Shown: piece after piece, positions 1-64,000 of the stretch | Layout of the letters: each line of letters opens with the position of its first letter | Position numbering within the stretch: position 1 is the stretch's first letter | Assembly: GCF_038624605.1 (NCBI RefSeq) | Contig: NZ_CP152020.1 | Coordinates: 3,093,312 to 3,157,311 of the forward strand | From: Psychrobacillus sp. FSL K6-4046 | GTDB taxonomy: Bacteria; Bacillota; Bacilli; Bacillales_A; Planococcaceae | Length of the DNA: 64,000 nucleotides | Reading direction: 5' to 3' | Notes under the pieces: model-generated | What the model saw: the letters and a program-made list of their open reading frames with translations, nothing else | What the model was told of the DNA's origin: nothing | The model's database searches: none | Position numbers and translations under genes: made by a program

Positions 1-1011
1 AAACCTACACTTGGAATGGAAAATCCTTGGCTGTATCGAAACAAAAGCCAATTCCAAACAAGACAGCTTGGTAATGATGTAATTGCTGGTTTATATGCAG
101 AAGGATCTAACAAGTTAATTGATATTAATGAATGTATGGTTCAACATCCTGCTACCACTAAGATTACAAATGAAATTAAAGCCTACTTAAAAGAGCTTAA
201 AATACCTATATATGACGAGAAAAATCCTCAAGGTATTGTTCGTACTATTGTTGTGAGAACTGGGATGAAAACTGGACAAATTCAAGTAACATTAGTTACA
301 ACACAAAAGAAAATGCCCAACAAAGAAGACCTTGTACAAATGATTCGTAAAATCGATTCTAATATCGTATCCATTAGCCAAAATATTAATCCTGGAAAAA
401 CATCGTTAGTATTCGGTGACACAACTTTTAATTTATTTGGTAAAGAAATTATTCATGAGAAGCTTGGAGAATTAGCTTTTGACCTATCGGCTCGCGCCTT
501 CTTCCAGCTAAATCCGGAACAAACTGAGCATTTATATGATGAAATTGAAAAGGCAGCCGAATTAACTGGTAAGGAAACTGTCGTTGATGCTTATTGTGGT
601 GTCGGGACAATCGGACTTTGGTTAGCTAAAAATGCTAAAGAGGTTCGTGGTATGGATATTATCGAAGAGTCCATTAAGGACGCTAAGAAAAATGCGAAAC
701 GCAACGGCTTTGATAACACAAAGTATGTTCATGGCACTGCAAAGAAATGGTTGAAGCAATGGCAGAGTGAAGGCTTTGTACCTGACGTGCTAACAGTAGA
801 TCCTCCTAGAACTGGTTTAGACGAGGAACTACTAAAAACAGTATTAGAGATAAAACCAAAACGCTTTGTTTATACTTCCTGTAACCCTTCAACTCTTGCA
901 AAGGATCTGCAGGAGCTAACGAAGCTTTATGATGTTCAATATATGCAGCCCGTGGACATGTTCCCTCAAACAGCCCATATTGAAGTAGTTACACTACTTA
1001 CACTTAAATAA
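1..1011 (+). CDS. rlmD: 23S rRNA (uracil-C5)-methyltransferase, RlmD/TrmA-like, 5'-truncated by window edge
   Basis: SAM-dependent m5U methyltransferase acting on 23S rRNA. The frame is open from base 1, so the start lies outside the window and the N-terminal TRAM and Fe-S cysteine part is missing from view. Visible residues (numbered from the ATG at 16) include the SAM-binding motif VDAYCGVGTIGL near 190, the DPPRTGLD motif and the catalytic cysteine in TSCNP (Cys289). The order and spacing fit the RumA/RlmD/RlmCD family, usually about 455 residues. Bacilli often carry two paralogues (RlmCD-type enzymes), so the exact target uridine is not settled. A terminator follows 20 bases after the stop. 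Confidence 0.9.
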   Translation, partial: KPTLGMENPWLYRNKSQFQTRQLGNDVIAGLYAEGSNKLIDINECMVQHPATTKITNEIKAYLKELKIPIYDEKNPQGIVRTIVVRTGMKTGQIQVTLVTTQKKMPNKEDLVQMIRKIDSNIVSISQNINPGKTSLVFGDTTFNLFGKEIIHEKLGELAFDLSARAFFQLNPEQTEHLYDEIEKAAELTGKETVVDAYCGVGTIGLWLAKNAKEVRGMDIIEESIKDAKKNAKRNGFDNTKYVHGTAKKWLKQWQSEGFVPDVLTVDPPRTGLDEELLKTVLEIKPKRFVYTSCNPSTLAKDLQELTKLYDVQYMQPVDMFPQTAHIEVVTLLTLK

Positions 1012-1031
1012 TTGCACATTATGTAAGAAGG

Positions 1032-1065
1032 ATCCGAGAATCTGAATGATTTTCGGATTTTCTTC
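1032..1065 (+). terminator. rho-independent terminator after rlmD
   Basis: ATCCGAGAA (1032-1040) pairs with TTTTCGGAT (1050-1058), with one G-U pair, followed by TTTTTCTT. Confidence 0.75.
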
Positions 1066-1144
1066 TAATCGTTTATCCCTTTACCGGGAAGGCTATTACA
1101 TAACTGAGGATGTATTTTGATATTGCTAGGAGGATTCATATAAA

Positions 1145-1666
1145 ATGGAAAATAACGACATATTAATACGTTTGCGATACGCTTTAGATATCAAGAACAA
1201 AGAAATGGTAGAAATCTTTAAGCTTGGTGGTATAGAAATTTCAAAAGAAGATGTGTTGAAGCTTTTAACTAAATCCAAGGATCACTTTGATAATGAATAT
1301 GAAGATGATATTGAGGATGATGACAATCAAATCAAGTGCAACAATAAAACGTTAGAAGCCTTTTTAAATGGTCTTATTACTTTTAAAAGAGGACCCCAGG
1401 AGCCAAAGCCAGGACAACCAGTGGCCCCTCCCTCTACATCTGGTAGTACAGAAAGTGTTAATAACATGCTTCTAAAAAAAGTAAAGATTGCACTTGCTTT
1501 AACAAGTGAGGACATGATTGATATCTTGGAGGAAGCTAGAGTGGCTATCACGAAAAGCGAACTAAGTGCCATCCTACGCAAGGAAGGCCACCGTAACTAT
1601 AAAGAATGTGGCGATAAATTTGCCCGGAATTTCTTAAAGGGATTAGCTATTAAATATAGAGGTTAA
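1145..1666 (+). CDS. DUF1456 family protein (YehS-like)
   Basis: 173-residue cytosolic protein of unknown function. It has two copies of a helical unit: residues 1-80 (LIRLRYALDIKNKEMVEIF...) and about 105-170 (LLKKVKIALALTSEDMIDIL...). This is the two-repeat layout of DUF1456/YehS. The copies are joined by an acidic stretch and a proline-rich linker (GPQEPKPGQPVAPP). AGGAGG at 1128-1133 sets the ATG at 1145. It stands alone between a terminator and a repeat remnant. Family assignment is from the repeat pattern; no biochemical role can be given. Confidence 0.85.
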   Translation: MENNDILIRLRYALDIKNKEMVEIFKLGGIEISKEDVLKLLTKSKDHFDNEYEDDIEDDDNQIKCNNKTLEAFLNGLITFKRGPQEPKPGQPVAPPSTSGSTESVNNMLLKKVKIALALTSEDMIDILEEARVAITKSELSAILRKEGHRNYKECGDKFARNFLKGLAIKYRG

Positions 1667-1778
1667 CTATTGGGGTACGGACAACCAACACTCCGAAAAG
1701 AAACAGCCTCGAACATTTTACGACCTGGTAAAGTTTTCGGAGCTTCTATTCCAGTGATCTGTAATTGTTTTCGAGTTG

Positions 1779-1875
1779 CAGGGGGCGAAGCTTCAATCTC
1801 CTCGGCTTGCTCCTGCTTAGGCTTTTACGCTCACGCTATTCCTGCAGTAGTCTCCACCTCCTCTTCAAACAACTA
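1779..1875 (+). repeat. degenerate copy of a dispersed palindromic intergenic repeat
   Basis: GC-richer than its surroundings. The words GGGGGCGAAG, CTCCTCGGCTTGCTCC and CCTGCAGTAGTCTC resemble the GGGGCGA...CCTCCTCGGCTTCG...CCGCAGGAGTCTC elements widespread in Bacillaceae intergenic DNA (recalled, not searched). A 68-codon open frame across it lacks a ribosome-binding site and is taken as chance. Confidence 0.45.
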
Positions 1876-1910
1876 AAGTAGAAAGTTTATGGACTTGCTC
1901 TATAAATGAA

Positions 1911-1946
1911 AACGTGAAATCGGAAATATTCGATTTCACGTTTTTT
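1911..1946. terminator. strong hairpin with T-run
   Basis: AACGTGAAATCG (1911-1922) and CGATTTCACGTT (1931-1942) form a perfect 12-bp stem, followed by TTTTT. Confidence 0.7.
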
Positions 1947-2390
1947 AAATTGTGAGACTAGTTATGTCTCTCACTTTTCAAAAGAATATTGCAAAATATT
2001 TGTGCCAAGGTGGCTGTTGTTGATCTTATGAAATGGGCGAACGCTCGACTAGGGGAAAAAACCTACTTTATGGAATGATTCATTGGCTGCTCATTAGAAA
2101 CAGCATTAGGAATTAATTAAACTGTATAAAAATACATGTATATTCATTTTTCAACTGTTATAAAACACATATACTCTCCCTTATCTTATTAGCTTAATCT
2201 TGTTATAGACCAACTACTTATGGCAATTTGTAGTAATAAAACCAATTGTATATTTTCAATATTAAAAAGAAACTTTTATTTTAAAATGTGAATAAAAATT
2301 GAAAATTCATCTTGCATTCTTTTTTTAATTGGTGCATGATTTGATTATTGCTACAACGTCGTCTGACGTCTAGCAAATCGCACTATAAAA
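1947..2390. other. gene-free AT-rich intergenic stretch
   Basis: No supported ORF, RNA motif or repeat was recognised here. It must contain the promoter of the aldehyde dehydrogenase, but no convincing -35/-10 pair stood out. Confidence 0.4.
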
Positions 2391-2407
2391 ATTTGGGGGT
2401 AAGATAT

Positions 2408-3928
2408 ATGATTTATGCTAATCCTAATACTGCTGGTGCAGTAGTTGATTTTAAAGAACGTTATGATAACTTTATCGGTGGAGAATGGGTAGCTCCAGTT
2501 AATGGAGAGTACTTTGATGTAGTTTCACCACTTACCGGTAAAGTATTTACTCAAGCAGCTCGCTCCACTGAAGCTGACATTGAGCTTGCATTAGATGCTG
2601 CTCATGCTGCTAAAGGTGCTTGGGCTCAAACATCTGTAGCTTATCGCGCAATTATTTTAAACAAAATTGCAGATCGCATGGAACAAAACCTAGAAAAAAT
2701 TGCAGTTGCTGAAACTTGGGACAATGGTAAAGCAGTTCGTGAAACATTGAATGCTGACATCCCACTAGCAATTGACCACTTCCGTTATTTTGCAGGAGCT
2801 ATCCGTGCTCAAGAAGGTAGAATCAGCCAGATCGATAACGATACTGTAGCATACCACTTCCACGAGCCAATCGGTGTAGTTGGACAAATTATTCCTTGGA
2901 ACTTCCCATTATTAATGGCTGTTTGGAAAATCGCTCCAGCTTTAGCTGCTGGTAATACAATCGTTATGAAGCCTGCTGAACAAACACCTGCTTCATTAAT
3001 GGTCCTTTTAGAGCTTATTCAAGATATTTTACCAAAAGGCGTTTTAAACGTTGTAAACGGTTTCGGTGCAGAAGTTGGGAAACCACTTGCAACTAACCCA
3101 CGTATTCAAAAAGTAGCATTCACTGGTTCTACTGGTGTTGGTCGTTTGATCATGCAATATGCAACTGAAAATATTATCCCTGTAACATTAGAGCTTGGTG
3201 GTAAATCACCTAACGTATTCTTCGAGGATGTTATGGATGCAGATGATGAGTACTTAGACAAAGCAATCGAAGGTTTAGTATTATTCGCACTTAACTCAGG
3301 TGAAATTTGTACTTGTCCATCTCGTGCACTTGTTCAAGAATCAATCTATGAAAAATTCATGGAGCGTGCATTAGAACGCATTAAAGCAATTAAAATTGGT
3401 AACCCACTTGATACAGAAGTTATGATGGGTGCTCAAGCTTCTAACCAACAATTACAAAAAATTCTTTCTTATATCGAAATAGGTAAAGAAGAAGGCGCTG
3501 AATTGTTAATCGGTGGAACTCAAAATAAATTAGAAGGTGACCACGAAGGCGGTTACTATATTGCTCCAACAGTATTTAAAGGCGACAACAAAATGCGTAT
3601 TTTCCAAGAAGAAATCTTTGGACCAGTACTTTCTGTTACAACATTCAAAGACTTTGACGAAGCAATGGAAATTGCTAACGATTCTGAGTTTGGTTTAGGA
3701 GCTGGTGTTTGGTCTCGTAACATTGACACTGCTTACCGTGCAGGTCGTGCAATCCAAGCAGGTCGTGTTTGGACAAACACATATCACCAATACCCAGCAC
3801 ATGCTGCATTTGGCGGTTACAAACAATCAGGTATCGGTCGCGAAAACCACTTAATGATGCTTGAGCATTACCAACAAACAAAATGTATGTTAGTAAGCTA
3901 CAATAAATCTGCAATGGGCTTCTTCTAA
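2408..3928 (+). CDS. aldehyde dehydrogenase, ExaC/AldB-type (acetaldehyde dehydrogenase-like)
   Basis: NAD(P)+-dependent oxidation of an aldehyde to a carboxylic acid in the cytosol; acetaldehyde or another short aldehyde is likely by family. The start at 2408 follows GGGGGT (2395-2400); an upstream in-frame ATG at 2348 has no such site. 506 residues, a full ALDH fold: FIGGEWV at the N-terminus, PWNFP, the FTGSTGVG nucleotide loop near 237, Glu262 in LELGG, and catalytic Cys301 in NSGEICTC. The CTC pair (Cys301/Cys303) is typical of the ExaC/AldB branch. The next gene is a DUF779 protein, the usual companion of this branch, which strengthens the assignment. The true substrate is not shown by sequence. 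Confidence 0.92.
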
Positions 3929-3951
3929 GAAGTTAGAAATGAGATGACAGA

Positions 3952-4311
3952 ATGGTAGAACGCATCGTAGCAACGGATAAAGCTCTTGATCTAATTCAAG
4001 AGCTTGAGGCAAAGCATGGGGCAATTATGTTCGTACAGTCTGCTGGCTGCTGCGATGGTTCTGCTCCAATGTGCTATAAGCAAGGTGACTTCTATATAGG
4101 AAGTCGTGACTTGCTTCTTGGTACTGTTGGAAATGCACCATATTATATGCATCAGTCCCACTATACTTATTGGCAGCATACACAGCTAATATTAGATGTT
4201 GTTGATGGCATGGGAGCTGCCTTTTCTCTTGAAAGTACAGAAGGAATTTCATTTCATATTCATTCTCGTGTATTTACAGATAAGGAAAGAGCAGAGCTAT
4301 CTCCTCTTTAA
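3952..4311 (+). CDS. DUF779 domain protein, partner of the aldehyde dehydrogenase
   Basis: 119-residue cytosolic protein starting 23 bases after the dehydrogenase stop, so almost certainly co-transcribed with it. Conserved cysteines lie in SAGCCDGSAPMC (Cys33, Cys34, Cys41), which look like metal or redox ligands; the C-terminal part is a beta-rich SLESTEGISFHIHSRVF segment. DUF779 genes are repeatedly found next to ExaC-type aldehyde dehydrogenases, but their role is not established as far as I know. The start has only a weak GA-rich ribosome-binding site, so translational coupling is possible. A terminator follows immediately. Confidence 0.88.
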   Translation: MVERIVATDKALDLIQELEAKHGAIMFVQSAGCCDGSAPMCYKQGDFYIGSRDLLLGTVGNAPYYMHQSHYTYWQHTQLILDVVDGMGAAFSLESTEGISFHIHSRVFTDKERAELSPL

Positions 4312-4319
4312 CTAATTTA

Positions 4320-4357
4320 TGGATAAAAAGAGCTATCTTTTTATCCATATTTTTTTA
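4320..4357 (+). terminator. terminator of the aldehyde dehydrogenase-DUF779 operon
   Basis: Perfect 12-bp stem TGGATAAAAAGA (4320-4331) / TCTTTTTATCCA (4336-4347), loop GCTA, then a T-rich run. Confidence 0.85.
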
Positions 4358-4449
4358 TATCTCCTGCACATATAATATATTTACGCTTTCCTCTTTGATT
4401 TTTTTGTTATAAAATTATTAGTAATTGTAATATTTCAGTTAGTAAATAA

Positions 4450-4483
4450 AGAGTTGGTTTTTATAAACCAGCTCTATTTATTT
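4450..4483. terminator. second hairpin, possible terminator
   Basis: AGAGTTGGTTT (4450-4460) pairs with AAACCAGCTCT (4465-4475) with one G-U pair; ATTTATTTA follows. It may be a back-up terminator or a leader hairpin of the next gene. Confidence 0.4.
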
Positions 4484-4595
4484 ATCCAGCACATTTCACT
4501 TTATTCTTGTGACGTGTTATAGAATAGCGTAATAAAAGCAATCTATATATGAAGATTACATAATAAGCGTTACCGATTTTTAGGAGGAATTAATA

Positions 4596-6011
4596 ATGGA
4601 TTTGTTTGAAAGTATGTTACAGGATGTGAATAATGCTTTATATTCCTACATCCTGATCGTACTCTTAGTAGGAGTGGGATTGTTTTTTACAATAAAAACT
4701 AGATTTATTCAGATTAGATTAATACCAGAAATGTTCCGTGTTGTTTCGGAAAAAGCCACGATCGATAGTACAGGAAAAAAAGGAGTTTCCTCCTTTCAGG
4801 CATTTACGATATCCGCTGCCTCTCGCATAGGGACTGGTAACATTGCTGGGGTTGCAACCGCTATTGCACTTGGTGGTCCTGGAGCTATTTTTTGGATGTG
4901 GATGATTGCTATTATCGGCGGAGCATCTTCTTTAATTGAAAGCACTTTAGCCCAAGTATATAAAGTTAAAGATGGTAGAATGTATCGCGGTGGTCCAGCC
5001 TATTACATGGAAAAAGGCTTAAACAAGCGGTGGATGGGAATTCTTTTTGCAGTTGTTATTTCCCTTACCTATGGGTTTGTGTTTAACGCGGTCCAAGCTA
5101 ATACAATTACTATTGCATTTGAAGAAAGCTTCGGATCAAGCCGAGTAGTAGTTGGCGTTATTTTATCTATAATTACTGCTATCATAGTTTTTGGTGGTCT
5201 TAAACGTATAGTTAGCGTTACGCAAATTTTAGTACCAGTTATGGCAATAGCATATATTGCAGTTGCTCTCCTTGTAGTATTTTTGAATATCAGTGAGCTA
5301 CCAAATGTATTCATCCTTATATTCAAATCTGCTTTTGGCTTCGAAGAGGCTTTTGCTGGTATGGTCGGAGCTGCTATCATGAATGGAATTAAACGAGGGT
5401 TATTCTCAAATGAAGCTGGTATGGGTTCTGCGCCAAACGCAGCTGCTACTGCGTCGGTAACTCACCCTGTAAAACAAGGGCTTATTCAAACACTTGGTGT
5501 ATTTATTGATACAATCATTGTTTGTACATCAACCGCTGCTATTGTTTTAATGAGCGATGCTTACCTTCATTCAGAAGCTGCTTCGGTCAACCTGACACAA
5601 GTTTCTTTAGTTGATAATTTAGGTGGCTGGGCAAGTACATTTTTAGCTATAGCTATATTCATGTTTGCCTTCAGCTCAGTAATAGGGAATTACTACTACG
5701 GGGAAACGAACATCGGTTTTATCAAGGAATCTAAAACTATGCTGCTTATTTTCCGTGTGCTAGTAGTAGCTTTCGTTATGTTTGGTTCTGTTGCAAAAGT
5801 TCAGTTAGTTTGGGACTTAGCGGATCTCTTTATGGCTGTAATGGCAATCATTAACCTGTTAGCTATTTTAATGCTTTGGAAGATTGCTAAACGTGTTATT
5901 AATGATTATGTATCACAACGTAAAAAAGGTTTAGATCCTGTATTCTACAAGAAGAATGTTCCTGACATTGGAGAAGTAGAGTGCTGGGGCGATGAAGATA
6001 AAGATCGATAA
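4596..6011 (+). CDS. sodium:alanine symporter, AGCS family (AlsT-like)
   Basis: 471-residue inner-membrane transporter importing alanine/glycine with Na+. Clear AGCS signatures: SAASRIGTGNIAGVATAIALGGPGA near 70-95, GGPAYYMEKGL, and GLFSNEAGMGSAPNAAATA near 270; about 10-11 hydrophobic segments. AGGAGG lies 8 bases before the ATG. It is monocistronic between terminators. A paralogue sits at 19741-21096. In AGCS proteins the segment here read ASRIGTGN is often AATVGTGN, as in the paralogue; this may affect substrate choice (inference). Confidence 0.92.
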   Translation: MDLFESMLQDVNNALYSYILIVLLVGVGLFFTIKTRFIQIRLIPEMFRVVSEKATIDSTGKKGVSSFQAFTISAASRIGTGNIAGVATAIALGGPGAIFWMWMIAIIGGASSLIESTLAQVYKVKDGRMYRGGPAYYMEKGLNKRWMGILFAVVISLTYGFVFNAVQANTITIAFEESFGSSRVVVGVILSIITAIIVFGGLKRIVSVTQILVPVMAIAYIAVALLVVFLNISELPNVFILIFKSAFGFEEAFAGMVGAAIMNGIKRGLFSNEAGMGSAPNAAATASVTHPVKQGLIQTLGVFIDTIIVCTSTAAIVLMSDAYLHSEAASVNLTQVSLVDNLGGWASTFLAIAIFMFAFSSVIGNYYYGETNIGFIKESKTMLLIFRVLVVAFVMFGSVAKVQLVWDLADLFMAVMAIINLLAILMLWKIAKRVINDYVSQRKKGLDPVFYKKNVPDIGEVECWGDEDKDR

Positions 6012-6022
6012 TATGGAATAAC

Positions 6023-6071
6023 AAGAGCTTCGAAAATACTACGAACAGTAGAATTTTCGAAGCTCTTTTTC
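6023..6071 (+). terminator. terminator after the alanine symporter
   Basis: AAGAGCTTCGAAAAT (6023-6037) and ATTTTCGAAGCTCTT (6053-6067) form a perfect 15-bp stem; a T-run follows. Confidence 0.88.
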
Positions 6072-6159
6072 TCAAGTAAAACTAATTTTATCTTTTTCAA
6101 AGGCTATGTTATAGGGTTGGGCTTAGTGCTTATAAAATTACTCTCCTAAACTAAGCCAA

Positions 6160-6262
6160 AAACTGTCACTACCCCTAATTCATAACCTACTTACGTTCTT
6201 AATAGTCATTTGAATCATCACTTTTGTAATGTTTATAGTCACATAAAAAAGAATTCTTTAAT
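6160..6262 (+). repeat. ~100-bp dispersed intergenic repeat, copy 1
   Basis: Shares long blocks with 52345-52445 in the same orientation: AAAACTGTCAC, the block around ACGTTCTTAATAGTCATTTGAA (one differing base inside TTCTTAATAGxCATTTGAA) and TAATGTTTAxAGTCAC. No ORF. The rest of the 6072-6399 intergenic stretch shows nothing else recognisable. Confidence 0.65.
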
Positions 6263-6399
6263 CAAAATCAACCATTAACTTTAACAAAGCTTTTTCAAAA
6301 GGCTTCTTTCATATACACTTTAGACTATATATATATTGCTATTTTTCTGAATTTACCTTACAATAAAAATAGAATATACGTTCCCTTTTAGAAAGGTTG

Positions 6400-6993
6400 A
6401 TGACATTGGTTACTAGATGTGCGTGGGTGGTTGGAAAAGATCCTTTATACTTAGACTATCATGACAATGAATGGGGCGTTCCTATTTATGAGGATAGGCT
6501 ATTATTTGAGATGCTATGCTTAGAAGGAGCTCAAGCTGGTTTGAGTTGGTGGACAATTCTACAGAAACGAGATAATTATCGTCGAGCATTTGATCACTTT
6601 GATGCTCATAAAATCATTCAATACACTGAGGATAAAATTCAATCTCTCCGAGAAGACAGCGGGATCGTCCGAAATCGTGTAAAAATACTTAGTGTGTTGA
6701 CAAATGCACATGCTTTTCTCCGAATTCAAAAAGAACATGGATCTTTTTCTAATTACATTTGGAGTTTTGTAAATGGAACCCCTATCCTCAATCATTGGAC
6801 TTCTATAAATGAAGTCCCCATCTTCAATGAGCTAAGCGATACAATGAGTAAGCGTCTTAAAAAGGATGGCTTTGTATTTGTAGGAAGTAAAGTCTGTTAT
6901 TCATATATGCAGGCAGTTGGAATGATCAATGACCATACAATTGACTGTCACTGTCATCCTTCTATGAAGTTGGAAAAAGATGAAGCGCTATAG
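6400..6993 (+). CDS. tag: DNA-3-methyladenine glycosylase I
   Basis: Excises 3-methyladenine from alkylated DNA as the first step of base excision repair. 197 residues, normal for Tag. Landmarks: RCAWV (Cys7) and YHDNEWG (His21) at the N-terminus and DCHCHP at the C-terminus supply the zinc site of Tag; EGAQAGLSWWTILQKR and GFVFVGS complete the fold. The start is uncertain: GAAAGG (6391-6396) lies only 3 bases from ATG 6400 and 9 bases from TTG 6406, and TTG 6397 abuts it. Single gene flanked by repeats. Confidence 0.92.
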   Translation: MTLVTRCAWVVGKDPLYLDYHDNEWGVPIYEDRLLFEMLCLEGAQAGLSWWTILQKRDNYRRAFDHFDAHKIIQYTEDKIQSLREDSGIVRNRVKILSVLTNAHAFLRIQKEHGSFSNYIWSFVNGTPILNHWTSINEVPIFNELSDTMSKRLKKDGFVFVGSKVCYSYMQAVGMINDHTIDCHCHPSMKLEKDEAL

Positions 6994-7144
6994 AATTATT
7001 TATCCTCTAAAAAAGCTTACGAAAAATAGGTTAGCGAGCGTAGTTTTATTTGAAAAGGCTATGGTTGATTTTCTGTGAAGGAACTTTTTGGTGACATGAT
7101 ACAAACTATAAGTAACAAATTAATTGATTTAAGGGAGACAAACA

Positions 7145-7465
7145 ATGAAAATCAAAATGCTCATTTTACTAACATCTTCGAAAGAACAAATAGAAAATAA
7201 TAGGACTCAATTGGTAATGAAAACATTTGAATCAACGATTCGTCCTGTTAAAGGAGATATAATTGATGACCCCGGATTTGACGCAAGATTTCATAATGGA
7301 TATGAGGTAGTGAAAGTTACTATAAATTATGAGACAAATGAATGCTATGTATCTCTATATCCACTTGCAAGTGAATTAGAGGAAATTTGTATCAATGACT
7401 ATATAGACAAACTTGTAGCAAATGAATGGCGTATTGTTTCAAAAAAAGAATTATTAACCTACTAA
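7145..7465 (+). CDS. hypothetical protein, 106 residues
   Basis: Not recognised. A clear GGGAGA ribosome-binding site lies about 9 bases before the ATG and the codon use is like its neighbours. Mixed alpha/beta composition, no signal peptide after a short hydrophobic start (MLILLTSS), no cysteines except two in the middle and C-terminal half. The central part alternates charged and hydrophobic residues (GYEVVKVTINYETNECYVSLYP), suggesting beta strands. It stands alone between tag and an intergenic repeat. Function unknown. Confidence 0.65.
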   Translation: MKIKMLILLTSSKEQIENNRTQLVMKTFESTIRPVKGDIIDDPGFDARFHNGYEVVKVTINYETNECYVSLYPLASELEEICINDYIDKLVANEWRIVSKKELLTY

Positions 7466-7559
7466 AAGAGATAGACTTACCCCATTACCATTTCTGCCGT
7501 CGGGTGCGATTATTCAACTGAGTAAATTCATTTATATATTCTCTCTGTTTGGATTGTCG

Positions 7560-7690
7560 CGTTTTCAGTGAGTTTTAGGGGATGAGTGAAACAGCTAAGC
7601 CATCACAACAAGCGCATAAGCTATGTGTGATGGCTTATCGCTCCCCCCTCCCCGCGAAGAAGCGTCAGCCAGAGCGGAAATCAATTCTAC
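7560..7690 (-). repeat. dispersed palindromic repeat, inverted copy
   Basis: The reverse complement (TAGAATTGATTTCCGC...GAGCGATAAGCCATCAC...TCACTCATCCC) matches 52139-52290 block by block. The core is a stem TAAGCCATCACA (7596-7607) / TGTGATGGCTTA (7626-7637). It occupies most of the 276-base gap before the lipoprotein gene. Confidence 0.75.
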
Positions 7691-7741
7691 TTATTCATAT
7701 AAAACTCCAGTAATTGCGAAATTGACTCAATTAGTATTCTC

Positions 7742-8437
7742 TTATATATCATAGAAGTCATTCGTGAGCCTATTCATATATTCTACTTCGCTTTCCCCAA
7801 CAGCCTGGGGATGCTTTTCCATTAGTATGGGAGTAAGCTTAGACCATAGCACGTCCATTATATAGATGTCCCTATCAAAAATGTTGTCTAGTTCCTCTAA
7901 AGTGACCCCTATACTATTTGCATATAGCTTCTTCTCTTCTGGCACTACAGCTTTTACATTATCATCTATAAAACTTGTTACCTCTGATTTAGTAACTTCA
8001 ATATTATACTTTTTCTTAGCGATATCAATTGCTAATAAGTTCTCTTCCACATAGTATTCGGCATATGCCTTTAGTTCTTCACTATTATACTCCTGATTGC
8101 CTATAACACGCTCTACCTTTAAGCGAAACTCCATTTTATCTGCATTAAAATAGTTAACAAGATCTTCTTTTGTACCTCTCTCTATTTCACTTTGAACTGA
8201 GAAGCTCGGAATCTCATTTAGGACTTTTGCAATTGCTTCATCTAATTTTTTATAATCTAATTCAACACTATCTTCTTCGTGGTCATGTCCCTCGTGATCA
8301 TCGTGATCGTGGTCTTGTTCCTCATTTACTTCCTCCGCTATATCAGTTTCAGTTGTTTTACTATTCTCTTTCTGACTACATGCCGCTAATATACAGGAAA
8401 GTATTAAAATTAACGAAAACATATATAATTTTTTCAT
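7742..8437 (-). CDS. lipoprotein with His/Asp-rich segment, possibly SurA/PrsA-N-like
   Basis: 231 residues from the ATG at 8437, which follows AGGAG; an upstream in-frame start at 8476 lacks one. A signal peptide ends in lipobox LAAC with Cys20, so the protein should be lipid-anchored outside the membrane. A mature stretch DHDHDDHEGHDHEED resembles metal-binding tails of zinc lipoproteins. The rest is helical and acidic; EYYVEENLLAIDIAKKKYNIEV and KSEVTSFI recall the N-terminal helices of SurA-type chaperones, without a PPIase domain. Divergent from the DUF421 gene. A role in metal capture or protein folding is inference only. Confidence 0.8.
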   Translation of the reverse strand: MKKLYMFSLILILSCILAACSQKENSKTTETDIAEEVNEEQDHDHDDHEGHDHEEDSVELDYKKLDEAIAKVLNEIPSFSVQSEIERGTKEDLVNYFNADKMEFRLKVERVIGNQEYNSEELKAYAEYYVEENLLAIDIAKKKYNIEVTKSEVTSFIDDNVKAVVPEEKKLYANSIGVTLEELDNIFDRDIYIMDVLWSKLTPILMEKHPQAVGESEVEYMNRLTNDFYDI

Positions 8438-8532
8438 GAATCCACTCCTATTCTTTAAGTTGTTAGCATTCTTCATGTTTTATTTATATAGATGGTGGTA
8501 AAGAAAAATAAACATTTTTAGGAGGCTAATAA

Positions 8533-9042
8533 TTGTTTGATTTAAACTGGATGGAAATTGGACGAATATTCTTGTTAGGGATAATGGCTTATATTTTCTT
8601 GATTATCTTATTAAGGGTAGCTGGTAAACGGTCACTCGCTCAGCTAAATGCTTTTGATCTTGTTATTACTGTTTCTATTGGATCCGTATTAGCTACTATC
8701 ATGCTCGATAGTAAGATTTCCATTTTTGATGGGATAGCTGCATTATTTGTATTGGTAGCTTTACAATGGATTTTTTCTTTTAGTAGTAGGAAAAGTAATA
8801 CATTTGATGATGTAGTTACTAGCGATCCAGCATTACTCTTTTACAATGGTAATTTTTTCGTTAAAACGATGGAGAAGGAACGAATTCGTAAAGATGAAAT
8901 GATTCAAGCTGTTCGTTTAGAAAGTAATTTATCTATGGAAGAAGTCCGTGCTGTCATTTTGGAGCCAAACGGTGAGTTATCCATTTTACCTAATAATGAG
9001 AATGGGAAAGAAGATACTCTTAACAAAATAATAAAAGACTGA
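8533..9042 (+). CDS. DUF421 membrane protein (YetF/YcaP-like)
   Basis: 169 residues. The TTG start at 8533 follows AGGAGG (8520-8525) at 7 bases. Three hydrophobic segments span about 10-30, 40-60 and 65-85 (IFLLGIMAYIFLIILLRVAGKRSLAQLNAFDLVITVSIGS pattern), followed by the soluble YetF-type domain with KDEMIQAVRLESNLSMEEVRAVILEPNGELS. RVAGKRS and the EPNGELS ending are hallmarks of DUF421. The family is membrane-bound and widespread in spore formers; its function is poorly defined. Confidence 0.85.
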   Translation: MFDLNWMEIGRIFLLGIMAYIFLIILLRVAGKRSLAQLNAFDLVITVSIGSVLATIMLDSKISIFDGIAALFVLVALQWIFSFSSRKSNTFDDVVTSDPALLFYNGNFFVKTMEKERIRKDEMIQAVRLESNLSMEEVRAVILEPNGELSILPNNENGKEDTLNKIIKD

Positions 9043-9124
9043 TTCTTTCAAAAAAGAGTTTTTTTTACCTTACTTAGGGTAATAATTATTATAGAAAAAG
9101 TACTTATTAATAGGAGGAGATCAT

Positions 9125-10264
9125 TTGAAGGCTGTTACTTATCAAGGTGCAAAAGATGTTCAAGTAAAAGAAGTACCAGATGCAAAAATTGAAAAAAGCG
9201 ATGATATTGTCGTGCGTATTACTACTACAGCTATTTGCGGGTCCGATTTACATATTTACAGAGGTGCAGTGCCAGCTCGTAAGGATTATGTAATTGGTCA
9301 CGAACCAATGGGAATAGTTGAAGAAGTTGGCCCCTCTGTTACAAAAGTTAAAAAGGGTGACCGCGTTGTAATTCCTTTTAACATTTCCTGTGGTGAATGC
9401 TTTTATTGTCAAAATGAAATGGAAAGTCAGTGTGACAATTCCAATGAAAATCCGGTAATAGATTCCGGAGCATACTTTGGATTTACAGAACGATACGGTG
9501 ACTATCCTGGAGGTCAAGCAGAGTATTTACGCGTACCATACGGAAATTATTTACCATTTAAAATACCTGAGTCTTGTGAGCTAGAGGATGAATCATTATT
9601 ATTTCTCTCAGATGTTCTACCTACAGCTTACTGGAGCGTAGAGCATTCAGGTATGAAAGAAGGTGATACGGTCGCTGTTTTAGGATCAGGACCTATCGGA
9701 TTAATGGTGCAGAAGTTTGCTTGGATGAAAGGTGCTAAGCGTGTTATAGCTGTCGATCATTTACCATATCGTTTGAATCATGCTGTAAAGATGAATAAAG
9801 TTGAAGCGTATAACTTTGAAGAGTATGATCACATGGGAAAATATATTCGAGAAATCACAAATGGTGGTGTAGATGTTGTAATCGACTGTGTAGGTATGGA
9901 TGGTAAAATGTCTACATTAGAAAAAGTTGGGCAAAAACTAAAACTCCAAGGTGGTACTTTAAGTGCCCTTGATATTGGAATTGATGCTGTACGTAAATTT
10001 GGTACAATTCAATTAACCGGTGTATATGGATCGAATTACAATATGTTCCCTCTTGGAAATATTTTCGAGCGAAATATTAATATTAAAACAGGACAAGCGC
10101 CTGTAGTACACTATATGCCAAAGATATATGAAATGATTACAAAAGGTGACGTTGACCCTACACAAATCATTACACATAGCGTTCCACTTGAGCAGGCTAG
10201 TGAAGCATATAAAATATTCCATGACCATGAAGAAGAAAGCATTAAATTTGTTTTAAAACCGTAA
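9125..10264 (+). CDS. zinc-dependent alcohol/formaldehyde dehydrogenase, MDR superfamily
   Basis: 379-residue cytosolic oxidoreductase. The TTG start follows AGGAGG at 9112-9117. Catalytic zinc ligands: Cys38 in TAICGSDLHIY and His59-Glu60 in IGHEPMG. Structural zinc cysteines: 89, 92, 95 and 103 in ISCGECFYC...SQC. Rossmann loop VLGSGPIGL lies near 176. The length and SCGECFYCQNEMESQCDN segment resemble glutathione-independent formaldehyde dehydrogenases and related alcohol dehydrogenases used in aldehyde detoxification; the actual substrate is open. The downstream DNA is a large repeat ending in a terminator. Confidence 0.9.
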   Translation: MKAVTYQGAKDVQVKEVPDAKIEKSDDIVVRITTTAICGSDLHIYRGAVPARKDYVIGHEPMGIVEEVGPSVTKVKKGDRVVIPFNISCGECFYCQNEMESQCDNSNENPVIDSGAYFGFTERYGDYPGGQAEYLRVPYGNYLPFKIPESCELEDESLLFLSDVLPTAYWSVEHSGMKEGDTVAVLGSGPIGLMVQKFAWMKGAKRVIAVDHLPYRLNHAVKMNKVEAYNFEEYDHMGKYIREITNGGVDVVIDCVGMDGKMSTLEKVGQKLKLQGGTLSALDIGIDAVRKFGTIQLTGVYGSNYNMFPLGNIFERNINIKTGQAPVVHYMPKIYEMITKGDVDPTQIITHSVPLEQASEAYKIFHDHEEESIKFVLKP

Positions 10265-10267
10265 TAC

Positions 10268-10512
10268 AAACAAACGAGGCTGGGACATAAGCGTAATTTT
10301 CAAAAACAAGTAGCTTTTATCCCTAGTAAGCATCTGATAATCTTTAAATTGATTGCAGTGAAGGGGCGACTCCTGGGGGAACAGCACGAGTGAGAGACTA
10401 CAGACTCGAGCCGTGCCCCCGGAAAGCGTACCCGGAATGGAAATCAATTTTCTTTATGCAAAAAAACACTATTTTCTCGATGAGAAAAATAGTGTTTTTT
10501 TAGTCTTGTCCT
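10268..10512. repeat. composite intergenic repeat with nested inverted repeats and terminal hairpin
   Basis: Outer ends GAGGCTGGGACATAA and CTTGTCCTAGC are imperfect inverted repeats. Inside, AAATTGATTGCAGTG...GGAATGGAAATCAATTT brackets a GC-rich palindromic core (GGGGCGACTCCTGGGGGA...GCCGTGCCCCCGGAAAGCG). The ATTGATT/AATCAAT borders are shared with the repeats at 7560 and 52139. The right end holds a hairpin, AAAAACACTATTTT / AAAATAGTGTTTTT (10461-10501), usable as a terminator from both sides of the convergent genes. Confidence 0.7.
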
Positions 10513-10520
10513 AGCATCTT

Positions 10521-11429
10521 TTATAGTTCATCTGCAATTCCTAATAGTGCAATTCCGACAATCACTACAATAATTACAGCATATTGCTTTTTCGTGAGCT
10601 TCTCTTTCAAAAAGATTCTGGAGAGTAGTACTGAAAAAATACTATATGAAGCAATGATTGGTGCTGCAATAATTGCATTTGAAGACATAGCAAATACATA
10701 AAAGAATTGACCTATTGTTTCTAAAATGGCAGCGCTTGTTTTATCTCGCTCTTTAAATATATTAAAAGGAACCTTCTTAATAGCTTTTAGGTAAACAAAA
10801 GCAACTACAGCACAAATAAAGAATGTAAACTCATAAGCAAGTAGAGCTGCATCCTCTCCTATTAGACTAAGCTCATCTAAATACACAGCATCCGCAAAAG
10901 TACCTAGCCCATCAATCAAGGCATATAAAATTGGGAAAATAATAGCCATAAAACCAATCGTGTATTTCGTATCTATCGTCTTAGGGTTTGCTTGAAGCAC
11001 TTGTTTTTCCATTTGTTTTTCAAAGACGGCAAGTCCAATTACTCCTAGAGTAATGATAATAATTGAAATTATTTCTAATGCACTTAACGAATGCGTAAAG
11101 AAGATAAATAATAGAATGGTTGTAATAGCTCCTGATGAGTTTTGAACAGGCGATGCTATTGATAATTCTAAATATCTCAACCCTATATAACCAATAGCCA
11201 TTGACAATATGTAAAGGGCCGACACAGGTAAGTATAACAACATATCCATTGGATCAAATTGAATACCCTTTAAGAGCATATAAAATGTTCCGTGGATTCC
11301 CATAACCAAGCCTACCATTACAACTATTTTAAGATGACTAAATTTATCCTTAGGGTCTGTTCCCTTTTTATAAAATAAGTCTGCTCCTCCCCATGCAAGG
11401 GCAGTTACTAGAGCAAATATAAACCACAT
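10521..11429 (-). CDS. EamA/DMT-family permease
   Basis: 302-residue integral membrane protein with about ten hydrophobic segments and the two-EamA-repeat layout of drug/metabolite exporters. It begins MWFIFALVTALAWGGADLFYKKG; the second half starts near IGFMAIIFPILYALIDGLG. An AAGGAG site lies before the ATG. Substrate cannot be read from sequence. Monocistronic, on the minus strand, ending at the bidirectional hairpin of the neighbouring repeat. Confidence 0.85.
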   Translation of the reverse strand: MWFIFALVTALAWGGADLFYKKGTDPKDKFSHLKIVVMVGLVMGIHGTFYMLLKGIQFDPMDMLLYLPVSALYILSMAIGYIGLRYLELSIASPVQNSSGAITTILLFIFFTHSLSALEIISIIIITLGVIGLAVFEKQMEKQVLQANPKTIDTKYTIGFMAIIFPILYALIDGLGTFADAVYLDELSLIGEDAALLAYEFTFFICAVVAFVYLKAIKKVPFNIFKERDKTSAAILETIGQFFYVFAMSSNAIIAAPIIASYSIFSVLLSRIFLKEKLTKKQYAVIIVVIVGIALLGIADEL

Positions 11430-11540
11430 AAATTGTTCTCCTTTTCTTTAAAAATCAAATGTAAATGAAGCTTTACAATTATAATAAATGAAACTTGAAT
11501 GTCAATAGAATTGAGAGAAGTTAGAATAATAAATAAAATT

Positions 11541-11573
11541 AGACCACCATAGCTCCGTGAACTTTGGTGGTCT
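11541..11573 (-). terminator. terminator downstream of the MFS gene
   Basis: AGACCACCA (11541-11549) / TGGTGGTCT (11565-11573), with an AATTTTATTT stretch on the minus-strand 3' side. Confidence 0.6.
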
Positions 11574-11594
11574 GAATCCATTTTTTGAAATTGG

Positions 11595-12769
11595 TTATAC
11601 TGTATTGGAACGATTAGTTTTAGTAAAAAATATTATGATAGCCATTACGCCTAATAGTGCGAAATAAGTAACAAAAAGCTGACTCCCTCAAATAATTGAA
11701 TGAACAACCCACCAAAGAAAGGACCTGATAGACTTCCTAAGCTAAAAAATATACCACAAATTAAATTACCGGTTGGTAAAAGCTCTTTTGGTGTGAGGTC
11801 GGTCATATAAGCAATTCCAAGAGAAAATGTAGAACCTACAAAAGTTCCTGCTATGAAGAAAAATGTACCTACAATTATAGCAGAAGCCTCAAAAAAGCTG
11901 GCTAATCCGAATGTGATAGCACCCAATCCAAGCATACTATATAGCACCTGTCTTCTTCCAAGGCGGTCACTCAGCATACCAAGCGGTAATTGAGAGACTA
12001 CACCACCAATAGAAAATGCAGCTAGAATATACGATAGATCACTAATTTCTATCGAATTTCGTAACGCATATACAGGATAGATCGCATTTAAAGATGATTC
12101 TAAAAAGCCATAGCTAAACGGAGGGATAAAAGCTATCCATGCTACTCCAAAGGCTGCACCAAATCGTTTCCAAGTTCCATTTGCGGAGTTTGATGAGGAA
12201 AAGGCTTCGGGCTTCTCATTCTTTATAAAAAACACCAATACCCATGCACACAAACATAAAAGTCCAGAAACGATAAAAGGAAGTCCTTCAAAAATTTCTA
12301 CCAATTGAACGAACAAAGGACCAACTGCAAAGCCAACTCCAAAAGATAATCCATAGATGGCTATATTTCTTCCCAAACGATGCTGAGGAGAAAAACTTGT
12401 TATCCATGTTTGAGTAGAAAAATGAAGAGCATGATCACCAATTCCTATTAACAGCCGAAGGACAAACCAAAATGCAACACTTTTCCATAAAGGAAAAAGT
12501 AGAAGTGAAACGATAACTATAAGACCACCGACTACAATCATCGGCTTATATCCGTATTTCCGTAATGGAAGCTCAATGAAAGGTGATATTAATAAAGTAC
12601 CTATGTATAAACCTGTAGCACTTAACCCATTTAATGTAGCGCTTACCCCATCCTGCTCAAAAATAACAGAGATTAGTGGTAAAAGCATTCCTTGAGAAAA
12701 ACCTGAAATTGAAACAATAATAACTAAAATCTTAAATCGTCTGCTCTCTGTAGCTGTAAATTGTTGCAT
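11595..12769 (-). CDS. MFS transporter with a frameshift near the C-terminus
   Basis: A 12-helix major facilitator permease starting at 12769 (AGAGGT upstream). Motif A is present between helices 2-3 and again as MLSDRLGRRQ in the second half. The read-through frame stops at 11651 after ...FEGVSFLLLISHY, cutting off helix 12. Shifting by one base at the A5 run 11673-11677 (T5 on the coding strand) continues as FFVTYFALLGVMAIIIFF to a stop at 11595, giving about 391 residues with a normal last helix. This is therefore either a one-base deletion in a homopolymer or a sequencing error. Substrate unknown. Confidence 0.8.
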
Positions 12770-12840
12770 AAGATAACCTCTTCACTATTTAATTTTCATA
12801 CAGGTTATCATAACAAAATTTAGCTTTTCTATAAACAACA

Positions 12841-12880
12841 AAAGGCCCAGTCAATATCGTTTAAGATTGACTGAGCCTTT
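12841..12880. terminator. bidirectional terminator hairpin
   Basis: AAAGGCCCAGTCAAT pairs with ATTGACTGAGCCTTT (one mismatch). It lies directly 3' of the small minus-strand ORF at 12886-12990. Confidence 0.8.
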
Positions 12881-12885
12881 ATATA

Positions 12886-12990
12886 TTACTTATATCCTTG
12901 TGAGTATTCATAACTGCATTTGCGGCTATTTTGCCGGTGAAATGTCTGAACCGCCTCCTTCAAATGGTTAATTGGTTTTCGACTCTTCAC
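12886..12990 (-). CDS. small basic protein, 34 residues, unannotated-size ORF
   Basis: GTG start at 12990 with an almost ideal AAAGGAGG seven bases upstream, 34 codons, TAA, then a terminator hairpin within 6 bases: a compact complete gene. The product is basic (starts MKSRKPINHLKEAVQTFHRQ, one cysteine near 25, Tyr-rich end), with no membrane segment. I do not recognise the family. Support comes from the layout only. Confidence 0.55.
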   Translation of the reverse strand: MKSRKPINHLKEAVQTFHRQNSRKCSYEYSQGYK

Positions 12991-13143
12991 TACGGCCTCC
13001 TTTCGTATAACTTAATGTTACTTTATCATATAAACTGAATAGTGTAAATATTTTAAATACACTAATTTATAAAATAACTCTTTTTACCTATCTTTTAAGT
13101 TCATCTTGTTATATTCTTATCTTATAAAGTGAGGTGTTTTTCT

Positions 13144-13329
13144 GTGGGCAAACAAATATCAAATTCAGAACAACAAGTATCTTATTTAAAAGACCGACTT
13201 CAAATGTTTTTAGAAGTACTTGATTCTATTGAACCTGAGACGACTAATTTAGAAGATATAGACAGACTTATTCAAATGATGGATGACTTAGAACTAAAAA
13301 TGGAACAATTTAAAGACTCTAAGGAGTAG
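13144..13329 (+). CDS. SE1561 family small protein
   Basis: 61 residues from the GTG at 13144, which follows GAGGTG (13131-13136). Matches the SE1561 pattern of Bacillales: QVSYLKDRLQMFLEVLDSIEPETT-LEDIDRLIQMMDDLE, a predicted two-helix coiled-coil-like protein. Function unknown. A terminator follows within 6 bases and the fumarase gene starts downstream. Confidence 0.8.
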   Translation: MGKQISNSEQQVSYLKDRLQMFLEVLDSIEPETTNLEDIDRLIQMMDDLELKMEQFKDSKE

Positions 13330-13334
13330 TATTT

Positions 13335-13370
13335 AAAGGCATCGGAAAATTATATTTCTGATGCCTTTTA
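13335..13370 (+). terminator. terminator of the SE1561 gene
   Basis: AAAGGCATCGGAAA / TTTCTGATGCCTTT stem with one G-U pair and a T-rich tail. Confidence 0.75.
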
Positions 13371-13446
13371 TACTGCTCTTTTTTTCATTCTTGTAAAATA
13401 GTATACTTGTTAATGTTTGTAACTACATTTAAAGGGGCATAACTAA

Positions 13447-14976
13447 ATGCAAATGAGACAATTAGAGAAAAGTATCTATGAACTGATTACCGAGACTTCT
13501 ACCAACTTACCTAAGGATGTAAGAAGAGCCATTCAAAAAGCAAAGGCTGCTGAAAATGAAGGCACTCGCGCTGCAATGAGCTTAGATACCATTACAAATA
13601 ATATTCAAATGGCAGATGAAAATATTTCTCCAATTTGCCAGGACACTGGACTACCTACCTTCAAGGTAAAAACTCCAGTTGGGGTGAACCAACTAGAAAT
13701 TAAGGAAGCTATTAAACGAGCTATTGTTGCTGCTACAAAAGACGCTAAGCTACGTCCTAACTCTGTAGACTCTATAACTGGAAAAAACAGTGGAGATAAC
13801 TTAGGAGAAGGTGTTCCAGTAGTTAAGTTTGAACAATGGGAAAAAGATTACATAGAAATGAAGCTGATCCTTAAGGGTGGCGGATGTGAAAACAAAAACA
13901 TACAATATAGCCTACCTACTGAATTAGAGGGGCTTGGTCGTGCAGGGAGAGACTTGGATGGTATACGTAAATGTATTCTGCATTCAGTGTATCAAGCTCA
14001 AGGTCAAGGCTGCTCAGCAGGCTTTATAGGCGTCGGAATTGGTGGAGATCGTTCTTCAGGATACGATTTAGCAAAGGAGCAGTTATTCCGCTCTGTAGAT
14101 GATATAAATCCAAATGAAGATTTAGCAAAACTAGAAGCTTATATCGTAGAAAAAGCGAACACGTTAGGAATTGGAACAATGGGCTTTGGTGGGGAGGCAA
14201 CTCTACTAGGTTGTAAGATTGGTGTCATGCACCGTATTCCTGCAAGCTTCTATGTATCAGTAGCATACAATTGCTGGGCTTATCGCCGTATGGCCATAAA
14301 TATTGATCCTTCTACTGGAGATATTACAGAATGGCATTACCAAGATGGTGAAAAAATTGAGTTTAAAGATGAAGCTCAAAATGAAACACCAAAAAGAGTT
14401 GTCGAGCTTTCTGCTCCTATTACAGAAGAACAAATTCGCTCACTTCAAGTAGGCGATGTTGTTTCTATCACTGGACGTATGTACACAGGGCGTGATGCTA
14501 TCCACCATCATTTAATGAGCCACGATGCTCCAGTTGATTTAGATGGTCATATTATTTATCATTGTGGTCCAGTTATGCAGAAGGACGAGGCTGGAAAATG
14601 GCATGTCCGTGCTGCAGGCCCTACCACCTCTATTCGCGAGGAGCCATATCAAGGTGACATTATGAAAAAGTTTGGTATACGCGCAGTTATAGGTAAAGGT
14701 GGAATGGGACCAAAAACACTAGCAGCCCTTCATGAGCATGGTGGTGTTTATTTAAACGCAATCGGCGGTGCGGCTCAATACTACGCAGACTGCATTAAAG
14801 ACGTAGAAGGTGTTGATCTGATGGAATTTGGAATTCCTGAAGCAATGTGGCATTTACGTGTAGAAAACTTCACAGCTGTTGTTACAATGGACTCTCACGG
14901 CAATAGTCTTCACGCAGATGTAGATAAATCCTCATTAGAGAAATTAGCCTTGTACAAGGAGCCAGTATTCGCTTAA
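13447..14976 (+). CDS. fumarate hydratase, class I (Fe-S), full-length alpha-beta fusion
   Basis: Reversible hydration of fumarate to malate in the TCA cycle. 509 residues, the single-chain form of oxygen-sensitive class I fumarase. N-terminal domain: ICQDTGLPTF (Cys64), GGGCENKN (Cys147), GQGCSAGFIGVGIGGDR (Cys189), LLGCKIG (Cys256) and YNCW (Cys276), of which three should hold the 4Fe-4S cluster. C-terminal domain begins near PKRVVELSAPIT with SLQVGDVVSITGRMYTGRDAIHH and ends in the WHLRVENF region. AAAGGGG (13431-13437) supports the ATG at 13447. Many Bacillus rely on class II FumC (CitG) instead, so this may be a second or substitute enzyme. Confidence 0.92.
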   Translation: MQMRQLEKSIYELITETSTNLPKDVRRAIQKAKAAENEGTRAAMSLDTITNNIQMADENISPICQDTGLPTFKVKTPVGVNQLEIKEAIKRAIVAATKDAKLRPNSVDSITGKNSGDNLGEGVPVVKFEQWEKDYIEMKLILKGGGCENKNIQYSLPTELEGLGRAGRDLDGIRKCILHSVYQAQGQGCSAGFIGVGIGGDRSSGYDLAKEQLFRSVDDINPNEDLAKLEAYIVEKANTLGIGTMGFGGEATLLGCKIGVMHRIPASFYVSVAYNCWAYRRMAINIDPSTGDITEWHYQDGEKIEFKDEAQNETPKRVVELSAPITEEQIRSLQVGDVVSITGRMYTGRDAIHHHLMSHDAPVDLDGHIIYHCGPVMQKDEAGKWHVRAAGPTTSIREEPYQGDIMKKFGIRAVIGKGGMGPKTLAALHEHGGVYLNAIGGAAQYYADCIKDVEGVDLMEFGIPEAMWHLRVENFTAVVTMDSHGNSLHADVDKSSLEKLALYKEPVFA

Positions 14977-14985
14977 ATCAAATGG

Positions 14986-15022
14986 TTGACAGTTAAATTT
15001 CTCTAGATTATAATGATTATAA
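14986..15022 (+). promoter_or_regulatory. sigma-A promoter overlapping a perfect PerR box
   Basis: TTGACA (14986-14991), 17-bp spacer, TATAAT (15009-15014). The 15-bp sequence TTATAATGATTATAA (15008-15022) is an exact match to the PerR operator consensus TTATAATNATTATAA and covers the -10 box. PerR binding here would block the promoter, with derepression by peroxide. It drives the ZosA-like ATPase gene 105 bases downstream, as in B. subtilis, where zosA belongs to the PerR regulon. Confidence 0.9.
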
Positions 15023-15041
15023 AGTGATACTTAATTTAATT

Positions 15042-15071
15042 AACTGGGTTTTCCTTAGTGAAAATCCAGTT
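15042..15071 (+). promoter_or_regulatory. leader hairpin between the PerR promoter and the ATPase gene
   Basis: AACTGGGTTTTC (15042-15053) / GAAAATCCAGTT (15060-15071), loop CTTAGT, followed by TTCCTTTATTTT. It looks like a weak terminator inside the 5' leader; attenuation or RNA stability are both possible. Confidence 0.5.
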
Positions 15072-15127
15072 TTCCTTTATTTTAGAGAGAAATAATAATG
15101 AAAATCAATATCAAGAGGAGGATTTAA

Positions 15128-17029
15128 ATGTCAACTATAGAAGAAAAAAACACATTTTTATCTAAAGTAATGCCCCATATAGAACTAGTTGCAGCACTAT
15201 TTTCTGGTCTTTTAATATTAATCGCTTGGCTTATAGGCAATTCAGGTTTTGAAACAGCCTCCATCATCTTCTACCTGTTAGCTTTTGTAATTGGTGGATT
15301 CGCTAAGGCTAAAGAAGGTATTGAAGCAACGATAAAAGAAAAAGAATTAAATGTAGAAATGCTAATGATTCTTGCAGCCATTGGTTCATCCATAATTGGT
15401 TACTGGACTGAAGGTGCGATTCTCATTTTTATATTCGCAGTAAGTGGTGCCTTAGAAACGTATACAATGAATAAAAGCAAAAAAGAAATCTCTTCGTTAA
15501 TGGAACTCCAACCTGAGGAAGCATGGAAGCTTCAAGCAGATGGAAGTACTACACGCGTATCTATAAAGGATTTAATACTCGGTGACAAGCTTGTTGTGAA
15601 ACCAGGAGAAAGAATTCCTGCTGACGGTATCGTCATTAATGGCTTAACATCAGTTGATGAAGCAGCTATAAGTGGTGAGTCTCTCCCCCTTTCCAAGAAG
15701 CCGAACGATACACTTTTTGCTGGTACAGTAAATTTAAGTGGTGCGATTACGATGGAAATGACTAAAACCAATGAAAATTCCTTGTTTCAAAAAATAATCG
15801 ATCTTGTCCAAACGGCTCAAGATGAAAAATCTCCAGCCCAACAATTTATCGAACGATTTGAAGGATCTTATGTAAAAGTAGTTTTAATTGCTGTTGCAGT
15901 GATGATGGTTCTCCCTCATTACTTACTTGACTGGGATTGGACCACTACTTTTTATCGAGCAATGGTTTTATTAGTAGTTGCTTCCCCTTGTGCCCTTGTA
16001 GCATCCATCATGCCAGCTACGCTAGCAGCAATTTCAAACGGTGCAAAAAGCGGCATTTTGTTTAAGGGTGGAATGCACTTAGAAAATATAAGTGAAATGA
16101 AAGCTATAGCTCTAGATAAAACAGGTACCTTAACTCAAGGTAAGCCAGTAGTGACAGACTTCTTTGTACGAGATGACTTAGACCGACTATCAGCACTTAA
16201 ATTGCTTGCTACCATCGAATCACAATCGAATCACCCGTTAGCTCAAGCAATTTCTACATTCGCATTTGCGGAAGGAATCAGCCAGCTACCAATTATTCCT
16301 ATTGAAGACAAACCAGGATTTGGGCTAAAGGCTACTATAAATGACGAAGAAATCTTAATCGGTAAACCTGAGTTTGTAAACAAAGACGAGGCTTTTGCAT
16401 TCCAAGGAGGAGTTGCGGCTGCTCTAGCGGAGGAAGGAAAGACTGTAATATTTATGCGTGATAGTAAAGGAATAGCTGCCGCAGCTGCTTTGAAGGATAC
16501 AGTTCGAGAGGAAGCTAAAGAAGCTATTAAGCTGTTACAATCACTAGGTATTAAAACAGTCATGCTAACTGGGGACAATGAAAAAACGGCAAATGTAATT
16601 GCTAAAGAAGCAGGAATTGACCAGTACATTGCGGAGTGTCTCCCAGAAACTAAAGTACAACACATGAAGGAGCTTTTAGCAGAGCACAAATTTGTTGGAA
16701 TGGTAGGCGATGGGATTAACGATGCGCCTGCCTTGGCAACAGCAACAACTGGATTTGCAATGGGTGAAGGAACAGACGTAGCATTAGAAACTGCCGATGT
16801 CATTCTAATGAAAAATGATTTAAGCAAAATAGCATACGCTGTGAAAATGTCTCGAAAAATGCAACGAATCGTCAAACAGAACATTTTCTTTTCTATCACA
16901 GTAATCGCTCTTCTGATCATCTCCAACTTTTTGCAAGTAGTAGACTTGCCTATGGGTGTCATTGGACATGAAGGAAGCACCATTCTAGTAATCTTAAATG
17001 GATTGCGAATGTTAAACCGCAACATTTAA
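15128..17029 (+). CDS. zosA: heavy-metal P1B-type ATPase, ZosA-like
   Basis: 633-residue membrane pump moving divalent metal (zinc in ZosA). No N-terminal HMA domain or CxxC, as in ZosA. Membrane segments lie at about 20-40, 45-60, 75-110 and 250-300; the SPC motif (Ser286-Cys288 in ASPCALV) is in the transmembrane metal site; the phosphorylation site is Asp330 in DKTGTLTQG; SNHPLA and MVGDGINDAPALA complete the ATP domain; two C-terminal helices follow. AGAGGAGG precedes the ATG. Control by the PerR box upstream fits ZosA, a zinc uptake pump of the peroxide response in B. subtilis. CadA-type efflux is the alternative, but the context argues for ZosA. Confidence 0.9.
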   Translation: MSTIEEKNTFLSKVMPHIELVAALFSGLLILIAWLIGNSGFETASIIFYLLAFVIGGFAKAKEGIEATIKEKELNVEMLMILAAIGSSIIGYWTEGAILIFIFAVSGALETYTMNKSKKEISSLMELQPEEAWKLQADGSTTRVSIKDLILGDKLVVKPGERIPADGIVINGLTSVDEAAISGESLPLSKKPNDTLFAGTVNLSGAITMEMTKTNENSLFQKIIDLVQTAQDEKSPAQQFIERFEGSYVKVVLIAVAVMMVLPHYLLDWDWTTTFYRAMVLLVVASPCALVASIMPATLAAISNGAKSGILFKGGMHLENISEMKAIALDKTGTLTQGKPVVTDFFVRDDLDRLSALKLLATIESQSNHPLAQAISTFAFAEGISQLPIIPIEDKPGFGLKATINDEEILIGKPEFVNKDEAFAFQGGVAAALAEEGKTVIFMRDSKGIAAAAALKDTVREEAKEAIKLLQSLGIKTVMLTGDNEKTANVIAKEAGIDQYIAECLPETKVQHMKELLAEHKFVGMVGDGINDAPALATATTGFAMGEGTDVALETADVILMKNDLSKIAYAVKMSRKMQRIVKQNIFFSITVIALLIISNFLQVVDLPMGVIGHEGSTILVILNGLRMLNRNI

Positions 17030-17040
17030 AGTTGTTCATC

Positions 17041-17077
17041 AAGTATCCGACCTTTCTAGGTTGGATACTTTTTTTAT
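17041..17077 (+). terminator. terminator after zosA
   Basis: AAGTATCCGACCT (17041-17053) / AGGTTGGATACTT (17058-17070) followed by TTTTTTT. Confidence 0.85.
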
Positions 17078-17130
17078 AGCTAATTGTTTGAAACACTTAG
17101 GATTGTAGGGGGCCATCACATAAACACCTT

Positions 17131-18050
17131 CTATGGGGAGAGATTTGGCTTTATGGGCGGCTTATCACCTTTTATGGGACATTTTCCACTAGTTTATGGG
17201 CCACCTTCTACGCTTTATGGGACACTTAGGCCCTTCTTATGGGCGCAACCCTCTTTATGGGCGACTTATCACCTTTTGTGGGACACTCCCCCTAGTTTAT
17301 GGGCCACCTTCTACGCTTTATGGGACACTTAGGCCCTTCTTATGGGCGCAAACCCTCTTTATGGGCGGATTTCTCATTTTTATGGGACACTTCCCGCTAG
17401 TTTATGGGCCACCTTCTACGCTTTATGGGACACTTAGACTCTTCTTATGGGCGAAACTTCTCTTTATGGGCGACTTGCTCCTTTTTATGGGACACTTCCT
17501 GCTAGTTTATGGGTCAATTTCTACACTTTATGGGACACTTATGCTCCTCTTATGGGCGCAAACCCTCTTTATGGACGACTTTTCACCTTTTATGGGACAT
17601 TTTCCACTAGTTTATGGGCCACCTTTTACACTTTATGGGACACTTAGACTCTCCTTATGGGCGCAACCCTCTTTATGGGCGAATTTCTCATTTTTATAGG
17701 ACACTTCCCACTAGTTTATGGGCCACCTTCTACGCTTTATGGGACACTTAGACTCTCCTTATGGGCGCAAACCCTCTTTATGTGCGGATTTCTCATTTTT
17801 ATGGGACACTTCCCGCTAGTTTATGGGCCACCTTCTACGCTTTATGGGACACTTAGGCCCTTCTTATGGGCGCAACCCTCTTTATGGGCGAATTTCTCAT
17901 TTTTATAGGACACTTCCCGCTAGTTTATGGGCCACCTTTTACACTTTATGGGACACTTATGCTCCCCTTATGGGCGCAAACCCTCTTTATGGGCGACTTA
18001 TCACCTTTTATGGGACACTTTCCGCTAACCTTCTACAATTTATAGGACAC
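17131..18050. repeat. tandem array 1: ~8.7 units of 104-105 bp with ~21-bp internal phasing
   Basis: AGTTTATGGG starts at 17191, 17294, 17399, 17504, 17609, 17713, 17818 and 17922: units of 103-105 bp. Inside each unit TATGGG recurs five times; successive positions such as 17298, 17319, 17341, 17360, 17381 and 17403 give spacings of 21, 22, 19, 21 and 22. The unit length is not a constant multiple of 3, so the open frames crossing it (LYGTL/FLWAQ repeats) are not conserved and are judged non-coding. It fills the gap between convergent genes. Confidence 0.9.
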
Positions 18051-18102
18051 TCCCTCCAGTTTAAGCAGGGTCGCCATCTCTGCTTTTATTACCTCAACAA
18101 AG

Positions 18103-18149
18103 AAACACCCATGGATTGGAGTCAAATAGTCTCCAACCGATGGGTGTTT
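18103..18149. terminator. bidirectional terminator between the array and the YihY gene
   Basis: AAACACCCATGGATTGGAG pairs with CTCCAACCGATGGGTGTTT (one mismatch), with a T-run on the plus strand and an A-run on the other side. Confidence 0.8.
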
Positions 18150-18156
18150 TTTTGTT

Positions 18157-19122
18157 TTATTTACGTCGTTTTTTATTATCCATCTGTAACTTTCGTTCTT
18201 GCATAACAGAATTTATCTGCCCACCGACCAACAGGATGATTCCTGAAATGTAGAGCCATAGCATGAGGATAATAATACCCCCGATACTTCCGTAAGTTGC
18301 AGAATAATTACCAAAGTTACTTACATAGTAAGAGAATCCTAGAGATACAATGATCCATCCCAAGGTTGCAAATGCTGCACCCGGGAAAACGCTCTTTAGG
18401 CCTAACTTTATGTTTGGTACTATCCAATATAATGCAGCAAGTACGATAAACATAATAATAGGGCTAAGCGTCCATCTAATATTATTCCACAAATTAATAA
18501 AGTCATCTTGGAAACCAAAATAAGAAAATAAAATTGTACCAATTTGTTCTCCGAAAACTGGTAATACTAGTGCTACAGCAAAAAGTAAAATCATTAATAA
18601 GGTAAATACCACTGATAATGCTCTAACTATAAAAAAGGGTCTCGTTTCCTCTATATCATAAGATCTATTTAAGGATTTGACGATTGCGTTCATCCCATTA
18701 GAAGCAGACCAAATGGTACCAAGAATCCCTATTGATAATAAGCCTCCGTTCCGACTTACTAAGACATCAGAAATCGTTCCCTCAATTAATGTATATACTT
18801 CACCCGGTGCATAGTTTTCTAAAAAGCGGAAGATTTGAGCCTCATCTAGATTTAGATATGGCAATAATGTAACTAAGAAAATTAATAAAGGAAATAGTGA
18901 CAGAAGGAAAAAGTAAGCTAATTGAGCTGCAAGCCCTGTAATATCCGTTTTCTGTATATGCGTTATTAAATGCTTGAAGTAGCCTGACCATGTAGTTAAA
19001 TCATGATTTTCCGTTTTCTTTTTCTCCTTCTTTTTAAAATTTAAAAACTTTAACTTCGTATACCAAGTTGGAGAGGAAGTTTTTTTATTATTCTTATCAT
19101 CTCTATTCATGTGTGAAACCAT
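18157..19122 (-). CDS. YihY/BrkB family inner-membrane protein
   Basis: 321 residues with a basic N-terminus (about 50 residues, KKEKKKTEN) and six hydrophobic segments. AAQLAYFFLLSLFPLLIFLVTLLPYL, the S/GSASNGMNAIVKSLNRSYDIEETRPF region and GGIIILMLWLYISGIILLVGGQIN are the YihY signatures (once misnamed ribonuclease BN). The start at 19122 has GGGAGAGG upstream. It lies 21 bases after a YtxH-like gene and is probably co-transcribed with it. Family function is unsettled; a transport or envelope role is suggested by topology only. Confidence 0.88.
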   Translation of the reverse strand: MVSHMNRDDKNNKKTSSPTWYTKLKFLNFKKKEKKKTENHDLTTWSGYFKHLITHIQKTDITGLAAQLAYFFLLSLFPLLIFLVTLLPYLNLDEAQIFRFLENYAPGEVYTLIEGTISDVLVSRNGGLLSIGILGTIWSASNGMNAIVKSLNRSYDIEETRPFFIVRALSVVFTLLMILLFAVALVLPVFGEQIGTILFSYFGFQDDFINLWNNIRWTLSPIIMFIVLAALYWIVPNIKLGLKSVFPGAAFATLGWIIVSLGFSYYVSNFGNYSATYGSIGGIIILMLWLYISGIILLVGGQINSVMQERKLQMDNKKRRK

Positions 19123-19143
19123 CTATTCCTCTCCCTTCCTTGT

Positions 19144-19533
19144 TTAATGTAATTTTGGCTCGTAAATACTTTTAGGCTCATCTTCCTCTGGAACAACTAT
19201 GGATTTATACTCTTCCTTGGATTGGGAGAATGTATCCTTCGTCTCGGAAACAAGTGTCTTCACTTGAGGAGTAATTTCTTTTACTTCGTTCACCTTTTGT
19301 GAAATATATTTAGCATCTGAGGAGAATTGATTATAAACCGATTGCCATTTAGTTACTTGTTGATCAAGGACTTTCTTTAACTCGTCTCTGTTTCGGTTGT
19401 AATATTTAATTTCATTTCTAATCATTCTAGATCGGTTCATTACGGAATCTCTTGTCTTGCGATCTAACATAGTTAATGCGCCGCCAAGTACTGCGCCACA
19501 CAATACACCTTTTACAAATTTACTTTCACTCAT
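19144..19533 (-). CDS. YtxH-domain-like general stress protein
   Basis: 129 residues from the ATG at 19533 with GGAGG upstream (an in-frame start at 19548 lies upstream of this site). Begins with a short glycine-rich hydrophobic segment (VKGVLCGAVLGGALTMLDRKTRDSV) followed by a long charged helical tail, the YtxH/YhaH-type plan: one membrane anchor near 8-22 and a soluble coiled-coil-like region 45-110. Upstream partner of the YihY gene. Function unknown beyond the frequent link of this family with general stress. Confidence 0.7.
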   Translation of the reverse strand: MSESKFVKGVLCGAVLGGALTMLDRKTRDSVMNRSRMIRNEIKYYNRNRDELKKVLDQQVTKWQSVYNQFSSDAKYISQKVNEVKEITPQVKTLVSETKDTFSQSKEEYKSIVVPEEDEPKSIYEPKLH

Positions 19534-19740
19534 ACTAATTACCTCCATATATATCGTTTTATATTAATTTTATTATACCCTGGCTTCTCTGAATCAAACT
19601 ATTAATAATAATATTTTACAAAAATAAGCTTGACTATTTAAGAGAATTTTACGAATATTGTTAAAAGGACAAATTTATTGAAAGGATATGAAAGCTATAG
19701 CATTTTTCCTAGACTGAATTACAACCAAGGAGGTTATCAA

Positions 19741-21096
19741 TTGGATAAGTTACTAGAAATTTTAAAAAGTGTTTCGGATGTTTTATGGGGCATCCCTTTA
19801 CTGATTCTCATTGTAGGAACCGGAATATTTTTGACGGTTAGAGTTGCCTTTCTACAAATACGATTACTGCCGGTAGCTTTAAGACTTACTTTTTCTAGAA
19901 AGCATGACAAAAAGGCCGAAGGAGATATTTCACAATTTCAAGCCCTGACTACTGCACTTGCAGCAACAGTCGGAACTGGTAACATTGTCGGTGTGGCAAC
20001 TGCAGTATTACTTGGAGGTCCTGGTGCCGTTTTTTGGATGTGGTTATCCGCATTTTTTGGAATGGCGACTAAATATAGTGAGGCCATCCTTGCCGTTAAG
20101 TACCGAGTAAAGGATGCCAAAGGGCAAATGGCAGGCGGCCCAATGTACTACATAGAACATGGCTTAAAGCAAAAGTGGTTAGCTGTATTATTCGCTATTT
20201 TTGGTGCATTAGCTGCTTTTGGAATTGGTAATGGAACACAGGCTAATTCTGTATCTTCTGCAGTAGAATCTACTTTTGGAGTAGAAACTTGGATTACCGG
20301 TCTAGTTCTGGCCATTTTCACTGCTCTTGTTATTTTGGGTGGTATTAAATCTATTGGTAATGTAACAGCCGTGTTTGTCCCGGTGATGGCTTTGTTCTAT
20401 ATACTAGCTGGACTTTTCATCATGGTTACCAATATTAGCTCTGTCCCTGAAGCGTTCGGAATTATTTTCAAATCAGCATTTACTGGAGAAGCAGCTGCTG
20501 GTGGTGCTATTGGTGCGGCTATTCGTTATGGTGTTGCTCGTGGTGTATTCTCCAATGAAGCCGGCCTTGGTTCCGCTCCAATTGCTGCTGCTGCCGCAAA
20601 AACAGATTTACCAGGACGTCAAGCACTCGTTTCCATGACGCAAGTATTTATAGATACTTTTATTATCTGTTCCATTACAGGAGTTACAATCGTAATGTCT
20701 GGTATGTATAAGGATACTAGTATAGGTGGTGGAGATTTAACCTCCGCAGCCTTTGGTCATTTCCTTGGAGATTGGGGACCAATCATCATTGCAGTTGGTT
20801 TAATTTTCTTTGCTTCCTCCACGATTTTCGGCTGGGCTTATTACGGAGAGAAATGTTTCCAATACTTATTTAAGAATCCTATGCTGTTAATTGTTTATCG
20901 TATTGCATTCGTTGCTATGGTATTCATAGGGTCAGTCGTTTCCCTAGATTTGATTTGGACATTCTCTGATATTACCAATGCATTAATGGCAATTCCTAAC
21001 TTAATAGGTTTGCTTGGACTATCGGGTGTTGTCGTGTATGAGACAAAACGTATTCAGAAGAAGTTGAAGGAAGAAAAACTTGCCAGCAAGGCTTAA
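19741..21096 (+). CDS. sodium:alanine symporter, AGCS family (second copy)
   Basis: 451-residue Na+-coupled alanine/glycine importer. The TTG at 19741 follows AAGGAGGT (19727-19734) by 6 bases and gives the usual N-terminus MDKLLEILKSVSDVLWG; an upstream ATG-like extension to 19678 is not supported. Signatures: AATVGTGNIVGVATAVLLGGPGA, GGPMYYIEHGL, and GVFSNEAGLGSAPIAAAAA. Compared with the first copy (4596-6011) it keeps the standard ATVGTGN loop. Monocistronic. Confidence 0.92.
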   Translation: MDKLLEILKSVSDVLWGIPLLILIVGTGIFLTVRVAFLQIRLLPVALRLTFSRKHDKKAEGDISQFQALTTALAATVGTGNIVGVATAVLLGGPGAVFWMWLSAFFGMATKYSEAILAVKYRVKDAKGQMAGGPMYYIEHGLKQKWLAVLFAIFGALAAFGIGNGTQANSVSSAVESTFGVETWITGLVLAIFTALVILGGIKSIGNVTAVFVPVMALFYILAGLFIMVTNISSVPEAFGIIFKSAFTGEAAAGGAIGAAIRYGVARGVFSNEAGLGSAPIAAAAAKTDLPGRQALVSMTQVFIDTFIICSITGVTIVMSGMYKDTSIGGGDLTSAAFGHFLGDWGPIIIAVGLIFFASSTIFGWAYYGEKCFQYLFKNPMLLIVYRIAFVAMVFIGSVVSLDLIWTFSDITNALMAIPNLIGLLGLSGVVVYETKRIQKKLKEEKLASKA

Positions 21097-21164
21097 TTTG
21101 TATTTGACATTCTAGGCTATGCGTGAAATGATATTTCTAATGTATGAAAGGCAGGTACAAAAGA

Positions 21165-21386
21165 ATGGATTTAAATCAACCTTCCGTTGAGAATATTAGC
21201 TTTATGCTTGAAACAATCAAGGAAAAATTACGTATGGTCAATGTGGATGCCATGAAATCTGAGGACTTTAAAGCTACAGCCTATGAGGATCTTGTATATT
21301 TGTATGAAATGGTCAACAAACGCGATTCTTTTAGTCCAAGTGAAATGCAAGCAATCGTCGCAGAACTTGGTAGTTTAAGAAAGTAA
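21165..21386 (+). CDS. DUF1128 family protein (YfkK-like)
   Basis: 73 residues from the ATG at 21165 (AAGGCAGG upstream). Pattern NISFMLETIKEKLRMVN..AMKSEDFKATAYEDLVYLYEMVNKRDSFSPSEMQAIVAELG is that of DUF1128, a small helical cytosolic family of Bacillales with no known role. A good terminator follows. Confidence 0.85.
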   Translation: MDLNQPSVENISFMLETIKEKLRMVNVDAMKSEDFKATAYEDLVYLYEMVNKRDSFSPSEMQAIVAELGSLRK

Positions 21387-21410
21387 TCACTTTATAATTC
21401 TTTATAATGA

Positions 21411-21452
21411 AAGAGAGGTAACCTGTTTATACAAAGGCTACCTCTCTTTTTT
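21411..21452. terminator. terminator shared by convergent DUF1128 and PaiB genes
   Basis: AAGAGAGGTAACC / GGCTACCTCTCTT stem with one mismatch, then a T-run. Confidence 0.8.
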
Positions 21453-21457
21453 ATATA

Positions 21458-22081
21458 TTAATTATCCTTCTGGAGTTTCCTTTCCATTACTTTTGCGACT
21501 TGGTGAGAGTTCGTAGTCTTTTCCTCATACAGTTTATGAATGATGTTCTGGTAATCCGCTTCGTTACGGTTTTGACTTAGTTTATCAACAGCCTGAACTT
21601 CTTGTATCTTAATCTTAAATCCAACAATACCCTTCAGTTCTTTTTCTAACAATTGTGGAGAAAGATTTTCCCATAAAACAGGATTTTTTCGATGTTTCTC
21701 ATATTTTTGCAGCAACCATGTCAGGTCTTGTTTTAACTCGTCCTCGGTCAATATTACGGCCTTCCCATATACATGGACAGCCTGATAGTTCCATGTTGGG
21801 ACATTTTCATGTTCATACCACGAAGAAGATATGTAAGAGTGAGGTCCTTGGAAAATAACCAATACATCTTCAGCTGTTTCAAATGTTCTCCATTGAGGAT
21901 TCCCATACGCCATATGCCCTGTGACGTAATAATCTTCCCCTTCATTATGGATCTGCAATGGTAGGTGAGTTGCAATCGGTTTTTCTTTTTTCGTCGTAAT
22001 AAGAACTCCAAATGAATTTGTATGAATGAATTCCTTAATCTCTTCCCAATTTGTCACCTTATAATATTTCGGAATATACAT
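21458..22081 (-). CDS. PaiB-like FMN-binding transcriptional regulator
   Basis: 207 residues from the ATG at 22081 (AAAGG upstream). MYIPKYYKV, SFGVLITTKKEKPIATHLPL, GHMAYGNPQW, FQGPHSYISSSWYE and VPTWNYQAVHVYGKA are classic PaiB signatures; the fold is a flavin-reductase-like split barrel. In B. subtilis PaiB works with PaiA in negative control of sporulation and degradative enzymes. No paiA is adjacent here, so the role may differ. Single gene between two terminators. Confidence 0.88.
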   Translation of the reverse strand: MYIPKYYKVTNWEEIKEFIHTNSFGVLITTKKEKPIATHLPLQIHNEGEDYYVTGHMAYGNPQWRTFETAEDVLVIFQGPHSYISSSWYEHENVPTWNYQAVHVYGKAVILTEDELKQDLTWLLQKYEKHRKNPVLWENLSPQLLEKELKGIVGFKIKIQEVQAVDKLSQNRNEADYQNIIHKLYEEKTTNSHQVAKVMERKLQKDN

Positions 22082-22158
22082 AATGAGCAACCTTTCCAAT
22101 CAAATGATGTTTTTATCCGTTATTTACTTCGGTACTACAGACAGAAATTCCTTCCTAA

Positions 22159-22212
22159 GCCCTAACTAACTATTGCTCATACCATGGAAAGCGGTCGATA
22201 GCGGAAACCAAT
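22159..22212 (-). repeat. degenerate half-copy of the palindromic repeat family
   Basis: On the minus strand, TTGGTTTCCGC...GACCGCTTTCC...TGAGCAATAG parallels TTGATTTCCGC...GGACGCTTTCC...TGAGCGATAAG of the copy at 52139. Only the left part is recognisable. Confidence 0.45.
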
Positions 22213-22223
22213 TGCACGTAAAA

Positions 22224-22256
22224 TAAAAAAATCCTCCCCTACTTTTATAGGGAAGG
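22224..22256 (-). terminator. terminator of the psuK-psuG operon
   Basis: On the minus strand TCCTTCCCTA-TAAAAG-TAGGGGAGGA is followed by TTTTTTT. Confidence 0.8.
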
Positions 22257-22264
22257 ACCAATTC

Positions 22265-23182
22265 TTATTTAGATAGCTTATTTAACTCTACTGCAATTTT
22301 AGCTCCAACTCTTGCATTATTGTATACAAGCTCTATGTTAGATTCTAATGACTTACCTTCTGTTAACTCTTTTACTTTACCAAGAAGGAATGGTGTTACA
22401 TCTTTCCCCTTAATGCCATTATCTTCAGCTTCTTGCAATGCTGTTTGAATGATTCTATTCATGTATTCCTCGTCCAATGAATATTCTGCTGGGATAGGAT
22501 TAGCAATGATCGCTCCGCCATTTAGGCCTAGCTCCCATTTAACGTTTAGCATTTCAGCAACTTCTTTTTCTTCGTCCATACGGAAGTCTGATTTAAAAGG
22601 GCTAGTGGAAGTATAGAATGCTGGGAAAGCTTCCGTTTGGAATCCTACTACTGGTACACCTTTTGTCTCTAAGTATTCTAACGTTAATCCGATATCTAAA
22701 ATTGACTTAGCACCTGCGCAAACAACTGCAACATTTGTAGAAGCTAACTCTTCAAGGTCAGCTGAAATGTCCATTGTTGTCTCAGCACCTCTATGCACTC
22801 CGCCGATACCACCCGTTACAAACATTTGAATTCCTGCAAGATCCGCACAAATCATTGTTGTTGCCACAGTAGTAGCACCGATTTCCTTAGAAGCGACTAC
22901 ATATGGTAAATCTCTTCTAGAAGTTTTGCGAGCATTGCTGCTAGTTGCTAAAGTTTCTAATTCTTCATTGGATAAACCAATTTTAATCTTCCCGTCCATA
23001 ATTGCAATTGTTGCAGGAACTGCTCCGTTATCACGGATAATTTGTTCTACTTTTCTTGCCATTTCAATGTTTTGTGGATAAGGCATCCCATGAGAAATGA
23101 TAGTAGATTCTAATGCTACGATCGCTTTTCCTTCTGCCATTCCTTGTTCAACCTCTTGTGAGTACGTTAGATATTTTTTCAT
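22265..23182 (-). CDS. psuG: pseudouridine-5'-phosphate glycosidase
   Basis: Splits pseudouridine 5'-phosphate into uracil and ribose 5-phosphate, the C-C bond-breaking step of pseudouridine catabolism. 305 residues, the normal PsuG size. Signatures: [64 protein letters not shown] and [19 protein letters not shown] lies 11 bases upstream of the ATG. The start overlaps the psuK stop as ATGA, so translation is coupled. Confidence 0.95.
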
Positions 23183-24279
23183 TTTAAATATTCCTCCAGT
23201 TCATTAGTTAACTTCAATTTTGTTAGTTCAGTTCGTACTGTGTCTACAGATTGGAGTGTTTTAGTAGCGTTAATCATCCCAGTCAGCACAGCCTGCTTTA
23301 CTTCTACTCCATCCAACGAAGCATGAAGAACCCCAGAAACAAAGGCATCTCCTGCACCAGTCACGTCTACTACCTGCTCTGTTTGGATAGCAGGCATAAA
23401 CAATGTCTCGATCTCTTTCCCAGCACATACTACTCCCTTGCTGCCATTCGTTATAATGACATGGCGTATGCCTTTTTGGACAAATGCCTCGGCTGTACGT
23501 TTCCAAGATTCCTCATCCACAATCTGCGTTTGAAAGTATGTCTCGGCTTCATCCTTATTTGTTATAAGCCACTCTATTCCTTCCAGATTCTCCGGCATTC
23601 GATTCATCTTCGGTGAAGACACTGGGATAATTGCAAGAGGAATCTTATTGCCGACCGCCAATGCGTGAATGTATTCCATTACATCTTTTGGACAGTTCAT
23701 ATCTATTATGAGCATTTGCGCATTAGTAAGATAAGCCTCTTGTTTTTTCATGTAGTCCACTGTTAGCTGATCATAAATATCCATATTAGCCAGGGCAAAA
23801 AGCATTTCCCCCTGTTGGTCTAGTACGGCTGAGTACGTTCCAGTAGAGTAGTTAACAAGCTTTTCTACAGAAAACAAGTTCATCCAGTGACTAGATGCCT
23901 TTTCGATAGAAGCGTATTCCATATCGTTACCGACAACTGTAAGTAGCCTGACGGTATTGCCAAGCCTTCCTAAGTTTTCAGCAATATTTCTTGCAACTCC
24001 GCCTATACTTTGCAGGCTTGTAGTAGGATTAGAAGTACCCATTTGTAATTGATCTTTTACTATATACTTTCTATCTACATTAGCTCCACCTATACAAATA
24101 ATCTCTTTGTTCTCTGGTAAAATGTATGCTCTGCCAATAATTTTCCCACTTTTAATGAGCTGAGAAATGATATTAGCAACTGCTGGCCTGGACATCTTTA
24201 AGGCATCTGCCATTTCTTGTTGTGATGCATAAGGATTGTTACGCAAATAGGTCAGAACTTTTAATTCCTTGGATTCCAT
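23179..24279 (-). CDS. psuK: pseudouridine kinase with N-terminal winged helix-turn-helix
   Basis: Phosphorylates pseudouridine for PsuG. 366 residues in two parts: residues 1-55 form a MarR/ArsR-like winged helix ([33 protein letters not shown]), and about 58-360 form a PfkB-family sugar kinase starting [14 protein letters not shown], with [15 protein letters not shown] and the anion-hole/catalytic DVTGAGDAF near 310. A DNA-binding domain on the kinase suggests it may regulate its own operon or another target (inference; such HTH-kinase fusions occur in Firmicutes). It is the first gene of the operon. Confidence 0.92.
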
Positions 24280-24339
24280 TAGGACAACCTCCCCTCTTCA
24301 AACATTTGTTTTAATTATAAACTTTTGTTTTAAAAAGTC

Positions 24340-24379
24340 AAAGAAAAACTGACAACTATTTTAAATAATTGTCAGTTTC
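24340..24379 (-). terminator. terminator of the motA-motB operon
   Basis: AAACTGACAA / TTGTCAGTTT stem; the minus-strand transcript then runs into TTTTTC. Lies 4 bases after the motB stop. Confidence 0.7.
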
Positions 24380-24382
24380 ATT

Positions 24383-25147
24383 TTATTGGGGTTGGTCGTT
24401 TAAGCTGCCATCCTCTAATACTCGAGGCTGTATCAGCACTTCGACACGTCTATTTTTTGCTCTGCCTTCTTCCGTATCATTAGCAGCAACCGGCTTGAAT
24501 TCTCCGTAGCCCTTCGCACTAAAGTACAGAGGATCAATCGTGTTATTGTTTACTAATATTTTCAAAAAGTTCACCGAGCGCATAACACTTAACTCCCAGT
24601 TAGAGGCATAAACACTACTAGATATCGGAATATTATCCGTGTGTCCTGTAATCACAACATTCCGAGGCGGATCAAACACCAGTAAATCTGATATATCTTC
24701 TGCAATTTGTCGATACTCTTGTTTTACCTCTGCCTGTCCCAAGTCAAATAAAATGCTATCTCTAATTGTCACTAAAAGACCTTCGCTTGTTAACTCAGTT
24801 GCAAATTGTTTCTCTAGCGCATTAACCGCTATGTATTCATCAACACTGTCTTGAATCTCAGATAAAGCTTGCTGATCTTCGATGTAAGCCATGCTTTGAT
24901 TGGAATCACCGCTATTATTGTTTCTAGGTACATCCATTGGCGAAGGCTGTTCCATTAGTCCGGTACCTCCGTCAAACACTTGATTGAATACCGCGGACAT
25001 TTGGTTTAGCTTTTCTTGATCAACAGTACTAGAAGCAAATAACACAATAAACAGTGCAAGTAGTAAAGTTAAAATATCTGCGTAAGGAAGAAGCCAAGAT
25101 TCACTCATTTCCTCTTCATGCTGATGTTTCTTATGCTTCTTTGCCAA
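24383..25147 (-). CDS. motB: flagellar motor stator protein MotB
   Basis: Peptidoglycan-anchored half of the proton-driven stator. 254 residues. The TTG at 25147 follows GGGGAGG at 6 bases and yields MAKKHKKHQHEEE; with this start the single transmembrane helix (SWLLPYADILTLLLALFIVLFA) carries the proton-binding aspartate at position 24, the number used in B. subtilis MotB. OmpA-like domain about 120-240: VVITGHTDNIPI, NWELSVMRSVNFLK, GYGEFKPVAAN. The start lies inside the motA 3' end (17-bp overlap), implying coupling. Confidence 0.95.
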   Translation of the reverse strand: MAKKHKKHQHEEEMSESWLLPYADILTLLLALFIVLFASSTVDQEKLNQMSAVFNQVFDGGTGLMEQPSPMDVPRNNNSGDSNQSMAYIEDQQALSEIQDSVDEYIAVNALEKQFATELTSEGLLVTIRDSILFDLGQAEVKQEYRQIAEDISDLLVFDPPRNVVITGHTDNIPISSSVYASNWELSVMRSVNFLKILVNNNTIDPLYFSAKGYGEFKPVAANDTEEGRAKNRRVEVLIQPRVLEDGSLNDQPQ

Positions 25148-25934
25148 GGCCTGCCTCCCCGCTTTCATTTAAAACTTTTTTACGTTCAGACATAGATAGA
25201 TAAGAAGCCAATTTCTGCTCTATCACACGTGGTGCATCTCCTTCTAAGACAGAAAGGATTCCCTCTAACATCATAGTTTTTTGTCTAACCTCTTGCTTTG
25301 ACTTCCGTTTTAACTTGTTGGCAAATGGATGCCAAAGCACATAACCTGTGAATATCCCTAATAATGTAGCGATGAATGCAGCGGAAATTGCATGTCCTAA
25401 TTTTTCTATATCATTCATATCGCCTAGCGCTGCTACTAAACCAACTACTGCACCTAGCACTCCAAGAGTAGGTGCATATGTACCTGCCTGCGTGAAAATC
25501 TGAGCACCAGTGGAATGTCTTTCTTCCAAGGCATTAATTTCTTCTGTTAACACATCTCTAATATAATCTGCATTCTGTCCATCGATAGCTAAAGTAAGTC
25601 CATTTTTCAAAAATGGATCTTCCACATCGGTTGTTTTACTCTCTAATGCAAGTAACCCTTCTCTACGAGCTAAATCAGCCCAGTTAGAAAACAATTTAAT
25701 AACTTCATGATCTGGCACTAACTTCTGTTCTTTAAAAATTACTCCGAAAAGCTTAGGTATTCTTTTTAGCTCATCCATCGGGAAACCAATTACGATAGTC
25801 GCAATTGTTCCAACGATAATAATTAAAATAGCTGCTGGATTCAACAGGGCAGCTAATCCTACTCCCTTCAGAACCATTCCTACACCTAACGCAACAATTC
25901 CTAAGACGAGACCAATTACTGTAGACTTATCCAA
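25131..25934 (-). CDS. motA: flagellar motor stator protein MotA
   Basis: Four-helix membrane stator subunit. 267 residues from the TTG at 25934, 8 bases after GGGGG; a GTG at 25949 has no good site. DKSTVIGLVLGIVALGVGMVLKG and NPAAILIIIVGT form helices 1-2, RREGLLALE the cytoplasmic charged loop that meets the rotor, and GTYAPTLGVLGAVVGL and FIATLLGIFTGYVLWHPFANKL helices 3-4 with the conserved prolines. The close likeness to B. subtilis MotA rather than MotP suggests proton coupling (inference). A sigma-D-like promoter lies upstream. Confidence 0.95.
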   Translation of the reverse strand: MDKSTVIGLVLGIVALGVGMVLKGVGLAALLNPAAILIIIVGTIATIVIGFPMDELKRIPKLFGVIFKEQKLVPDHEVIKLFSNWADLARREGLLALESKTTDVEDPFLKNGLTLAIDGQNADYIRDVLTEEINALEERHSTGAQIFTQAGTYAPTLGVLGAVVGLVAALGDMNDIEKLGHAISAAFIATLLGIFTGYVLWHPFANKLKRKSKQEVRQKTMMLEGILSVLEGDAPRVIEQKLASYLSMSERKKVLNESGEAGLGKEA

Positions 25935-25967
25935 TTCATAAACCCCCACATTCTATTTCTGTTCTTT

Positions 25968-25993
25968 ATTTCGGTTAATATATCAGGATTTTA
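25968..25993 (-). promoter_or_regulatory. candidate sigma-D (motility) promoter of motA-motB
   Basis: On the minus strand TAAA (25993-25990), 14-nt spacer, ACCGAAAT (25975-25968), compared with sigma-D consensus TAAA-N14-16-GCCGATAT (6 of 8 in the -10). Lies 34 bases upstream of the motA start. Confidence 0.55.
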
Positions 25994-26124
25994 ATATTAG
26001 TTTCTAACTATAAATTTTATTTCAATTAATTTGAACTCTTTTTTGTCTTAATTGGCAGAGAGTCATTGATAAATCCCTCTATAAACTGATACTATAATCT
26101 TAAGAAAAGAAAGGATGTATGGAT

Positions 26125-27357
26125 ATGTCAACCTTTGAAAACAATTTAGAAAAGTATGCTGCTTTAGCTGTTGAAGTAGGAGTAAATATACAAAAAGGGC
26201 AAGATTTATATATTGCGGCCTCTACAGAAACAGTAGAATTTGTCCGACTTGTAACTAAAAAAGCTTATGAAGCTGGAGCTAAGACTGTTTACGTAGATTT
26301 TTCTGATGATGAGTTAACACGCATCCGTTATGAGCTAGCCTCAAAAGACTCTTTCGACTTCTATCCACCATGGAAAGTTCAAGAAAGAGAGCAGCTTGCT
26401 GAATCAGGCGCTGCTTTTATGAGTATCGTAAGTCAAAGTCCCGATTTACTGAAGGGTATAGATTCTAGTAAAATCTCAACTTTCCAAAAAGCTGCAGGTC
26501 AAGCTATGTCCAAATACCGCCAGTATGTTCAGTCAGATAAAATTAGCTGGTCTGTAGTTGCGGCACCTTCTAAAAAATGGGCTGCAAAAGTATTTCCAGA
26601 GCTTCCTCAGGAAGAGCAAGTTCCAGCATTATGGGAATCTATCTTTAGTGCAGTAAGAGCTGACCTGGAAGACCCAGTATCTGCTTGGAAAGAGCACGAT
26701 CGTTTGTTGCACACAAAAGTAGACTACTTAAACGAAAAAAATTATAAAAAACTTCATTACACAGCTCCAGGCACTGACCTAACAATCGAACTTCCGAACG
26801 GCCATCTCTGGTGCGGAGCTAGTAGCACGAACGAAAAAGGCGAAGATTTTATGGCTAACATGCCTACAGAAGAAGTATTTACAGTTCCTTTAAAAACAGG
26901 GGTTGACGGGTATGTAGCAAGCACGAAGCCTTTAAGCTATGGTGGAAATATTATTGATAATTTCACTATCACTTTTGAAAATGGTCGCATTGTAAAAGTA
27001 GAGGCAAAAGAAGGTCAAGAAGTACTAGAGCAATTAGTTGATACGGATGAAGGCTCCCATTACCTTGGGGAAGTTGCACTTGTACCACATGATTCACCAA
27101 TCTCTAACTCTAACCTGTTATTCTATAATACATTGTTTGATGAAAATGCTTCGAACCATTTAGCAATCGGTAGTGCATATGCGTTCTGTATCGAAGGCGG
27201 TAAAAAAATGAGTCGTGAAGAGCTTGCAGAAAACGGATTGAATGAAAGTATCACTCATGTAGACTTCATGATTGGTTCTGAAAATATGAATATTGATGGG
27301 ATTAAAGAGGATGGTACTAAGGAACCTGTGTTTAGAAACGGAAACTGGGCATTTTAA
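26125..27357 (+). CDS. aminopeptidase, M29 family (AmpS/aminopeptidase T-like)
   Basis: Metal-dependent aminopeptidase releasing N-terminal amino acids from peptides. 410 residues from the ATG at 26125 (AAAGAAAGG 10 bases upstream), which equals the usual AmpS length; an ATG at 26119 would add two residues but sits only 4 bases from the site. Signatures: NIQKGQDLYI near 20, VAAPSKKWAAKVFP, ANMPTEEVFTVPLKTGVDG, DEGSHYLGEVALVPHDSPIS and FDENASNHLAIGSAY, which carry the two-metal ligands (Glu/His/Asp). A paralogue lies at 38386-39615. Confidence 0.92.
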   Translation: MSTFENNLEKYAALAVEVGVNIQKGQDLYIAASTETVEFVRLVTKKAYEAGAKTVYVDFSDDELTRIRYELASKDSFDFYPPWKVQEREQLAESGAAFMSIVSQSPDLLKGIDSSKISTFQKAAGQAMSKYRQYVQSDKISWSVVAAPSKKWAAKVFPELPQEEQVPALWESIFSAVRADLEDPVSAWKEHDRLLHTKVDYLNEKNYKKLHYTAPGTDLTIELPNGHLWCGASSTNEKGEDFMANMPTEEVFTVPLKTGVDGYVASTKPLSYGGNIIDNFTITFENGRIVKVEAKEGQEVLEQLVDTDEGSHYLGEVALVPHDSPISNSNLLFYNTLFDENASNHLAIGSAYAFCIEGGKKMSREELAENGLNESITHVDFMIGSENMNIDGIKEDGTKEPVFRNGNWAF

Positions 27358-27449
27358 TCACAATCTATTCATAAATTTAATGTTTTAGTGTTACAAATTT
27401 AGTGTAAATAAGTTATAATGATATTAATATGAATAGTGAGGTGTTAAAA

Positions 27450-27590
27450 ATGGGCTTATTCATAGCTACAATTCTTGGGTTCTCTGGCGGTATTTTAGCC
27501 ATTGGAGCGGTAATCATGTTTTACTTCTCTAAACCAATGAACAACCAAGATGCAATTATCGTCGATCCGAAACCAACTAATAAGTTTTAA
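27450..27590 (+). CDS. small membrane protein, 46 residues
   Basis: ATG at 27450 with GTGAGGTG about 7 bases upstream, 46 codons and an immediate strong terminator. One N-terminal hydrophobic helix (LFIATILGFSGGILAIGAVIMFYF, residues 3-26) then a short polar tail. Not recognised. The gene-RBS-terminator layout makes it credible. Confidence 0.6.
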   Translation: MGLFIATILGFSGGILAIGAVIMFYFSKPMNNQDAIIVDPKPTNKF

Positions 27591-27595
27591 TATGT

Positions 27596-27629
27596 CAACC
27601 GCGACTTAACAGTCGCGGTTGTTTTTTTT
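27596..27629 (+). terminator. terminator of the small membrane protein gene
   Basis: CAACCGCGACT (27596-27606) / AGTCGCGGTTG (27611-27621), perfect 11-bp stem, then eight T. Confidence 0.9.
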
Positions 27630-27746
27630 GTACTAAAATACCTGTAGTTGCCTACTAATTCAAGCCGCTATGGGCTTATTACATTATTACTTTATATGTA
27701 GGGGTTGTGGGGGACACTTCTTTACGTTACGTGTGGTTTCCATGAT

Positions 27747-28400
27747 TAGGCGACAATTTCTACTTTTTAGGTATCACTTTTCTACGCTTTAGGTGCGCTT
27801 TTACCTAGTTTAGGTAGCACTTCTTTACTTTTACGTGCGGTTCCCCTATGTAGGCGACAATTTCTACTTTTTAGGTATCACTCTTCTATGCTTTAGGTGC
27901 GCTTATACTTCGTTTAGGTGGCACTTCTTTACTTTTACGTGCGGTTCCCCTAATTAGGTGACAATTTCTACTTTTTAGGTATCACTTCTCCACGCTTTAG
28001 GTGCGCTTTTACATAGTTTAGGTAGCACTTCTTTAATGTTTACGTGCGGTCCCCCTGTTTAGGTGAAAATTTCTACTGTTTAGGTGACAATTTCTATTTT
28101 TTAGGTATCACTCTTCTATGCTTTAGGTGCGCTTTTGCATAGTTTAGGTAGCACTTCTTTAATGTTTACGTGCAGTCCCCCTGTTTAGGTGACAATTTCT
28201 ACTTTTTAGGTATCACTCTTCTATGCTTTAGGTGCGCTTTTGCCTAGTTTAGGTGACACTTCTTTAATGTTTACGTGCGGTTTTCCTATTTAGGTGAAAA
28301 TTTCTACTTTTTAGGTATCACTCTTCTACGCTCTAGGTGCGCTTTTGCTCCGATTAGGTGTCGCTTTCTCTACTTTTACGTGCGGATACCCCTGATTAAG
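27747..28400. repeat. tandem array 2: ~6 units of 104-105 bp with ~21-bp internal phasing
   Basis: The landmark TTCTA-TTTTTAGG occurs at 27758, 27862, 27966, 28092, 28197 and 28302 (steps 104, 104, 126, 105, 105; the 126 step holds one extra ~22-bp sub-unit). Within a unit TAGG/TACG words fall at 27768, 27790, 27811, 27832, 27851 and 27872: spacings 22, 21, 21, 19, 21. Sub-units read TTTAGGTATCAC.., TTTAGGTGCGCT.., TTTAGGTAGCAC.., TTTACGTGCGG.., TTAGGTGACAAT... Non-coding. Confidence 0.9.
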
Positions 28401-28442
28401 TGTCTCGTGTCTACCTGTACCAGGCAATTATCCGTTATACGT

Positions 28443-28745
28443 GCCTCCTCGCATTTTCCCATTTGTCTGTCGGGGCAGAACAGGCGCCTCCGCTTTTCTT
28501 GATGTCTAGCTCCTGCGCCTTGCCCCTCGGGGTCAAATGGGAAAATACTCCAGTGGCTGAGGAGTTGCCTCCTCGCATTTTCCCATTTGTCTGTCGGGGC
28601 AGAACAGGCGCCTCCGCTTTTCTTGATGTCTAGCTCCTGCGCCTTGCCCCTCGGGGTCAAATGGGAAAATACTCCAGTGGCTGAGGAGTTGCCTCCTCGC
28701 ATTTTCCCATTTGCCTGTCAGGGCAGAACAGGCGCCTCCGCTTTT
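28443..28745. repeat. 124-bp direct tandem repeat, 2.4 copies
   Basis: GCCTCCTCGC starts at 28443, 28567 and 28691, an exact 124-bp period; the first two units are essentially identical, the third stops after about 55 bases. Each full unit contains an inverted pair TTTTCCCATTTG / CAAATGGGAAAA enclosing GC-rich sequence (GGGGCAGAACAGGCGCCTCC, GCCTTGCCCCTCGGGG). No supported gene; the rest of 28400-28958 is AT-rich promoter DNA of the mreB-type gene. Confidence 0.9.
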
Positions 28746-28958
28746 CTTTATTATTTCTTATTTTTTTCATTTCATTTTAGATAAGTTTGTATTACAAAAC
28801 GAATACAAAATAGGTTTTTGTCATTATTTTTTTTCCTATAAATGCCCCTTACTACCCACAAAGTATTGAAACATACGTAAAATTCCATTATGTTACAAAT
28901 GGCAATTGTGCTATTTTCCATTATAATAACGTAGAGCAAGTGAAATGGAGGAAGACAT

Positions 28959-29966
28959 ATGTTGTCAAATTCACATATCGGTATTGATTTAGGAACTGCT
29001 AATACTTTAGTTTATACAAAAAATAAGGGATTACTTATAGATGAGCCAACTGTGGTGGCAGTAAACACAAAAACAAAAGAAATAATTGCCTTTGGATCAG
29101 AGGCCAAAAAGATGATAGGTAAAACACCAACATCTATTGAAGTAGTTAGACCTCTAAAAGATGGCGTGATCGCAGACTTTGATGTTACTACCCAGTTGTT
29201 AAAACTTATTATGCAAAAAGCTAGCAAAAAACTTGGTACTTCTTTACGTAAGCCTACTGTGATTGTGTGCACACCTTCAGGAGCAACTTCTGTAGAACGC
29301 CGTGCCATCCAAGATGCGGTACGTCAAAGTGGCGCTAAAGAAGTGCAGCTAATGGAAGAACCTGTTGCCGCTGCAATTGGTGCTGGGTTGCCAGTCAATG
29401 AGCCAGTAGCAAGCATGATTGTTGATATCGGTGGAGGTACTACAGAGGTAGGGATTATCTCATACGGAGGTGTAGTCGCGTCTAGTACTGTGAAAGCTGC
29501 AGGAGATCGAATGGACGAGGCAATTATCCACTATGTACGTAAAGAGTTTAATGTGATAATTGGTGAGCCTACAGCAGAATTGATAAAAACGACTATAGGG
29601 TATGCCCTGGTACCTCATACAGAAGAAGTAATGGAAGTGCGAGGAAGAGATGTAGTGACGGGGTTACCAAAAATAGTGAAACTATCTTCTACTCAAATAC
29701 AGGGAGTTTTAAAAGAATCATTAGAGACAATTCTAGAAGCAATTCGTGCGACACTAGAAATTTGTCCTCCTGAGCTTTCAGGAGATATCGTAGACCATGG
29801 AGTTATATTGACTGGTGGCGGAGCGTTGCTAAAAGGATTAAAGGAATGGCTTAGCGGTGTAATTGAAGTACCTGTCCACCTTGCACCAGAACCATTACAG
29901 TCAGTTGTAATCGGTACAGGGAAGTCTTTCTTTATCCATGATCGCAAAAGAAACATTGCAAGATAA
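28959..29966 (+). CDS. MreB-family cell-shape actin (Mbl/MreBH-like)
   Basis: 335-residue bacterial actin that forms membrane-associated filaments guiding elongation machinery. Actin-type motifs: [15 protein letters not shown] (phosphate 1) at the N-terminus, VVCTPSG-like [45 protein letters not shown] (phosphate 2) near 155, and [13 protein letters not shown] (adenosine) near 285. GGAGG precedes the ATG. It stands alone, not in a mreBCD cluster, which points to Mbl or MreBH rather than MreB itself; I cannot decide between them from this sequence alone. Confidence 0.9.
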
Positions 29967-30035
29967 TTTCTTTAAACAAATATTAAGTAAATTTCTTCTT
30001 TTTCGTATAAAATATATTAAGAAGGAGGAATTACT

Positions 30036-30605
30036 ATGCCAAGTTTAAACGACATACTAACCTATAACAAATCATTTGTAGAAAACAAGCTGTATGAACC
30101 TTATGTAACTACTAAGTTTCCTGATAAGCGAATAGTTATTCTTACTTGTATGGATACACGTTTAGTAGAAATGCTTCCTAAATCAATGAATCTTAAAAAC
30201 GGAGATGTAAAAATTGTTAAAAGTGCAGGGGCTGTTATTAACCATCCATTTGGTGGTATTATGCGCAGCTTGATCGTTGCAGTTTACGAGCTTCAAGCAG
30301 ATGAGATTTATGTAATTGGTCACCACGATTGTGGAATGAGCTCCATTCAAACAGATAAAATTCTTGAAAAAATGACAGCTCGTGGAGTAAATCCTTCCAC
30401 TTTTGATGTACTGAAAAACTCAGGTATTGAAGTGGAAGAATGGCTTGAAGGGTTTTCAGACGTGAAAGAAAGTGTCTTACATAGTGTGGAAATGATACGT
30501 AACCATCCGTTGATGATTTCTGAAATTCCAGTTCATGGACTAATTATCGATCCTCACACGGGACGACTTGATTTGGTAACAGACGGTAAAATCGACAAAA
30601 AATAA
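30036..30605 (+). CDS. beta-carbonic anhydrase
   Basis: Interconverts CO2 and bicarbonate using zinc. 189 residues, short type. Zinc and active-site residues are visible: Cys38, Asp40 and Arg42 in LTCMDTR, and His96 and Cys99 in GHHDCGM; AGAVINHPFGGIMRSL lies between. GAAGGAGGA precedes the ATG. Monocistronic with a terminator 30 bases after the stop. Confidence 0.92.
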   Translation: MPSLNDILTYNKSFVENKLYEPYVTTKFPDKRIVILTCMDTRLVEMLPKSMNLKNGDVKIVKSAGAVINHPFGGIMRSLIVAVYELQADEIYVIGHHDCGMSSIQTDKILEKMTARGVNPSTFDVLKNSGIEVEEWLEGFSDVKESVLHSVEMIRNHPLMISEIPVHGLIIDPHTGRLDLVTDGKIDKK

Positions 30606-30634
30606 TGTATTTCCCGGGAAATCGCCAATTTTTT

Positions 30635-30676
30635 TGAGCTTGCTTATGGTTAACGCCATGGCAAGCTCTTTTTTTG
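30635..30676 (+). terminator. terminator of the carbonic anhydrase gene
   Basis: GAGCTTGC...GGTTAACGCC...GCAAGCTC stem-loop followed by TTTTTTT. Confidence 0.85.
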
Positions 30677-30727
30677 CTATTTGGTGTTAAGAGCAACCTA
30701 CCTAACCTTCTGTCCACCACATAATAC

Positions 30728-30762
30728 AAAAAACCTGTTGATAAACTAAGTTTACCAACAGA
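30728..30762 (-). terminator. terminator of the PepF-GNAT operon
   Basis: CTGTTGATAAAC (30735-30746) / GTTTACCAACAG (30750-30761), one mismatch; the minus-strand 3' side is GTTTTTTG. Confidence 0.75.
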
Positions 30763-30779
30763 CTCATTTATAGCCCCTA

Positions 30780-31322
30780 TTATTCTCCTCTTAAAGCGGA
30801 ATACATATAGTGATCTTCCCATTTCCCATTAATGAATAATAGCTTACGCAGCAATCCCTCACGAACAAACTTGTTATTCTCTAGCACTTTGATAGAGCCA
30901 AAATTTCTAGGGGATACATAAGCTTCTATTCGATTTAATTGAACGTCATTAAAGCCAAATTGCTTTACTAGTCGAACAGCCTCAGACGCAATTCCTTTAC
31001 CAATTTGCTTCTGGTCAACCGAATAGCCAATTAAACCACTAGAAAACGGCATTCTTTTCAGGCTATAAAGTGAAATGCTGCCTATCAAAACATCTCGTTC
31101 ATGAGAAAAAATACCAAAGCTATATTCCCTTTTTTCCTGCATGAGCATGATTGATTCACGAATCTTCTCTCTTTGGACGCTAGCAGTATAATATTCTTCT
31201 TGGTGTAATGGTTCGAAAACAGACCAGTACAACTTGTTGTCATAGACTAAATTTGCAAGAGCAGGTGCATCCTTTACATTTAAAGTCCTTAAGTAACAAC
31301 TTGCTCCTTCTAGATAAATCAA
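30780..31322 (-). CDS. GNAT-family N-acetyltransferase (RimJ/RimL-like)
   Basis: 180 residues. The TTG start at 31322 lies 6 bases after the pepF stop, with AAGGGTGA over the stop codon as ribosome-binding site, so the two genes are coupled. LRTLNVKDAPALANLVYDN, FGIFSHERDVLIGSISLYSL, YSVDQKQIGKGIASEAVRLV (acetyl-CoA loop Q/R-x-x-G-x-G/A) and LNRIEAYVSPRNFGSIKVLENNKFVREGLLR fit ribosomal-protein-type acetyltransferases of the YjcK/RimJ group. Substrate unknown. Confidence 0.85.
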   Translation of the reverse strand: MIYLEGASCYLRTLNVKDAPALANLVYDNKLYWSVFEPLHQEEYYTASVQREKIRESIMLMQEKREYSFGIFSHERDVLIGSISLYSLKRMPFSSGLIGYSVDQKQIGKGIASEAVRLVKQFGFNDVQLNRIEAYVSPRNFGSIKVLENNKFVREGLLRKLLFINGKWEDHYMYSALRGE

Positions 31323-31328
31323 GTACCG

Positions 31329-33131
31329 TCACCCTTTAGTGTTAGTTAATTGCAAAAACTCCTCAACATCTTGAATGCAAAGGTCAATTCCCTTCTTCCA
31401 AAACGCTTCTTTCGTTATATCCTCTTGTAAATGTTTCATCGCTAAATCCTCTACAGACATTACTGCTGTGTCCTGTAATAAAGCAATATACTTCTCCTCA
31501 AAACCAGATCCTTCTTCTTTTGCCTTTGAATATATACTTAAAGAAAATAAGTAGCCAAAGGTATAAGGGAAATTATAAAAAGGAACTCCTGTAATATAGA
31601 AGTGGAGCTTAGATGCCCAAAAATGCGGATGTACCGTGTCTAAAGCATCCCCATAGGCTTCTCTCTGTGCTTCTTCCATTAGCTCGTTTAACCGGTTTGC
31701 AGAAACAATGCCGTCTTTTCGTTCCTCATAAAATCTAGTTTCAAACAAGAAGCGGGCGTGAATGTTCATAAAGAAAGCAACACTGCGTTGAATTTTATCC
31801 TCCAACAAAGCAATTTTCTCTTCTTTGGACTTTGCTTCGCAAACAGAGGCATCCGCCACTATCATTTCTGCAAAGGTAGATGCAGTTTCTGCTACTCCCA
31901 TTGCATATCTCCGGTTCATCCAATGCACTGGTCTTAAAGCATATGAGTGGAATGCATGACCTAATTCATGAGCAAGTGTAGAAACATTTGACATGGAACC
32001 ACTATAAGTCATAAATATACGGGATTCCTCTGATACAGGCATTCCTGTACAAAAGCCACCCGGTCTCTTATTAGGACGATCCTCTGCTTCAATCCATCCA
32101 TTTTCAAAAGCATTTCTTGAAAAGGCTTCTAGCTTCGGTCCAAACTCTTTAAAATGCTTTAGGATAAATTCCGCTCCTTGTTGGAACTCCATTTTTTCGG
32201 TAGACGTACTGATAGGTGCATCTAAATTATACCAATGCATCGCTTTTTCGCCTAGCATCTCCGATTTCCTATTTAAATATTCCACAAATGGTGCTTTATT
32301 TTTAGAGATTGCTCCCCACATTGCATCCAATGTATCTTGTTTCATACGATTGATGGCAAGAGGTTCTTCTAAGACAGATTCCCAGCCTCTTTTTTTATAC
32401 GTAGCCAGACGGAAGCCAGCTAAATGATTAAGCGTTTTCGCAAAAACTTCTTCTTTTTCAGTCCATACACTTTCTAACGCTTCAAAGGAATTTTTACGAA
32501 TTTCAGCATTATCACTCGAGCTTAAGTTATCAGCTTGTCCTACCGAAAGTATTCTTTCTTCCCCATCGATAGTCATTTTTATATGGATGTCCCCTACAAG
32601 CATGTTATATAGTTGGCCCCATGCATCATAACCGTCTACTTCTAAGGTAGTTATTAAATCCTCTTCTTTTTCGGAAAGCATTTTACTCGCTTGCTCTCTC
32701 CATTCATTTAATATAAATTTAAATGGGGTTAATTCGTCCGTATTTAAAAGCTCTTCCCATACGGTAGATTCTGTCTTGCTAAGCGCTTGTTGTATTGTAA
32801 TCATTAACGAAGATAACCTTGCATACAATGAACCAACCTCGCCTTGTAAAAGCGTCGCTTTTTTATCTGTTGTATCTTGAGCTAGATAGCAGCCAATAAC
32901 TGCCCCTGCTTCTGCTAAATGGACAGCTACATCTTTTAGTTCCTCGATTATTTGCCTAATTTGGTTAGACTCTTGAGCTGAGGCTGGGACAACTATTTCC
33001 TTAACATTTATTTCAAATTTTCCTAGTTTTTCCTTAACTTTATCTAGATGCTCCCGTAATTCAGAGGAGCTGCTACCACCACGGAAAAATCGATCTAAAT
33101 CCCAGACGATTGGATAATTTTGTTTTAACAT
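31329..33131 (-). CDS. pepF: oligoendopeptidase F-like M3 metallopeptidase
   Basis: 600-residue cytosolic zinc peptidase that cuts oligopeptides. HELGHAFHS near 386 is the HExxH zinc site, with the glutamate ligand in VAETASTFAEMIV downstream; GGFCTGMP and FMTYSGSM upstream and PYTFGYLFSLSIY near the C-terminus are typical of PepF/M3B. A GGGGGAAT site precedes the ATG. First gene of a two-gene unit with the GNAT protein. Confidence 0.92.
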   Translation of the reverse strand: MLKQNYPIVWDLDRFFRGGSSSSELREHLDKVKEKLGKFEINVKEIVVPASAQESNQIRQIIEELKDVAVHLAEAGAVIGCYLAQDTTDKKATLLQGEVGSLYARLSSLMITIQQALSKTESTVWEELLNTDELTPFKFILNEWREQASKMLSEKEEDLITTLEVDGYDAWGQLYNMLVGDIHIKMTIDGEERILSVGQADNLSSSDNAEIRKNSFEALESVWTEKEEVFAKTLNHLAGFRLATYKKRGWESVLEEPLAINRMKQDTLDAMWGAISKNKAPFVEYLNRKSEMLGEKAMHWYNLDAPISTSTEKMEFQQGAEFILKHFKEFGPKLEAFSRNAFENGWIEAEDRPNKRPGGFCTGMPVSEESRIFMTYSGSMSNVSTLAHELGHAFHSYALRPVHWMNRRYAMGVAETASTFAEMIVADASVCEAKSKEEKIALLEDKIQRSVAFFMNIHARFLFETRFYEERKDGIVSANRLNELMEEAQREAYGDALDTVHPHFWASKLHFYITGVPFYNFPYTFGYLFSLSIYSKAKEEGSGFEEKYIALLQDTAVMSVEDLAMKHLQEDITKEAFWKKGIDLCIQDVEEFLQLTNTKG

Positions 33132-33289
33132 CTGAATATTCCCCCTATTTTAAAAACTTTTACATTTTTCATTATATCATGAATTACTTTCCTAATTATT
33201 CATTTTTTTGTCACATAATTTCTATAATTGAATTTGTGTGCTCTTAGATTGAAAGGTATACTTATTAAATATAGAAGGAGGCGAATCTT

Positions 33290-34018
33290 TTGGTCAAAAT
33301 AATCCTTTTGATTTGCGGTTATCTCGCAACAATCCTTGTAAATATACTTGCTAATACGTTACCTATTAATGGTCAAACGACTGGGGAAATCTCTGCTAGA
33401 ATTCCAGCCCTCTTTACACCTGCTGGTTATGTATTTTCCATCTGGATTGTTATTTATATACTATTAGCTTTTTGGATATGGAATATTATAAGAGAATATA
33501 GAATTGAACATAAGATTCCCTTACAAAGAGTAGTATTATTTCTAGCAACGTGCCTATTTAATATTTCTTGGATTCTACTATGGCATTATGAGCATTTTAG
33601 CTACGCTTTAATTACAATACTAGCGCTGCTTTGGTCCTTATTCCTTTTATATTTAACTTACTCAAGTAGTGAATCCAATTGGAAAAGAAGAATACCTATT
33701 TCCATTTACCTAGGATGGATTTTTGTAGCCACTATAGCAAATCTTGATTATGTTTTAACATATTATGAGTTTAGCGGCTTTGGAATAACTACTTCTTTAT
33801 GGGTCGTTATATTCCTAACGTTAGCTACTGCAATTGCCTTACACTTTAGATATCATTATGATGACCGAGCAATCGTTCTAGTCTTTATATGGGCTTTCAT
33901 TGGAATCGCTGTACGTCATAATGTAAACGAATTATTAATATCTGCAGCCTCCCTCTTCCTAAGCACAGTCTTAGTGGTTGGAATACTATTTATAAAAAAA
34001 ACGCCAACGAAAAATTAA
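33290..34018 (+). CDS. TspO/MBR-related tryptophan-rich membrane protein
   Basis: 242 residues, about seven hydrophobic segments. The TTG start at 33290 follows AAGGAGG. The N-terminal half carries the TspO-like pattern ARIPALFTPAGYVFSIWIVIYILLAFWIWNI and FNISWILLWHYEHFSYAL; it is longer than classical TspO (about 155 residues) because of extra C-terminal helices, matching the long tryptophan-rich sensory-like proteins of Bacilli. Ligand and role are unknown. Convergent with mapB across a shared terminator. Confidence 0.75.
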   Translation: MVKIILLICGYLATILVNILANTLPINGQTTGEISARIPALFTPAGYVFSIWIVIYILLAFWIWNIIREYRIEHKIPLQRVVLFLATCLFNISWILLWHYEHFSYALITILALLWSLFLLYLTYSSSESNWKRRIPISIYLGWIFVATIANLDYVLTYYEFSGFGITTSLWVVIFLTLATAIALHFRYHYDDRAIVLVFIWAFIGIAVRHNVNELLISAASLFLSTVLVVGILFIKKTPTKN

Positions 34019-34036
34019 ATTTCGTTAGCGTTTTTT
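33993..34036. terminator. bidirectional terminator between the TspO-like gene and mapB
   Basis: AAAACGCCAACGAAA / TTTCGTTAGCGTTTTTT with one mismatch; A-run and T-run flank the stem. It overlaps the last codons of the plus-strand gene. Confidence 0.85.
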
Positions 34037-34038
34037 AT

Positions 34039-34806
<768 letters not shown>

Positions 34807-34839
34807 TCACTTAGATGTATGAATATCATATCATATATC

Positions 34840-35418
34840 TTATGACTTCGGGAGTAATAGGCGCGGGGCTTTTACGAATAGGATCGAACAGATAAAAGCT
34901 GCAAATAGAAATACAGGTATCATATAAGTAGAATTATAAACTAATGAATATACGATAACATTTTGGCCCTCAGCAAATTCCCCAAAGAATAATATCCCCG
35001 ATAATACGTGGGCTAAATAACGTAAAAATGAAGCAATTAAAGCACCCAGCACAACCGCTATTGTCATTTTCATCTTATTTTGATGTTCATATGCTTTAAT
35101 ATATGCTGGTCTTAATAATCCTGCAAGCCCTGCAACCATAAATGCTATAAAATAATCAATACCCACTTGCATAATTACTATTTCAAATGATAAGGGTGCT
35201 GGATAAAAGCGTCCTGTCACAACCTGCAACAGCCCTATTAAAAAGCCGGTCACTACGCCTGCCACTATACCTCGACGAAAGGCAATTAATATGATTGGAA
35301 CGAGAACAAATGTAACACTGCCTCCCTGTGGCATACCAAAACCAATTAAATCTAATACATAGCCTAATGCTGCAAAAATAGCAATCTCTACGAGTAACAC
35401 AACACGTTGATTTCTCAT
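34840..35418 (-). CDS. thiT: thiamine ECF transporter substrate-binding subunit ThiT
   Basis: S-component of an energy-coupling-factor importer for thiamine. 192 residues from the ATG at 35418 (AAGGGGAT upstream); an open extension to 35508 runs into the riboswitch and is not translated in all likelihood. Six membrane segments; GGSVTFVLVPIILIAFRRG, GLLQVVTGRFY and a central PAYIKA..KMKMTIAVVLGALIASFLRYLAHVLSGILFFGEFA match ThiT (YuaJ). A TPP riboswitch upstream confirms the substrate. Confidence 0.93.
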   Translation of the reverse strand: MRNQRVVLLVEIAIFAALGYVLDLIGFGMPQGGSVTFVLVPIILIAFRRGIVAGVVTGFLIGLLQVVTGRFYPAPLSFEIVIMQVGIDYFIAFMVAGLAGLLRPAYIKAYEHQNKMKMTIAVVLGALIASFLRYLAHVLSGILFFGEFAEGQNVIVYSLVYNSTYMIPVFLFAAFICSILFVKAPRLLLPKS

Positions 35419-35496
35419 TGTAATCCCCTTTTTTGACCACAAAAAAACGCCGAAGGGACAGAGCCAGACATCGCGCGATTGCCAGTTTCCATCCAC

Positions 35497-35568
35497 ATCC
35501 CTACGCAAGTATGAACTTACAGGTTCTAAGGGTACTATCTCAGCCGCTTTGTAGCGACGCCCCTTGTG
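35497..35568 (-). promoter_or_regulatory. TPP (THI-box) riboswitch controlling thiT
   Basis: Read on the minus strand: GGGGCGTC...GCGGCTGAGATAGTACCC, then TTAGAACCTG, then GTTCATAC and GCGTAGGGA. These are the ordered conserved blocks of the thi-box: CTGAGA, ACCC, GAACCTG and the GCGTAGGGA closing strand. A GC-rich stretch ending in TTTTTTT (35446-35440) follows before the ATG, suggesting transcription attenuation, though I could not fix the exact terminator pairing. High TPP should lower thiT expression. Confidence 0.92.
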
Positions 35569-35674
35569 GTTTCGAATTTATTTTATTTGAGTTCATTGTA
35601 GCCGATAGGTGTTTAGAATGCAACCCCGATTGGTATTATATAATAATACAAATTTATTATTAGGGGTGTAATAA

Positions 35675-36739
35675 TTGATTAATTTACTAACAGATCTAAT
35701 TAAAATAAAGAGTGATAATTTGGAAGGTGCAAATGAGGCACTGCAATACTGTAAAAATTGGCTAGAAAAAAGAGGCGTTAAAACAAAAACGTATGAGCTA
35801 AACAACAAACAAATGCTTGTAGCTGAAATTGGAACAGGTGAAGAAACAATCATATGGAACGGACATATAGACGTAGTTCCAGGGAACCCAGAGCAATTTG
35901 AACCGAAAATTGTAGAAGACCGACTATATGGGCGTGGCTCAGCTGATATGAAGGCTGGTGTTGCTGCAATGATGGAAGCTTTCGCGGTTCTTTCAGAAAA
36001 ACAAGATTTACTTACCAAAAAAGTACAGCTACACATAGCTACCGATGAAGAAACAGGAGGAAAAACATCCAAGCACTTAGTTGAACAAGGTTATCATGGT
36101 GATTTTGTTATTTGCGGTGAGCCAACTCATGTTAACATCGGACTCCAAGCAAAAGGTATTTTACAATGGGATGTTCACCTAAAAGGTAAATCTGCTCATG
36201 GCAGCCGTCCGTGGGAAGGAGTAAATGCAATTGAAAAAGCCATGTTATTTGACCAAGACTTAAGAAAATGCTCGTTCATGCAGGCTAGTAATGAATATTA
36301 TGAATATCCTTCTCTAAATTTGGCAAAAATAGAAGGAGGAGACCGATATAATATGGTACCAGACGAATGTATCATAAGTTATTCTTTAAGATTTGTTCCT
36401 GGACAAGACGTCGAGGAAATCTCCAAAGAGTTAAGAAGCCTTTTAGAGAAATACCCTGGCAGTGAAATACATTTCCAAGGTCATACTCCAGCTATCACTA
36501 ATAAAGAAGATGATAAGTATATCCAGAAGCTTTTAGCTACTTGTAACGCTATCAGACAAACCCCAACTACCCTATTCGGACAGCATGGTGCTGCAGATAC
36601 TCGTTATTATGCAGCGAAGGGTGCGGTAGCCATAGAGTTCGGGCCAAGCGGCTCTGATTGGCACGGGGATCAGGAATCGGTTTCTATTTCATCCGTTGAG
36701 GAATATAAAGACATACTTGTTAAGTTTGTCTTAGACTAA
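35675..36739 (+). CDS. M20 family metallopeptidase (ArgE/DapE/ACY1-like)
   Basis: 354-residue cytosolic zinc hydrolase acting on an N-acyl amino acid or peptide-like amide. The TTG start at 35675 follows AGGGGTG. Metal-binding motifs: WNGHIDVVPGN (His/Asp), RGSADMKAG (bridging Asp), ATDEETGG (catalytic Glu and ligand), CGEPTHVNIG (ligand) and the C-terminal GADW-like SGSDWHGDQESVSI (His). The dimerisation domain begins near AKGILQWDVHLKGKSAHGSRPWEGVNAI. Divergent from the riboswitch-thiT gene; a link to thiamine-fragment salvage is conceivable but unproven. Substrate undetermined. Confidence 0.85.
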   Translation: MINLLTDLIKIKSDNLEGANEALQYCKNWLEKRGVKTKTYELNNKQMLVAEIGTGEETIIWNGHIDVVPGNPEQFEPKIVEDRLYGRGSADMKAGVAAMMEAFAVLSEKQDLLTKKVQLHIATDEETGGKTSKHLVEQGYHGDFVICGEPTHVNIGLQAKGILQWDVHLKGKSAHGSRPWEGVNAIEKAMLFDQDLRKCSFMQASNEYYEYPSLNLAKIEGGDRYNMVPDECIISYSLRFVPGQDVEEISKELRSLLEKYPGSEIHFQGHTPAITNKEDDKYIQKLLATCNAIRQTPTTLFGQHGAADTRYYAAKGAVAIEFGPSGSDWHGDQESVSISSVEEYKDILVKFVLD

Positions 36740-36775
36740 TTAAAAAAGTAGCGAGAATATGTGAGGAGACCATGT

Positions 36776-37117
36776 ATGGATACCAATAAAATTTTAAGTG
36801 CATCAACCTATTTTTCTATTTTATTTGCTCCCTTTATTCTTCCAATAATTGTTTACTTCCTTACGACAGATAAAGGGGTAAAATACCATGCAAAAAGGTC
36901 TTTAATCTCACATATTATTCCTACTATTTTCTTTGTGTTTCTTATGTTAGCAGTATTTGCAAACTTTTCCCCACTGAGTTATTCAGGCGACACAACAAAC
37001 ATGTGGTCTAGCATGACTACAGCATTAATTTTTATAGGCTTATATACGTTGATTAATATAGTTCTGTTCATTTGGAACATTGTCCAGGGAATCAAGGTAT
37101 TACGTCATGATGTTTAA
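36776..37117 (+). CDS. DUF4870 domain membrane protein
   Basis: 113 residues from the ATG at 36776, 7 bases after GAGGAG; the in-frame GTG at 36761 is part of that site. Three hydrophobic segments (about 10-28, 40-62 and 80-105) and the DUF4870 motif LPIIVYFLTTDKGVKYHAKRSLISHI. Unknown function; the family is often linked to small membrane complexes. Lies 36 bases after the M20 gene, possibly one transcript. Confidence 0.82.
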   Translation: MDTNKILSASTYFSILFAPFILPIIVYFLTTDKGVKYHAKRSLISHIIPTIFFVFLMLAVFANFSPLSYSGDTTNMWSSMTTALIFIGLYTLINIVLFIWNIVQGIKVLRHDV

Positions 37118-37171
37118 TTGCTTCTAAAATGGGAATAAGATAAGTATAGAAAAGCAAGGAGCGGATTGATT

Positions 37172-37273
37172 ATGAAAGTAGGCAGATTAGTTAAGTCAGC
37201 AATTAAATGGGCACCAGTAGTATATCCAATTGTTCGTAAAGTCTTAAAATCGAAAAAAACAGTTAAGCGCTGA
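37172..37273 (+). CDS. small cationic peptide-like protein, 33 residues
   Basis: ATG at 37172 after AAGGAG (9 bases), 33 codons, then TGA and a strong hairpin about 30 bases on. The product is very basic and amphipathic (MKVGRLVKSAIKWAPVVYPI, then VRKVLKSKKTVKR), with about ten Lys/Arg and no acidic residue. It could be a membrane-active or regulatory micro-protein. No family recognised. Confidence 0.6.
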   Translation: MKVGRLVKSAIKWAPVVYPIVRKVLKSKKTVKR

Positions 37274-37305
37274 ACTTTTTACGCTAAAGCTATATAAAAG
37301 AAATT

Positions 37306-37355
37306 AAAGACTAAAGACAAACTCAAAGATCTTTCAGTTTGTCTTTAGTCTTTTA
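37306..37355 (+). terminator. long perfect hairpin, terminator
   Basis: AAAGACTAAAGACAAACT pairs with AGTTTGTCTTTAGTCTTTT; it closes the small peptide gene. Confidence 0.85.
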
Positions 37356-37366
37356 CTATTTGCTAA

Positions 37367-37411
37367 AAAAAGAGCCCCCAATTTTATGAACCCTAAAATT
37401 TGGGGGCTCTT
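37367..37411 (-). terminator. terminator of the helicase-M29-SGNH gene group
   Basis: AAGAGCCCCCAATTTTA / TAAAATTTGGGGGCTCTT stem; on the minus strand it is followed by TTTTTTT. Confidence 0.8.
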
Positions 37412-37468
37412 GAAGTTCTCAGCTGATTTGATTGCTTCTTTTAAGGATATTAAATTTGAGCAAGTTAT

Positions 37469-38371
37469 TTATGATAAAATACGTTGCAAGACCATAGCTA
37501 TATAATTACCGTTTGTAAACGATAGATAGCGATTAATTGGCAGTGCATTTGCTTGCGTTTGCGTTGAACCATTATTACTTTGGTTTCTATTTTCTATAAG
37601 CTCTTCAAAGGTTAACGGATTAGGCTTAGGCAATTCGTGCTCATACACAAGCATACGGGAGTTGTACTTACTAAAGAATGAATTAGCCATTTGACGGTAG
37701 CCTTCTAGTGTAGGATGAACATCACCAACACTTGGTACTAATTCTTTTTCTTTCCCATCGAAAGACTCTTCCACTGAGATATAAGTTGCTCCATTTTGCT
37801 CTGCTACAGTTTGTAGAATCGTATGTAGCTTATCTAACTCTTTGCCGACACCTTCTTTTTGAGACTCATGCACATGAGGATATGCAAAATAGTATCCCAT
37901 CACGTATATTTTAGCCTTGGGTGCAGTAGCTTGAACTTCTTTTATGATTTCTTGCATATTTTTTCTAACATTATTTAGTGCAAAATTGGCGGAAACTTGC
38001 GAGTAAGCGACCATCCCACTTGCAGGCTTAACCTGAACTAGCCTTAACAAATCGTTAGCCCCTGCAGAGATGGTAACAAGTGTGGCATTTGCCAGAAGTT
38101 CCTTCGCTTCAGTTGACTGAACGGTTTTCAAGACATCACTAGTTGTATATCCTGGAAATGCTAGTCCTTTAGAGTAGAATCCAAGCAGATTGGCTCTCTT
38201 CAACTCTTGTGAAATTAAGTCCGTATATCCTGCATCAATTGCCATATTTGGTGTTTGACCCGCGGCAAGTGAATCACCTAAAGGAATATAAACCTCTGGC
38301 GACTTTGCCTCTACTGAATACACAGGAGATAAAATTAAAAGAATCATAAGTAAACTTATCCATCTTTTCAC
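37469..38371 (-). CDS. secreted SGNH/GDSL hydrolase
   Basis: 300 residues from the GTG at 38371 (AAGGAG upstream). Signal peptide residues 1-23 (ISLLMILLILSPVYSVEA), then the esterase motifs: GDSLAAG with nucleophile Ser34, the glycine in GLAFPGYTT, SAGANDLL (oxyanion Asn) and DVHPTLEGYRQMA (catalytic Asp-His). An extracellular lipase/esterase or peptidoglycan/teichoic-acid deacylase is likely. It follows the M29 gene by 14 bases. Confidence 0.9.
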   Translation of the reverse strand: MKRWISLLMILLILSPVYSVEAKSPEVYIPLGDSLAAGQTPNMAIDAGYTDLISQELKRANLLGFYSKGLAFPGYTTSDVLKTVQSTEAKELLANATLVTISAGANDLLRLVQVKPASGMVAYSQVSANFALNNVRKNMQEIIKEVQATAPKAKIYVMGYYFAYPHVHESQKEGVGKELDKLHTILQTVAEQNGATYISVEESFDGKEKELVPSVGDVHPTLEGYRQMANSFFSKYNSRMLVYEHELPKPNPLTFEELIENRNQSNNGSTQTQANALPINRYLSFTNGNYIAMVLQRILS

Positions 38372-38385
38372 TGAAGTTCAGCTCC

Positions 38386-39615
38386 TTAAAATGCCCATGC
38401 ACCTTTAATAAAGATTGGTTCCTTCGTTCCATCTGCTAATTCGCCTGTTATATCCATACCTGCGCTTCCGATCATAAAGTCTTCATGGACGATAGAAGTG
38501 TTAATACCCATTTTTTCTAATTCCTCTGCGGTTAAACCTCTAGCTCCCTCTACACATGTCGGGTATGCTTCTCCGATGGCAAAGTGATTCGAGGCATTTT
38601 CATCAAACAAAGTGTTGAAAAACAATACATTAGATGCTGAAATAGGCGATTCATGTGGTACCAATGCGATTTCACCTAAATATTTTGCGCCCTCATCCGT
38701 TTGAATCAGCTCTTGCAGAAGCTTCTCACCAGAAGCTGCCTGAACCTTAACAATCTCACCATCTTTAAATGTCAATTTGAAGCCATCAATCACGTTCCCT
38801 TGGTAGACAAAAGGCTTAGTATTGCTTACAAAACCGTTCACACCAGTTTTGAGTGGCGCAGTGTAAACCTCCTCAGTAGGCATATTAGCGGTAAATGGCA
38901 CTGCTTGAGCGTTTTTACTAGCTCCAGATTGCCAGATGTGTTCTTTTGGCAATTCCACTTCAATATCTGTACCTTCTGCCTTGTAATGCAGTTTTTTATA
39001 TCTTTTCTCATTCAATAATGCTGCACGTGACTCTAAATTGTTAATATGCTCCTGCCATTGTTGAACCGCAGTTCCTTTTCCAATGCGCACTACTTTGAAA
39101 ATAAGCTCCCATAATGCATCCATTTGTTCTGTTTCGTCTAGGTTAGGAAATACCTTTGCTGCCCATTTTTTAGAAGGCATTGCTACAATCGACCAAGTGA
39201 TCACATCATTCATTACGGCCTTGCGATAATTTTCTAATGCCTTACCTGAAGCCTTTTGATAGTTCGAAATACGATCTATCGCCACTCCCTCTAGCAAATC
39301 TGGATTATCTGCATCAATCCATAACAAGGCACCTTTATTTTCAATCAATTCATCTCTTTGTGCAACCACCCATTTTGGGACTTCATGAAATGCTTCATCA
39401 GGTGCCATATCATAAAACAATCTAGCATTTACTTCATCTGTATAATTGACCTCAACCCTTTTTGCTCCTGCTTCATATGCCTTTTTAACAATAAGTCTTG
39501 TAAAATCAATCGTATCTGTAGTGGTATTAATTAAAAGCGGTTGTCCCTTTTGAATGTTCAAGCCAACCTTAACAACTAACTCAGCATATTCCTCAAGATT
39601 TTGTTGGAACCCCAT
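38386..39615 (-). CDS. aminopeptidase, M29 family (second copy)
   Basis: 409 residues; paralogue of the gene at 26125-27357 with the same blocks: NIQKGQPLLI, VAMPSKKWAAKVFP, ANMPTEEVYTAPLKTGVNG, DEGAKYLGEIALVPHESPIS and FDENASNHFAIGEAY. Middle gene of a minus-strand run (helicase stop 3 bases upstream, SGNH start 14 bases downstream), so probably expressed with them. Why the organism keeps two such enzymes is not clear from sequence. Confidence 0.92.
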   Translation of the reverse strand: MGFQQNLEEYAELVVKVGLNIQKGQPLLINTTTDTIDFTRLIVKKAYEAGAKRVEVNYTDEVNARLFYDMAPDEAFHEVPKWVVAQRDELIENKGALLWIDADNPDLLEGVAIDRISNYQKASGKALENYRKAVMNDVITWSIVAMPSKKWAAKVFPNLDETEQMDALWELIFKVVRIGKGTAVQQWQEHINNLESRAALLNEKRYKKLHYKAEGTDIEVELPKEHIWQSGASKNAQAVPFTANMPTEEVYTAPLKTGVNGFVSNTKPFVYQGNVIDGFKLTFKDGEIVKVQAASGEKLLQELIQTDEGAKYLGEIALVPHESPISASNVLFFNTLFDENASNHFAIGEAYPTCVEGARGLTAEELEKMGINTSIVHEDFMIGSAGMDITGELADGTKEPIFIKGAWAF

Positions 39616-39618
39616 TAC

Positions 39619-40770
39619 TTACTTCCCCTTTTTATCGATCGTTTTGGATGAACCTTCTATTAATTCACCACGATACCATATTTTTTGAACGGCTTTACCT
39701 GGAATCTCTTTTGTCCATTTTTTATAGGTTTTTTCATCGTTATATGATAAAAGTGTTAAAACTTCTCCATTTTTGCCTGCTCGTCCCGTACGTCCTGAAC
39801 GATGTAGGTACTGCTCAATAGAATGTGGAACATCTACATGAATGACGTGTGTAAGTCCAGAAATATCTAATCCTCTAGCTGCAACATCCGTCGCTATTAA
39901 GATACTCACTTTTCCATTTTTAAAATCGTCTAATGCTTTTTTACGTTCCTCTTTTTTCATCTCCGAATGCAAGGAAACGATAGGTGCATCTCTGTAGGAG
40001 AGCTTATAATCCTTCATAAGCAACTGATCTAAGCTGTTCACAAATGCTAGCCCTCTCATGCCTGGTAAGTGAGACAGCTTTCTTAAAAGCTCTGTTTTGT
40101 CTCTCGTTTCTGTTTTAACAAAGCTATGGATGACTTCGCCTTTAGCTGGCACTTCCTCGGCTGTCACATGGATTCGGACAGGCTCCTTCATCATACGCTC
40201 TGCAACTAGCTCTATTTCCTCAGTGATCGTAGCAGAGGTTACGACAAGCTGTCTTTCAACAGTAGCATCTATTAAACCCTTTACAGTTGTACGATGCTCT
40301 CTGCTTAGGAGCTGGTCTCCTTCGTCTAATACGATTGTATTAATTTCATGCATTTTCAGCTTTTTCACTTTTACAAGCTCCTGCAGCCTACCTGGTGTTC
40401 CAACTACAATATTTGGCTTTTTCTTTAATCCTTCAATTTGACGATTAATATTCGCTCCACCGATTAATTGAGCTACAGAGACACCCGTTCCTGTAGACCA
40501 TTCTCTAAATACTTCTACAATTTGCATCCCTAATTCTTGTGAAGGGACTACGACTAGCGCTTGTATCTGTTTTTTAGAAGGATCAACCTTTTGTAGTAAA
40601 GGAAGAACGTAAGCCAATGTCTTACCTGTTCCTGTCGGGGACTCTGCTACTATATCTGAACCGTTAAGCATATGCGGGATTAGTTGGGTTTGGATAGGCA
40701 TTTCAAATGCAAATTCAGCCTCTGCCCATTTTTTTTGTAATGTTTCATTTAAATTCTGTATAACTGTCAA
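39619..40770 (-). CDS. yfmL: DEAD-box RNA helicase, YfmL-like
   Basis: 383 residues from the TTG at 40770, 6-7 bases after GAGGTGGAG; a GTG at 40782 lies inside that site. Two RecA domains without a C-terminal RNA-binding extension, as in YfmL. Q-motif region EMPIQTQLIP, Walker A ESPTGTGKT, TPGR, motif II DEGD instead of DEAD, SAT, LIATDVAARGLDI, HRSGRTGRAG. B. subtilis YfmL acts in ribosome assembly. The variant third residue of motif II is tolerated in this subfamily (YfmL itself has DETD as I recall). Confidence 0.88.
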   Translation of the reverse strand: MTVIQNLNETLQKKWAEAEFAFEMPIQTQLIPHMLNGSDIVAESPTGTGKTLAYVLPLLQKVDPSKKQIQALVVVPSQELGMQIVEVFREWSTGTGVSVAQLIGGANINRQIEGLKKKPNIVVGTPGRLQELVKVKKLKMHEINTIVLDEGDQLLSREHRTTVKGLIDATVERQLVVTSATITEEIELVAERMMKEPVRIHVTAEEVPAKGEVIHSFVKTETRDKTELLRKLSHLPGMRGLAFVNSLDQLLMKDYKLSYRDAPIVSLHSEMKKEERKKALDDFKNGKVSILIATDVAARGLDISGLTHVIHVDVPHSIEQYLHRSGRTGRAGKNGEVLTLLSYNDEKTYKKWTKEIPGKAVQKIWYRGELIEGSSKTIDKKGK

Positions 40771-40855
40771 GTTTTTCTCCACCTCATCTGTGTTTGAATC
40801 AAGTGTACCACATTTTTATTATCGACCATTAGCCATATAAGTAGATTAATGCAAT

Positions 40856-40882
40856 TAAAAAAAGTGCCTTTTAATAGGCACT
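40856..40882 (-). terminator. terminator of the FbpA-like gene
   Basis: AGTGCCT (40863-40869) / AGGCACT (40876-40882), followed on the minus strand by TTTTTTT; it overlaps the stop codon of the small gene. Confidence 0.75.
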
Positions 40883-41042
40883 AATTTGTTTGTTTCTCAT
40901 CATTTATATATTGCTTCATTAATTGATAAAAATTCAGTTCATATAATTGTTTTCCATCAATTTTAAAAACACCTTTGTTTACTAAATCCTCTATAATATT
41001 GTCTCTTCTTTTTTCTGTTTGTGTGTCCTTCTGTATCATCAT
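40881..41042 (-). CDS. FbpA-family (Fur-regulated basic protein A-like) small protein
   Basis: 53 residues, ATG at 41042 (or 41039) after AAGGAGA, ending at a terminator. The segment RRDNIIEDLVNKGVFKIDGKQLYELNFYQLMKQY resembles the FbpA pattern (LI-x-x-G-x-YK-x-x-x-x-QLYELTLSELE). In B. subtilis FbpA is a helper of the iron-sparing sRNA FsrA. I see no clear Fur box upstream, so iron control here is unproven; some FbpA-domain proteins are not Fur-regulated. Confidence 0.65.
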   Translation of the reverse strand: MMIQKDTQTEKRRDNIIEDLVNKGVFKIDGKQLYELNFYQLMKQYINDEKQTN

Positions 41043-41098
41043 TCTTGATGTCTCCTTGCTTTATACTGTCCGTTTCATATTTACCCAAACCGGAACCA

Positions 41099-41680
41099 TT
41101 ATAAACTCGTAGGTTGATTTTTTTTGAACACCCTACAAAAAGCAGGAAATTTCTTTTTAATAATTAGATAAAAAATATAACCTACTAGTGCTCCTAAGCT
41201 ATTTAACCAAAGGTCATCTACATCACTACTTCTATTTTGTGGAATCTGAACAATTTCTATAAATAACGAAATTAAGAAACCCATAAGTACGGGAAAAGGA
41301 AAAATCTCCATGCGTCTAAATAGAAGTGGAAAAAGAAAGCCTATTGGTATAAATAAAACTATATTGCCAAGGAAGTTAATATAAAAGGGTTCCCAATACC
41401 CTAAGTAAATAATAGCGTTCCAAGTTTCCTCTATTACTCGAAATAATTCTAAGTTTATACTGTGCACATATGCTTGCTCCTCTTCAGGCTTAGGAACAAT
41501 TGTCTGCGAAAATAATCCCACTAATACTGCAATAAGAAATAGCACGCCCAGCTCATATAACCCTTCCCTTAAATGAAAACCACGTCGTTTCCATCGAATG
41601 AGCCGCCAAATAATCAGGACCGGTAAAAAAATCATAATAGCATAAAGCATCTCATCTAGATAATCTATAATCACTGGCAT
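41099..41680 (-). CDS. VanZ-like membrane protein
   Basis: 193 residues with five hydrophobic segments. The VanZ core is visible: FYINFLGNIVLFIPIGFLFPLLFRR then FPVLMGFLISLFIEIVQ...RSSDVDDLWLNSLGALVGYIF. The ATG directly follows the TAG of the AAA gene (stop 41681-41683, start 41680), with AAGGTGAT as ribosome-binding site, so translation is coupled. VanZ proteins are linked to teicoplanin tolerance in some hosts, but most homologues have no known role. Confidence 0.88.
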   Translation of the reverse strand: MPVIIDYLDEMLYAIMIFLPVLIIWRLIRWKRRGFHLREGLYELGVLFLIAVLVGLFSQTIVPKPEEEQAYVHSINLELFRVIEETWNAIIYLGYWEPFYINFLGNIVLFIPIGFLFPLLFRRMEIFPFPVLMGFLISLFIEIVQIPQNRSSDVDDLWLNSLGALVGYIFYLIIKKKFPAFCRVFKKNQPTSL

Positions 41681-42397
41681 CTAATCACCTTCCAATAACT
41701 CTTTTAAAAATTTCTCCCGGTGATCTAGAAAATATTTAGTTGTTTGATAATGTGCTGTTTGTTCATATTCTACTTCTTCAATATGTCCAGCATCAAAGCT
41801 ATAAATTGTTGCCTCTGGGAAGCCTAAAATAATAGGAGAATGTGTAGCTATGATAAATTGGCAATCCTCTTCTTGTATTAAGTCATGCATTATTTTTAAA
41901 AAGGCCAACTGTCTTTGCGGGGAAAGTGCTGCTTCTGGCTCGTCCAATAAATAAATAGCTCTTCCATTAAAGCGATGTAAAAATAAGGATAGAAATGATT
42001 CACCATGTGATTGTTCATGAAGTGATTTCCCTCCATAGGATCCAACACTTCCACTTTCCATCACATGGGAAGCAAATTGGTAGAATGTCTCTGCACGTAA
42101 AAAGAAGCCGTTCGTCGCCTTTGGCATCCAAGAGAGCTTCAAATGTTTTCCTAATGCACTCTCTGCAGCATCTACCTCATAGTAGTTGTTTCTGCCACCA
42201 CCTGCTGTATTAAACTCACATTGATCTGCAATTGCTTCTAATAGAGTCGATTTTCCTGTGCCATTTTCACCTACAAAGAAGGTGACGCTATTGGTCAATT
42301 CAAGTTCCCTAAAATTCTGGATTGTAGGTATAGTAAAGGGATATTCATCCTTTGATATTTCTTGATCCGTTCTAATCATTATTCTTTTTAAAAACAT
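41681..42397 (-). CDS. AAA/ABC-type ATPase (AAA_15/AAA_21-like)
   Basis: 238-residue soluble ATPase. Walker A FFVGENGTGKSTLLEAI near 42; a compact signature region SHGESFLSLFLHRF; Walker B IYLLDEPEAALSP near 150; switch histidine in IIATHSPI. No membrane part. Similar stand-alone ATPases occur in phage-defence nucleases and in transporters, but here the only partner is the coupled VanZ-like protein. AAAGGAG precedes the ATG. Divergent from the DUF3298 gene. Confidence 0.85.
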   Translation of the reverse strand: MFLKRIMIRTDQEISKDEYPFTIPTIQNFRELELTNSVTFFVGENGTGKSTLLEAIADQCEFNTAGGGRNNYYEVDAAESALGKHLKLSWMPKATNGFFLRAETFYQFASHVMESGSVGSYGGKSLHEQSHGESFLSLFLHRFNGRAIYLLDEPEAALSPQRQLAFLKIMHDLIQEEDCQFIIATHSPIILGFPEATIYSFDAGHIEEVEYEQTAHYQTTKYFLDHREKFLKELLEGD

Positions 42398-42450
42398 ATG
42401 AAACTCCTTTCATTCATATAATTACTATTATGTTTGAAAGGTTGTGAACA

Positions 42451-43059
42451 GTGGATTTTCCAGTTTGCGTTACAAACAAAAACATTACCCATTCAAAACC
42501 TAACATTTCTGTTAATTATCCTCATATTACTAACTTACCTCATTCTTTAACAGAAAAAAAGATTAATGGAGATATTGTTTCTCTTTTAAATAACCTCCTT
42601 ATTAAACAGGGCTTTTATAATGAGTCATTAGTGGAGTTGGTAGGAACTTATGAAATTAAGACAAACGAGCGAAATATTTTAAGCTTAAGCCTTACCGTTT
42701 ATTCCTTTACAGGCGGTGCTCATGGTTTAACTATTACTAAGTCCCTAACCTTCGATGTTATGACTGGAAAGCAATATTCATTAAAGGACTTGTTTAACCC
42801 AAATAGTAATTATGTAGAGAAGCTATCTCAAATTATTTCGATGAAAATAGAAGCATGGGATGTTCCTCTTTTGGAGGATTTTACTACTATCAGACCAGAC
42901 CAGGATTACTATCTGGCCGATCATACTATCGTCATTTATTTTCAACTCTACGAGATTACCCCTTATGTATATGGATTTCCTTACTTTCCGATTCCTATTA
43001 AATCAATAGAAGATATTATTCGTACAGAAGGCCCGCTCAATACATTATTAACATTTTAG
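42451..43059 (+). CDS. DUF3298/DUF4163 domain protein, cytosolic
   Basis: 202 residues from the GTG at 42451 (GAAAGG about 9 bases upstream). N-terminal DUF4163-like part with NISVNYPHI, then the DUF3298 block: YSFTGGAHGLTITKSLTFDVMTGKQYSLKDLF and PDQDYYLADHTIVIYFQLYEITPYVYGFPYFPIP. The same domain pair forms the extracellular part of anti-sigma factor RsiV, where it binds lysozyme. This copy has no signal peptide or membrane segment, so its location and ligand are open. Confidence 0.82.
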   Translation: MDFPVCVTNKNITHSKPNISVNYPHITNLPHSLTEKKINGDIVSLLNNLLIKQGFYNESLVELVGTYEIKTNERNILSLSLTVYSFTGGAHGLTITKSLTFDVMTGKQYSLKDLFNPNSNYVEKLSQIISMKIEAWDVPLLEDFTTIRPDQDYYLADHTIVIYFQLYEITPYVYGFPYFPIPIKSIEDIIRTEGPLNTLLTF

Positions 43060-43128
43060 CTAACGCTAGTGACATATCTCCCTTTACTGAGGTAAAGTAA
43101 TAAGTAAGTTAGTGGAGGGGGTACATAG

Positions 43129-43914
43129 ATGAAGAAAAAAGCTGTATTTTTTGATTTGGACGACACCTTACTATGGGACAAGAAAAGCGTAGAAACGGCT
43201 TTTCAGAAAACCTGTGATTATGCTGCTGCAAAGGCTAGCGTAAATTCCAAAGAGCTCGAAAAATCCGTTCGTGACTCGGCAAGCCAGTTATATGATTCAT
43301 ATGAAACACGTCCATTCACCCAAATGATTGGTATTAATCCTTTTGAGGGACTATGGGGCACATTTGATGATCCAGGGGAAGATTTTCAAAAGATGAAGCT
43401 ACTAATCGCTGACTATCAACAACACGCATGGACACAAGGCTTACAAAAGCTTGGCGTCGAGGACGAGACCCTTGGAAAGGAACTAGCAAGTTATTTTCCA
43501 CGTATGCGCAAGGAAAGTCCATTTGTATATGAAGAAACATTTGAAGTACTAGACAAATTAAAGAATAACTATACGCTTCTACTAATGACAAATGGCTCTC
43601 CTAGCCTGCAAAACACAAAGCTTGAAATTACTCCAGAAATTTCACCATACTTTGATCATATTATAATCTCTGGAGCATTCGGAAAAGGAAAACCAGATCC
43701 ATCTATTTTTGAGCATGCCCTTGAGCTCGTTTCAGTTAGCAAGGAAGAAGTATTAATGGTTGGAGACAATTTAATGACCGATATCCTTGGAGCATCTCGT
43801 GCGGGTATTCAATCCGTATGGATCAATCGAGAAGCTAAGCCGGTATCGGAGGAAGTTCAGCCTACGTATACCATTAAAAGTTTACATGATCTACTTAATA
43901 TATTAGAACAATAA
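43129..43914 (+). CDS. HAD-superfamily hydrolase, YsaA-like
   Basis: 261-residue phosphatase. Motif I FFDLDDTLL (nucleophile Asp), motif II LLMTNGSP, motif III/lysine region GKGKPDPSIFEHAL, motif IV VGDNLMTDILGA. A helical cap lies between motifs I and II (about 20-120). Closest in style to YsaA of Bacillus, proposed as a phosphatase for small metabolites. GGAGGGGG precedes the ATG. Single gene with a terminator. Confidence 0.9.
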   Translation: MKKKAVFFDLDDTLLWDKKSVETAFQKTCDYAAAKASVNSKELEKSVRDSASQLYDSYETRPFTQMIGINPFEGLWGTFDDPGEDFQKMKLLIADYQQHAWTQGLQKLGVEDETLGKELASYFPRMRKESPFVYEETFEVLDKLKNNYTLLLMTNGSPSLQNTKLEITPEISPYFDHIIISGAFGKGKPDPSIFEHALELVSVSKEEVLMVGDNLMTDILGASRAGIQSVWINREAKPVSEEVQPTYTIKSLHDLLNILEQ

Positions 43915-43937
43915 TTATATAATTTATTATTTTAAAT

Positions 43938-43980
43938 TAGGCAAGAATGCTGTTAAATCAGCACTCTTGCCTTTTAACAG
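43938..43980 (+). terminator. terminator after the HAD gene
   Basis: AGGCAAGAATGCTG / CAGCACTCTTGCCTTTT, one mismatch, T-run. Confidence 0.8.
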
Positions 43981-44128
43981 TTTGCTTATATAACGCTACT
44001 ACCAAAAAATTATTTCAGAATACTCCACTCGTTTATTTTCAGGTAAACCTTTGAATTGGATATTTATGTTAAAATAAGAATTATGGTCATAAAAAGAGTA
44101 TATCCTCGAAAGGGAGAAGGATATTATT

Positions 44129-44626
44129 TTGAAGAAGATAGTTGGAGCTGTAGTACTTACTTTTACATTGCCAATCGTTGCATTTGTAATATTTATTTAT
44201 TATGTTTTATACACTTGGGAAATGGAAAACCAAGGAGAGTTTAGAGATTATGATAAAGGAGTTACTATAGAGGTTAATAATTTGAGTAATCAAGATCTAT
44301 CTAATTTAATTTTTTCATATAGTGCCGCTTACGGAGTCTTTGAAGAGGTCGGGACGATAAAAAGTCTTAAAGCTGGAGAGTCAGCCCAAATTACTGGAAG
44401 CAGCAAAGAGATTAAATCAAGAGATACAAGCTTGTATTTGCATTACTACATTGATAACGGTGGAAAAGCGGAAGAGAGTTTAGCTTATTATAATACAAGG
44501 GAACCATCAAAAGCAGTAGTTGTTTTAACGATACATGAAGTAGAACCCATTGGGTTTTTAAAGTTCGAATTTAGCGGATACGATGGCTGGTCGCGATATG
44601 GTCCCATTAAAGTTAACTATGAATAA
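44129..44626 (+). CDS. membrane-anchored hypothetical protein
   Basis: 165 residues. The TTG start follows GGGAGAAGGA. One N-terminal membrane helix (residues 4-28, IVGAVVLTFTLPIVAFVIFIYYVLY), then an exported beta-rich domain (TIEVNNLSNQDLSNLIFSYS, VGTIKSLKAGESAQITGS) that looks like an immunoglobulin-like or C2-like sandwich. No family recognised. It may be co-transcribed with the next small membrane protein, 73 bases away. Confidence 0.7.
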   Translation: MKKIVGAVVLTFTLPIVAFVIFIYYVLYTWEMENQGEFRDYDKGVTIEVNNLSNQDLSNLIFSYSAAYGVFEEVGTIKSLKAGESAQITGSSKEIKSRDTSLYLHYYIDNGGKAEESLAYYNTREPSKAVVVLTIHEVEPIGFLKFEFSGYDGWSRYGPIKVNYE

Positions 44627-44699
44627 ATCAAGCTAAGATGAAATTTTTCAAGTAAAAATCTTAGGTATGTTGCGGAAAAACTTCACAGGAGGTAATTAA

Positions 44700-44972
44700 A
44701 TGGATGCTTTGATGTTAGAAGGATGGACTCCTATATTGCTTAGCGGAATTGTGTTTGCAATTGGGATGTTTATAACATCTCGTAAAGTTTCAAGAAAATC
44801 TTTATTTTCCACTTCTACTGTACTAAGTATGATGTGCATTGGCCTAATTATTTTTAGCGTAATTGGAATTGGTGGTTGGGAAGGCATGGGAATCGGATTA
44901 TTTACAATTAGTATATTAATAGGAATATGGGTAGGTACTGGTATAGGATTTATTTCAGGGAGTTCAAATTAA
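44700..44972 (+). CDS. small membrane protein, YesK-like
   Basis: 90 residues with three hydrophobic segments (about 10-28, 40-60 and 63-86). The motif GIGGWEGMGIGLFTISILIGIWVG recalls YesK-like proteins of Bacillus (recalled, not searched). AGGAGGT lies before the ATG. Function unknown. Confidence 0.6.
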   Translation: MDALMLEGWTPILLSGIVFAIGMFITSRKVSRKSLFSTSTVLSMMCIGLIIFSVIGIGGWEGMGIGLFTISILIGIWVGTGIGFISGSSN

Positions 44973-45002
44973 TAAAGTAGAATTTATTCTCCTCCCTCTT
45001 TC

Positions 45003-45105
45003 GTGTGGTGAGCAATAAGCCTTCCCCATCGTTGACGTCGATGGCTCTCTACTTATTGCCCCTTCTATTTGGAATGTCACGTTGCAGCTTGGAACGGCTC
45101 CCTTT
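45003..45105. repeat. degenerate palindromic repeat copy
   Basis: GTGTGGTGAGCAATAAGCC...CATCGTTGACGTCGATGG...CTACTTATTGCC forms a long imperfect palindrome and shares GTGAGC-ATAAGCC with the copies at 52139 and 7560. Confidence 0.5.
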
Positions 45106-46204
45106 ATTCAAACTCGATTTGTATCATCACAATCTCTGAGCGTGTACCAATCCGAATCGGCGGACCCCAAAAGCCAAAACCGGATGTCACAACAGAATGC
45201 ATCGTTTCCTTTTGCAGATGACCCCAATCATTTTCATAAATAGCACCAGTAATTAAATTGCCTGGGAAGACTTGTCCCCCATGCGTATGACCTGAAACCA
45301 TCAAGTCAATGCCTTGCTGCTGTGCTATATCAAGCTCATATGGCTGGTGATCCAATAAAATAGTTGGATTTGAAAGGTTCACATCATTCATCAGTGAATC
45401 TAAAGGTAACCTGTCCTTGTCGATGCGGTCTTTTCGGCCAATGAGCGTAAATTTTCCTTGAACCTCTACTATATCATCGTAAAGTATATTGATTCCGCTG
45501 TTCTCCAATGCATCTATTAGTTCTTGCATGGTACCGTCATGCCTATCATGGTTGCCGAGAGAAGCATAAACTCCATAAGGTGCATGAAGTTTAGATAATA
45601 TCTGATCTATTCTCTGATCAAGAAATGGTTGAATATCATCATCGAAGAGATCACCAGGTAGTAAGATTATATCTGGATTGAGCGCATTGATTTCCTTAAC
45701 TAACCGCTCAGCGTGACTTTTACCAGACAGCAAACCAAAGTGTGTATCTGCTGCCAATGCAATATGAAGACCATCCAGATTTGAGGAGCCTTTAGCTATC
45801 TTAATATCATAGCTACGAACAATGGGATTGTATGCGTTATAGGTGCCGTATGCAAGAAAAAAAACAACTAGACCCAAAGTGACGAAACCAGCCCACTTTT
45901 GTGTACTGTGTCTCGGTAGCCTGGTATAACGTAATAGGATAACTGTTATATGAGCAAGAGGAACTAATAGCAACAGTAAATAAAAGCAGGCCATCCAGTA
46001 AGCACCCACAATATTTATAAAGGTGATTCCCGATGTAAAACCGACAATTAAAGAGCTGGCTGCCAGTACTACGATGAAGCTGTAAAGTAATTTGAAGCGG
46101 CTACTTGACGATTCCGGACGGAGCCAGCGATATCCCCGCCAGCCAATATAATAGACGAGACCGCCATAAAGCAACAATGTGATGATGATAATTAGGATGA
46201 CCAT
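45104..46204 (-). CDS. membrane-anchored metallophosphoesterase (YkoQ/YkuE-like)
   Basis: 366 residues. Four N-terminal hydrophobic segments (to about residue 125) followed by a calcineurin-type phosphoesterase domain: ALAADTHFGL (motif I), LLPGDLFDDD (II), LGNHDRHDG (III), and SGHTHGGQVFPG (V) carry the two-metal site. YkoQ in Bacillus has this plan. The likely substrate is a phosphodiester or lipid-linked phosphate at the membrane (inference). An AAGGAG site lies 13 bases from the ATG. Confidence 0.88.
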   Translation of the reverse strand: MVILIIIITLLLYGGLVYYIGWRGYRWLRPESSSSRFKLLYSFIVVLAASSLIVGFTSGITFINIVGAYWMACFYLLLLLVPLAHITVILLRYTRLPRHSTQKWAGFVTLGLVVFFLAYGTYNAYNPIVRSYDIKIAKGSSNLDGLHIALAADTHFGLLSGKSHAERLVKEINALNPDIILLPGDLFDDDIQPFLDQRIDQILSKLHAPYGVYASLGNHDRHDGTMQELIDALENSGINILYDDIVEVQGKFTLIGRKDRIDKDRLPLDSLMNDVNLSNPTILLDHQPYELDIAQQQGIDLMVSGHTHGGQVFPGNLITGAIYENDWGHLQKETMHSVVTSGFGFWGPPIRIGTRSEIVMIQIEFE

Positions 46205-46365
46205 ATGTATGAGCTAGACTCCTTTTTATTATGTCAGATTTAGAACTTATCTCCTCTATGAAATAGAGTATATACCCAAGAAGGCAAGTTTAATATTCCT
46301 TGTGAGAAAGTTAGTTTGAGGCAGACCTTCAACACGTATAATAATTTTAACATAAATATCCAATA

Positions 46366-46405
46366 AAAAATCACCTCTCAGAAGACCTCGAGAGATGATT
46401 TTTCA
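46366..46405 (-). terminator. terminator of the aminotransferase-serA operon
   Basis: AAAATCACCTCTC / GAGAGATGATTTT with one mismatch; TTTTTT on the minus-strand 3' side. Lies 29 bases after the serA stop. Confidence 0.8.
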
Positions 46406-46433
46406 ATTTTAAACTAAGCTTTTAAATTTTCAC

Positions 46434-48023
46434 TTATAAATCTATAGGTGTTGCATCGAATATATCTGCTAGTCCTTTTAGTTTCTCAATGCCTTTACCC
46501 TCTATATGCTTGTCGATTGTAAGCATCATGATTGCATCACCGCCTACTTCAGAACGTCCCACCTGCATCGTTGCAATATTCACGCCTTCCTCTGCAAGCA
46601 GCATACCTACACGCCCAATTGCACCTGGTTGGTCTTTATGACGAATAAATAGTAAATATCCGTTAGGGACCACATCTACGATAAAGTCATCCACTCGAAC
46701 GATTCGTCCGCCCAGTCCATTCAATAATGTCCCAGACACTTTTCGTGATTCAGTAGCAGTTTTTACTTCCACTGTAATTAGACTTGTAAATCCTTTAGAG
46801 TTTGTCGTTTTTAATTCATTAATAGAAATGCCAAGACGATCAGCAAGGAATTTTGCGTTCACATCGTTTACAGACTCGCCTAACTTGCTTTTTAGGAAGC
46901 CCTTAACTGCGTTTCGAGATAATGGGCGTGTATCAAAATTAGAAAGCTCGCCAGCGTAGGTAATATTTATTTCTTCTGGAGGTCCCTCCACTAAATCGCT
47001 CAAGAAGGATCCAAGCTGTTCGACCAGGTTGAAATATGGTTCAATTTTTGCCAATATGTCCTTCGGTACTGAAGAAAGGTTAACTGGATTTTTTACGACT
47101 CCTTCTGTTAAAAAGCTCACTACATCGTATGACACGTCAATCGCTACTATTTCTTGTGCTTCTACTGTGCTAGCCCCTAAATGTGGGGTAGCAATAACCT
47201 GTGGCAATGTTAACAGCTTATGCTCTACGAATGGCTCTTCTTCAAACACATCTAGTGCCGCCCCAGCCACCTTACCAGAAAGAATCGCATCATATAAAGC
47301 ATCCTCATCGATAATTCCGCCGCGGGCACAGTTAATGATTTGTACACCGTCCTTCATTTTTTCAAATGCGTCCTTATTAATTAAGTGGCGTGTTTCTTTA
47401 AGTAAAGGAGTATGTATAGTGATGAAATCTGCTGCTTTAATAACATCCTCCACTGTACCAAATTGTACGCCAAGCTTTTCTGCTTTTTCAGGGGTTAAGA
47501 AAGGATCGTAGGCAATTACGTTCATTCGTTGACCCTTTGCACGAACTGCAACCTCTTGACCGATTCGACCAAATCCAACGACACCCAATGTTTTATTCTT
47601 TACCTCTACTCCAATATACGTTTTGCGATCCCATTTTTTATTTTTTAAGGAATGGAATGCTTGGGGAATTTTTCGAGCAAGCGACATTAACATTGCAATA
47701 GTATGCTCAGCAGCAGAGTTGGTGTTGCCATCCGGTGCATTAACAACAATGATTCCACGCTCTGTTGCTGCAGGAAGATCAATATTATCTACTCCAACTC
47801 CAGCTCTGCCTATGATTTTTAGGTTCGTTGCCTTTTCAATAATTTCTCGAGTGACCTGAGTTTGACTTCGCACAAGCAAAGCATCGAATTCTCCAATTTT
47901 TTCTGCAAGTTGATCAGGGGTTAAATCTGTATCTACTACTATATTAAATCCCTCTGCCTCCCTTAAAGGGAAAATACCATCCTCGCTAAGTGGGTCGCTA
48001 ATTAGTATATTGTAAGTCATCAT
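46434..48023 (-). CDS. serA: D-3-phosphoglycerate dehydrogenase
   Basis: First committed step of serine synthesis: 3-phosphoglycerate + NAD+ to 3-phosphohydroxypyruvate. 529 residues, long type. NAD-binding GFGRIGQEVA near 150, catalytic Arg in NCARGGIIDEDAL, Glu in DVFEEEP, His in ATPHLGAST; then the allosteric-substrate-binding domain (about 315-450) and a C-terminal ACT domain (IRHKDQPGAIGRVGMLLAEEGVNIATMQVGR) for feedback by serine. It starts 28 bases after the aminotransferase stop with AAGGAG upstream, under the same T-box. Confidence 0.95.
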   Translation of the reverse strand: MMTYNILISDPLSEDGIFPLREAEGFNIVVDTDLTPDQLAEKIGEFDALLVRSQTQVTREIIEKATNLKIIGRAGVGVDNIDLPAATERGIIVVNAPDGNTNSAAEHTIAMLMSLARKIPQAFHSLKNKKWDRKTYIGVEVKNKTLGVVGFGRIGQEVAVRAKGQRMNVIAYDPFLTPEKAEKLGVQFGTVEDVIKAADFITIHTPLLKETRHLINKDAFEKMKDGVQIINCARGGIIDEDALYDAILSGKVAGAALDVFEEEPFVEHKLLTLPQVIATPHLGASTVEAQEIVAIDVSYDVVSFLTEGVVKNPVNLSSVPKDILAKIEPYFNLVEQLGSFLSDLVEGPPEEINITYAGELSNFDTRPLSRNAVKGFLKSKLGESVNDVNAKFLADRLGISINELKTTNSKGFTSLITVEVKTATESRKVSGTLLNGLGGRIVRVDDFIVDVVPNGYLLFIRHKDQPGAIGRVGMLLAEEGVNIATMQVGRSEVGGDAIMMLTIDKHIEGKGIEKLKGLADIFDATPIDL

Positions 48024-48051
48024 TCATCTGCTCCTTCTCATTAAGTTTTAC

Positions 48052-49197
48052 TTATGCTAAATAAACTCGTTGCGCCGCTGCTGTTCCTTTTCCAAGCTCA
48101 ATATCTTTACCTATTTTTTTTAGAGCTATCTCTATCGCACTAATGATCTGCAGCTGATCTGCTGGAGAGCAATAGCCCATATGCCCAATTCGGAAGATTT
48201 TGCCCGTTAAATGCTGTTGGCCGCCTGCTATGGATATCGCGAATTCATTCTTCAGAATTTTACGGAACTCTTCTGCATCAAAATCCTCTGGCTGAACAGC
48301 TGTAACAGTTGGGGAAGCATCCTTATCTGTTGTCAGTAATGGAATGTCTAGTGCTTTAAACGCTGCACGAGTCATATTTTTCATTAGCTCATGGCGAGCA
48401 TATACGTTTTCAAGACCTTCTGTCTCCAATAAGTTCAGCACCTGCTCAAGTCCAAATAATAATGACAAGGCGGGAGTAAACGGTGTAGTATCTTTTAGTA
48501 AATTATCTCTATATTTTTTTAGGTTCAAATAAAATCTAGGCTGATCGTTTTCTTCGATCACTTTCCAAGCTTTTGCACTAGCAGCGACGAACGTTAAACC
48601 TGCAGGAAGCATGAATGCCTTCTGAGAACCAGTGACCATTACATCGATTCCCCACTCATCCATTTTCGTTTCTACTCCTGCCACACATGAAACTCCATCT
48701 ACTACGATTAAAGCCTCTGACACCTCTTGTACGGCTAAAGCTAGCTGATCAATTGGATTTAAAACTCCAGTGGATGTCTCACAATAAGTAGAAAATACTG
48801 CTTTTACTTGTGGATGCTTTACTAGAAATGCCTTAACTTCTTGTGGATCTAATGCCTTGCCCCATTCAGTACTTAATACGTGTGTTTTAATATGATAGGC
48901 CTCACAAATCTTAGTGAAACGATCTCCAAACGCACCTGTTACTACAACAAGCACTTCTTCCCCTGGCTTTACGACATTCACAACTGCCGTTTCTAAACCT
49001 GCAGTCCCACTCCCAGCAATAATGGCAACCTCTTGGTCTGTACCAAACACTTTCTTCAACCCAGGGGTAATACGCTTAAGCATATCTGAGGTTTCTTTTC
49101 CTCTATGACCAATCATTGATTGATTCATCGCTCGTTGCACACTCGGTGGAATTGGACTTGGTCCTGGAATACGTAAAATGGTTTGATCTTGAAGCAT
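48052..49197 (-). CDS. class V PLP-dependent aminotransferase (serine/alanine-glyoxylate type)
   Basis: 381 residues from the ATG at 49197 (AAGGAGGAGA). The in-frame extension to 49227 enters the T-box terminator. PLP lysine in VTGSQKAFMLPAGL, Asp in VDGVSCVAGV, SGTAGLETAVVNV near the N-terminus and FRIGHMGYCSP near the end place it with alanine-glyoxylate/serine-pyruvate aminotransferases, not with classical SerC. Pairing with serA under a T-box strongly suggests it makes phosphoserine or serine from the SerA product (inference from context). No serB lies nearby. Confidence 0.9.
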   Translation of the reverse strand: MLQDQTILRIPGPSPIPPSVQRAMNQSMIGHRGKETSDMLKRITPGLKKVFGTDQEVAIIAGSGTAGLETAVVNVVKPGEEVLVVVTGAFGDRFTKICEAYHIKTHVLSTEWGKALDPQEVKAFLVKHPQVKAVFSTYCETSTGVLNPIDQLALAVQEVSEALIVVDGVSCVAGVETKMDEWGIDVMVTGSQKAFMLPAGLTFVAASAKAWKVIEENDQPRFYLNLKKYRDNLLKDTTPFTPALSLLFGLEQVLNLLETEGLENVYARHELMKNMTRAAFKALDIPLLTTDKDASPTVTAVQPEDFDAEEFRKILKNEFAISIAGGQQHLTGKIFRIGHMGYCSPADQLQIISAIEIALKKIGKDIELGKGTAAAQRVYLA

Positions 49198-49218
49198 ACA
49201 AATCTCCTCCTTATTTTG

Positions 49219-49495
49219 GAAAAACAAAAAAGCCCTTCGTCCCCTACATTAATGTAAGGGGCGAAGAGCTAAAATAACTCACGCGGTACCACCCAAATTT
49301 ACTGCAAACATACTGCAGCCTCTTAAGTCACATGCTTAACGCGCATTCACGGATGAGCCTACTGACTTCAGCCCACCGATTCAAGAGTGCTACCTCACAT
49401 ACGAAACCACTGATTTGCACCAACCATCAGCTCTCTGTAGATTTACAAAATGTAAAGCTTATCTCTGTCAAAATCGTTTATCACTTATTGAATTA
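49219..49495 (-). promoter_or_regulatory. T-box riboswitch upstream of the aminotransferase-serA operon, probably tRNA-Ser
   Basis: Minus-strand landmarks in order: AGAGAG followed by CTGATGGTTGGTGCAAATCAG (AG bulge and distal loop of stem I), candidate specifier loop GAAGTCA, T-box core GGGTGGTACCGCG (49294-49282), and terminator AGCTCTTCGCCCCTTAC / ATGTAGGGGACGAAGGGCT with TTTTTTG (49270-49219). With the usual GAA-N-codon spacing the specifier is UCA (49365-49363), serine, in line with the genes. A second GAA upstream (GAATCGG) gives an alternative reading. Uncharged tRNA should favour the antiterminator. Confidence 0.92.
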
Positions 49496-49757
49496 TCCCT
49501 ATCATACGCAGGATATTTTTAGTTGTCAATATAGTTTGAAAACTTGAAAACGCTATCATTTTATTACATCGTATATAAACGTTGATATTATGCTATTTTA
49601 AAAAATTAAAAATATTTATTATTCGTATATAAAATGATTAAAGATGGACAATCCGTTGTTTTATTTAATTAATTAACCTAATTACGAACAATAATATAAT
49701 TAATCACAGAATCATACACTTATATGAAATATTTTTTATTAAATATTGACTAACGTA

Positions 49758-49786
49758 TTGACGAATATGATTAATATTTGTACACT
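49758..49786 (+). promoter_or_regulatory. candidate sigma-A promoter of the aspartokinase gene
   Basis: TTGACG (49758-49763), 17-bp spacer, TACACT (49781-49786), 62 bases before the ATG. The flanking 49500-49848 stretch is very AT-rich and otherwise empty; no lysine riboswitch was seen. Confidence 0.4.
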
Positions 49787-49848
49787 GTATAAAATCATTT
49801 GTTTTTCCCATAAATACAATTAATCGAAAATAGTAAGGATTTGATGAG

Positions 49849-51213
49849 ATGATCGTAAGTAAATTTGGAGGAACATCGGTAGCGAGCGCAGAACAAATTA
49901 AAAAGGTTGCTGAAATCGTAAAGGCTAATTCTAAAAGAAAATACGTAGTCGTTTCAGCACCAGGCAAACGTTTTGAACAAGATAAAAAAGTGACCGATTT
50001 ATTAATAAACCTAGGCAACGCTGCCTTACATGGTGAAAATGTAGAGCCTTGCCTTGATGCTGTGTTAGATCGCTACAAGGAAATTGCTCTGGGCTTAGAC
50101 TTAGATTTACTCATTTGTGATGTAATTGAAGAGGATTTACGTTCAAGGCTATCTATGAAACAAGAAAATCATAGTTTATTTATGGATTCCTTAAAAGCGA
50201 GCGGAGAGGATAATAATGCGAAGCTTATTTCTACTTATTTCACAAGCATCGGAATTCCAGCTAGATACATGTGTCCAAAGTCAGCAGGTCTGTTAATAAA
50301 TGACTTACCCGAGCGGGCAATGGCACTCCCGGAGGCTTATAAAAACCTCCATACGAGTCTAAAAAATACTAGTGAAGTGATTGTTTTCCCTGGATTTTTT
50401 GGTTATACAAAAAAGGGCTTACTACGGACTTTTGATAGAGGTGGATCAGATATAACCGGTTCCATATTAGCAGCCTCTATTCAAGCTGAGCTTTACGAAA
50501 ACTTTACCGACGTGGATTCGGTTTTTTGTGCAAATCCGAAAGTAGTTAACTGTCCTGTGGAAATCGAGGAAATCACATACCGAGAAATGCGCGAGCTTTC
50601 TTATGCCGGTTTCTCTGTATTCCACGACGAAGCATTAATGCCGGTATACAAGGCTAAAATTCCGGTATGCATAAAAAATACGAATAACCCCTCTGCACCT
50701 GGCACCAAGATTGTCTCATCCAGAAAAGTGAATCGAAGACCTATAACTGGGATTTCAGCTGATAGTGGATTCTCTATACTATACGTCAGTAAGTATTTGA
50801 TGAACCGAGAGATCGGTTTTGGCCGCAAGCTACTTCAAATTCTAGAGGAAGAGCATATTTCCTATGAGCATACTCCTTCAGGTTTAGATGATATATCTGT
50901 GATTTTTCGAAGCCACCAGCTAACACCCGAAAAAGAGGACAGAATAGTAAAGAGGGTCAAGGAGGAATTACACGCAGAAGATGCCCATTTCCGACATGAG
51001 TTCTCCATGATTGTAGTCGTTGGAGAGGGCATGAACAATAGCACCGGCCTAGCAGCTAGAGCTGCCACAGCCATTGCTCGAACTGGAGCTAACATTGAAA
51101 TGATTAACCAAGGATCGTCAGAAGTCAGCCTTTCCTTTGGTGTTCATCAAAGCAATGAAAACAAAATTCTTCGAGAACTTTATCAGGAGTTTTTTGCTCC
51201 TGTGATAGTATGA
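49849..51213 (+). CDS. aspartate kinase (YclM/ThrD-type)
   Basis: Phosphorylates aspartate, first step to lysine, threonine and methionine. 454 residues, monofunctional. KFGGTSVA at the N-terminus, FGYTKKGLLRTFDRGGSDITGSILAA near 185 and the DVDSVFCANPK motif form the kinase; ITYREMRELSYAGFSVFHDEA and two C-terminal ACT domains (about 300-375 and 380-450, IVVVGEGMNNSTGLAARAATAIA) give feedback control. The length and lack of an internal beta-subunit start suit the threonine-linked YclM class rather than LysC (inference). Confidence 0.92.
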   Translation: MIVSKFGGTSVASAEQIKKVAEIVKANSKRKYVVVSAPGKRFEQDKKVTDLLINLGNAALHGENVEPCLDAVLDRYKEIALGLDLDLLICDVIEEDLRSRLSMKQENHSLFMDSLKASGEDNNAKLISTYFTSIGIPARYMCPKSAGLLINDLPERAMALPEAYKNLHTSLKNTSEVIVFPGFFGYTKKGLLRTFDRGGSDITGSILAASIQAELYENFTDVDSVFCANPKVVNCPVEIEEITYREMRELSYAGFSVFHDEALMPVYKAKIPVCIKNTNNPSAPGTKIVSSRKVNRRPITGISADSGFSILYVSKYLMNREIGFGRKLLQILEEEHISYEHTPSGLDDISVIFRSHQLTPEKEDRIVKRVKEELHAEDAHFRHEFSMIVVVGEGMNNSTGLAARAATAIARTGANIEMINQGSSEVSLSFGVHQSNENKILRELYQEFFAPVIV

Positions 51214-51233
51214 TGTGACTTCCTAGAAATTTC

Positions 51234-51283
51234 AAAAGTCTCAGAAATTTTACCATTCGTAAAATTTCTGAGACTTTTTTATT
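51234..51283 (+). terminator. terminator of the aspartokinase gene
   Basis: AAAAGTCTCAGAAATTTTAC (51234-51253) pairs perfectly with its inverted copy at 51259-51278; TTTTTT follows. Confidence 0.92.
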
Positions 51284-51430
51284 ATGACTATGTTAAAGAT
51301 ATGGTTAGATTTTTGTAGGGCAGAATTGTGTTAAATGTTACATTTAAACTCACGTGAGAAGGTAGTTTAAGAAGGAATCTAGTTCGAAATAGAGAATATA
51401 AAGGTATGACATCTATAAGGGGTGGGTATA

Positions 51431-51919
51431 GTGACTCAAAACGAATATGAATGGGTTAGACAGACTCGAATGACACTTCTTGACTTTTGTAGTGAACTAG
51501 ATCCAAGTGACTTTACTCAAGAAAATAACTTTGGTTGGCAAAGTGTAAGAGACACGCTGGTTCACATAGCAGACTGTTATCATGCTTGGCTTGGCTCATT
51601 TGTTTTATTGAAAACAAAGAAACCTCTCACTTCAAAGGAAAAACTGTTGGAACTCGGTTGGAATGAAATAAAAGTACACTTTGAACAAGTAGATTCTTAT
51701 GTAAATGAGGTATTTGAAGTATTCGCACAACAAATGGATAAGCCGATTAAGAGGCAGATTCCTTGGAGAGAAGGAGGAGAACCGATATCAATGACACCTC
51801 GTAAATTGCTCATGCATACAATCACTCATGAATTCCATCACAAAGGACAGATTATGGCTATGGCACGCCAGATGGGGTATGAACCTCCTAATACAGATGT
51901 GTTAGGAACAGTAGATTAG
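51431..51919 (+). CDS. DinB-superfamily protein
   Basis: 162 residues from the GTG at 51431 (AAGGGGTGGG 5 bases upstream; a GTG at 51422 lies inside that site). Four-helix DinB/YfiT-like bundle with metal-binding histidines: VHIADCYHAWLGSF near 45 and HTITHEFHHKGQIMAMARQMGY near 130. FGWQSVRDTLVHI fits the family's FSWSIREVLAHI-like motif. These proteins are metal-dependent enzymes, often thiol transferases, of uncertain role in Bacillus. Confidence 0.88.
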   Translation: MTQNEYEWVRQTRMTLLDFCSELDPSDFTQENNFGWQSVRDTLVHIADCYHAWLGSFVLLKTKKPLTSKEKLLELGWNEIKVHFEQVDSYVNEVFEVFAQQMDKPIKRQIPWREGGEPISMTPRKLLMHTITHEFHHKGQIMAMARQMGYEPPNTDVLGTVD

Positions 51920-52138
51920 AGGCGATTATATGTGGTACTTTCTAATAGTATGCTTTAGAAAACATGACCCTCATTTCGGTTGTCTGTTGTTATGTCCAAA
52001 ACATTAACTTTGCTCCATTAAGAATCGTATCCAATATACAAATATAGATTTAGAGAAAAAACAAGTTACAGGGGAATAAAATATGGCTATGTTAAAGGGT
52101 AGGGTTGATTTATGATGCAAAGAAATCTTAAATCAGAG

Positions 52139-52290
52139 AGTAGAATTGATTTCCGCCCCAGCCGGACGCTTTCCTCGGGGTGAGCGATAAGCCATCACCC
52201 ATCGCTTACGCGCGTGGTTGTGATGTCTTATCTGTCTCACTCATCCCGTAGGAGTCGCCGTCTGGTGCTCCAATCAATAAATGGGAACAG
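52139..52290 (+). repeat. dispersed palindromic repeat, direct copy
   Basis: Runs from GTAGAATTGATTTCCGC to CTCCAATCAATAAA. ATTGATT/AATCAAT ends, GC-rich arms (CCAGCCGGACGCTTTCC; GTAGGAGTCGCCGTCTGG) and an inner palindrome around GCGATAAGCCATCACC...GTGATGTCTTATC. Matches the reverse complement of 7560-7690. Confidence 0.75.
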
Positions 52291-52344
52291 CTTTGGCATC
52301 ATAAAGCGCTAATAAATTTACTCGCATAAACAAAGCTAAAAACT

Positions 52345-52445
52345 GTCACCAACCCCAATTTCATCATCTATTTATGTTCTTAATAGCCATTTGAAAGTTT
52401 CTTATTATAATGTTTACAGTCACTATTAAAAAATTTTATTTAATT
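52345..52445 (+). repeat. ~100-bp dispersed intergenic repeat, copy 2
   Basis: Aligns without large gaps to 6160-6262: AAAACTGTCAC, TTCTTAATAG-CATTTGAA, TAATGTTTA-AGTCAC. Lies just downstream of the palindromic repeat and just before tandem array 3. Confidence 0.65.
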
Positions 52446-52485
52446 GCCAGTGTTTCTGATACAGATTTTCCTCGTTCTAGAAAAA

Positions 52486-52792
52486 TTTACTACAATGACC
52501 CCATAATTTACTACAATCCAGCTTTACTTTACGACAATCAACCCGTAGATTACTACAATCTCTCAGCAACTCTCTCGTTGTAGAAAAATTTACGACAATG
52601 ACCCCATAATTTACTACAATCCAGCCTTACTTTACGACAATCAACCCGTAGATTACTACACTCATTCAGCAGCTCTCTCGTTCTAGAAAATTTTACGACA
52701 ATGACCCCATAATTTACTACAATCCAGCCTTACTTTACGACAATCAACCCGTAGATTACTACAATCCACAAGTCGCTCTCTCTTTCTAGCGA
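52486..52792. repeat. tandem array 3: three 103-bp units with exact 21-bp phasing
   Basis: TTTAC/ATTAC words start at 52486, 52507, 52528, 52549, then 52589, 52610, 52631, 52652, then 52692, 52713, 52734, 52755: spacing 21, 21, 21, 40 in each unit. Sub-units: TTTACTACAATGACCCCATAA, TTTACTACAATCCAGCCTTAC, TTTACGACAATCAACCCGTA, each with an 11-bp constant half and a 10-bp variable half. Non-coding, between convergent genes. Confidence 0.92.
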
Positions 52793-52796
52793 CTTA

Positions 52797-53258
52797 TTAG
52801 CATTGCTGGATTTCTTTACTTTCCTCTTTGTATACTAGCCCCTCCTCCAAGTACACCTTTAGGAGTGTTAAAGTTTCTCCCCAGCCAACTGCACAGTTTA
52901 GGCAGGCCTTTATATCGTTGTCTGAATTGGAATAGCCTGTTTCCTTAAATACAACAAGTGTACCATCTCGATAAGGTTCTAATTTAAACTCAATTGTTGT
53001 AACACTTTCTCCTGGAGTCCATTGAAAAATGAAGGATTTATTCGAAATGGTCTCCAATATCTTACCGCCATCCACTAAATCCTTTTTGTCCTTACCTAAG
53101 CCAGTCCATCTCAAACGTATCTCACCAGTTCCATCTGACTCTTGATGTATTGATGTTTGATCAGTAAACCAAGCGTTCCATCCTTCTGCCGTTGTTAGTG
53201 TATCAAATACTCTAGCAATACTTTCCTTAATGTATACTTGATGATTGATTTCTGGCAT
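52797..53258 (-). CDS. SRPBCC/AHSA1-domain protein
   Basis: 153 residues with the START/Aha1 helix-grip fold: IYIKESIARVFDTLTTAEGWNAWFT near the N-terminus, then alternating strands (IRLRWTGLG, FIFQWTPGESVTTIEFKL) and a long C-terminal helix (CAVGWGETLTLLKVYLEEG). Such proteins bind hydrophobic ligands; function is unknown. AGGAGGA precedes the ATG; it lies 11 bases after the Nudix-GNAT gene and is probably co-transcribed. Confidence 0.85.
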   Translation of the reverse strand: MPEINHQVYIKESIARVFDTLTTAEGWNAWFTDQTSIHQESDGTGEIRLRWTGLGKDKKDLVDGGKILETISNKSFIFQWTPGESVTTIEFKLEPYRDGTLVVFKETGYSNSDNDIKACLNCAVGWGETLTLLKVYLEEGLVYKEESKEIQQC

Positions 53259-53269
53259 CGGTATTCCTC

Positions 53270-54247
53270 CTATAAAGGTTGTAATTGGCTAAGTCCTATA
53301 TGTTTTTCATAAGAAATTATAGTCATGTTATCGTTAATCTTTTTCTGTTCTCCTGTACGTACATAGCCCATTTTTTCATATAAATAGCAGTTTTTTTCTT
53401 CTTGGAGAATGGTATCGAGCTCCCAGCTAGTCACTTCAGGATAGATCATTTCTAGCCGTGTCATTACCTGTTGAGCCAAACCCTTTCCTTGAAAGCTTTC
53501 TAATATATTGATCATATGCAAACGCATTGTTTGCGATGATTTTTTGTACACATGTACACTACCTGCTAATTCATCCTCTACTATAATTTTATAAAAGATA
53601 CCTTGATGCAAGCGTTCTTGAAATCGTTCAAAAGTTTGTAATACAGGAGTCGTTTGATGATCCTCATATTTTTTATAAAGTGGCAGGAATACTTGTTTTT
53701 GAATTTCATATAGCACTTGCGCATCTTCTATTGTTGCTTTTCTTAAGCTAATTTTTGATGCTATTATGTCAAATACATTGTCTAATATATGATAAGCAAT
53801 AAACTCTCCACGCTTCACCATTTCTTTTATTTCCTGAATCGTTGCCCATTTAGCATCTGCCACTTCTTCATATTGAAGCTTTAAATCCTCTTTCTCTACA
53901 TTTTGTTTTATTAAATAATTATCATCGAAGCCTCGTAAGAATTTAACTGTGAATAAAACCTCTGCTTGCTCCATATTTATATCAATTCCCAGCTCTTCCT
54001 TTGTTTCACGGACCGCAGCCATTTCTGAGGTCTCTCCAGTTAATACAGATCCTGCAGCGGCACAATCCCACATATTTGGCCAGCCTGTTTTCCAAGCCTG
54101 ACGTTTTTGTATTAAAAGCTGTCCTTCATCATTCATGATCCAAACATGGACAACTTCATGAAAGACCCCCTCTTCCATTTCTTCTCCACGGATATGAGTT
54201 TTTCCTGTTTTCTCTCTGTAATGATTAAACGTATCCCATACTTCCAT
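53270..54247 (-). CDS. Nudix hydrolase-GNAT acetyltransferase fusion
   Basis: 325 residues, two catalytic domains. Residues 1-165: an isopentenyl-diphosphate isomerase-like Nudix domain with the box G-x5-E...REx2EELG visible as GSVLTGETSEMAAVRETKEELG. Residues about 166-320: a GNAT domain starting ISLRKATIEDAQVLYEIQK, with the acetyl-CoA loop SFQGKGLAQQVMTRL and LYEKMGYVRTGEQ. There is no frameshift between them, so this is a real fusion in this genome. Substrates are unknown; a nucleotide-sugar or amine detoxification role would be a guess. Confidence 0.88.
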   Translation of the reverse strand: MEVWDTFNHYREKTGKTHIRGEEMEEGVFHEVVHVWIMNDEGQLLIQKRQAWKTGWPNMWDCAAAGSVLTGETSEMAAVRETKEELGIDINMEQAEVLFTVKFLRGFDDNYLIKQNVEKEDLKLQYEEVADAKWATIQEIKEMVKRGEFIAYHILDNVFDIIASKISLRKATIEDAQVLYEIQKQVFLPLYKKYEDHQTTPVLQTFERFQERLHQGIFYKIIVEDELAGSVHVYKKSSQTMRLHMINILESFQGKGLAQQVMTRLEMIYPEVTSWELDTILQEEKNCYLYEKMGYVRTGEQKKINDNMTIISYEKHIGLSQLQPL

Positions 54248-54294
54248 TTTCCCACCAGCCTTGTCATTGTTTAGAATAGTTTATCATAAATCTA

Positions 54295-54323
54295 TTGACC
54301 TTCAATAAAAAATATGATATATT
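54295..54323 (+). promoter_or_regulatory. sigma-A-like promoter for the candidate ncRNA
   Basis: TTGACC (54295-54300), 17-bp spacer, TATATT (54318-54323). No plus-strand protein gene lies downstream until 59152, so it appears to serve the structured region that follows. Confidence 0.6.
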
Positions 54324-54329
54324 ATAGGT

Positions 54330-54622
54330 TGTTAACAATTTAGGTAGAACATAAAAAAGAAATTTGGCATTCTACAAACGTGTTTTTGAACATACTTATT
54401 CACACTGGAGCGATTATAGGGTCGCAAGGACGTAAAAGAAGGTAGGGTTTACGTTGCTTAGGTTAGAAGACAACCAGTGGAACAATTTACCGCGGCATTG
54501 AAAGCTTAAACCTTTCATGGAAATTATTCACCGAACATTCGGGATGAAATTTAAAAATTCAAAGATTATGTTTTACCTCATACAAATCAAGGGCTGGTCT
54601 CCAATGGAGATTAGCCCTTGTC
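54330..54622 (+). ncRNA. candidate structured non-coding RNA of ~290 nt, unidentified
   Basis: Open stretch without a credible ORF between divergent minus-strand genes. Pairings: CACTGG (54403-54408) / CCAGTG (54474-54479) enclosing ACGTAAA (54430-54436) / TTTACGT (54448-54454); GAAAG (54500-54504) / CTTTC (54512-54516); CCGA-ACAT-TCGG (54531-54542); end hairpin CAAGGGCTGGTCTCC (54588-54602) / GGAGATTAGCCCTTG (54606-54620) with two weak pairs. GC-rich single-strand blocks (GGGTCGCAAGG, TTACCGCGG) resemble conserved RNA cores. I could not match it to a known riboswitch, 6S, SRP or tmRNA. Confidence 0.5.
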
Positions 54623-54643
54623 CAATTTATTGGAGAATATAAA

Positions 54644-54676
54644 GTTACCCCGATGTATCTCTGATACGTCGGGGCT
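54644..54676. terminator. hairpin between the ncRNA and the MFS gene, probable terminator
   Basis: CCCCGATGTATC (54648-54659) / GATACGTCGGGG (54663-54674), one mismatch. T-tracts are weak on both sides. Confidence 0.5.
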
Positions 54677-54680
54677 GTTG

Positions 54681-55970
54681 TTATAATTCGCTACTTTTCG
54701 CTAGACTATTTTGTCTTTTGTAGTATTCCTTAAACGTTAGTAGATAGATAAATCCGCTGAGTAATGCCAAAACAGCAAGTAGAACAAACGTCCACGTGAA
54801 GCCAACCCATGTGACAAGCGGCAGAACAAGCGGTGCTATCGTTCTCCCTATAGTATATCTTAAGCTAGCGGCCGCAAAGTACTGTCCACGCATATCCTCT
54901 GGTGCTAGCTTAGATACAAAGCTTTCCTGCAATCCTACTGTTGCTAGTTCTCCTAAAGTAAATACAGCCATAGCAAACACGAATACCCAGAAGTTAGCCG
55001 TCATAGGGAAGATGAGCATGGCAATCGCATATAAGAGCGACGACAAGAAGAATACTTTGTGCTCCGGATACTTCGTCATCCAACGAGTGACAAACACGGT
55101 GAAAATAACTACTAATAAGCCGTTTTCAGATAAAAGTATACCGAAGGAGCCTGCTCCAGTTACCGCCCATTCACGACCAAATAGGTTACCAAGAACTTGA
55201 ACATCAATTGCTTCCTTCATATAGACAGGAATTAGCATATCCAACTGCATATATGTTTGGGCTAGCAAGATTCCCGCAATGATAAATAGGAAAAATACTT
55301 TGTCCTTAACAATTAGTCCATATGCTTTTATTTGATTAATAACTACTTGAACCCAACCGTTTCCACCACTTTCTTTTAATTGCTGCTTTACCTCATCTGG
55401 TAATGTTTCCTCTGTTAGGAAACGTAGTGCTAATCCTACTAAACAGAAGATAACGCCTGATATTAGAAGCAATAAGAAACGATGGTTAAAGAATAAAACA
55501 GCTCCCACTATAGGTCCAATGACAACCGAAATATTAATAGATGTATAAAATACAGAAAACACCGTACTTCTGTCCTTTTCTGGCACAACATCAGCAACAA
55601 TTGCCTGACTTGCAGGGTGATAAAATGATCCGCACATACCCGCTATCGTAAATGCGACAAAGCTAAGCATTGGTGAATCATACCAAGGAGAATTAGCAAA
55701 GGCAAATAAAATAAAAGCAAAACCTTCTGCGGTTGCAGAGAAAAATAACATCGTCCTTCTACCGAATCGGTCCGCACAATAACCCCCGATTAAATTAGCT
55801 CCAACAGAAAACACTTGGGATAAGACCAGCAATACCCCTGCCATACTAGCCCCGAATTCATCTGCAAAATAGATAGCTAAAAACGGAAAGACCATCCAAA
55901 AGCTTAAATTACTAAAAAATTCACCAAACAAACGAACCTGTAAACTACGATTCCAATCTCTAATTCTCAT
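54681..55970 (-). CDS. MFS drug/metabolite exporter (YttB/MdtH-like)
   Basis: 429 residues, twelve hydrophobic segments. Motif A GGYCADRFGRRTMLF between helices 2 and 3; FYTSINISVVIGPIVGA in helix 5 is motif-C-like, typical of drug:proton antiporters. An inserted loop near VLGNLFGREWAVTGAGS lies in the second half. GGTGAGG precedes the ATG. Single gene; substrate unknown. Confidence 0.88.
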   Translation of the reverse strand: MRIRDWNRSLQVRLFGEFFSNLSFWMVFPFLAIYFADEFGASMAGVLLVLSQVFSVGANLIGGYCADRFGRRTMLFFSATAEGFAFILFAFANSPWYDSPMLSFVAFTIAGMCGSFYHPASQAIVADVVPEKDRSTVFSVFYTSINISVVIGPIVGAVLFFNHRFLLLLISGVIFCLVGLALRFLTEETLPDEVKQQLKESGGNGWVQVVINQIKAYGLIVKDKVFFLFIIAGILLAQTYMQLDMLIPVYMKEAIDVQVLGNLFGREWAVTGAGSFGILLSENGLLVVIFTVFVTRWMTKYPEHKVFFLSSLLYAIAMLIFPMTANFWVFVFAMAVFTLGELATVGLQESFVSKLAPEDMRGQYFAAASLRYTIGRTIAPLVLPLVTWVGFTWTFVLLAVLALLSGFIYLLTFKEYYKRQNSLAKSSEL

Positions 55971-56070
55971 GATGTTGACCTCACCTAGTATTATTCTTGC
56001 AAATCCATATATTATTTCGACTTACGTAATAGTTATTTAAATAGTACTATAGTATAAAAAAAGAACTCTC

Positions 56071-56109
56071 AAAAAAAGTCGTAAACCCTAGGCTGGGTTT
56101 ACGACTTTT
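56071..56109 (-). terminator. terminator of the YbjQ-like gene
   Basis: AAAAGTCGTAAACCC (56074-56088) / GGGTTTACGACTTTT (56095-56109), perfect; T-run on the minus strand. Confidence 0.9.
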
Positions 56110-56121
56110 GACTTTAACTAA

Positions 56122-56439
56122 TCAGTCCCTATATGTAACTGCAGTACCTGTAGCTACACACATCATCATGCCCTCACGGATTGTTTCAAAGTCTAAATCT
56201 ACACCAATTACAGCATTAGCTCCAAGCTTACTAGCAAGAGTCTTCATATCCTCTATAGCTATTTCTCGGCCTTGAGATAGCTTATTTTCATAAGCAGAGC
56301 TTCTTCCTCCTACTATATCTGTTACTGAGGCAAAAAGATCTCGTACAACATTTGCTCCCATAATAGCTTCTCCAGACACGATGCCGTGATATGTTTCAAT
56401 TGTCTTTCCCTCAATGGTAGGCGTTGTAGTTACTAACAT
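56122..56439 (-). CDS. YbjQ/UPF0145 family protein
   Basis: 105 residues from the ATG at 56439, 8 bases after GGAGGA; an ATG 6 bases earlier is too close to that site. Pattern [49 protein letters not shown] and [16 protein letters not shown] is the YbjQ signature, a pentameric heavy-metal-binding-like fold of unknown function. Single gene. Confidence 0.9.
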
Positions 56440-56513
56440 AAACATTCCTCCAATAATTGTAGTTACCTTTATCATACAACACTATCAGTTTATAAGCATT
56501 TATTATTCTGAAT

Positions 56514-58509
<1,996 letters not shown>

Positions 58510-58524
58510 TCATTTAACCATGCC

Positions 58525-58593
58525 ACTCATAGTCGACTTCTTTACGGTAAGTCGGTAGAAACTTGCAGGCCATATCCCTGCTATTATACGAGT
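58525..58593 (-). promoter_or_regulatory. guanine-class purine riboswitch
   Basis: Minus strand: P1 ACTCGTA...TATGAGT, J1/2 ATATGG, P2 GCAGG/CCTGC region, J2/3 GTTTCTACC, P3 with its loop TACCGTAA, then GACTATGAGT. The specificity base corresponding to C74 of the B. subtilis xpt aptamer is C (position 58532), which predicts guanine/hypoxanthine rather than adenine. It controls xpt-pbuX by attenuation. Confidence 0.95.
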
Positions 58594-58683
58594 ATACGAA
58601 ATTTGATTGTTCTCATTATAGCACGGTAAAATTCTTTTACAATAATGAGTTAAAAAGTTCAATCATTCTTAAAATTCTGTTCA

Positions 58684-58710
58684 TATTACAGGTGCCAGGC
58701 ACCTGTAATA
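58684..58710. repeat. perfect 27-nt palindrome
   Basis: 13-bp arms around a single A: TATTACAGGTGCC-A-GGCACCTGTAATA. The GGTGCCAGGCACC core is a word I recall as frequent in Bacillales intergenic DNA. No adjacent gene start; the promoter of the xpt transcript is nearby on the other side. Confidence 0.6.
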
Positions 58711-58746
58711 AATCTGCAATACAAAAACTGTCTATATCTTAGCTAT

Positions 58747-58776
58747 AAAAAAACACATGATAGGCTCATGTGTTTT
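58747..58776 (-). terminator. terminator of the small PH-like gene
   Basis: AAAACACATGA (58750-58760) / TCATGTGTTTT (58766-58776), perfect, with T-run on the minus strand. Confidence 0.85.
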
Positions 58777-58786
58777 GGGGTGGGGA

Positions 58787-59077
58787 TTATTTATAAGATG
58801 ATTTTAATGTTTTGAAGGCCTCTATAAAATAAGCAGGATTTTCTTTAATGTTGTAGGAAAAGACACCTTGATTGGTATGCAGATATAGTATTCCTGCTCC
58901 ATACGAAAAGGGCTTATAGGATATATCATGAACATGTTGAAATTTAAATTGATGCTGAGCCGAGACAATTGCCATTCCGTCCATCTGCAGAGTAAAGCTA
59001 GACTCTATATGCTGCATCTGAAAATAGAAATCGATTTCTCTCTTAACTTCGATATAAATGATAGTATATTCACTCAA
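58787..59077 (-). CDS. hypothetical protein, 96 residues, beta-rich
   Basis: TTG start at 59077 behind AGGAGGT. Not recognised. No membrane segment. The pattern of short strands (SFTLQMDGMAIVSAQHQFKFQHVHDISYKPFSYGAGILYLHTNQGVFSYNI) followed by one C-terminal helix (PAYFIEAFKTLKS) looks like a bacterial PH-domain fold, an inference from composition. Single gene divergent from the HAD gene. Confidence 0.65.
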   Translation of the reverse strand: MSEYTIIYIEVKREIDFYFQMQHIESSFTLQMDGMAIVSAQHQFKFQHVHDISYKPFSYGAGILYLHTNQGVFSYNIKENPAYFIEAFKTLKSSYK

Positions 59078-59151
59078 AACGGCACCTCCTATAACACTTA
59101 ATAGTGTAACATGTTTTTATATAATCATTAAACCATAAGGAGTGATGTCGG

Positions 59152-59814
59152 TTGATAAGAGCAGTGCTTTTTGATTTAGATGGGACTTTGTTAAACAGAG
59201 AGGAATCTTTAAAGAAATTTATTAGCTGGCAATGTAATGTGCTCCACACTCATTTAGGTCATGTTCCAAAGGAAAAATTCTGTAGTCGTTTTATAGAGTT
59301 AGATGATCGAGGCTATAAGTGGAAGGATTTTGTTTATAAGACCCTAATACAAGAATTTAACATAAAGGATATAACAGAAATGGAATTATTGAATCATTAC
59401 ATAACCAACTTCCATTCGTATTGTGTACCATTTTCAAATCTATTATCCATGCTGGATCAATTAAAAAAACTGTCCCTGTCGCTTGGAATGATCAGCAACG
59501 GAAAAGGACAGTTTCAAATGGACAACATTGTTTCTTTAGGAATCAGACCCTATTTTAAAACTATATTAATCTCAGAGTGGGAGGACATGAAAAAACCAGA
59601 CCCTCGGATCTTTGAAAAGGCTCTTAGACAGCTTAATGTTAACGCTGAAGAAGCTGTCTATATAGGCGATCATCCTATAAATGACATAACTGCCGCCAAA
59701 AATGTTGGACTTCATACGATATGGAAAAGAGACATGTATTGGCCTGACGCTAATGCCGACTACACGATAGACAATTTGGATGAAATTCCGTTTCTTCTAA
59801 ACAAAATTAGATAA
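59152..59814 (+). CDS. HAD-superfamily hydrolase
   Basis: 220 residues. The TTG start follows AAGGAG. Motif [11 protein letters not shown], motif [11 protein letters not shown], lysine/motif [18 protein letters not shown], motif [19 protein letters not shown]. Small helical cap between motifs I and II: phosphoglycolate-phosphatase/YjjG-like subgroup. Its last 8 bases overlap the end of the convergent chemoreceptor gene. Confidence 0.9.
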
Positions 59815-60715
59815 GCTTGCTAAATTCTTTAGTCTGATGCTCCAGTTTTTCAGAAGCAGTTGAAATATCCTTAAACTCTTCTAGTGCAGTTCTTATTTCC
59901 TCTTGGCTTTTTTCGATAACCGTCTGCGAGTGACTATTGCTCGCAGTTACCTTATCAACTTGTTTAGCTATTCCTTCAATATTCTCTCTTACTTCTACGA
60001 TTGAAGCCTCGACTCTACCAGCCAGCTTACGCACTTCTTGAGCGACAACGTTGAATCCACGGCCGTGCTCTCCAGCTCGTGCTGCCTCAATAGCAGCATT
60101 TAATGCTAGTAAGTTCGTTTGTGCTGCAATCTCTCTGATAGTTTGAACAATCCCTTTAACTGAATCTGCCTGTTTTTGAAGGCTTTCTAATGTATTTGTA
60201 TTTTCTCTAGAACCAGCAGCAATTTCATCTATTCTTTCTAGAAGGTCTTCGCTTCTTTTAATCCCCACTTCGGCACGATTACTCAATTCTTCAGACATAT
60301 GATTTAATTCTTCTGTAACACCCATTAGAATTTGATGACGTCCTGTTACGTTAGTAGCGACTTTGGTAACCCCAAGCACCTTGCCGTTCCCCCCAAAAAT
60401 AGGCATATAAGAAGCTTCTAAAAACACACTATTGCCATGTTTATCTTTTCTTTCTACCTTATCGAAAAATGACTTACCCGCAAACAGATCCTTCCAAAGC
60501 TTTTCGTATGCCGGGCTGTTCACAAAATCTGGAAAACAGAATTCTCTGTGATGCATGCCTTTTACTTCACTTACAGTATAGTTAAGTTCTTTTGCAAAAT
60601 TTTCATTAACATACGCCACACGACGGTTCATATCAAAACGAATAATCGCCAAGTTTTTTTCTAGCGCCTCTACCACGGTCATATCATTAACTTCTTCTGT
60701 TTGTATGTAACTCAT
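59807..60715 (-). CDS. soluble PAS-domain methyl-accepting chemotaxis protein
   Basis: 302 residues without transmembrane segments, so a cytosolic sensor. PAS domain about 10-125 ([32 protein letters not shown]...[15 protein letters not shown]...[13 protein letters not shown]), then a signalling helix hairpin whose tip [29 protein letters not shown] is the CheA/CheW-binding region. The short plan PAS-MA resembles energy- or redox-sensing receptors. It lies 20 bases downstream of an FAD oxidase gene in the same direction. Confidence 0.92.
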
Positions 60716-60735
60716 TTTTCTTCCCCCACGCCCTT

Positions 60736-61827
60736 TTAATTGGGTGTATATTTTTCTAAATCTAGTATCGTTTCTCTTCCTAACACTAGCTTGGCTAGCT
60801 CTGAACCAACAAATGGCCCAGCCGTTAAACCAGATGCCCCAAGACCGTTCGCAAAATAAAAACCGTTCTGTCCCTCCAGCTTACCAAACACAGGTAGAAA
60901 ATCTGGAGTATACGGACGAAAGCCTACTCTTACTTCCTTTATTTTCTCATCTTTTAGGCTTTTTGCAATACTTATTGCATTATCAAGCAGTTCTTTTTTC
61001 CCTTCCTCAGTCACTTGAGAATCATACCCAGTATTTTCTTCATAGGTAGATCCGGCAACCACTTTCCCATTTTCAAAAGATAGCATATATTGATTAGTTG
61101 GAGGTAGGACTACTGGCCATTCCCCCGTAGACATATCATTCTCCAATTGAAAATGCATTATTTGAGCCTTCTGAAAGGTCACGTTTAGATCTAAGCCTAA
61201 CGTGGATGGAATCTCATTCCCCCAAGCACCAGCCGTTAATATAACAGCCTCTGCATCTGTCCGTACTCCGTCGATCCATAATTCATTGTTCTTCCAGACA
61301 GCTTCTCCATACACTATCTCTGCGCCTAGCTTTTTAGCTCCATTGATTAGAGCATCTCTCATAGCCTTGCCATCTACCCTTGCTCCCCCTTCTACGAAAA
61401 GAGCATGCCATTCACCTGAAATAATAGGAAACTTTTCTTTCGTTTCTTCGGGAGAAAGGATTTTTAGCTCTCCTATTTCTGGAGCATCCATTCTTTTTTC
61501 CAACGCTCTCTCTAACATCTTTCGCAGCTTCTTTTCATCATTCTGTAAAGCAATCGCACCTACCTGCTTATACCCGGTAGCATTTTCCCCTAATTCCTCT
61601 AGCTCTTTTACTAGTTGCTTATAGTATTTGGCACCATTTTTTACAAGCTCATACCATTTCTTATTTCTCCTTTGGGAAATCCAGGGACATATTATACCCG
61701 CTGCTGCAGCGGAAGCTTGCCCCTTGTCCTGGCGATCCACCAAAGTTACTTTCACACCAAACTTTGCGAGATGAAAAGCGGTAGAAGCACCTAAGATTCC
61801 ACCGCCTACTACTACATAAGAAGACAT
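60736..61827 (-). CDS. FAD-dependent amino-acid oxidoreductase (DadA/glycine oxidase family)
   Basis: 363 residues. Dinucleotide-binding [28 protein letters not shown] at the N-terminus; PEETKEKFP and [33 protein letters not shown] in the middle; [46 protein letters not shown] closes the FAD fold. Oxidative deamination of glycine or a D-amino acid is likely; the exact substrate is open. It starts 3 bases after the LD-carboxypeptidase stop with GGAGTTGAG over the junction, i.e. coupled. Confidence 0.9.
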
Positions 61828-61830
61828 CTA

Positions 61831-62865
61831 TCACTCAACTCCACTATCTATAATCGAAAACTTAACTTCCTCACAATTAATCTCTGCCATTGCCCCATAT
61901 GGAATGACAAACTTAGGCTCTGTATGACCAAAGTTTAAATTATATAAAACTGGCAATTCATTTAATCCAAGCTCATGTAAAATGGTAGCAATGGATTCTT
62001 TGTATTCTTCATAATACTTTTCGTGCTGAGGCTTTGCAAAAATAATACCGTTTACCTCTTGTAGTATTCCTTGGGTTCCGTAATTTCTTAGCCAATATTC
62101 AATGTTAGCTGGAATAGGAAGATCCTCTGACGTTTCGAAAAACAATATGGAATCCTTAAAATATGCTTTATCTGGCCAAAGTGAGGTACCTTTCGCAAAC
62201 TCCAACACTTCAATACATCCACCAATTAGTCTTCCTTGTGCAATGCCTTTTCCCTGTAGCAATTCATATCCTTTATTATCTTCATTCATTTCTCGGCTGA
62301 TGTGCTTATTTTCAATAACCCATTCTAATCTTTGACTAGTCCAGACTGGTGACGGTTTAATTTCACCAATCACTTCATTAGAGAAAAGTGTTTTTTTAAT
62401 CGACTCCACGGTATACTCATGCATCTGCACATTCTCTGCAAAGTCAGTTAGAATAGCTGGGCCATAAAAGGAAGAAATACCAGCCTTATGGCAAAACAAA
62501 TGCGTAATAGTAGCATCTGAAAACCCTATAAAAACTTTAGGATTCTCGCGGATTACATCAAAGTCTATGTAAGGGAGTAATCGTATGCTCTCACTACCTC
62601 CAATATTGGATACTATCCCCTTAATAGAAGGATCCTTAAAGGCATTCATCAAATCCTCAGCTCGAGCCTGAGGGTTTTCATATAAATAAGCTGCTCCCTT
62701 TAAGCTATTTGGCATAGCTACTATCTCTAAACCAAATACATTTTTTAATCTTTCCACCCCTTGCTCATATCTCCACCTTAATTCAGGCTCACCTGCTCCG
62801 CCCCACGACAAACTAATTGTTGCGACTTTATCTCCACGTTGAAGCATTTTAGGTTTTGTTAACAT
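61831..62865 (-). CDS. S66 family LD-carboxypeptidase / MccF-like serine peptidase
   Basis: 344 residues from the ATG at 62865 (GGAAGGGGGATAGG). Family blocks: KPKMLQRGDKVATISLSWG, RAEDLMNAFKDPSIKGIVSNIGGSES, VFIGFSDATITHLF (nucleophile Ser), GRLIGGCIEVLEF (Glu) and LNFGHTEPKFVIPYGAMAEI (His). Such enzymes trim muropeptides (LdcA) or cleave microcin C-type nucleotide peptides (MccF). The VWTSQRLEWV..K insertion region resembles MccF-type homologues. First gene of a three-gene operon with an amino-acid oxidase and a chemoreceptor. Confidence 0.9.
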   Translation of the reverse strand: MLTKPKMLQRGDKVATISLSWGGAGEPELRWRYEQGVERLKNVFGLEIVAMPNSLKGAAYLYENPQARAEDLMNAFKDPSIKGIVSNIGGSESIRLLPYIDFDVIRENPKVFIGFSDATITHLFCHKAGISSFYGPAILTDFAENVQMHEYTVESIKKTLFSNEVIGEIKPSPVWTSQRLEWVIENKHISREMNEDNKGYELLQGKGIAQGRLIGGCIEVLEFAKGTSLWPDKAYFKDSILFFETSEDLPIPANIEYWLRNYGTQGILQEVNGIIFAKPQHEKYYEEYKESIATILHELGLNELPVLYNLNFGHTEPKFVIPYGAMAEINCEEVKFSIIDSGVE

Positions 62866-62976
62866 GATCCTATCCCCCCTTCCTTTATTATAATTCAAAC
62901 CCCATCATTTGGATGCCTATTCTTTTTGCTAAATGGGTATAAGAAGATAGAAGACATGAAATAGGTGGTGAGGAGC

Positions 62977-63828
62977 ATGAAATATAAAAGTCGTGCACGT
63001 AGTTCAAACGTAGAAGATCGTCGAGGTATGAGTGGCGGTAAAGCAATAGCTGGTGTTGGTGGCGGATTTGGTTTAATCATTATACTTTTAGTTACGCTGC
63101 TCGGAGGAAATCCCGAGGAGCTCTTAGGAAGTTTAAATGGAAATGAAGCAACTACTAGCTCTGTCCCTTATGAGGAAACGGCAGAGGAACAAGAACTCGT
63201 CGAATTTGTTTCGGTCGTTTTAGCAGACACAGAAAAGGTGTGGACGAAAATTTTTCAAGAAAATGGACTTACATATGAGGAACCAACACTTGTTTTATAC
63301 ACAAATAGTGTAAATTCTGCATGTGGTACAGCTGGTGCTTCTGTAGGACCGTTTTACTGTCCAGGAGATCAAAAGCTTTACATAGACTTGAGTTTTTATA
63401 AGGAGCTCCAAACACAGTTCGAGGCTCCAGGGGATTTTGCTATGGCATACGTCATAGCTCATGAGGTTGGTCATCATGTACAAACCCTATTAGGAAAAAG
63501 CAACGAGTTAGCTTCCCTAAGACAACAGTTAAGCGAAGAGGAATACAATCAATATTCTGTTCGCTTTGAGCTACAAGCTGATTATTATTCTGGAGTTTGG
63601 GCAAAGCATGCGCAAGGAATGGACTTATTGGAGGAAGGTGACTTAGAGGAAGCACTAACAGCTGCAAGTGCTGTTGGAGACGACACTATTCAAAAGAAAG
63701 CCCGAGGCTATGTGGTACCGGAAAGCTTTACTCACGGTACGTCGGAACAACGGAAGCAATGGTTTTATAAAGGCTTTGAAAACGGAACTATTAAAGGCGG
63801 AGACACATTTAATATTAAAAACCCATAA
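62977..63828 (+). CDS. neutral zinc metallopeptidase, YpfJ family
   Basis: 283 residues from the ATG at 62977 (AGGTGG about 9 bases upstream). Basic N-terminus, one membrane helix (residues about 27-44, GGGFGLIIILLVTLLGG), then an extracytoplasmic domain with CGTAGASVGPFYCPGDQKLYIDLSFY, zinc motif HEVGHH (His162-His167) and the downstream ELQADYYSGVWA glutamate ligand. This is the YpfJ/putative-metalloprotease plan; substrate unknown. Terminator follows. Confidence 0.92.
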   Translation: MKYKSRARSSNVEDRRGMSGGKAIAGVGGGFGLIIILLVTLLGGNPEELLGSLNGNEATTSSVPYEETAEEQELVEFVSVVLADTEKVWTKIFQENGLTYEEPTLVLYTNSVNSACGTAGASVGPFYCPGDQKLYIDLSFYKELQTQFEAPGDFAMAYVIAHEVGHHVQTLLGKSNELASLRQQLSEEEYNQYSVRFELQADYYSGVWAKHAQGMDLLEEGDLEEALTAASAVGDDTIQKKARGYVVPESFTHGTSEQRKQWFYKGFENGTIKGGDTFNIKNP

Positions 63829-63839
63829 ATAACTACCTA

Positions 63840-63870
63840 AGCCCAATAGCTATGATGCATTGGGTTTTTA
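63840..63870 (+). terminator. terminator after the YpfJ-like gene
   Basis: CCCAAT (63842-63847) / ATTGGG (63859-63864) with inner partial pairing and a TTTTT tail. Confidence 0.6.
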
Positions 63871-63921
63871 TTTGTAAAGAAAAGCATTATAAAAATATGT
63901 TGACACTATTTAGAATATTTA

Positions 63922-63950
63922 TTGACCACCTTTCTCCCTAATTCTATAAT
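63922..63950 (+). promoter_or_regulatory. sigma-A promoter near the window end
   Basis: TTGACC (63922-63927), 17-bp spacer, TATAAT (63945-63950), 35 bases before an ATG with a ribosome-binding site. Confidence 0.65.
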
Positions 63951-63985
63951 AAAACAAATTGCCAAATGGAAGAAGGTTAAGAAAA

Positions 63986-64000
63986 ATGATGATACCTTTT
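63986..64000 (+). CDS. start of a further gene, truncated by the window edge
   Basis: ATG at 63986 after AGAAGG (63971-63976), reading Met-Met-Ile-Pro-Phe to the last base. It lies just downstream of the consensus promoter. Too short to identify. Confidence 0.4.

Follow-up and report, generated by a model that had tools for sequence, protein, structure and literature searches.

What maintains a long tandem array of short, regularly stepped words between two genes of a Psychrobacillus chromosome (3,885,841 bp), and is this array alone? A sequence-only reading of the window, by which we mean the whole 64,000-nucleotide stretch of DNA that was analyzed, had offered two answers: a binding platform for a nucleoid or regulatory protein, with a 21-bp step placing each word on the same DNA face, or the product of a shared amplification mechanism. 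It also proposed an undescribed family of phased intergenic arrays. The locus is made up as follows (window coordinates, strand, feature).

15128..17029, + strand: gene for a P-type (E1-E2) ATPase (PF00122, PF00702), the upstream neighbor, with its 3' end toward array 1
17041..17077, + strand: intrinsic-terminator-like hairpin with a T run in the gap between the ATPase gene and array 1, called from the sequence and flagged by the script
17131..18060, + strand: array 1, class T (TTTAYGGG), 43 to 44 words in about 8.4 five-word units of 104/105 bp
17255..17358, + strand: one five-word unit of array 1, with steps of 21, 21, 21, 22, and 19
18103..18155, no strand assigned: hairpin with a T run in the gap between array 1 and its convergent neighbor, seen by eye and unflagged by the script
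18157..19122, - strand: gene for a BrkB-family membrane protein (PF03631), the downstream convergent neighbor

The nearest named relatives of the BrkB gene are in Psychrobacillus sp. BL-248-WT-3 (99%) and P. faecigallinarum (89%). TRF places array 1 at 17149-18027 with a period of 105, 8.4 copies, and an 87% match, besides periods of 209 and 21. Cutting at the TTATGGG-like word yields 44 segments from 17131, with steps mostly of 21, 22, 21, 22, and 18/19 bp, and a chain finder counts 43 words. These three approaches confirm the tandem units of about 104/105 bp with five words each that had been described. The array extends to about 18060, a little beyond the end originally given, and its last two units are decayed. 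The alternation of 104 and 105 bp is an effect of the 18/19-bp fifth step, which brings the sum back to about ten helical turns. The proposed same-face phase is thus not a strict 21-bp rule in this array, given the steps of 22 and 18/19 bp.

Two other arrays in the window had been said to have the same two-level metric. Both are real according to TRF and word steps.

27715..28393, + strand: array 2, class G (TTTAGGTG), with a five-word unit mostly of 104-105 bp, in the spacer between an M29 peptidase gene and an MreB/Mbl gene
52471..52775, + strand: array 3, class C (TTTACKACAAT), three 103-bp units with steps of 21, 21, 21, and 40, in the spacer between a DinB-family and an AHSA1-family gene; its core, with a 103-bp period, spans 52471-52766

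A 124-bp repeat (28442-28748; 2.5 copies, 98% match) follows array 2 immediately, on the upstream side of the MreB/Mbl gene. A similar-looking 125-bp repeat adjoins a class C array at 845 kb (L105), and repeats of 125-126 bp also occur in Rossellomorea loci L091 and L092.

Several familiar kinds of repeat were considered for these arrays. A coding tandem repeat was rejected, since units of 103-106 bp break the reading frame and Pfam found no match in either of the two array ORFs tested; together with an array strand that is untied to transcription (see below), this supports the earlier view of array 1 as noncoding. Rfam gave four matches within the window (a T-box leader, a purine riboswitch, a TPP riboswitch, and the BsrC sRNA, at 49254-49480, 58510-58611, 35481-35574, and 54380-54467, respectively) and none inside its arrays, and RNA folding of four array sequences was no better than that of shuffles (z = +0.50, -0.53, -0.37, and -0.85). 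CRISPR loci have identical repeats and unique, longer spacers; here the unit is 21 bp and the filler 7-13 bp, and Pfam detected no cas genes among the direct neighbors of the three window arrays. A plasmid or phage origin of array 1 was also rejected, as blastn gave no match in plasmids or phages.

The family extends far beyond the window. The host genome (G000) holds at least 51 arrays in 47 spacers, totaling 13.5 kb or 0.35% of the genome; genes were taken as ORF calls of at least 100 aa rather than from annotation, and the census is a lower bound: the 51 leave out word TTTATCACCGTTC near 1,693 kb, what may be a relative of it at 1,586 kb, and short class C arrays such as that at 822 kb. DNA searches with the three window arrays returned 31, 8, and 30 host-genome matches, the 31 for the array 1 unit being above chance, and a word scan of the regions around matches resolved 33 arrays of classes T, G, and C. 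There are at least five word classes: TTTAYGGG (T), TTTAGGTG (G), TTTACKACAAT (C), AACCGACCGATTAT (A), and GCAAGGTTC (E). Class A was first noticed because of an insertion sequence (IS) in one of its 17 arrays, the other 16 being independent of that insertion; all of its steps are 21 bp except one of 20, and its pattern matches the genome 71 times, the reversed control not once. Viral contigs gave no match to the exact class A pattern. Class E emerged from a word-agnostic scan of a systematic 800-kb genome sample. In that scan, self-similarity of at least 38/63 was found in 7 of 283 spacers (20% genome sample), compared with 7 of 1,415 shuffles. Lag 21 accounted for four of the seven spacers (three arrays and one stretch of AT-rich low-complexity DNA), whereas the shuffle lags were scattered; 21-bp phasing is thus in excess over shuffles in the genome sample (4/283 spacers).

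The step metric is largely common to the classes. Class C steps are 21 bp in 148 of 185 cases and 40 bp in 30, giving the 103-bp unit, and those of classes T and G are mostly 21, 22, and 19 bp, giving a unit of 104-106 bp in most arrays. One T/G array (1136 kb) repeats at 169 bp, and some short arrays lack a higher unit. A five-step unit of 103-106 bp is common to most arrays of the three classes, in which five-word units have been multiplied as blocks. Arrays 1 and 2 had been taken as unrelated at first sight, a view we reject: classes T and G follow a common order of 21-22-21-22-19 or a variant of it, and some arrays are part T and part G. The five-word unit is therefore probably ancestral to these two classes. 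In another genus (G036), with the word TTTACTTGCAA, the sum of four steps of 21 and one of 19 recurs.

Within the arrays, the words are under constraint while the filler drifts. Among 133 same-phase, same-length pairs of class C copies from within arrays, the word (positions 1-11) varies in 0-3% of pairs, except at position 6, where G or T occurs and 20% of pairs differ. The corresponding figure for the filler is 6-26% at positions 12-21. Within the long step, positions 22-40 range from 0 to 56% (16 pairs), so there are conserved filler letters there too. Word positions differ in 0-10% and filler in 9-24% in class T, and the contrast is weaker in class G (0-15% and 4-29%). Both the limit set on mismatches in word finding and the removal of copy pairs more than 35% different (misphased) lower the apparent word variation in these figures, but in our judgment, made without computation, such biases cannot create the gap between word and filler in class C. 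In 88 class A units, with words taken with up to 3 mismatches, ACCGACCGATT carries 1.6-2.0 bits per position, three edge letters carry 0.75-1.2, and the filler carries 0.01-0.3. Other families are similar; for example, TTTACTCCCGTTCA of G338 has 14 conserved and 7 freer positions, its TTTA being fixed by the search.

Comparison of two strains shows how the arrays change. Among seven class A arrays, three are identical or nearly so and two differ by whole 21-bp units. The two strains have different unit numbers at 695 kb, where letters have changed in the word and in the filler. At 1131 kb, 15 of 40 filler letters have changed compared with 1 of 65 word letters (hand count on the alignment). 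The latter array raised the suspicion of hypermutating filler, which we rejected in view of the six other class A arrays; the 1131-kb array lies among diverged flanks. Exact words in the class C array at 3309 kb number 10 in one strain and 8 in the second. Copy number between strains differs by whole 21-bp units, and copy-number variation of this kind is also seen in minisatellites (VNTRs). The idea of a shared amplification product is thereby borne out in part, since five-word units have been multiplied and copies come and go as whole 21-bp units.

Word classes differ in distribution, and class C positions outlast the species boundary. Among 19 genomes of the genus, class T occurs in only two, both of this species; class C occurs outside the species in G002 (23 matches) and G014 (one match); and class A has no more than a single match per genome in the remaining 17. 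In the sister species G002, flanking alignment places 8 of 13 class C match regions in the same spacers as the class C arrays of the host, namely, those at 2436, 751, 212, 138, 3351, 1053, 3309, and 822 kb, the last of which is short. The flanks of two further regions (L266 and L270) align where no host array is listed, and three others could not be placed. Three of the eight shared spacers were aligned: the word is identical in all of them, and two show the 103-bp unit clearly; the remaining array is short in the host. The aligned flanks are 68-91% identical. At the array 1 locus, P. faecigallinarum has an array with different words, TTAGGAGACACTT alternating with TTAGGGGCGCTTT. Among ten more distant Psychrobacillus loci, TRF found no array in nine, and the tenth (L068) is cut by a contig end; one TRF-negative locus (L063) shows weak 21-22-bp words by eye.

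Beyond the genus, we searched 261 genomes of the order with a pattern of four TTTA words, which is anchored on TTTA and one fixed 21-bp step and so misses other words and 20-bp arrays. It matched in 233 genomes, but controls match too, and only the excess counts. The excess was strong (forward plus reverse matches/reversed control) in G000 (58/4), G002 (84/9), G036 (60/7), G088 (90/5), G182 (167/2), and G069 (492/63). Many genomes of the same family or order showed no excess of this pattern over the reversed control, and the array system is dispensable on this account. Fourteen of 18 order-level loci, chosen for a pattern match, passed the five-word test. Among 250 genomes drawn from the class, a minority have such matches, which extend to further families and involve other words. 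All 20 of the class-level loci fetched hold arrays by the chain test, which allowed steps of 18-23 (21 in 105 and 20 in 16 of 127), the loci having been chosen for a pattern match and chains with a word identity below 0.6 having been dropped. An ORF of at least 100 aa covers the array in 4 of these 20 loci. In Rossellomorea and Bacillus, loci with 20-21-bp arrays were also seen, AGTCGATAATA being one of their words. The predicted family of phased intergenic arrays therefore exists, with at least 51 members in one genome and with other words in other genera and families. Side observations in relatives include 82-bp units (about 4 x 20.5) with CGCCCGAG words in P. psychrodurans (L066 13618-13934), an array of AAAGCAACCAATT words with a 21-bp period in Bacillus sp. 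FJAT-22090 (L065 12988-13077), and 52-bp repeats with GAGACC/CTCTAG words in Rossellomorea/Bacillus (L091 13467-14076 and L094 6625-6824), L091 also having a period of 105 bp.

The arrays lie at gene ends, often between convergent genes. Of 46 array spacers, 23 are convergent (22 without one spurious ORF at 3121 kb), compared with 66 of 362 in a genome sample that itself contains a few array spacers (Fisher p = 2.8e-5, using 22/46). In other genomes, 9 of 17 spacers are convergent among order-level loci (hand count), as are 7 of 18, compared with 13 of 63, among class-level loci. In spacers between tandem genes, antisense orientation of the words (14 cases) and sense orientation (7 cases) both occur; array strand is thus untied to transcription. 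Of the 20 convergent cases tested, 17 have a terminator-like site separating the array from a neighboring gene, and 5 of them have one on both sides. An enrichment of terminators was rejected, as 43 of 63 convergent spacers without a listed array have them as well (both sides in 19). The TTTA of the word is on the lagging strand in 11 of 12 class T and 3 of 4 class G arrays, arrays split by an IS being counted twice, but the same count gives 10 of 16 for class C and 10 of 17 for class A. We therefore discarded a strict replication orientation; the AT skew of the genome could alone explain the bias of classes T and G.

Mobile elements have also entered these arrays. A 1,496-bp element encoding a Transposase_mut protein, which we take to belong to the IS256 family, is present in six copies that encode an identical protein and are each flanked by an 8-bp target duplication (G000:C1:749950-751460 and 925, 2475, 2875, 3411, and 249 kb; loci L037, L022, L024, L025, L144, and L143). 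Four copies are in class T or C arrays, a fifth is in a class A array, and the sixth is in an ORF. The probability of at least five of six insertions falling in 0.35% of the genome is 3e-12; treating the five as draws from spacers only gives 5e-9. The target duplications fall at varying places in the array unit, and the element therefore does not seem to read the array word. Sister strain G011 lacks the insertion at 2475 kb. Draft contigs C14, C26, C28, C34, and C49 of that strain end inside or just past arrays, so draft assemblies may underreport arrays. Three of five checked G011 contigs that end at arrays carry an end of the IS256-family element; for two of these, inside array 1 (L246 tail, window position ~17344) and at a 574-kb array, G000 has no copy. 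An IS3-like copy also lies inside an array. Separately, beside a class C array (G000:C1:~3309700-3311500; L026), a 421-aa ORF is absent from G011, and its flanks read as group II intron-like.

We consider it about an even chance (probability roughly 0.5) that the arrays are same-face DNA-binding platforms at gene ends, read by one or more putative lineage-specific proteins. We favor the platform proposed for array 1 because words stay conserved as the filler diverges; the phase, its recurrence with other words elsewhere, the retention of spacers, word, and 103-bp unit in a sister species, the convergent location, and the independence of strand from transcription also speak for it. As a prediction from sequence, it would work as follows. 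A nonpalindromic word of about 8-14 bp, in one orientation and at two-turn steps (21 bp, or 22 and 19 bp compensating each other), would turn its copies roughly toward one side of the helix, with weakly constrained filler between them. Each word class would be read by a putative sequence-specific DNA-binding protein, which may coat the array cooperatively and so build a nucleoprotein block, straight or wrapped, at the ends of genes and in many cases between convergent ones. Such a block could serve as a topological or nucleoid anchor or as a roadblock to read-through, and the array units would gain and lose copies by recombination or slippage. Against the platform counts the number of word classes per genome, which would need several readers or one unusually plastic one. 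Further points against it are the weaker contrast in class G, the conserved filler letters in the long class C step, the word changes at 695 kb, the many genomes of the family at control level, the nine more distant Psychrobacillus loci where TRF found no array, and the ordinary frequency of terminator-like sites.

The strongest rival takes the arrays as bendable DNA that gyrase, HU, or some other architectural protein would wrap with little regard for sequence; the word would then matter mainly through AT/GC alternation every half unit. In line with this, the 10.5-bp power of AA/AT/TA/TT exceeds position-permuted controls in all 14 arrays tested of the 51 in the host genome (0-0.075 of controls reach the observed power), and this fraction is at most 0.05 for 14 of another 27 arrays, namely, the host's class E and 26 from other genomes, although the permutation control is biased low, and thus too lenient, where steps are not exactly 21 bp. 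Convergent spacers would also suit sites of positive supercoiling, and the IS insertions have no fixed position in the unit. Yet the 10.5-bp excess is common rather than universal, being absent from some arrays with exact 21-bp steps (G022, G043, and class E), and bending propensity was rejected as a complete explanation. Specific bases, GGG and CGACCG among them, are, moreover, conserved beyond what bending needs, and we regard this rival as unlikely. Somewhat less probable still are selfish or neutral minisatellites, spread by slippage and recombination bias, with recombination between arrays keeping the words alike. Whole-unit copy-number changes, local homogenization of five-word units, and the restriction of classes T and A to this species within the genus sample would all be expected of them. 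The filler, however, is not homogenized across arrays, so conversion tracts would need to end at word borders, and a sister species with aligned flanks that are 68-91% identical retains the positions, the word, and the 103-bp metric.

Gene-end location would also agree with transcribed elements whose words act in RNA, for example, as protein or sRNA sites in 3' ends. The mixed strand relative to transcription, folds at the level of shuffles, and the lack of an Rfam match in the window arrays make this improbable. We give the least credence to the idea that arrays are maintained because they receive IS256-family insertions or divert them from genes. That arrays of three different word classes hold five of the six identical copies fits such a role, as do the element ends at three of five G011 contigs and the IS3-like copy, but the IS copies disrupt the arrays and look recent (that at 2475 kb is missing from G011), and conservation of the word is left unexplained.

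Among known systems, plasmid iterons and phased operators are nonpalindromic direct repeats at about two helical turns that hold a DNA-binding protein on one face. The arrays resemble them in being direct repeats at this spacing. They differ in that dozens of chromosomal arrays occur genome-wide, with several word classes per genome, and the 51 arrays are scattered over the chromosome, whose origin lies near position 0 by sampled GC skew, rather than gathered at an origin. Alpha-satellite DNA of eukaryotic centromeres has a 171-bp monomer with a conserved protein-binding box; its higher-order repeats share with the arrays the multiplication of diverged monomers as a larger unit. DNA uptake sequence dialects are dispersed single words or inverted pairs. 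Like the array words, they are short, asymmetric, located near gene ends, and different between related species, but here the words form long direct arrays. Proteins that bind REP/BIME elements include gyrase and IHF, and gyrase sites have been proposed for such elements near gene ends. The array words are nonpalindromic, and the four folds at shuffle level give no sign of the REP/BIME stem-loop. In the part of the literature consulted, REP elements are targets of particular IS elements (PMC1525189), and the arrays resemble them in having many intergenic copies near gene ends that are IS targets. As far as the excerpt of PMC2817692 goes, REP/BIME elements bind several proteins, and REPs are palindromic with alternating orientation in BIMEs, whereas the arrays are direct repeats of nonpalindromic words in one orientation, phased at 21 bp and without a stem-loop. 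The TAACTGA heptamers resemble the arrays in their short conserved word, tandem intergenic sets, and patchy distribution; they are direct repeats of one word, mostly just upstream of start codons in their main host, and the excerpt of PMC4679880 states no 21-bp phase. Full-text literature searches, with subscription papers mostly outside their scope, gave no description of these arrays among the matches listed, where PMC1525189 and PMC4679880 come nearest, and to that extent the family may be called undescribed.

More tentatively, the arrays could form a chromosomal address system in a number of Bacilli. Array families would then stand side by side, each with its own putative reader, and mark nucleoid or topological boundaries; arrays would stay at the same gene ends while their words change between species and genera, and the phase (two turns, often in ten-turn blocks) would be kept where the letters are not. 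We hold these statements jointly, as a possibility rather than as the expected outcome. If the binding-platform reading or its extension is true, a number of Firmicutes would carry dozens of selectively constrained and apparently undescribed DNA elements at gene ends, which would offer a handle on the organization of DNA between convergent genes and mark hot spots of IS256-type insertion. Words that change while the phase does not would, moreover, provide a natural experiment on the evolution of DNA-binding specificity.
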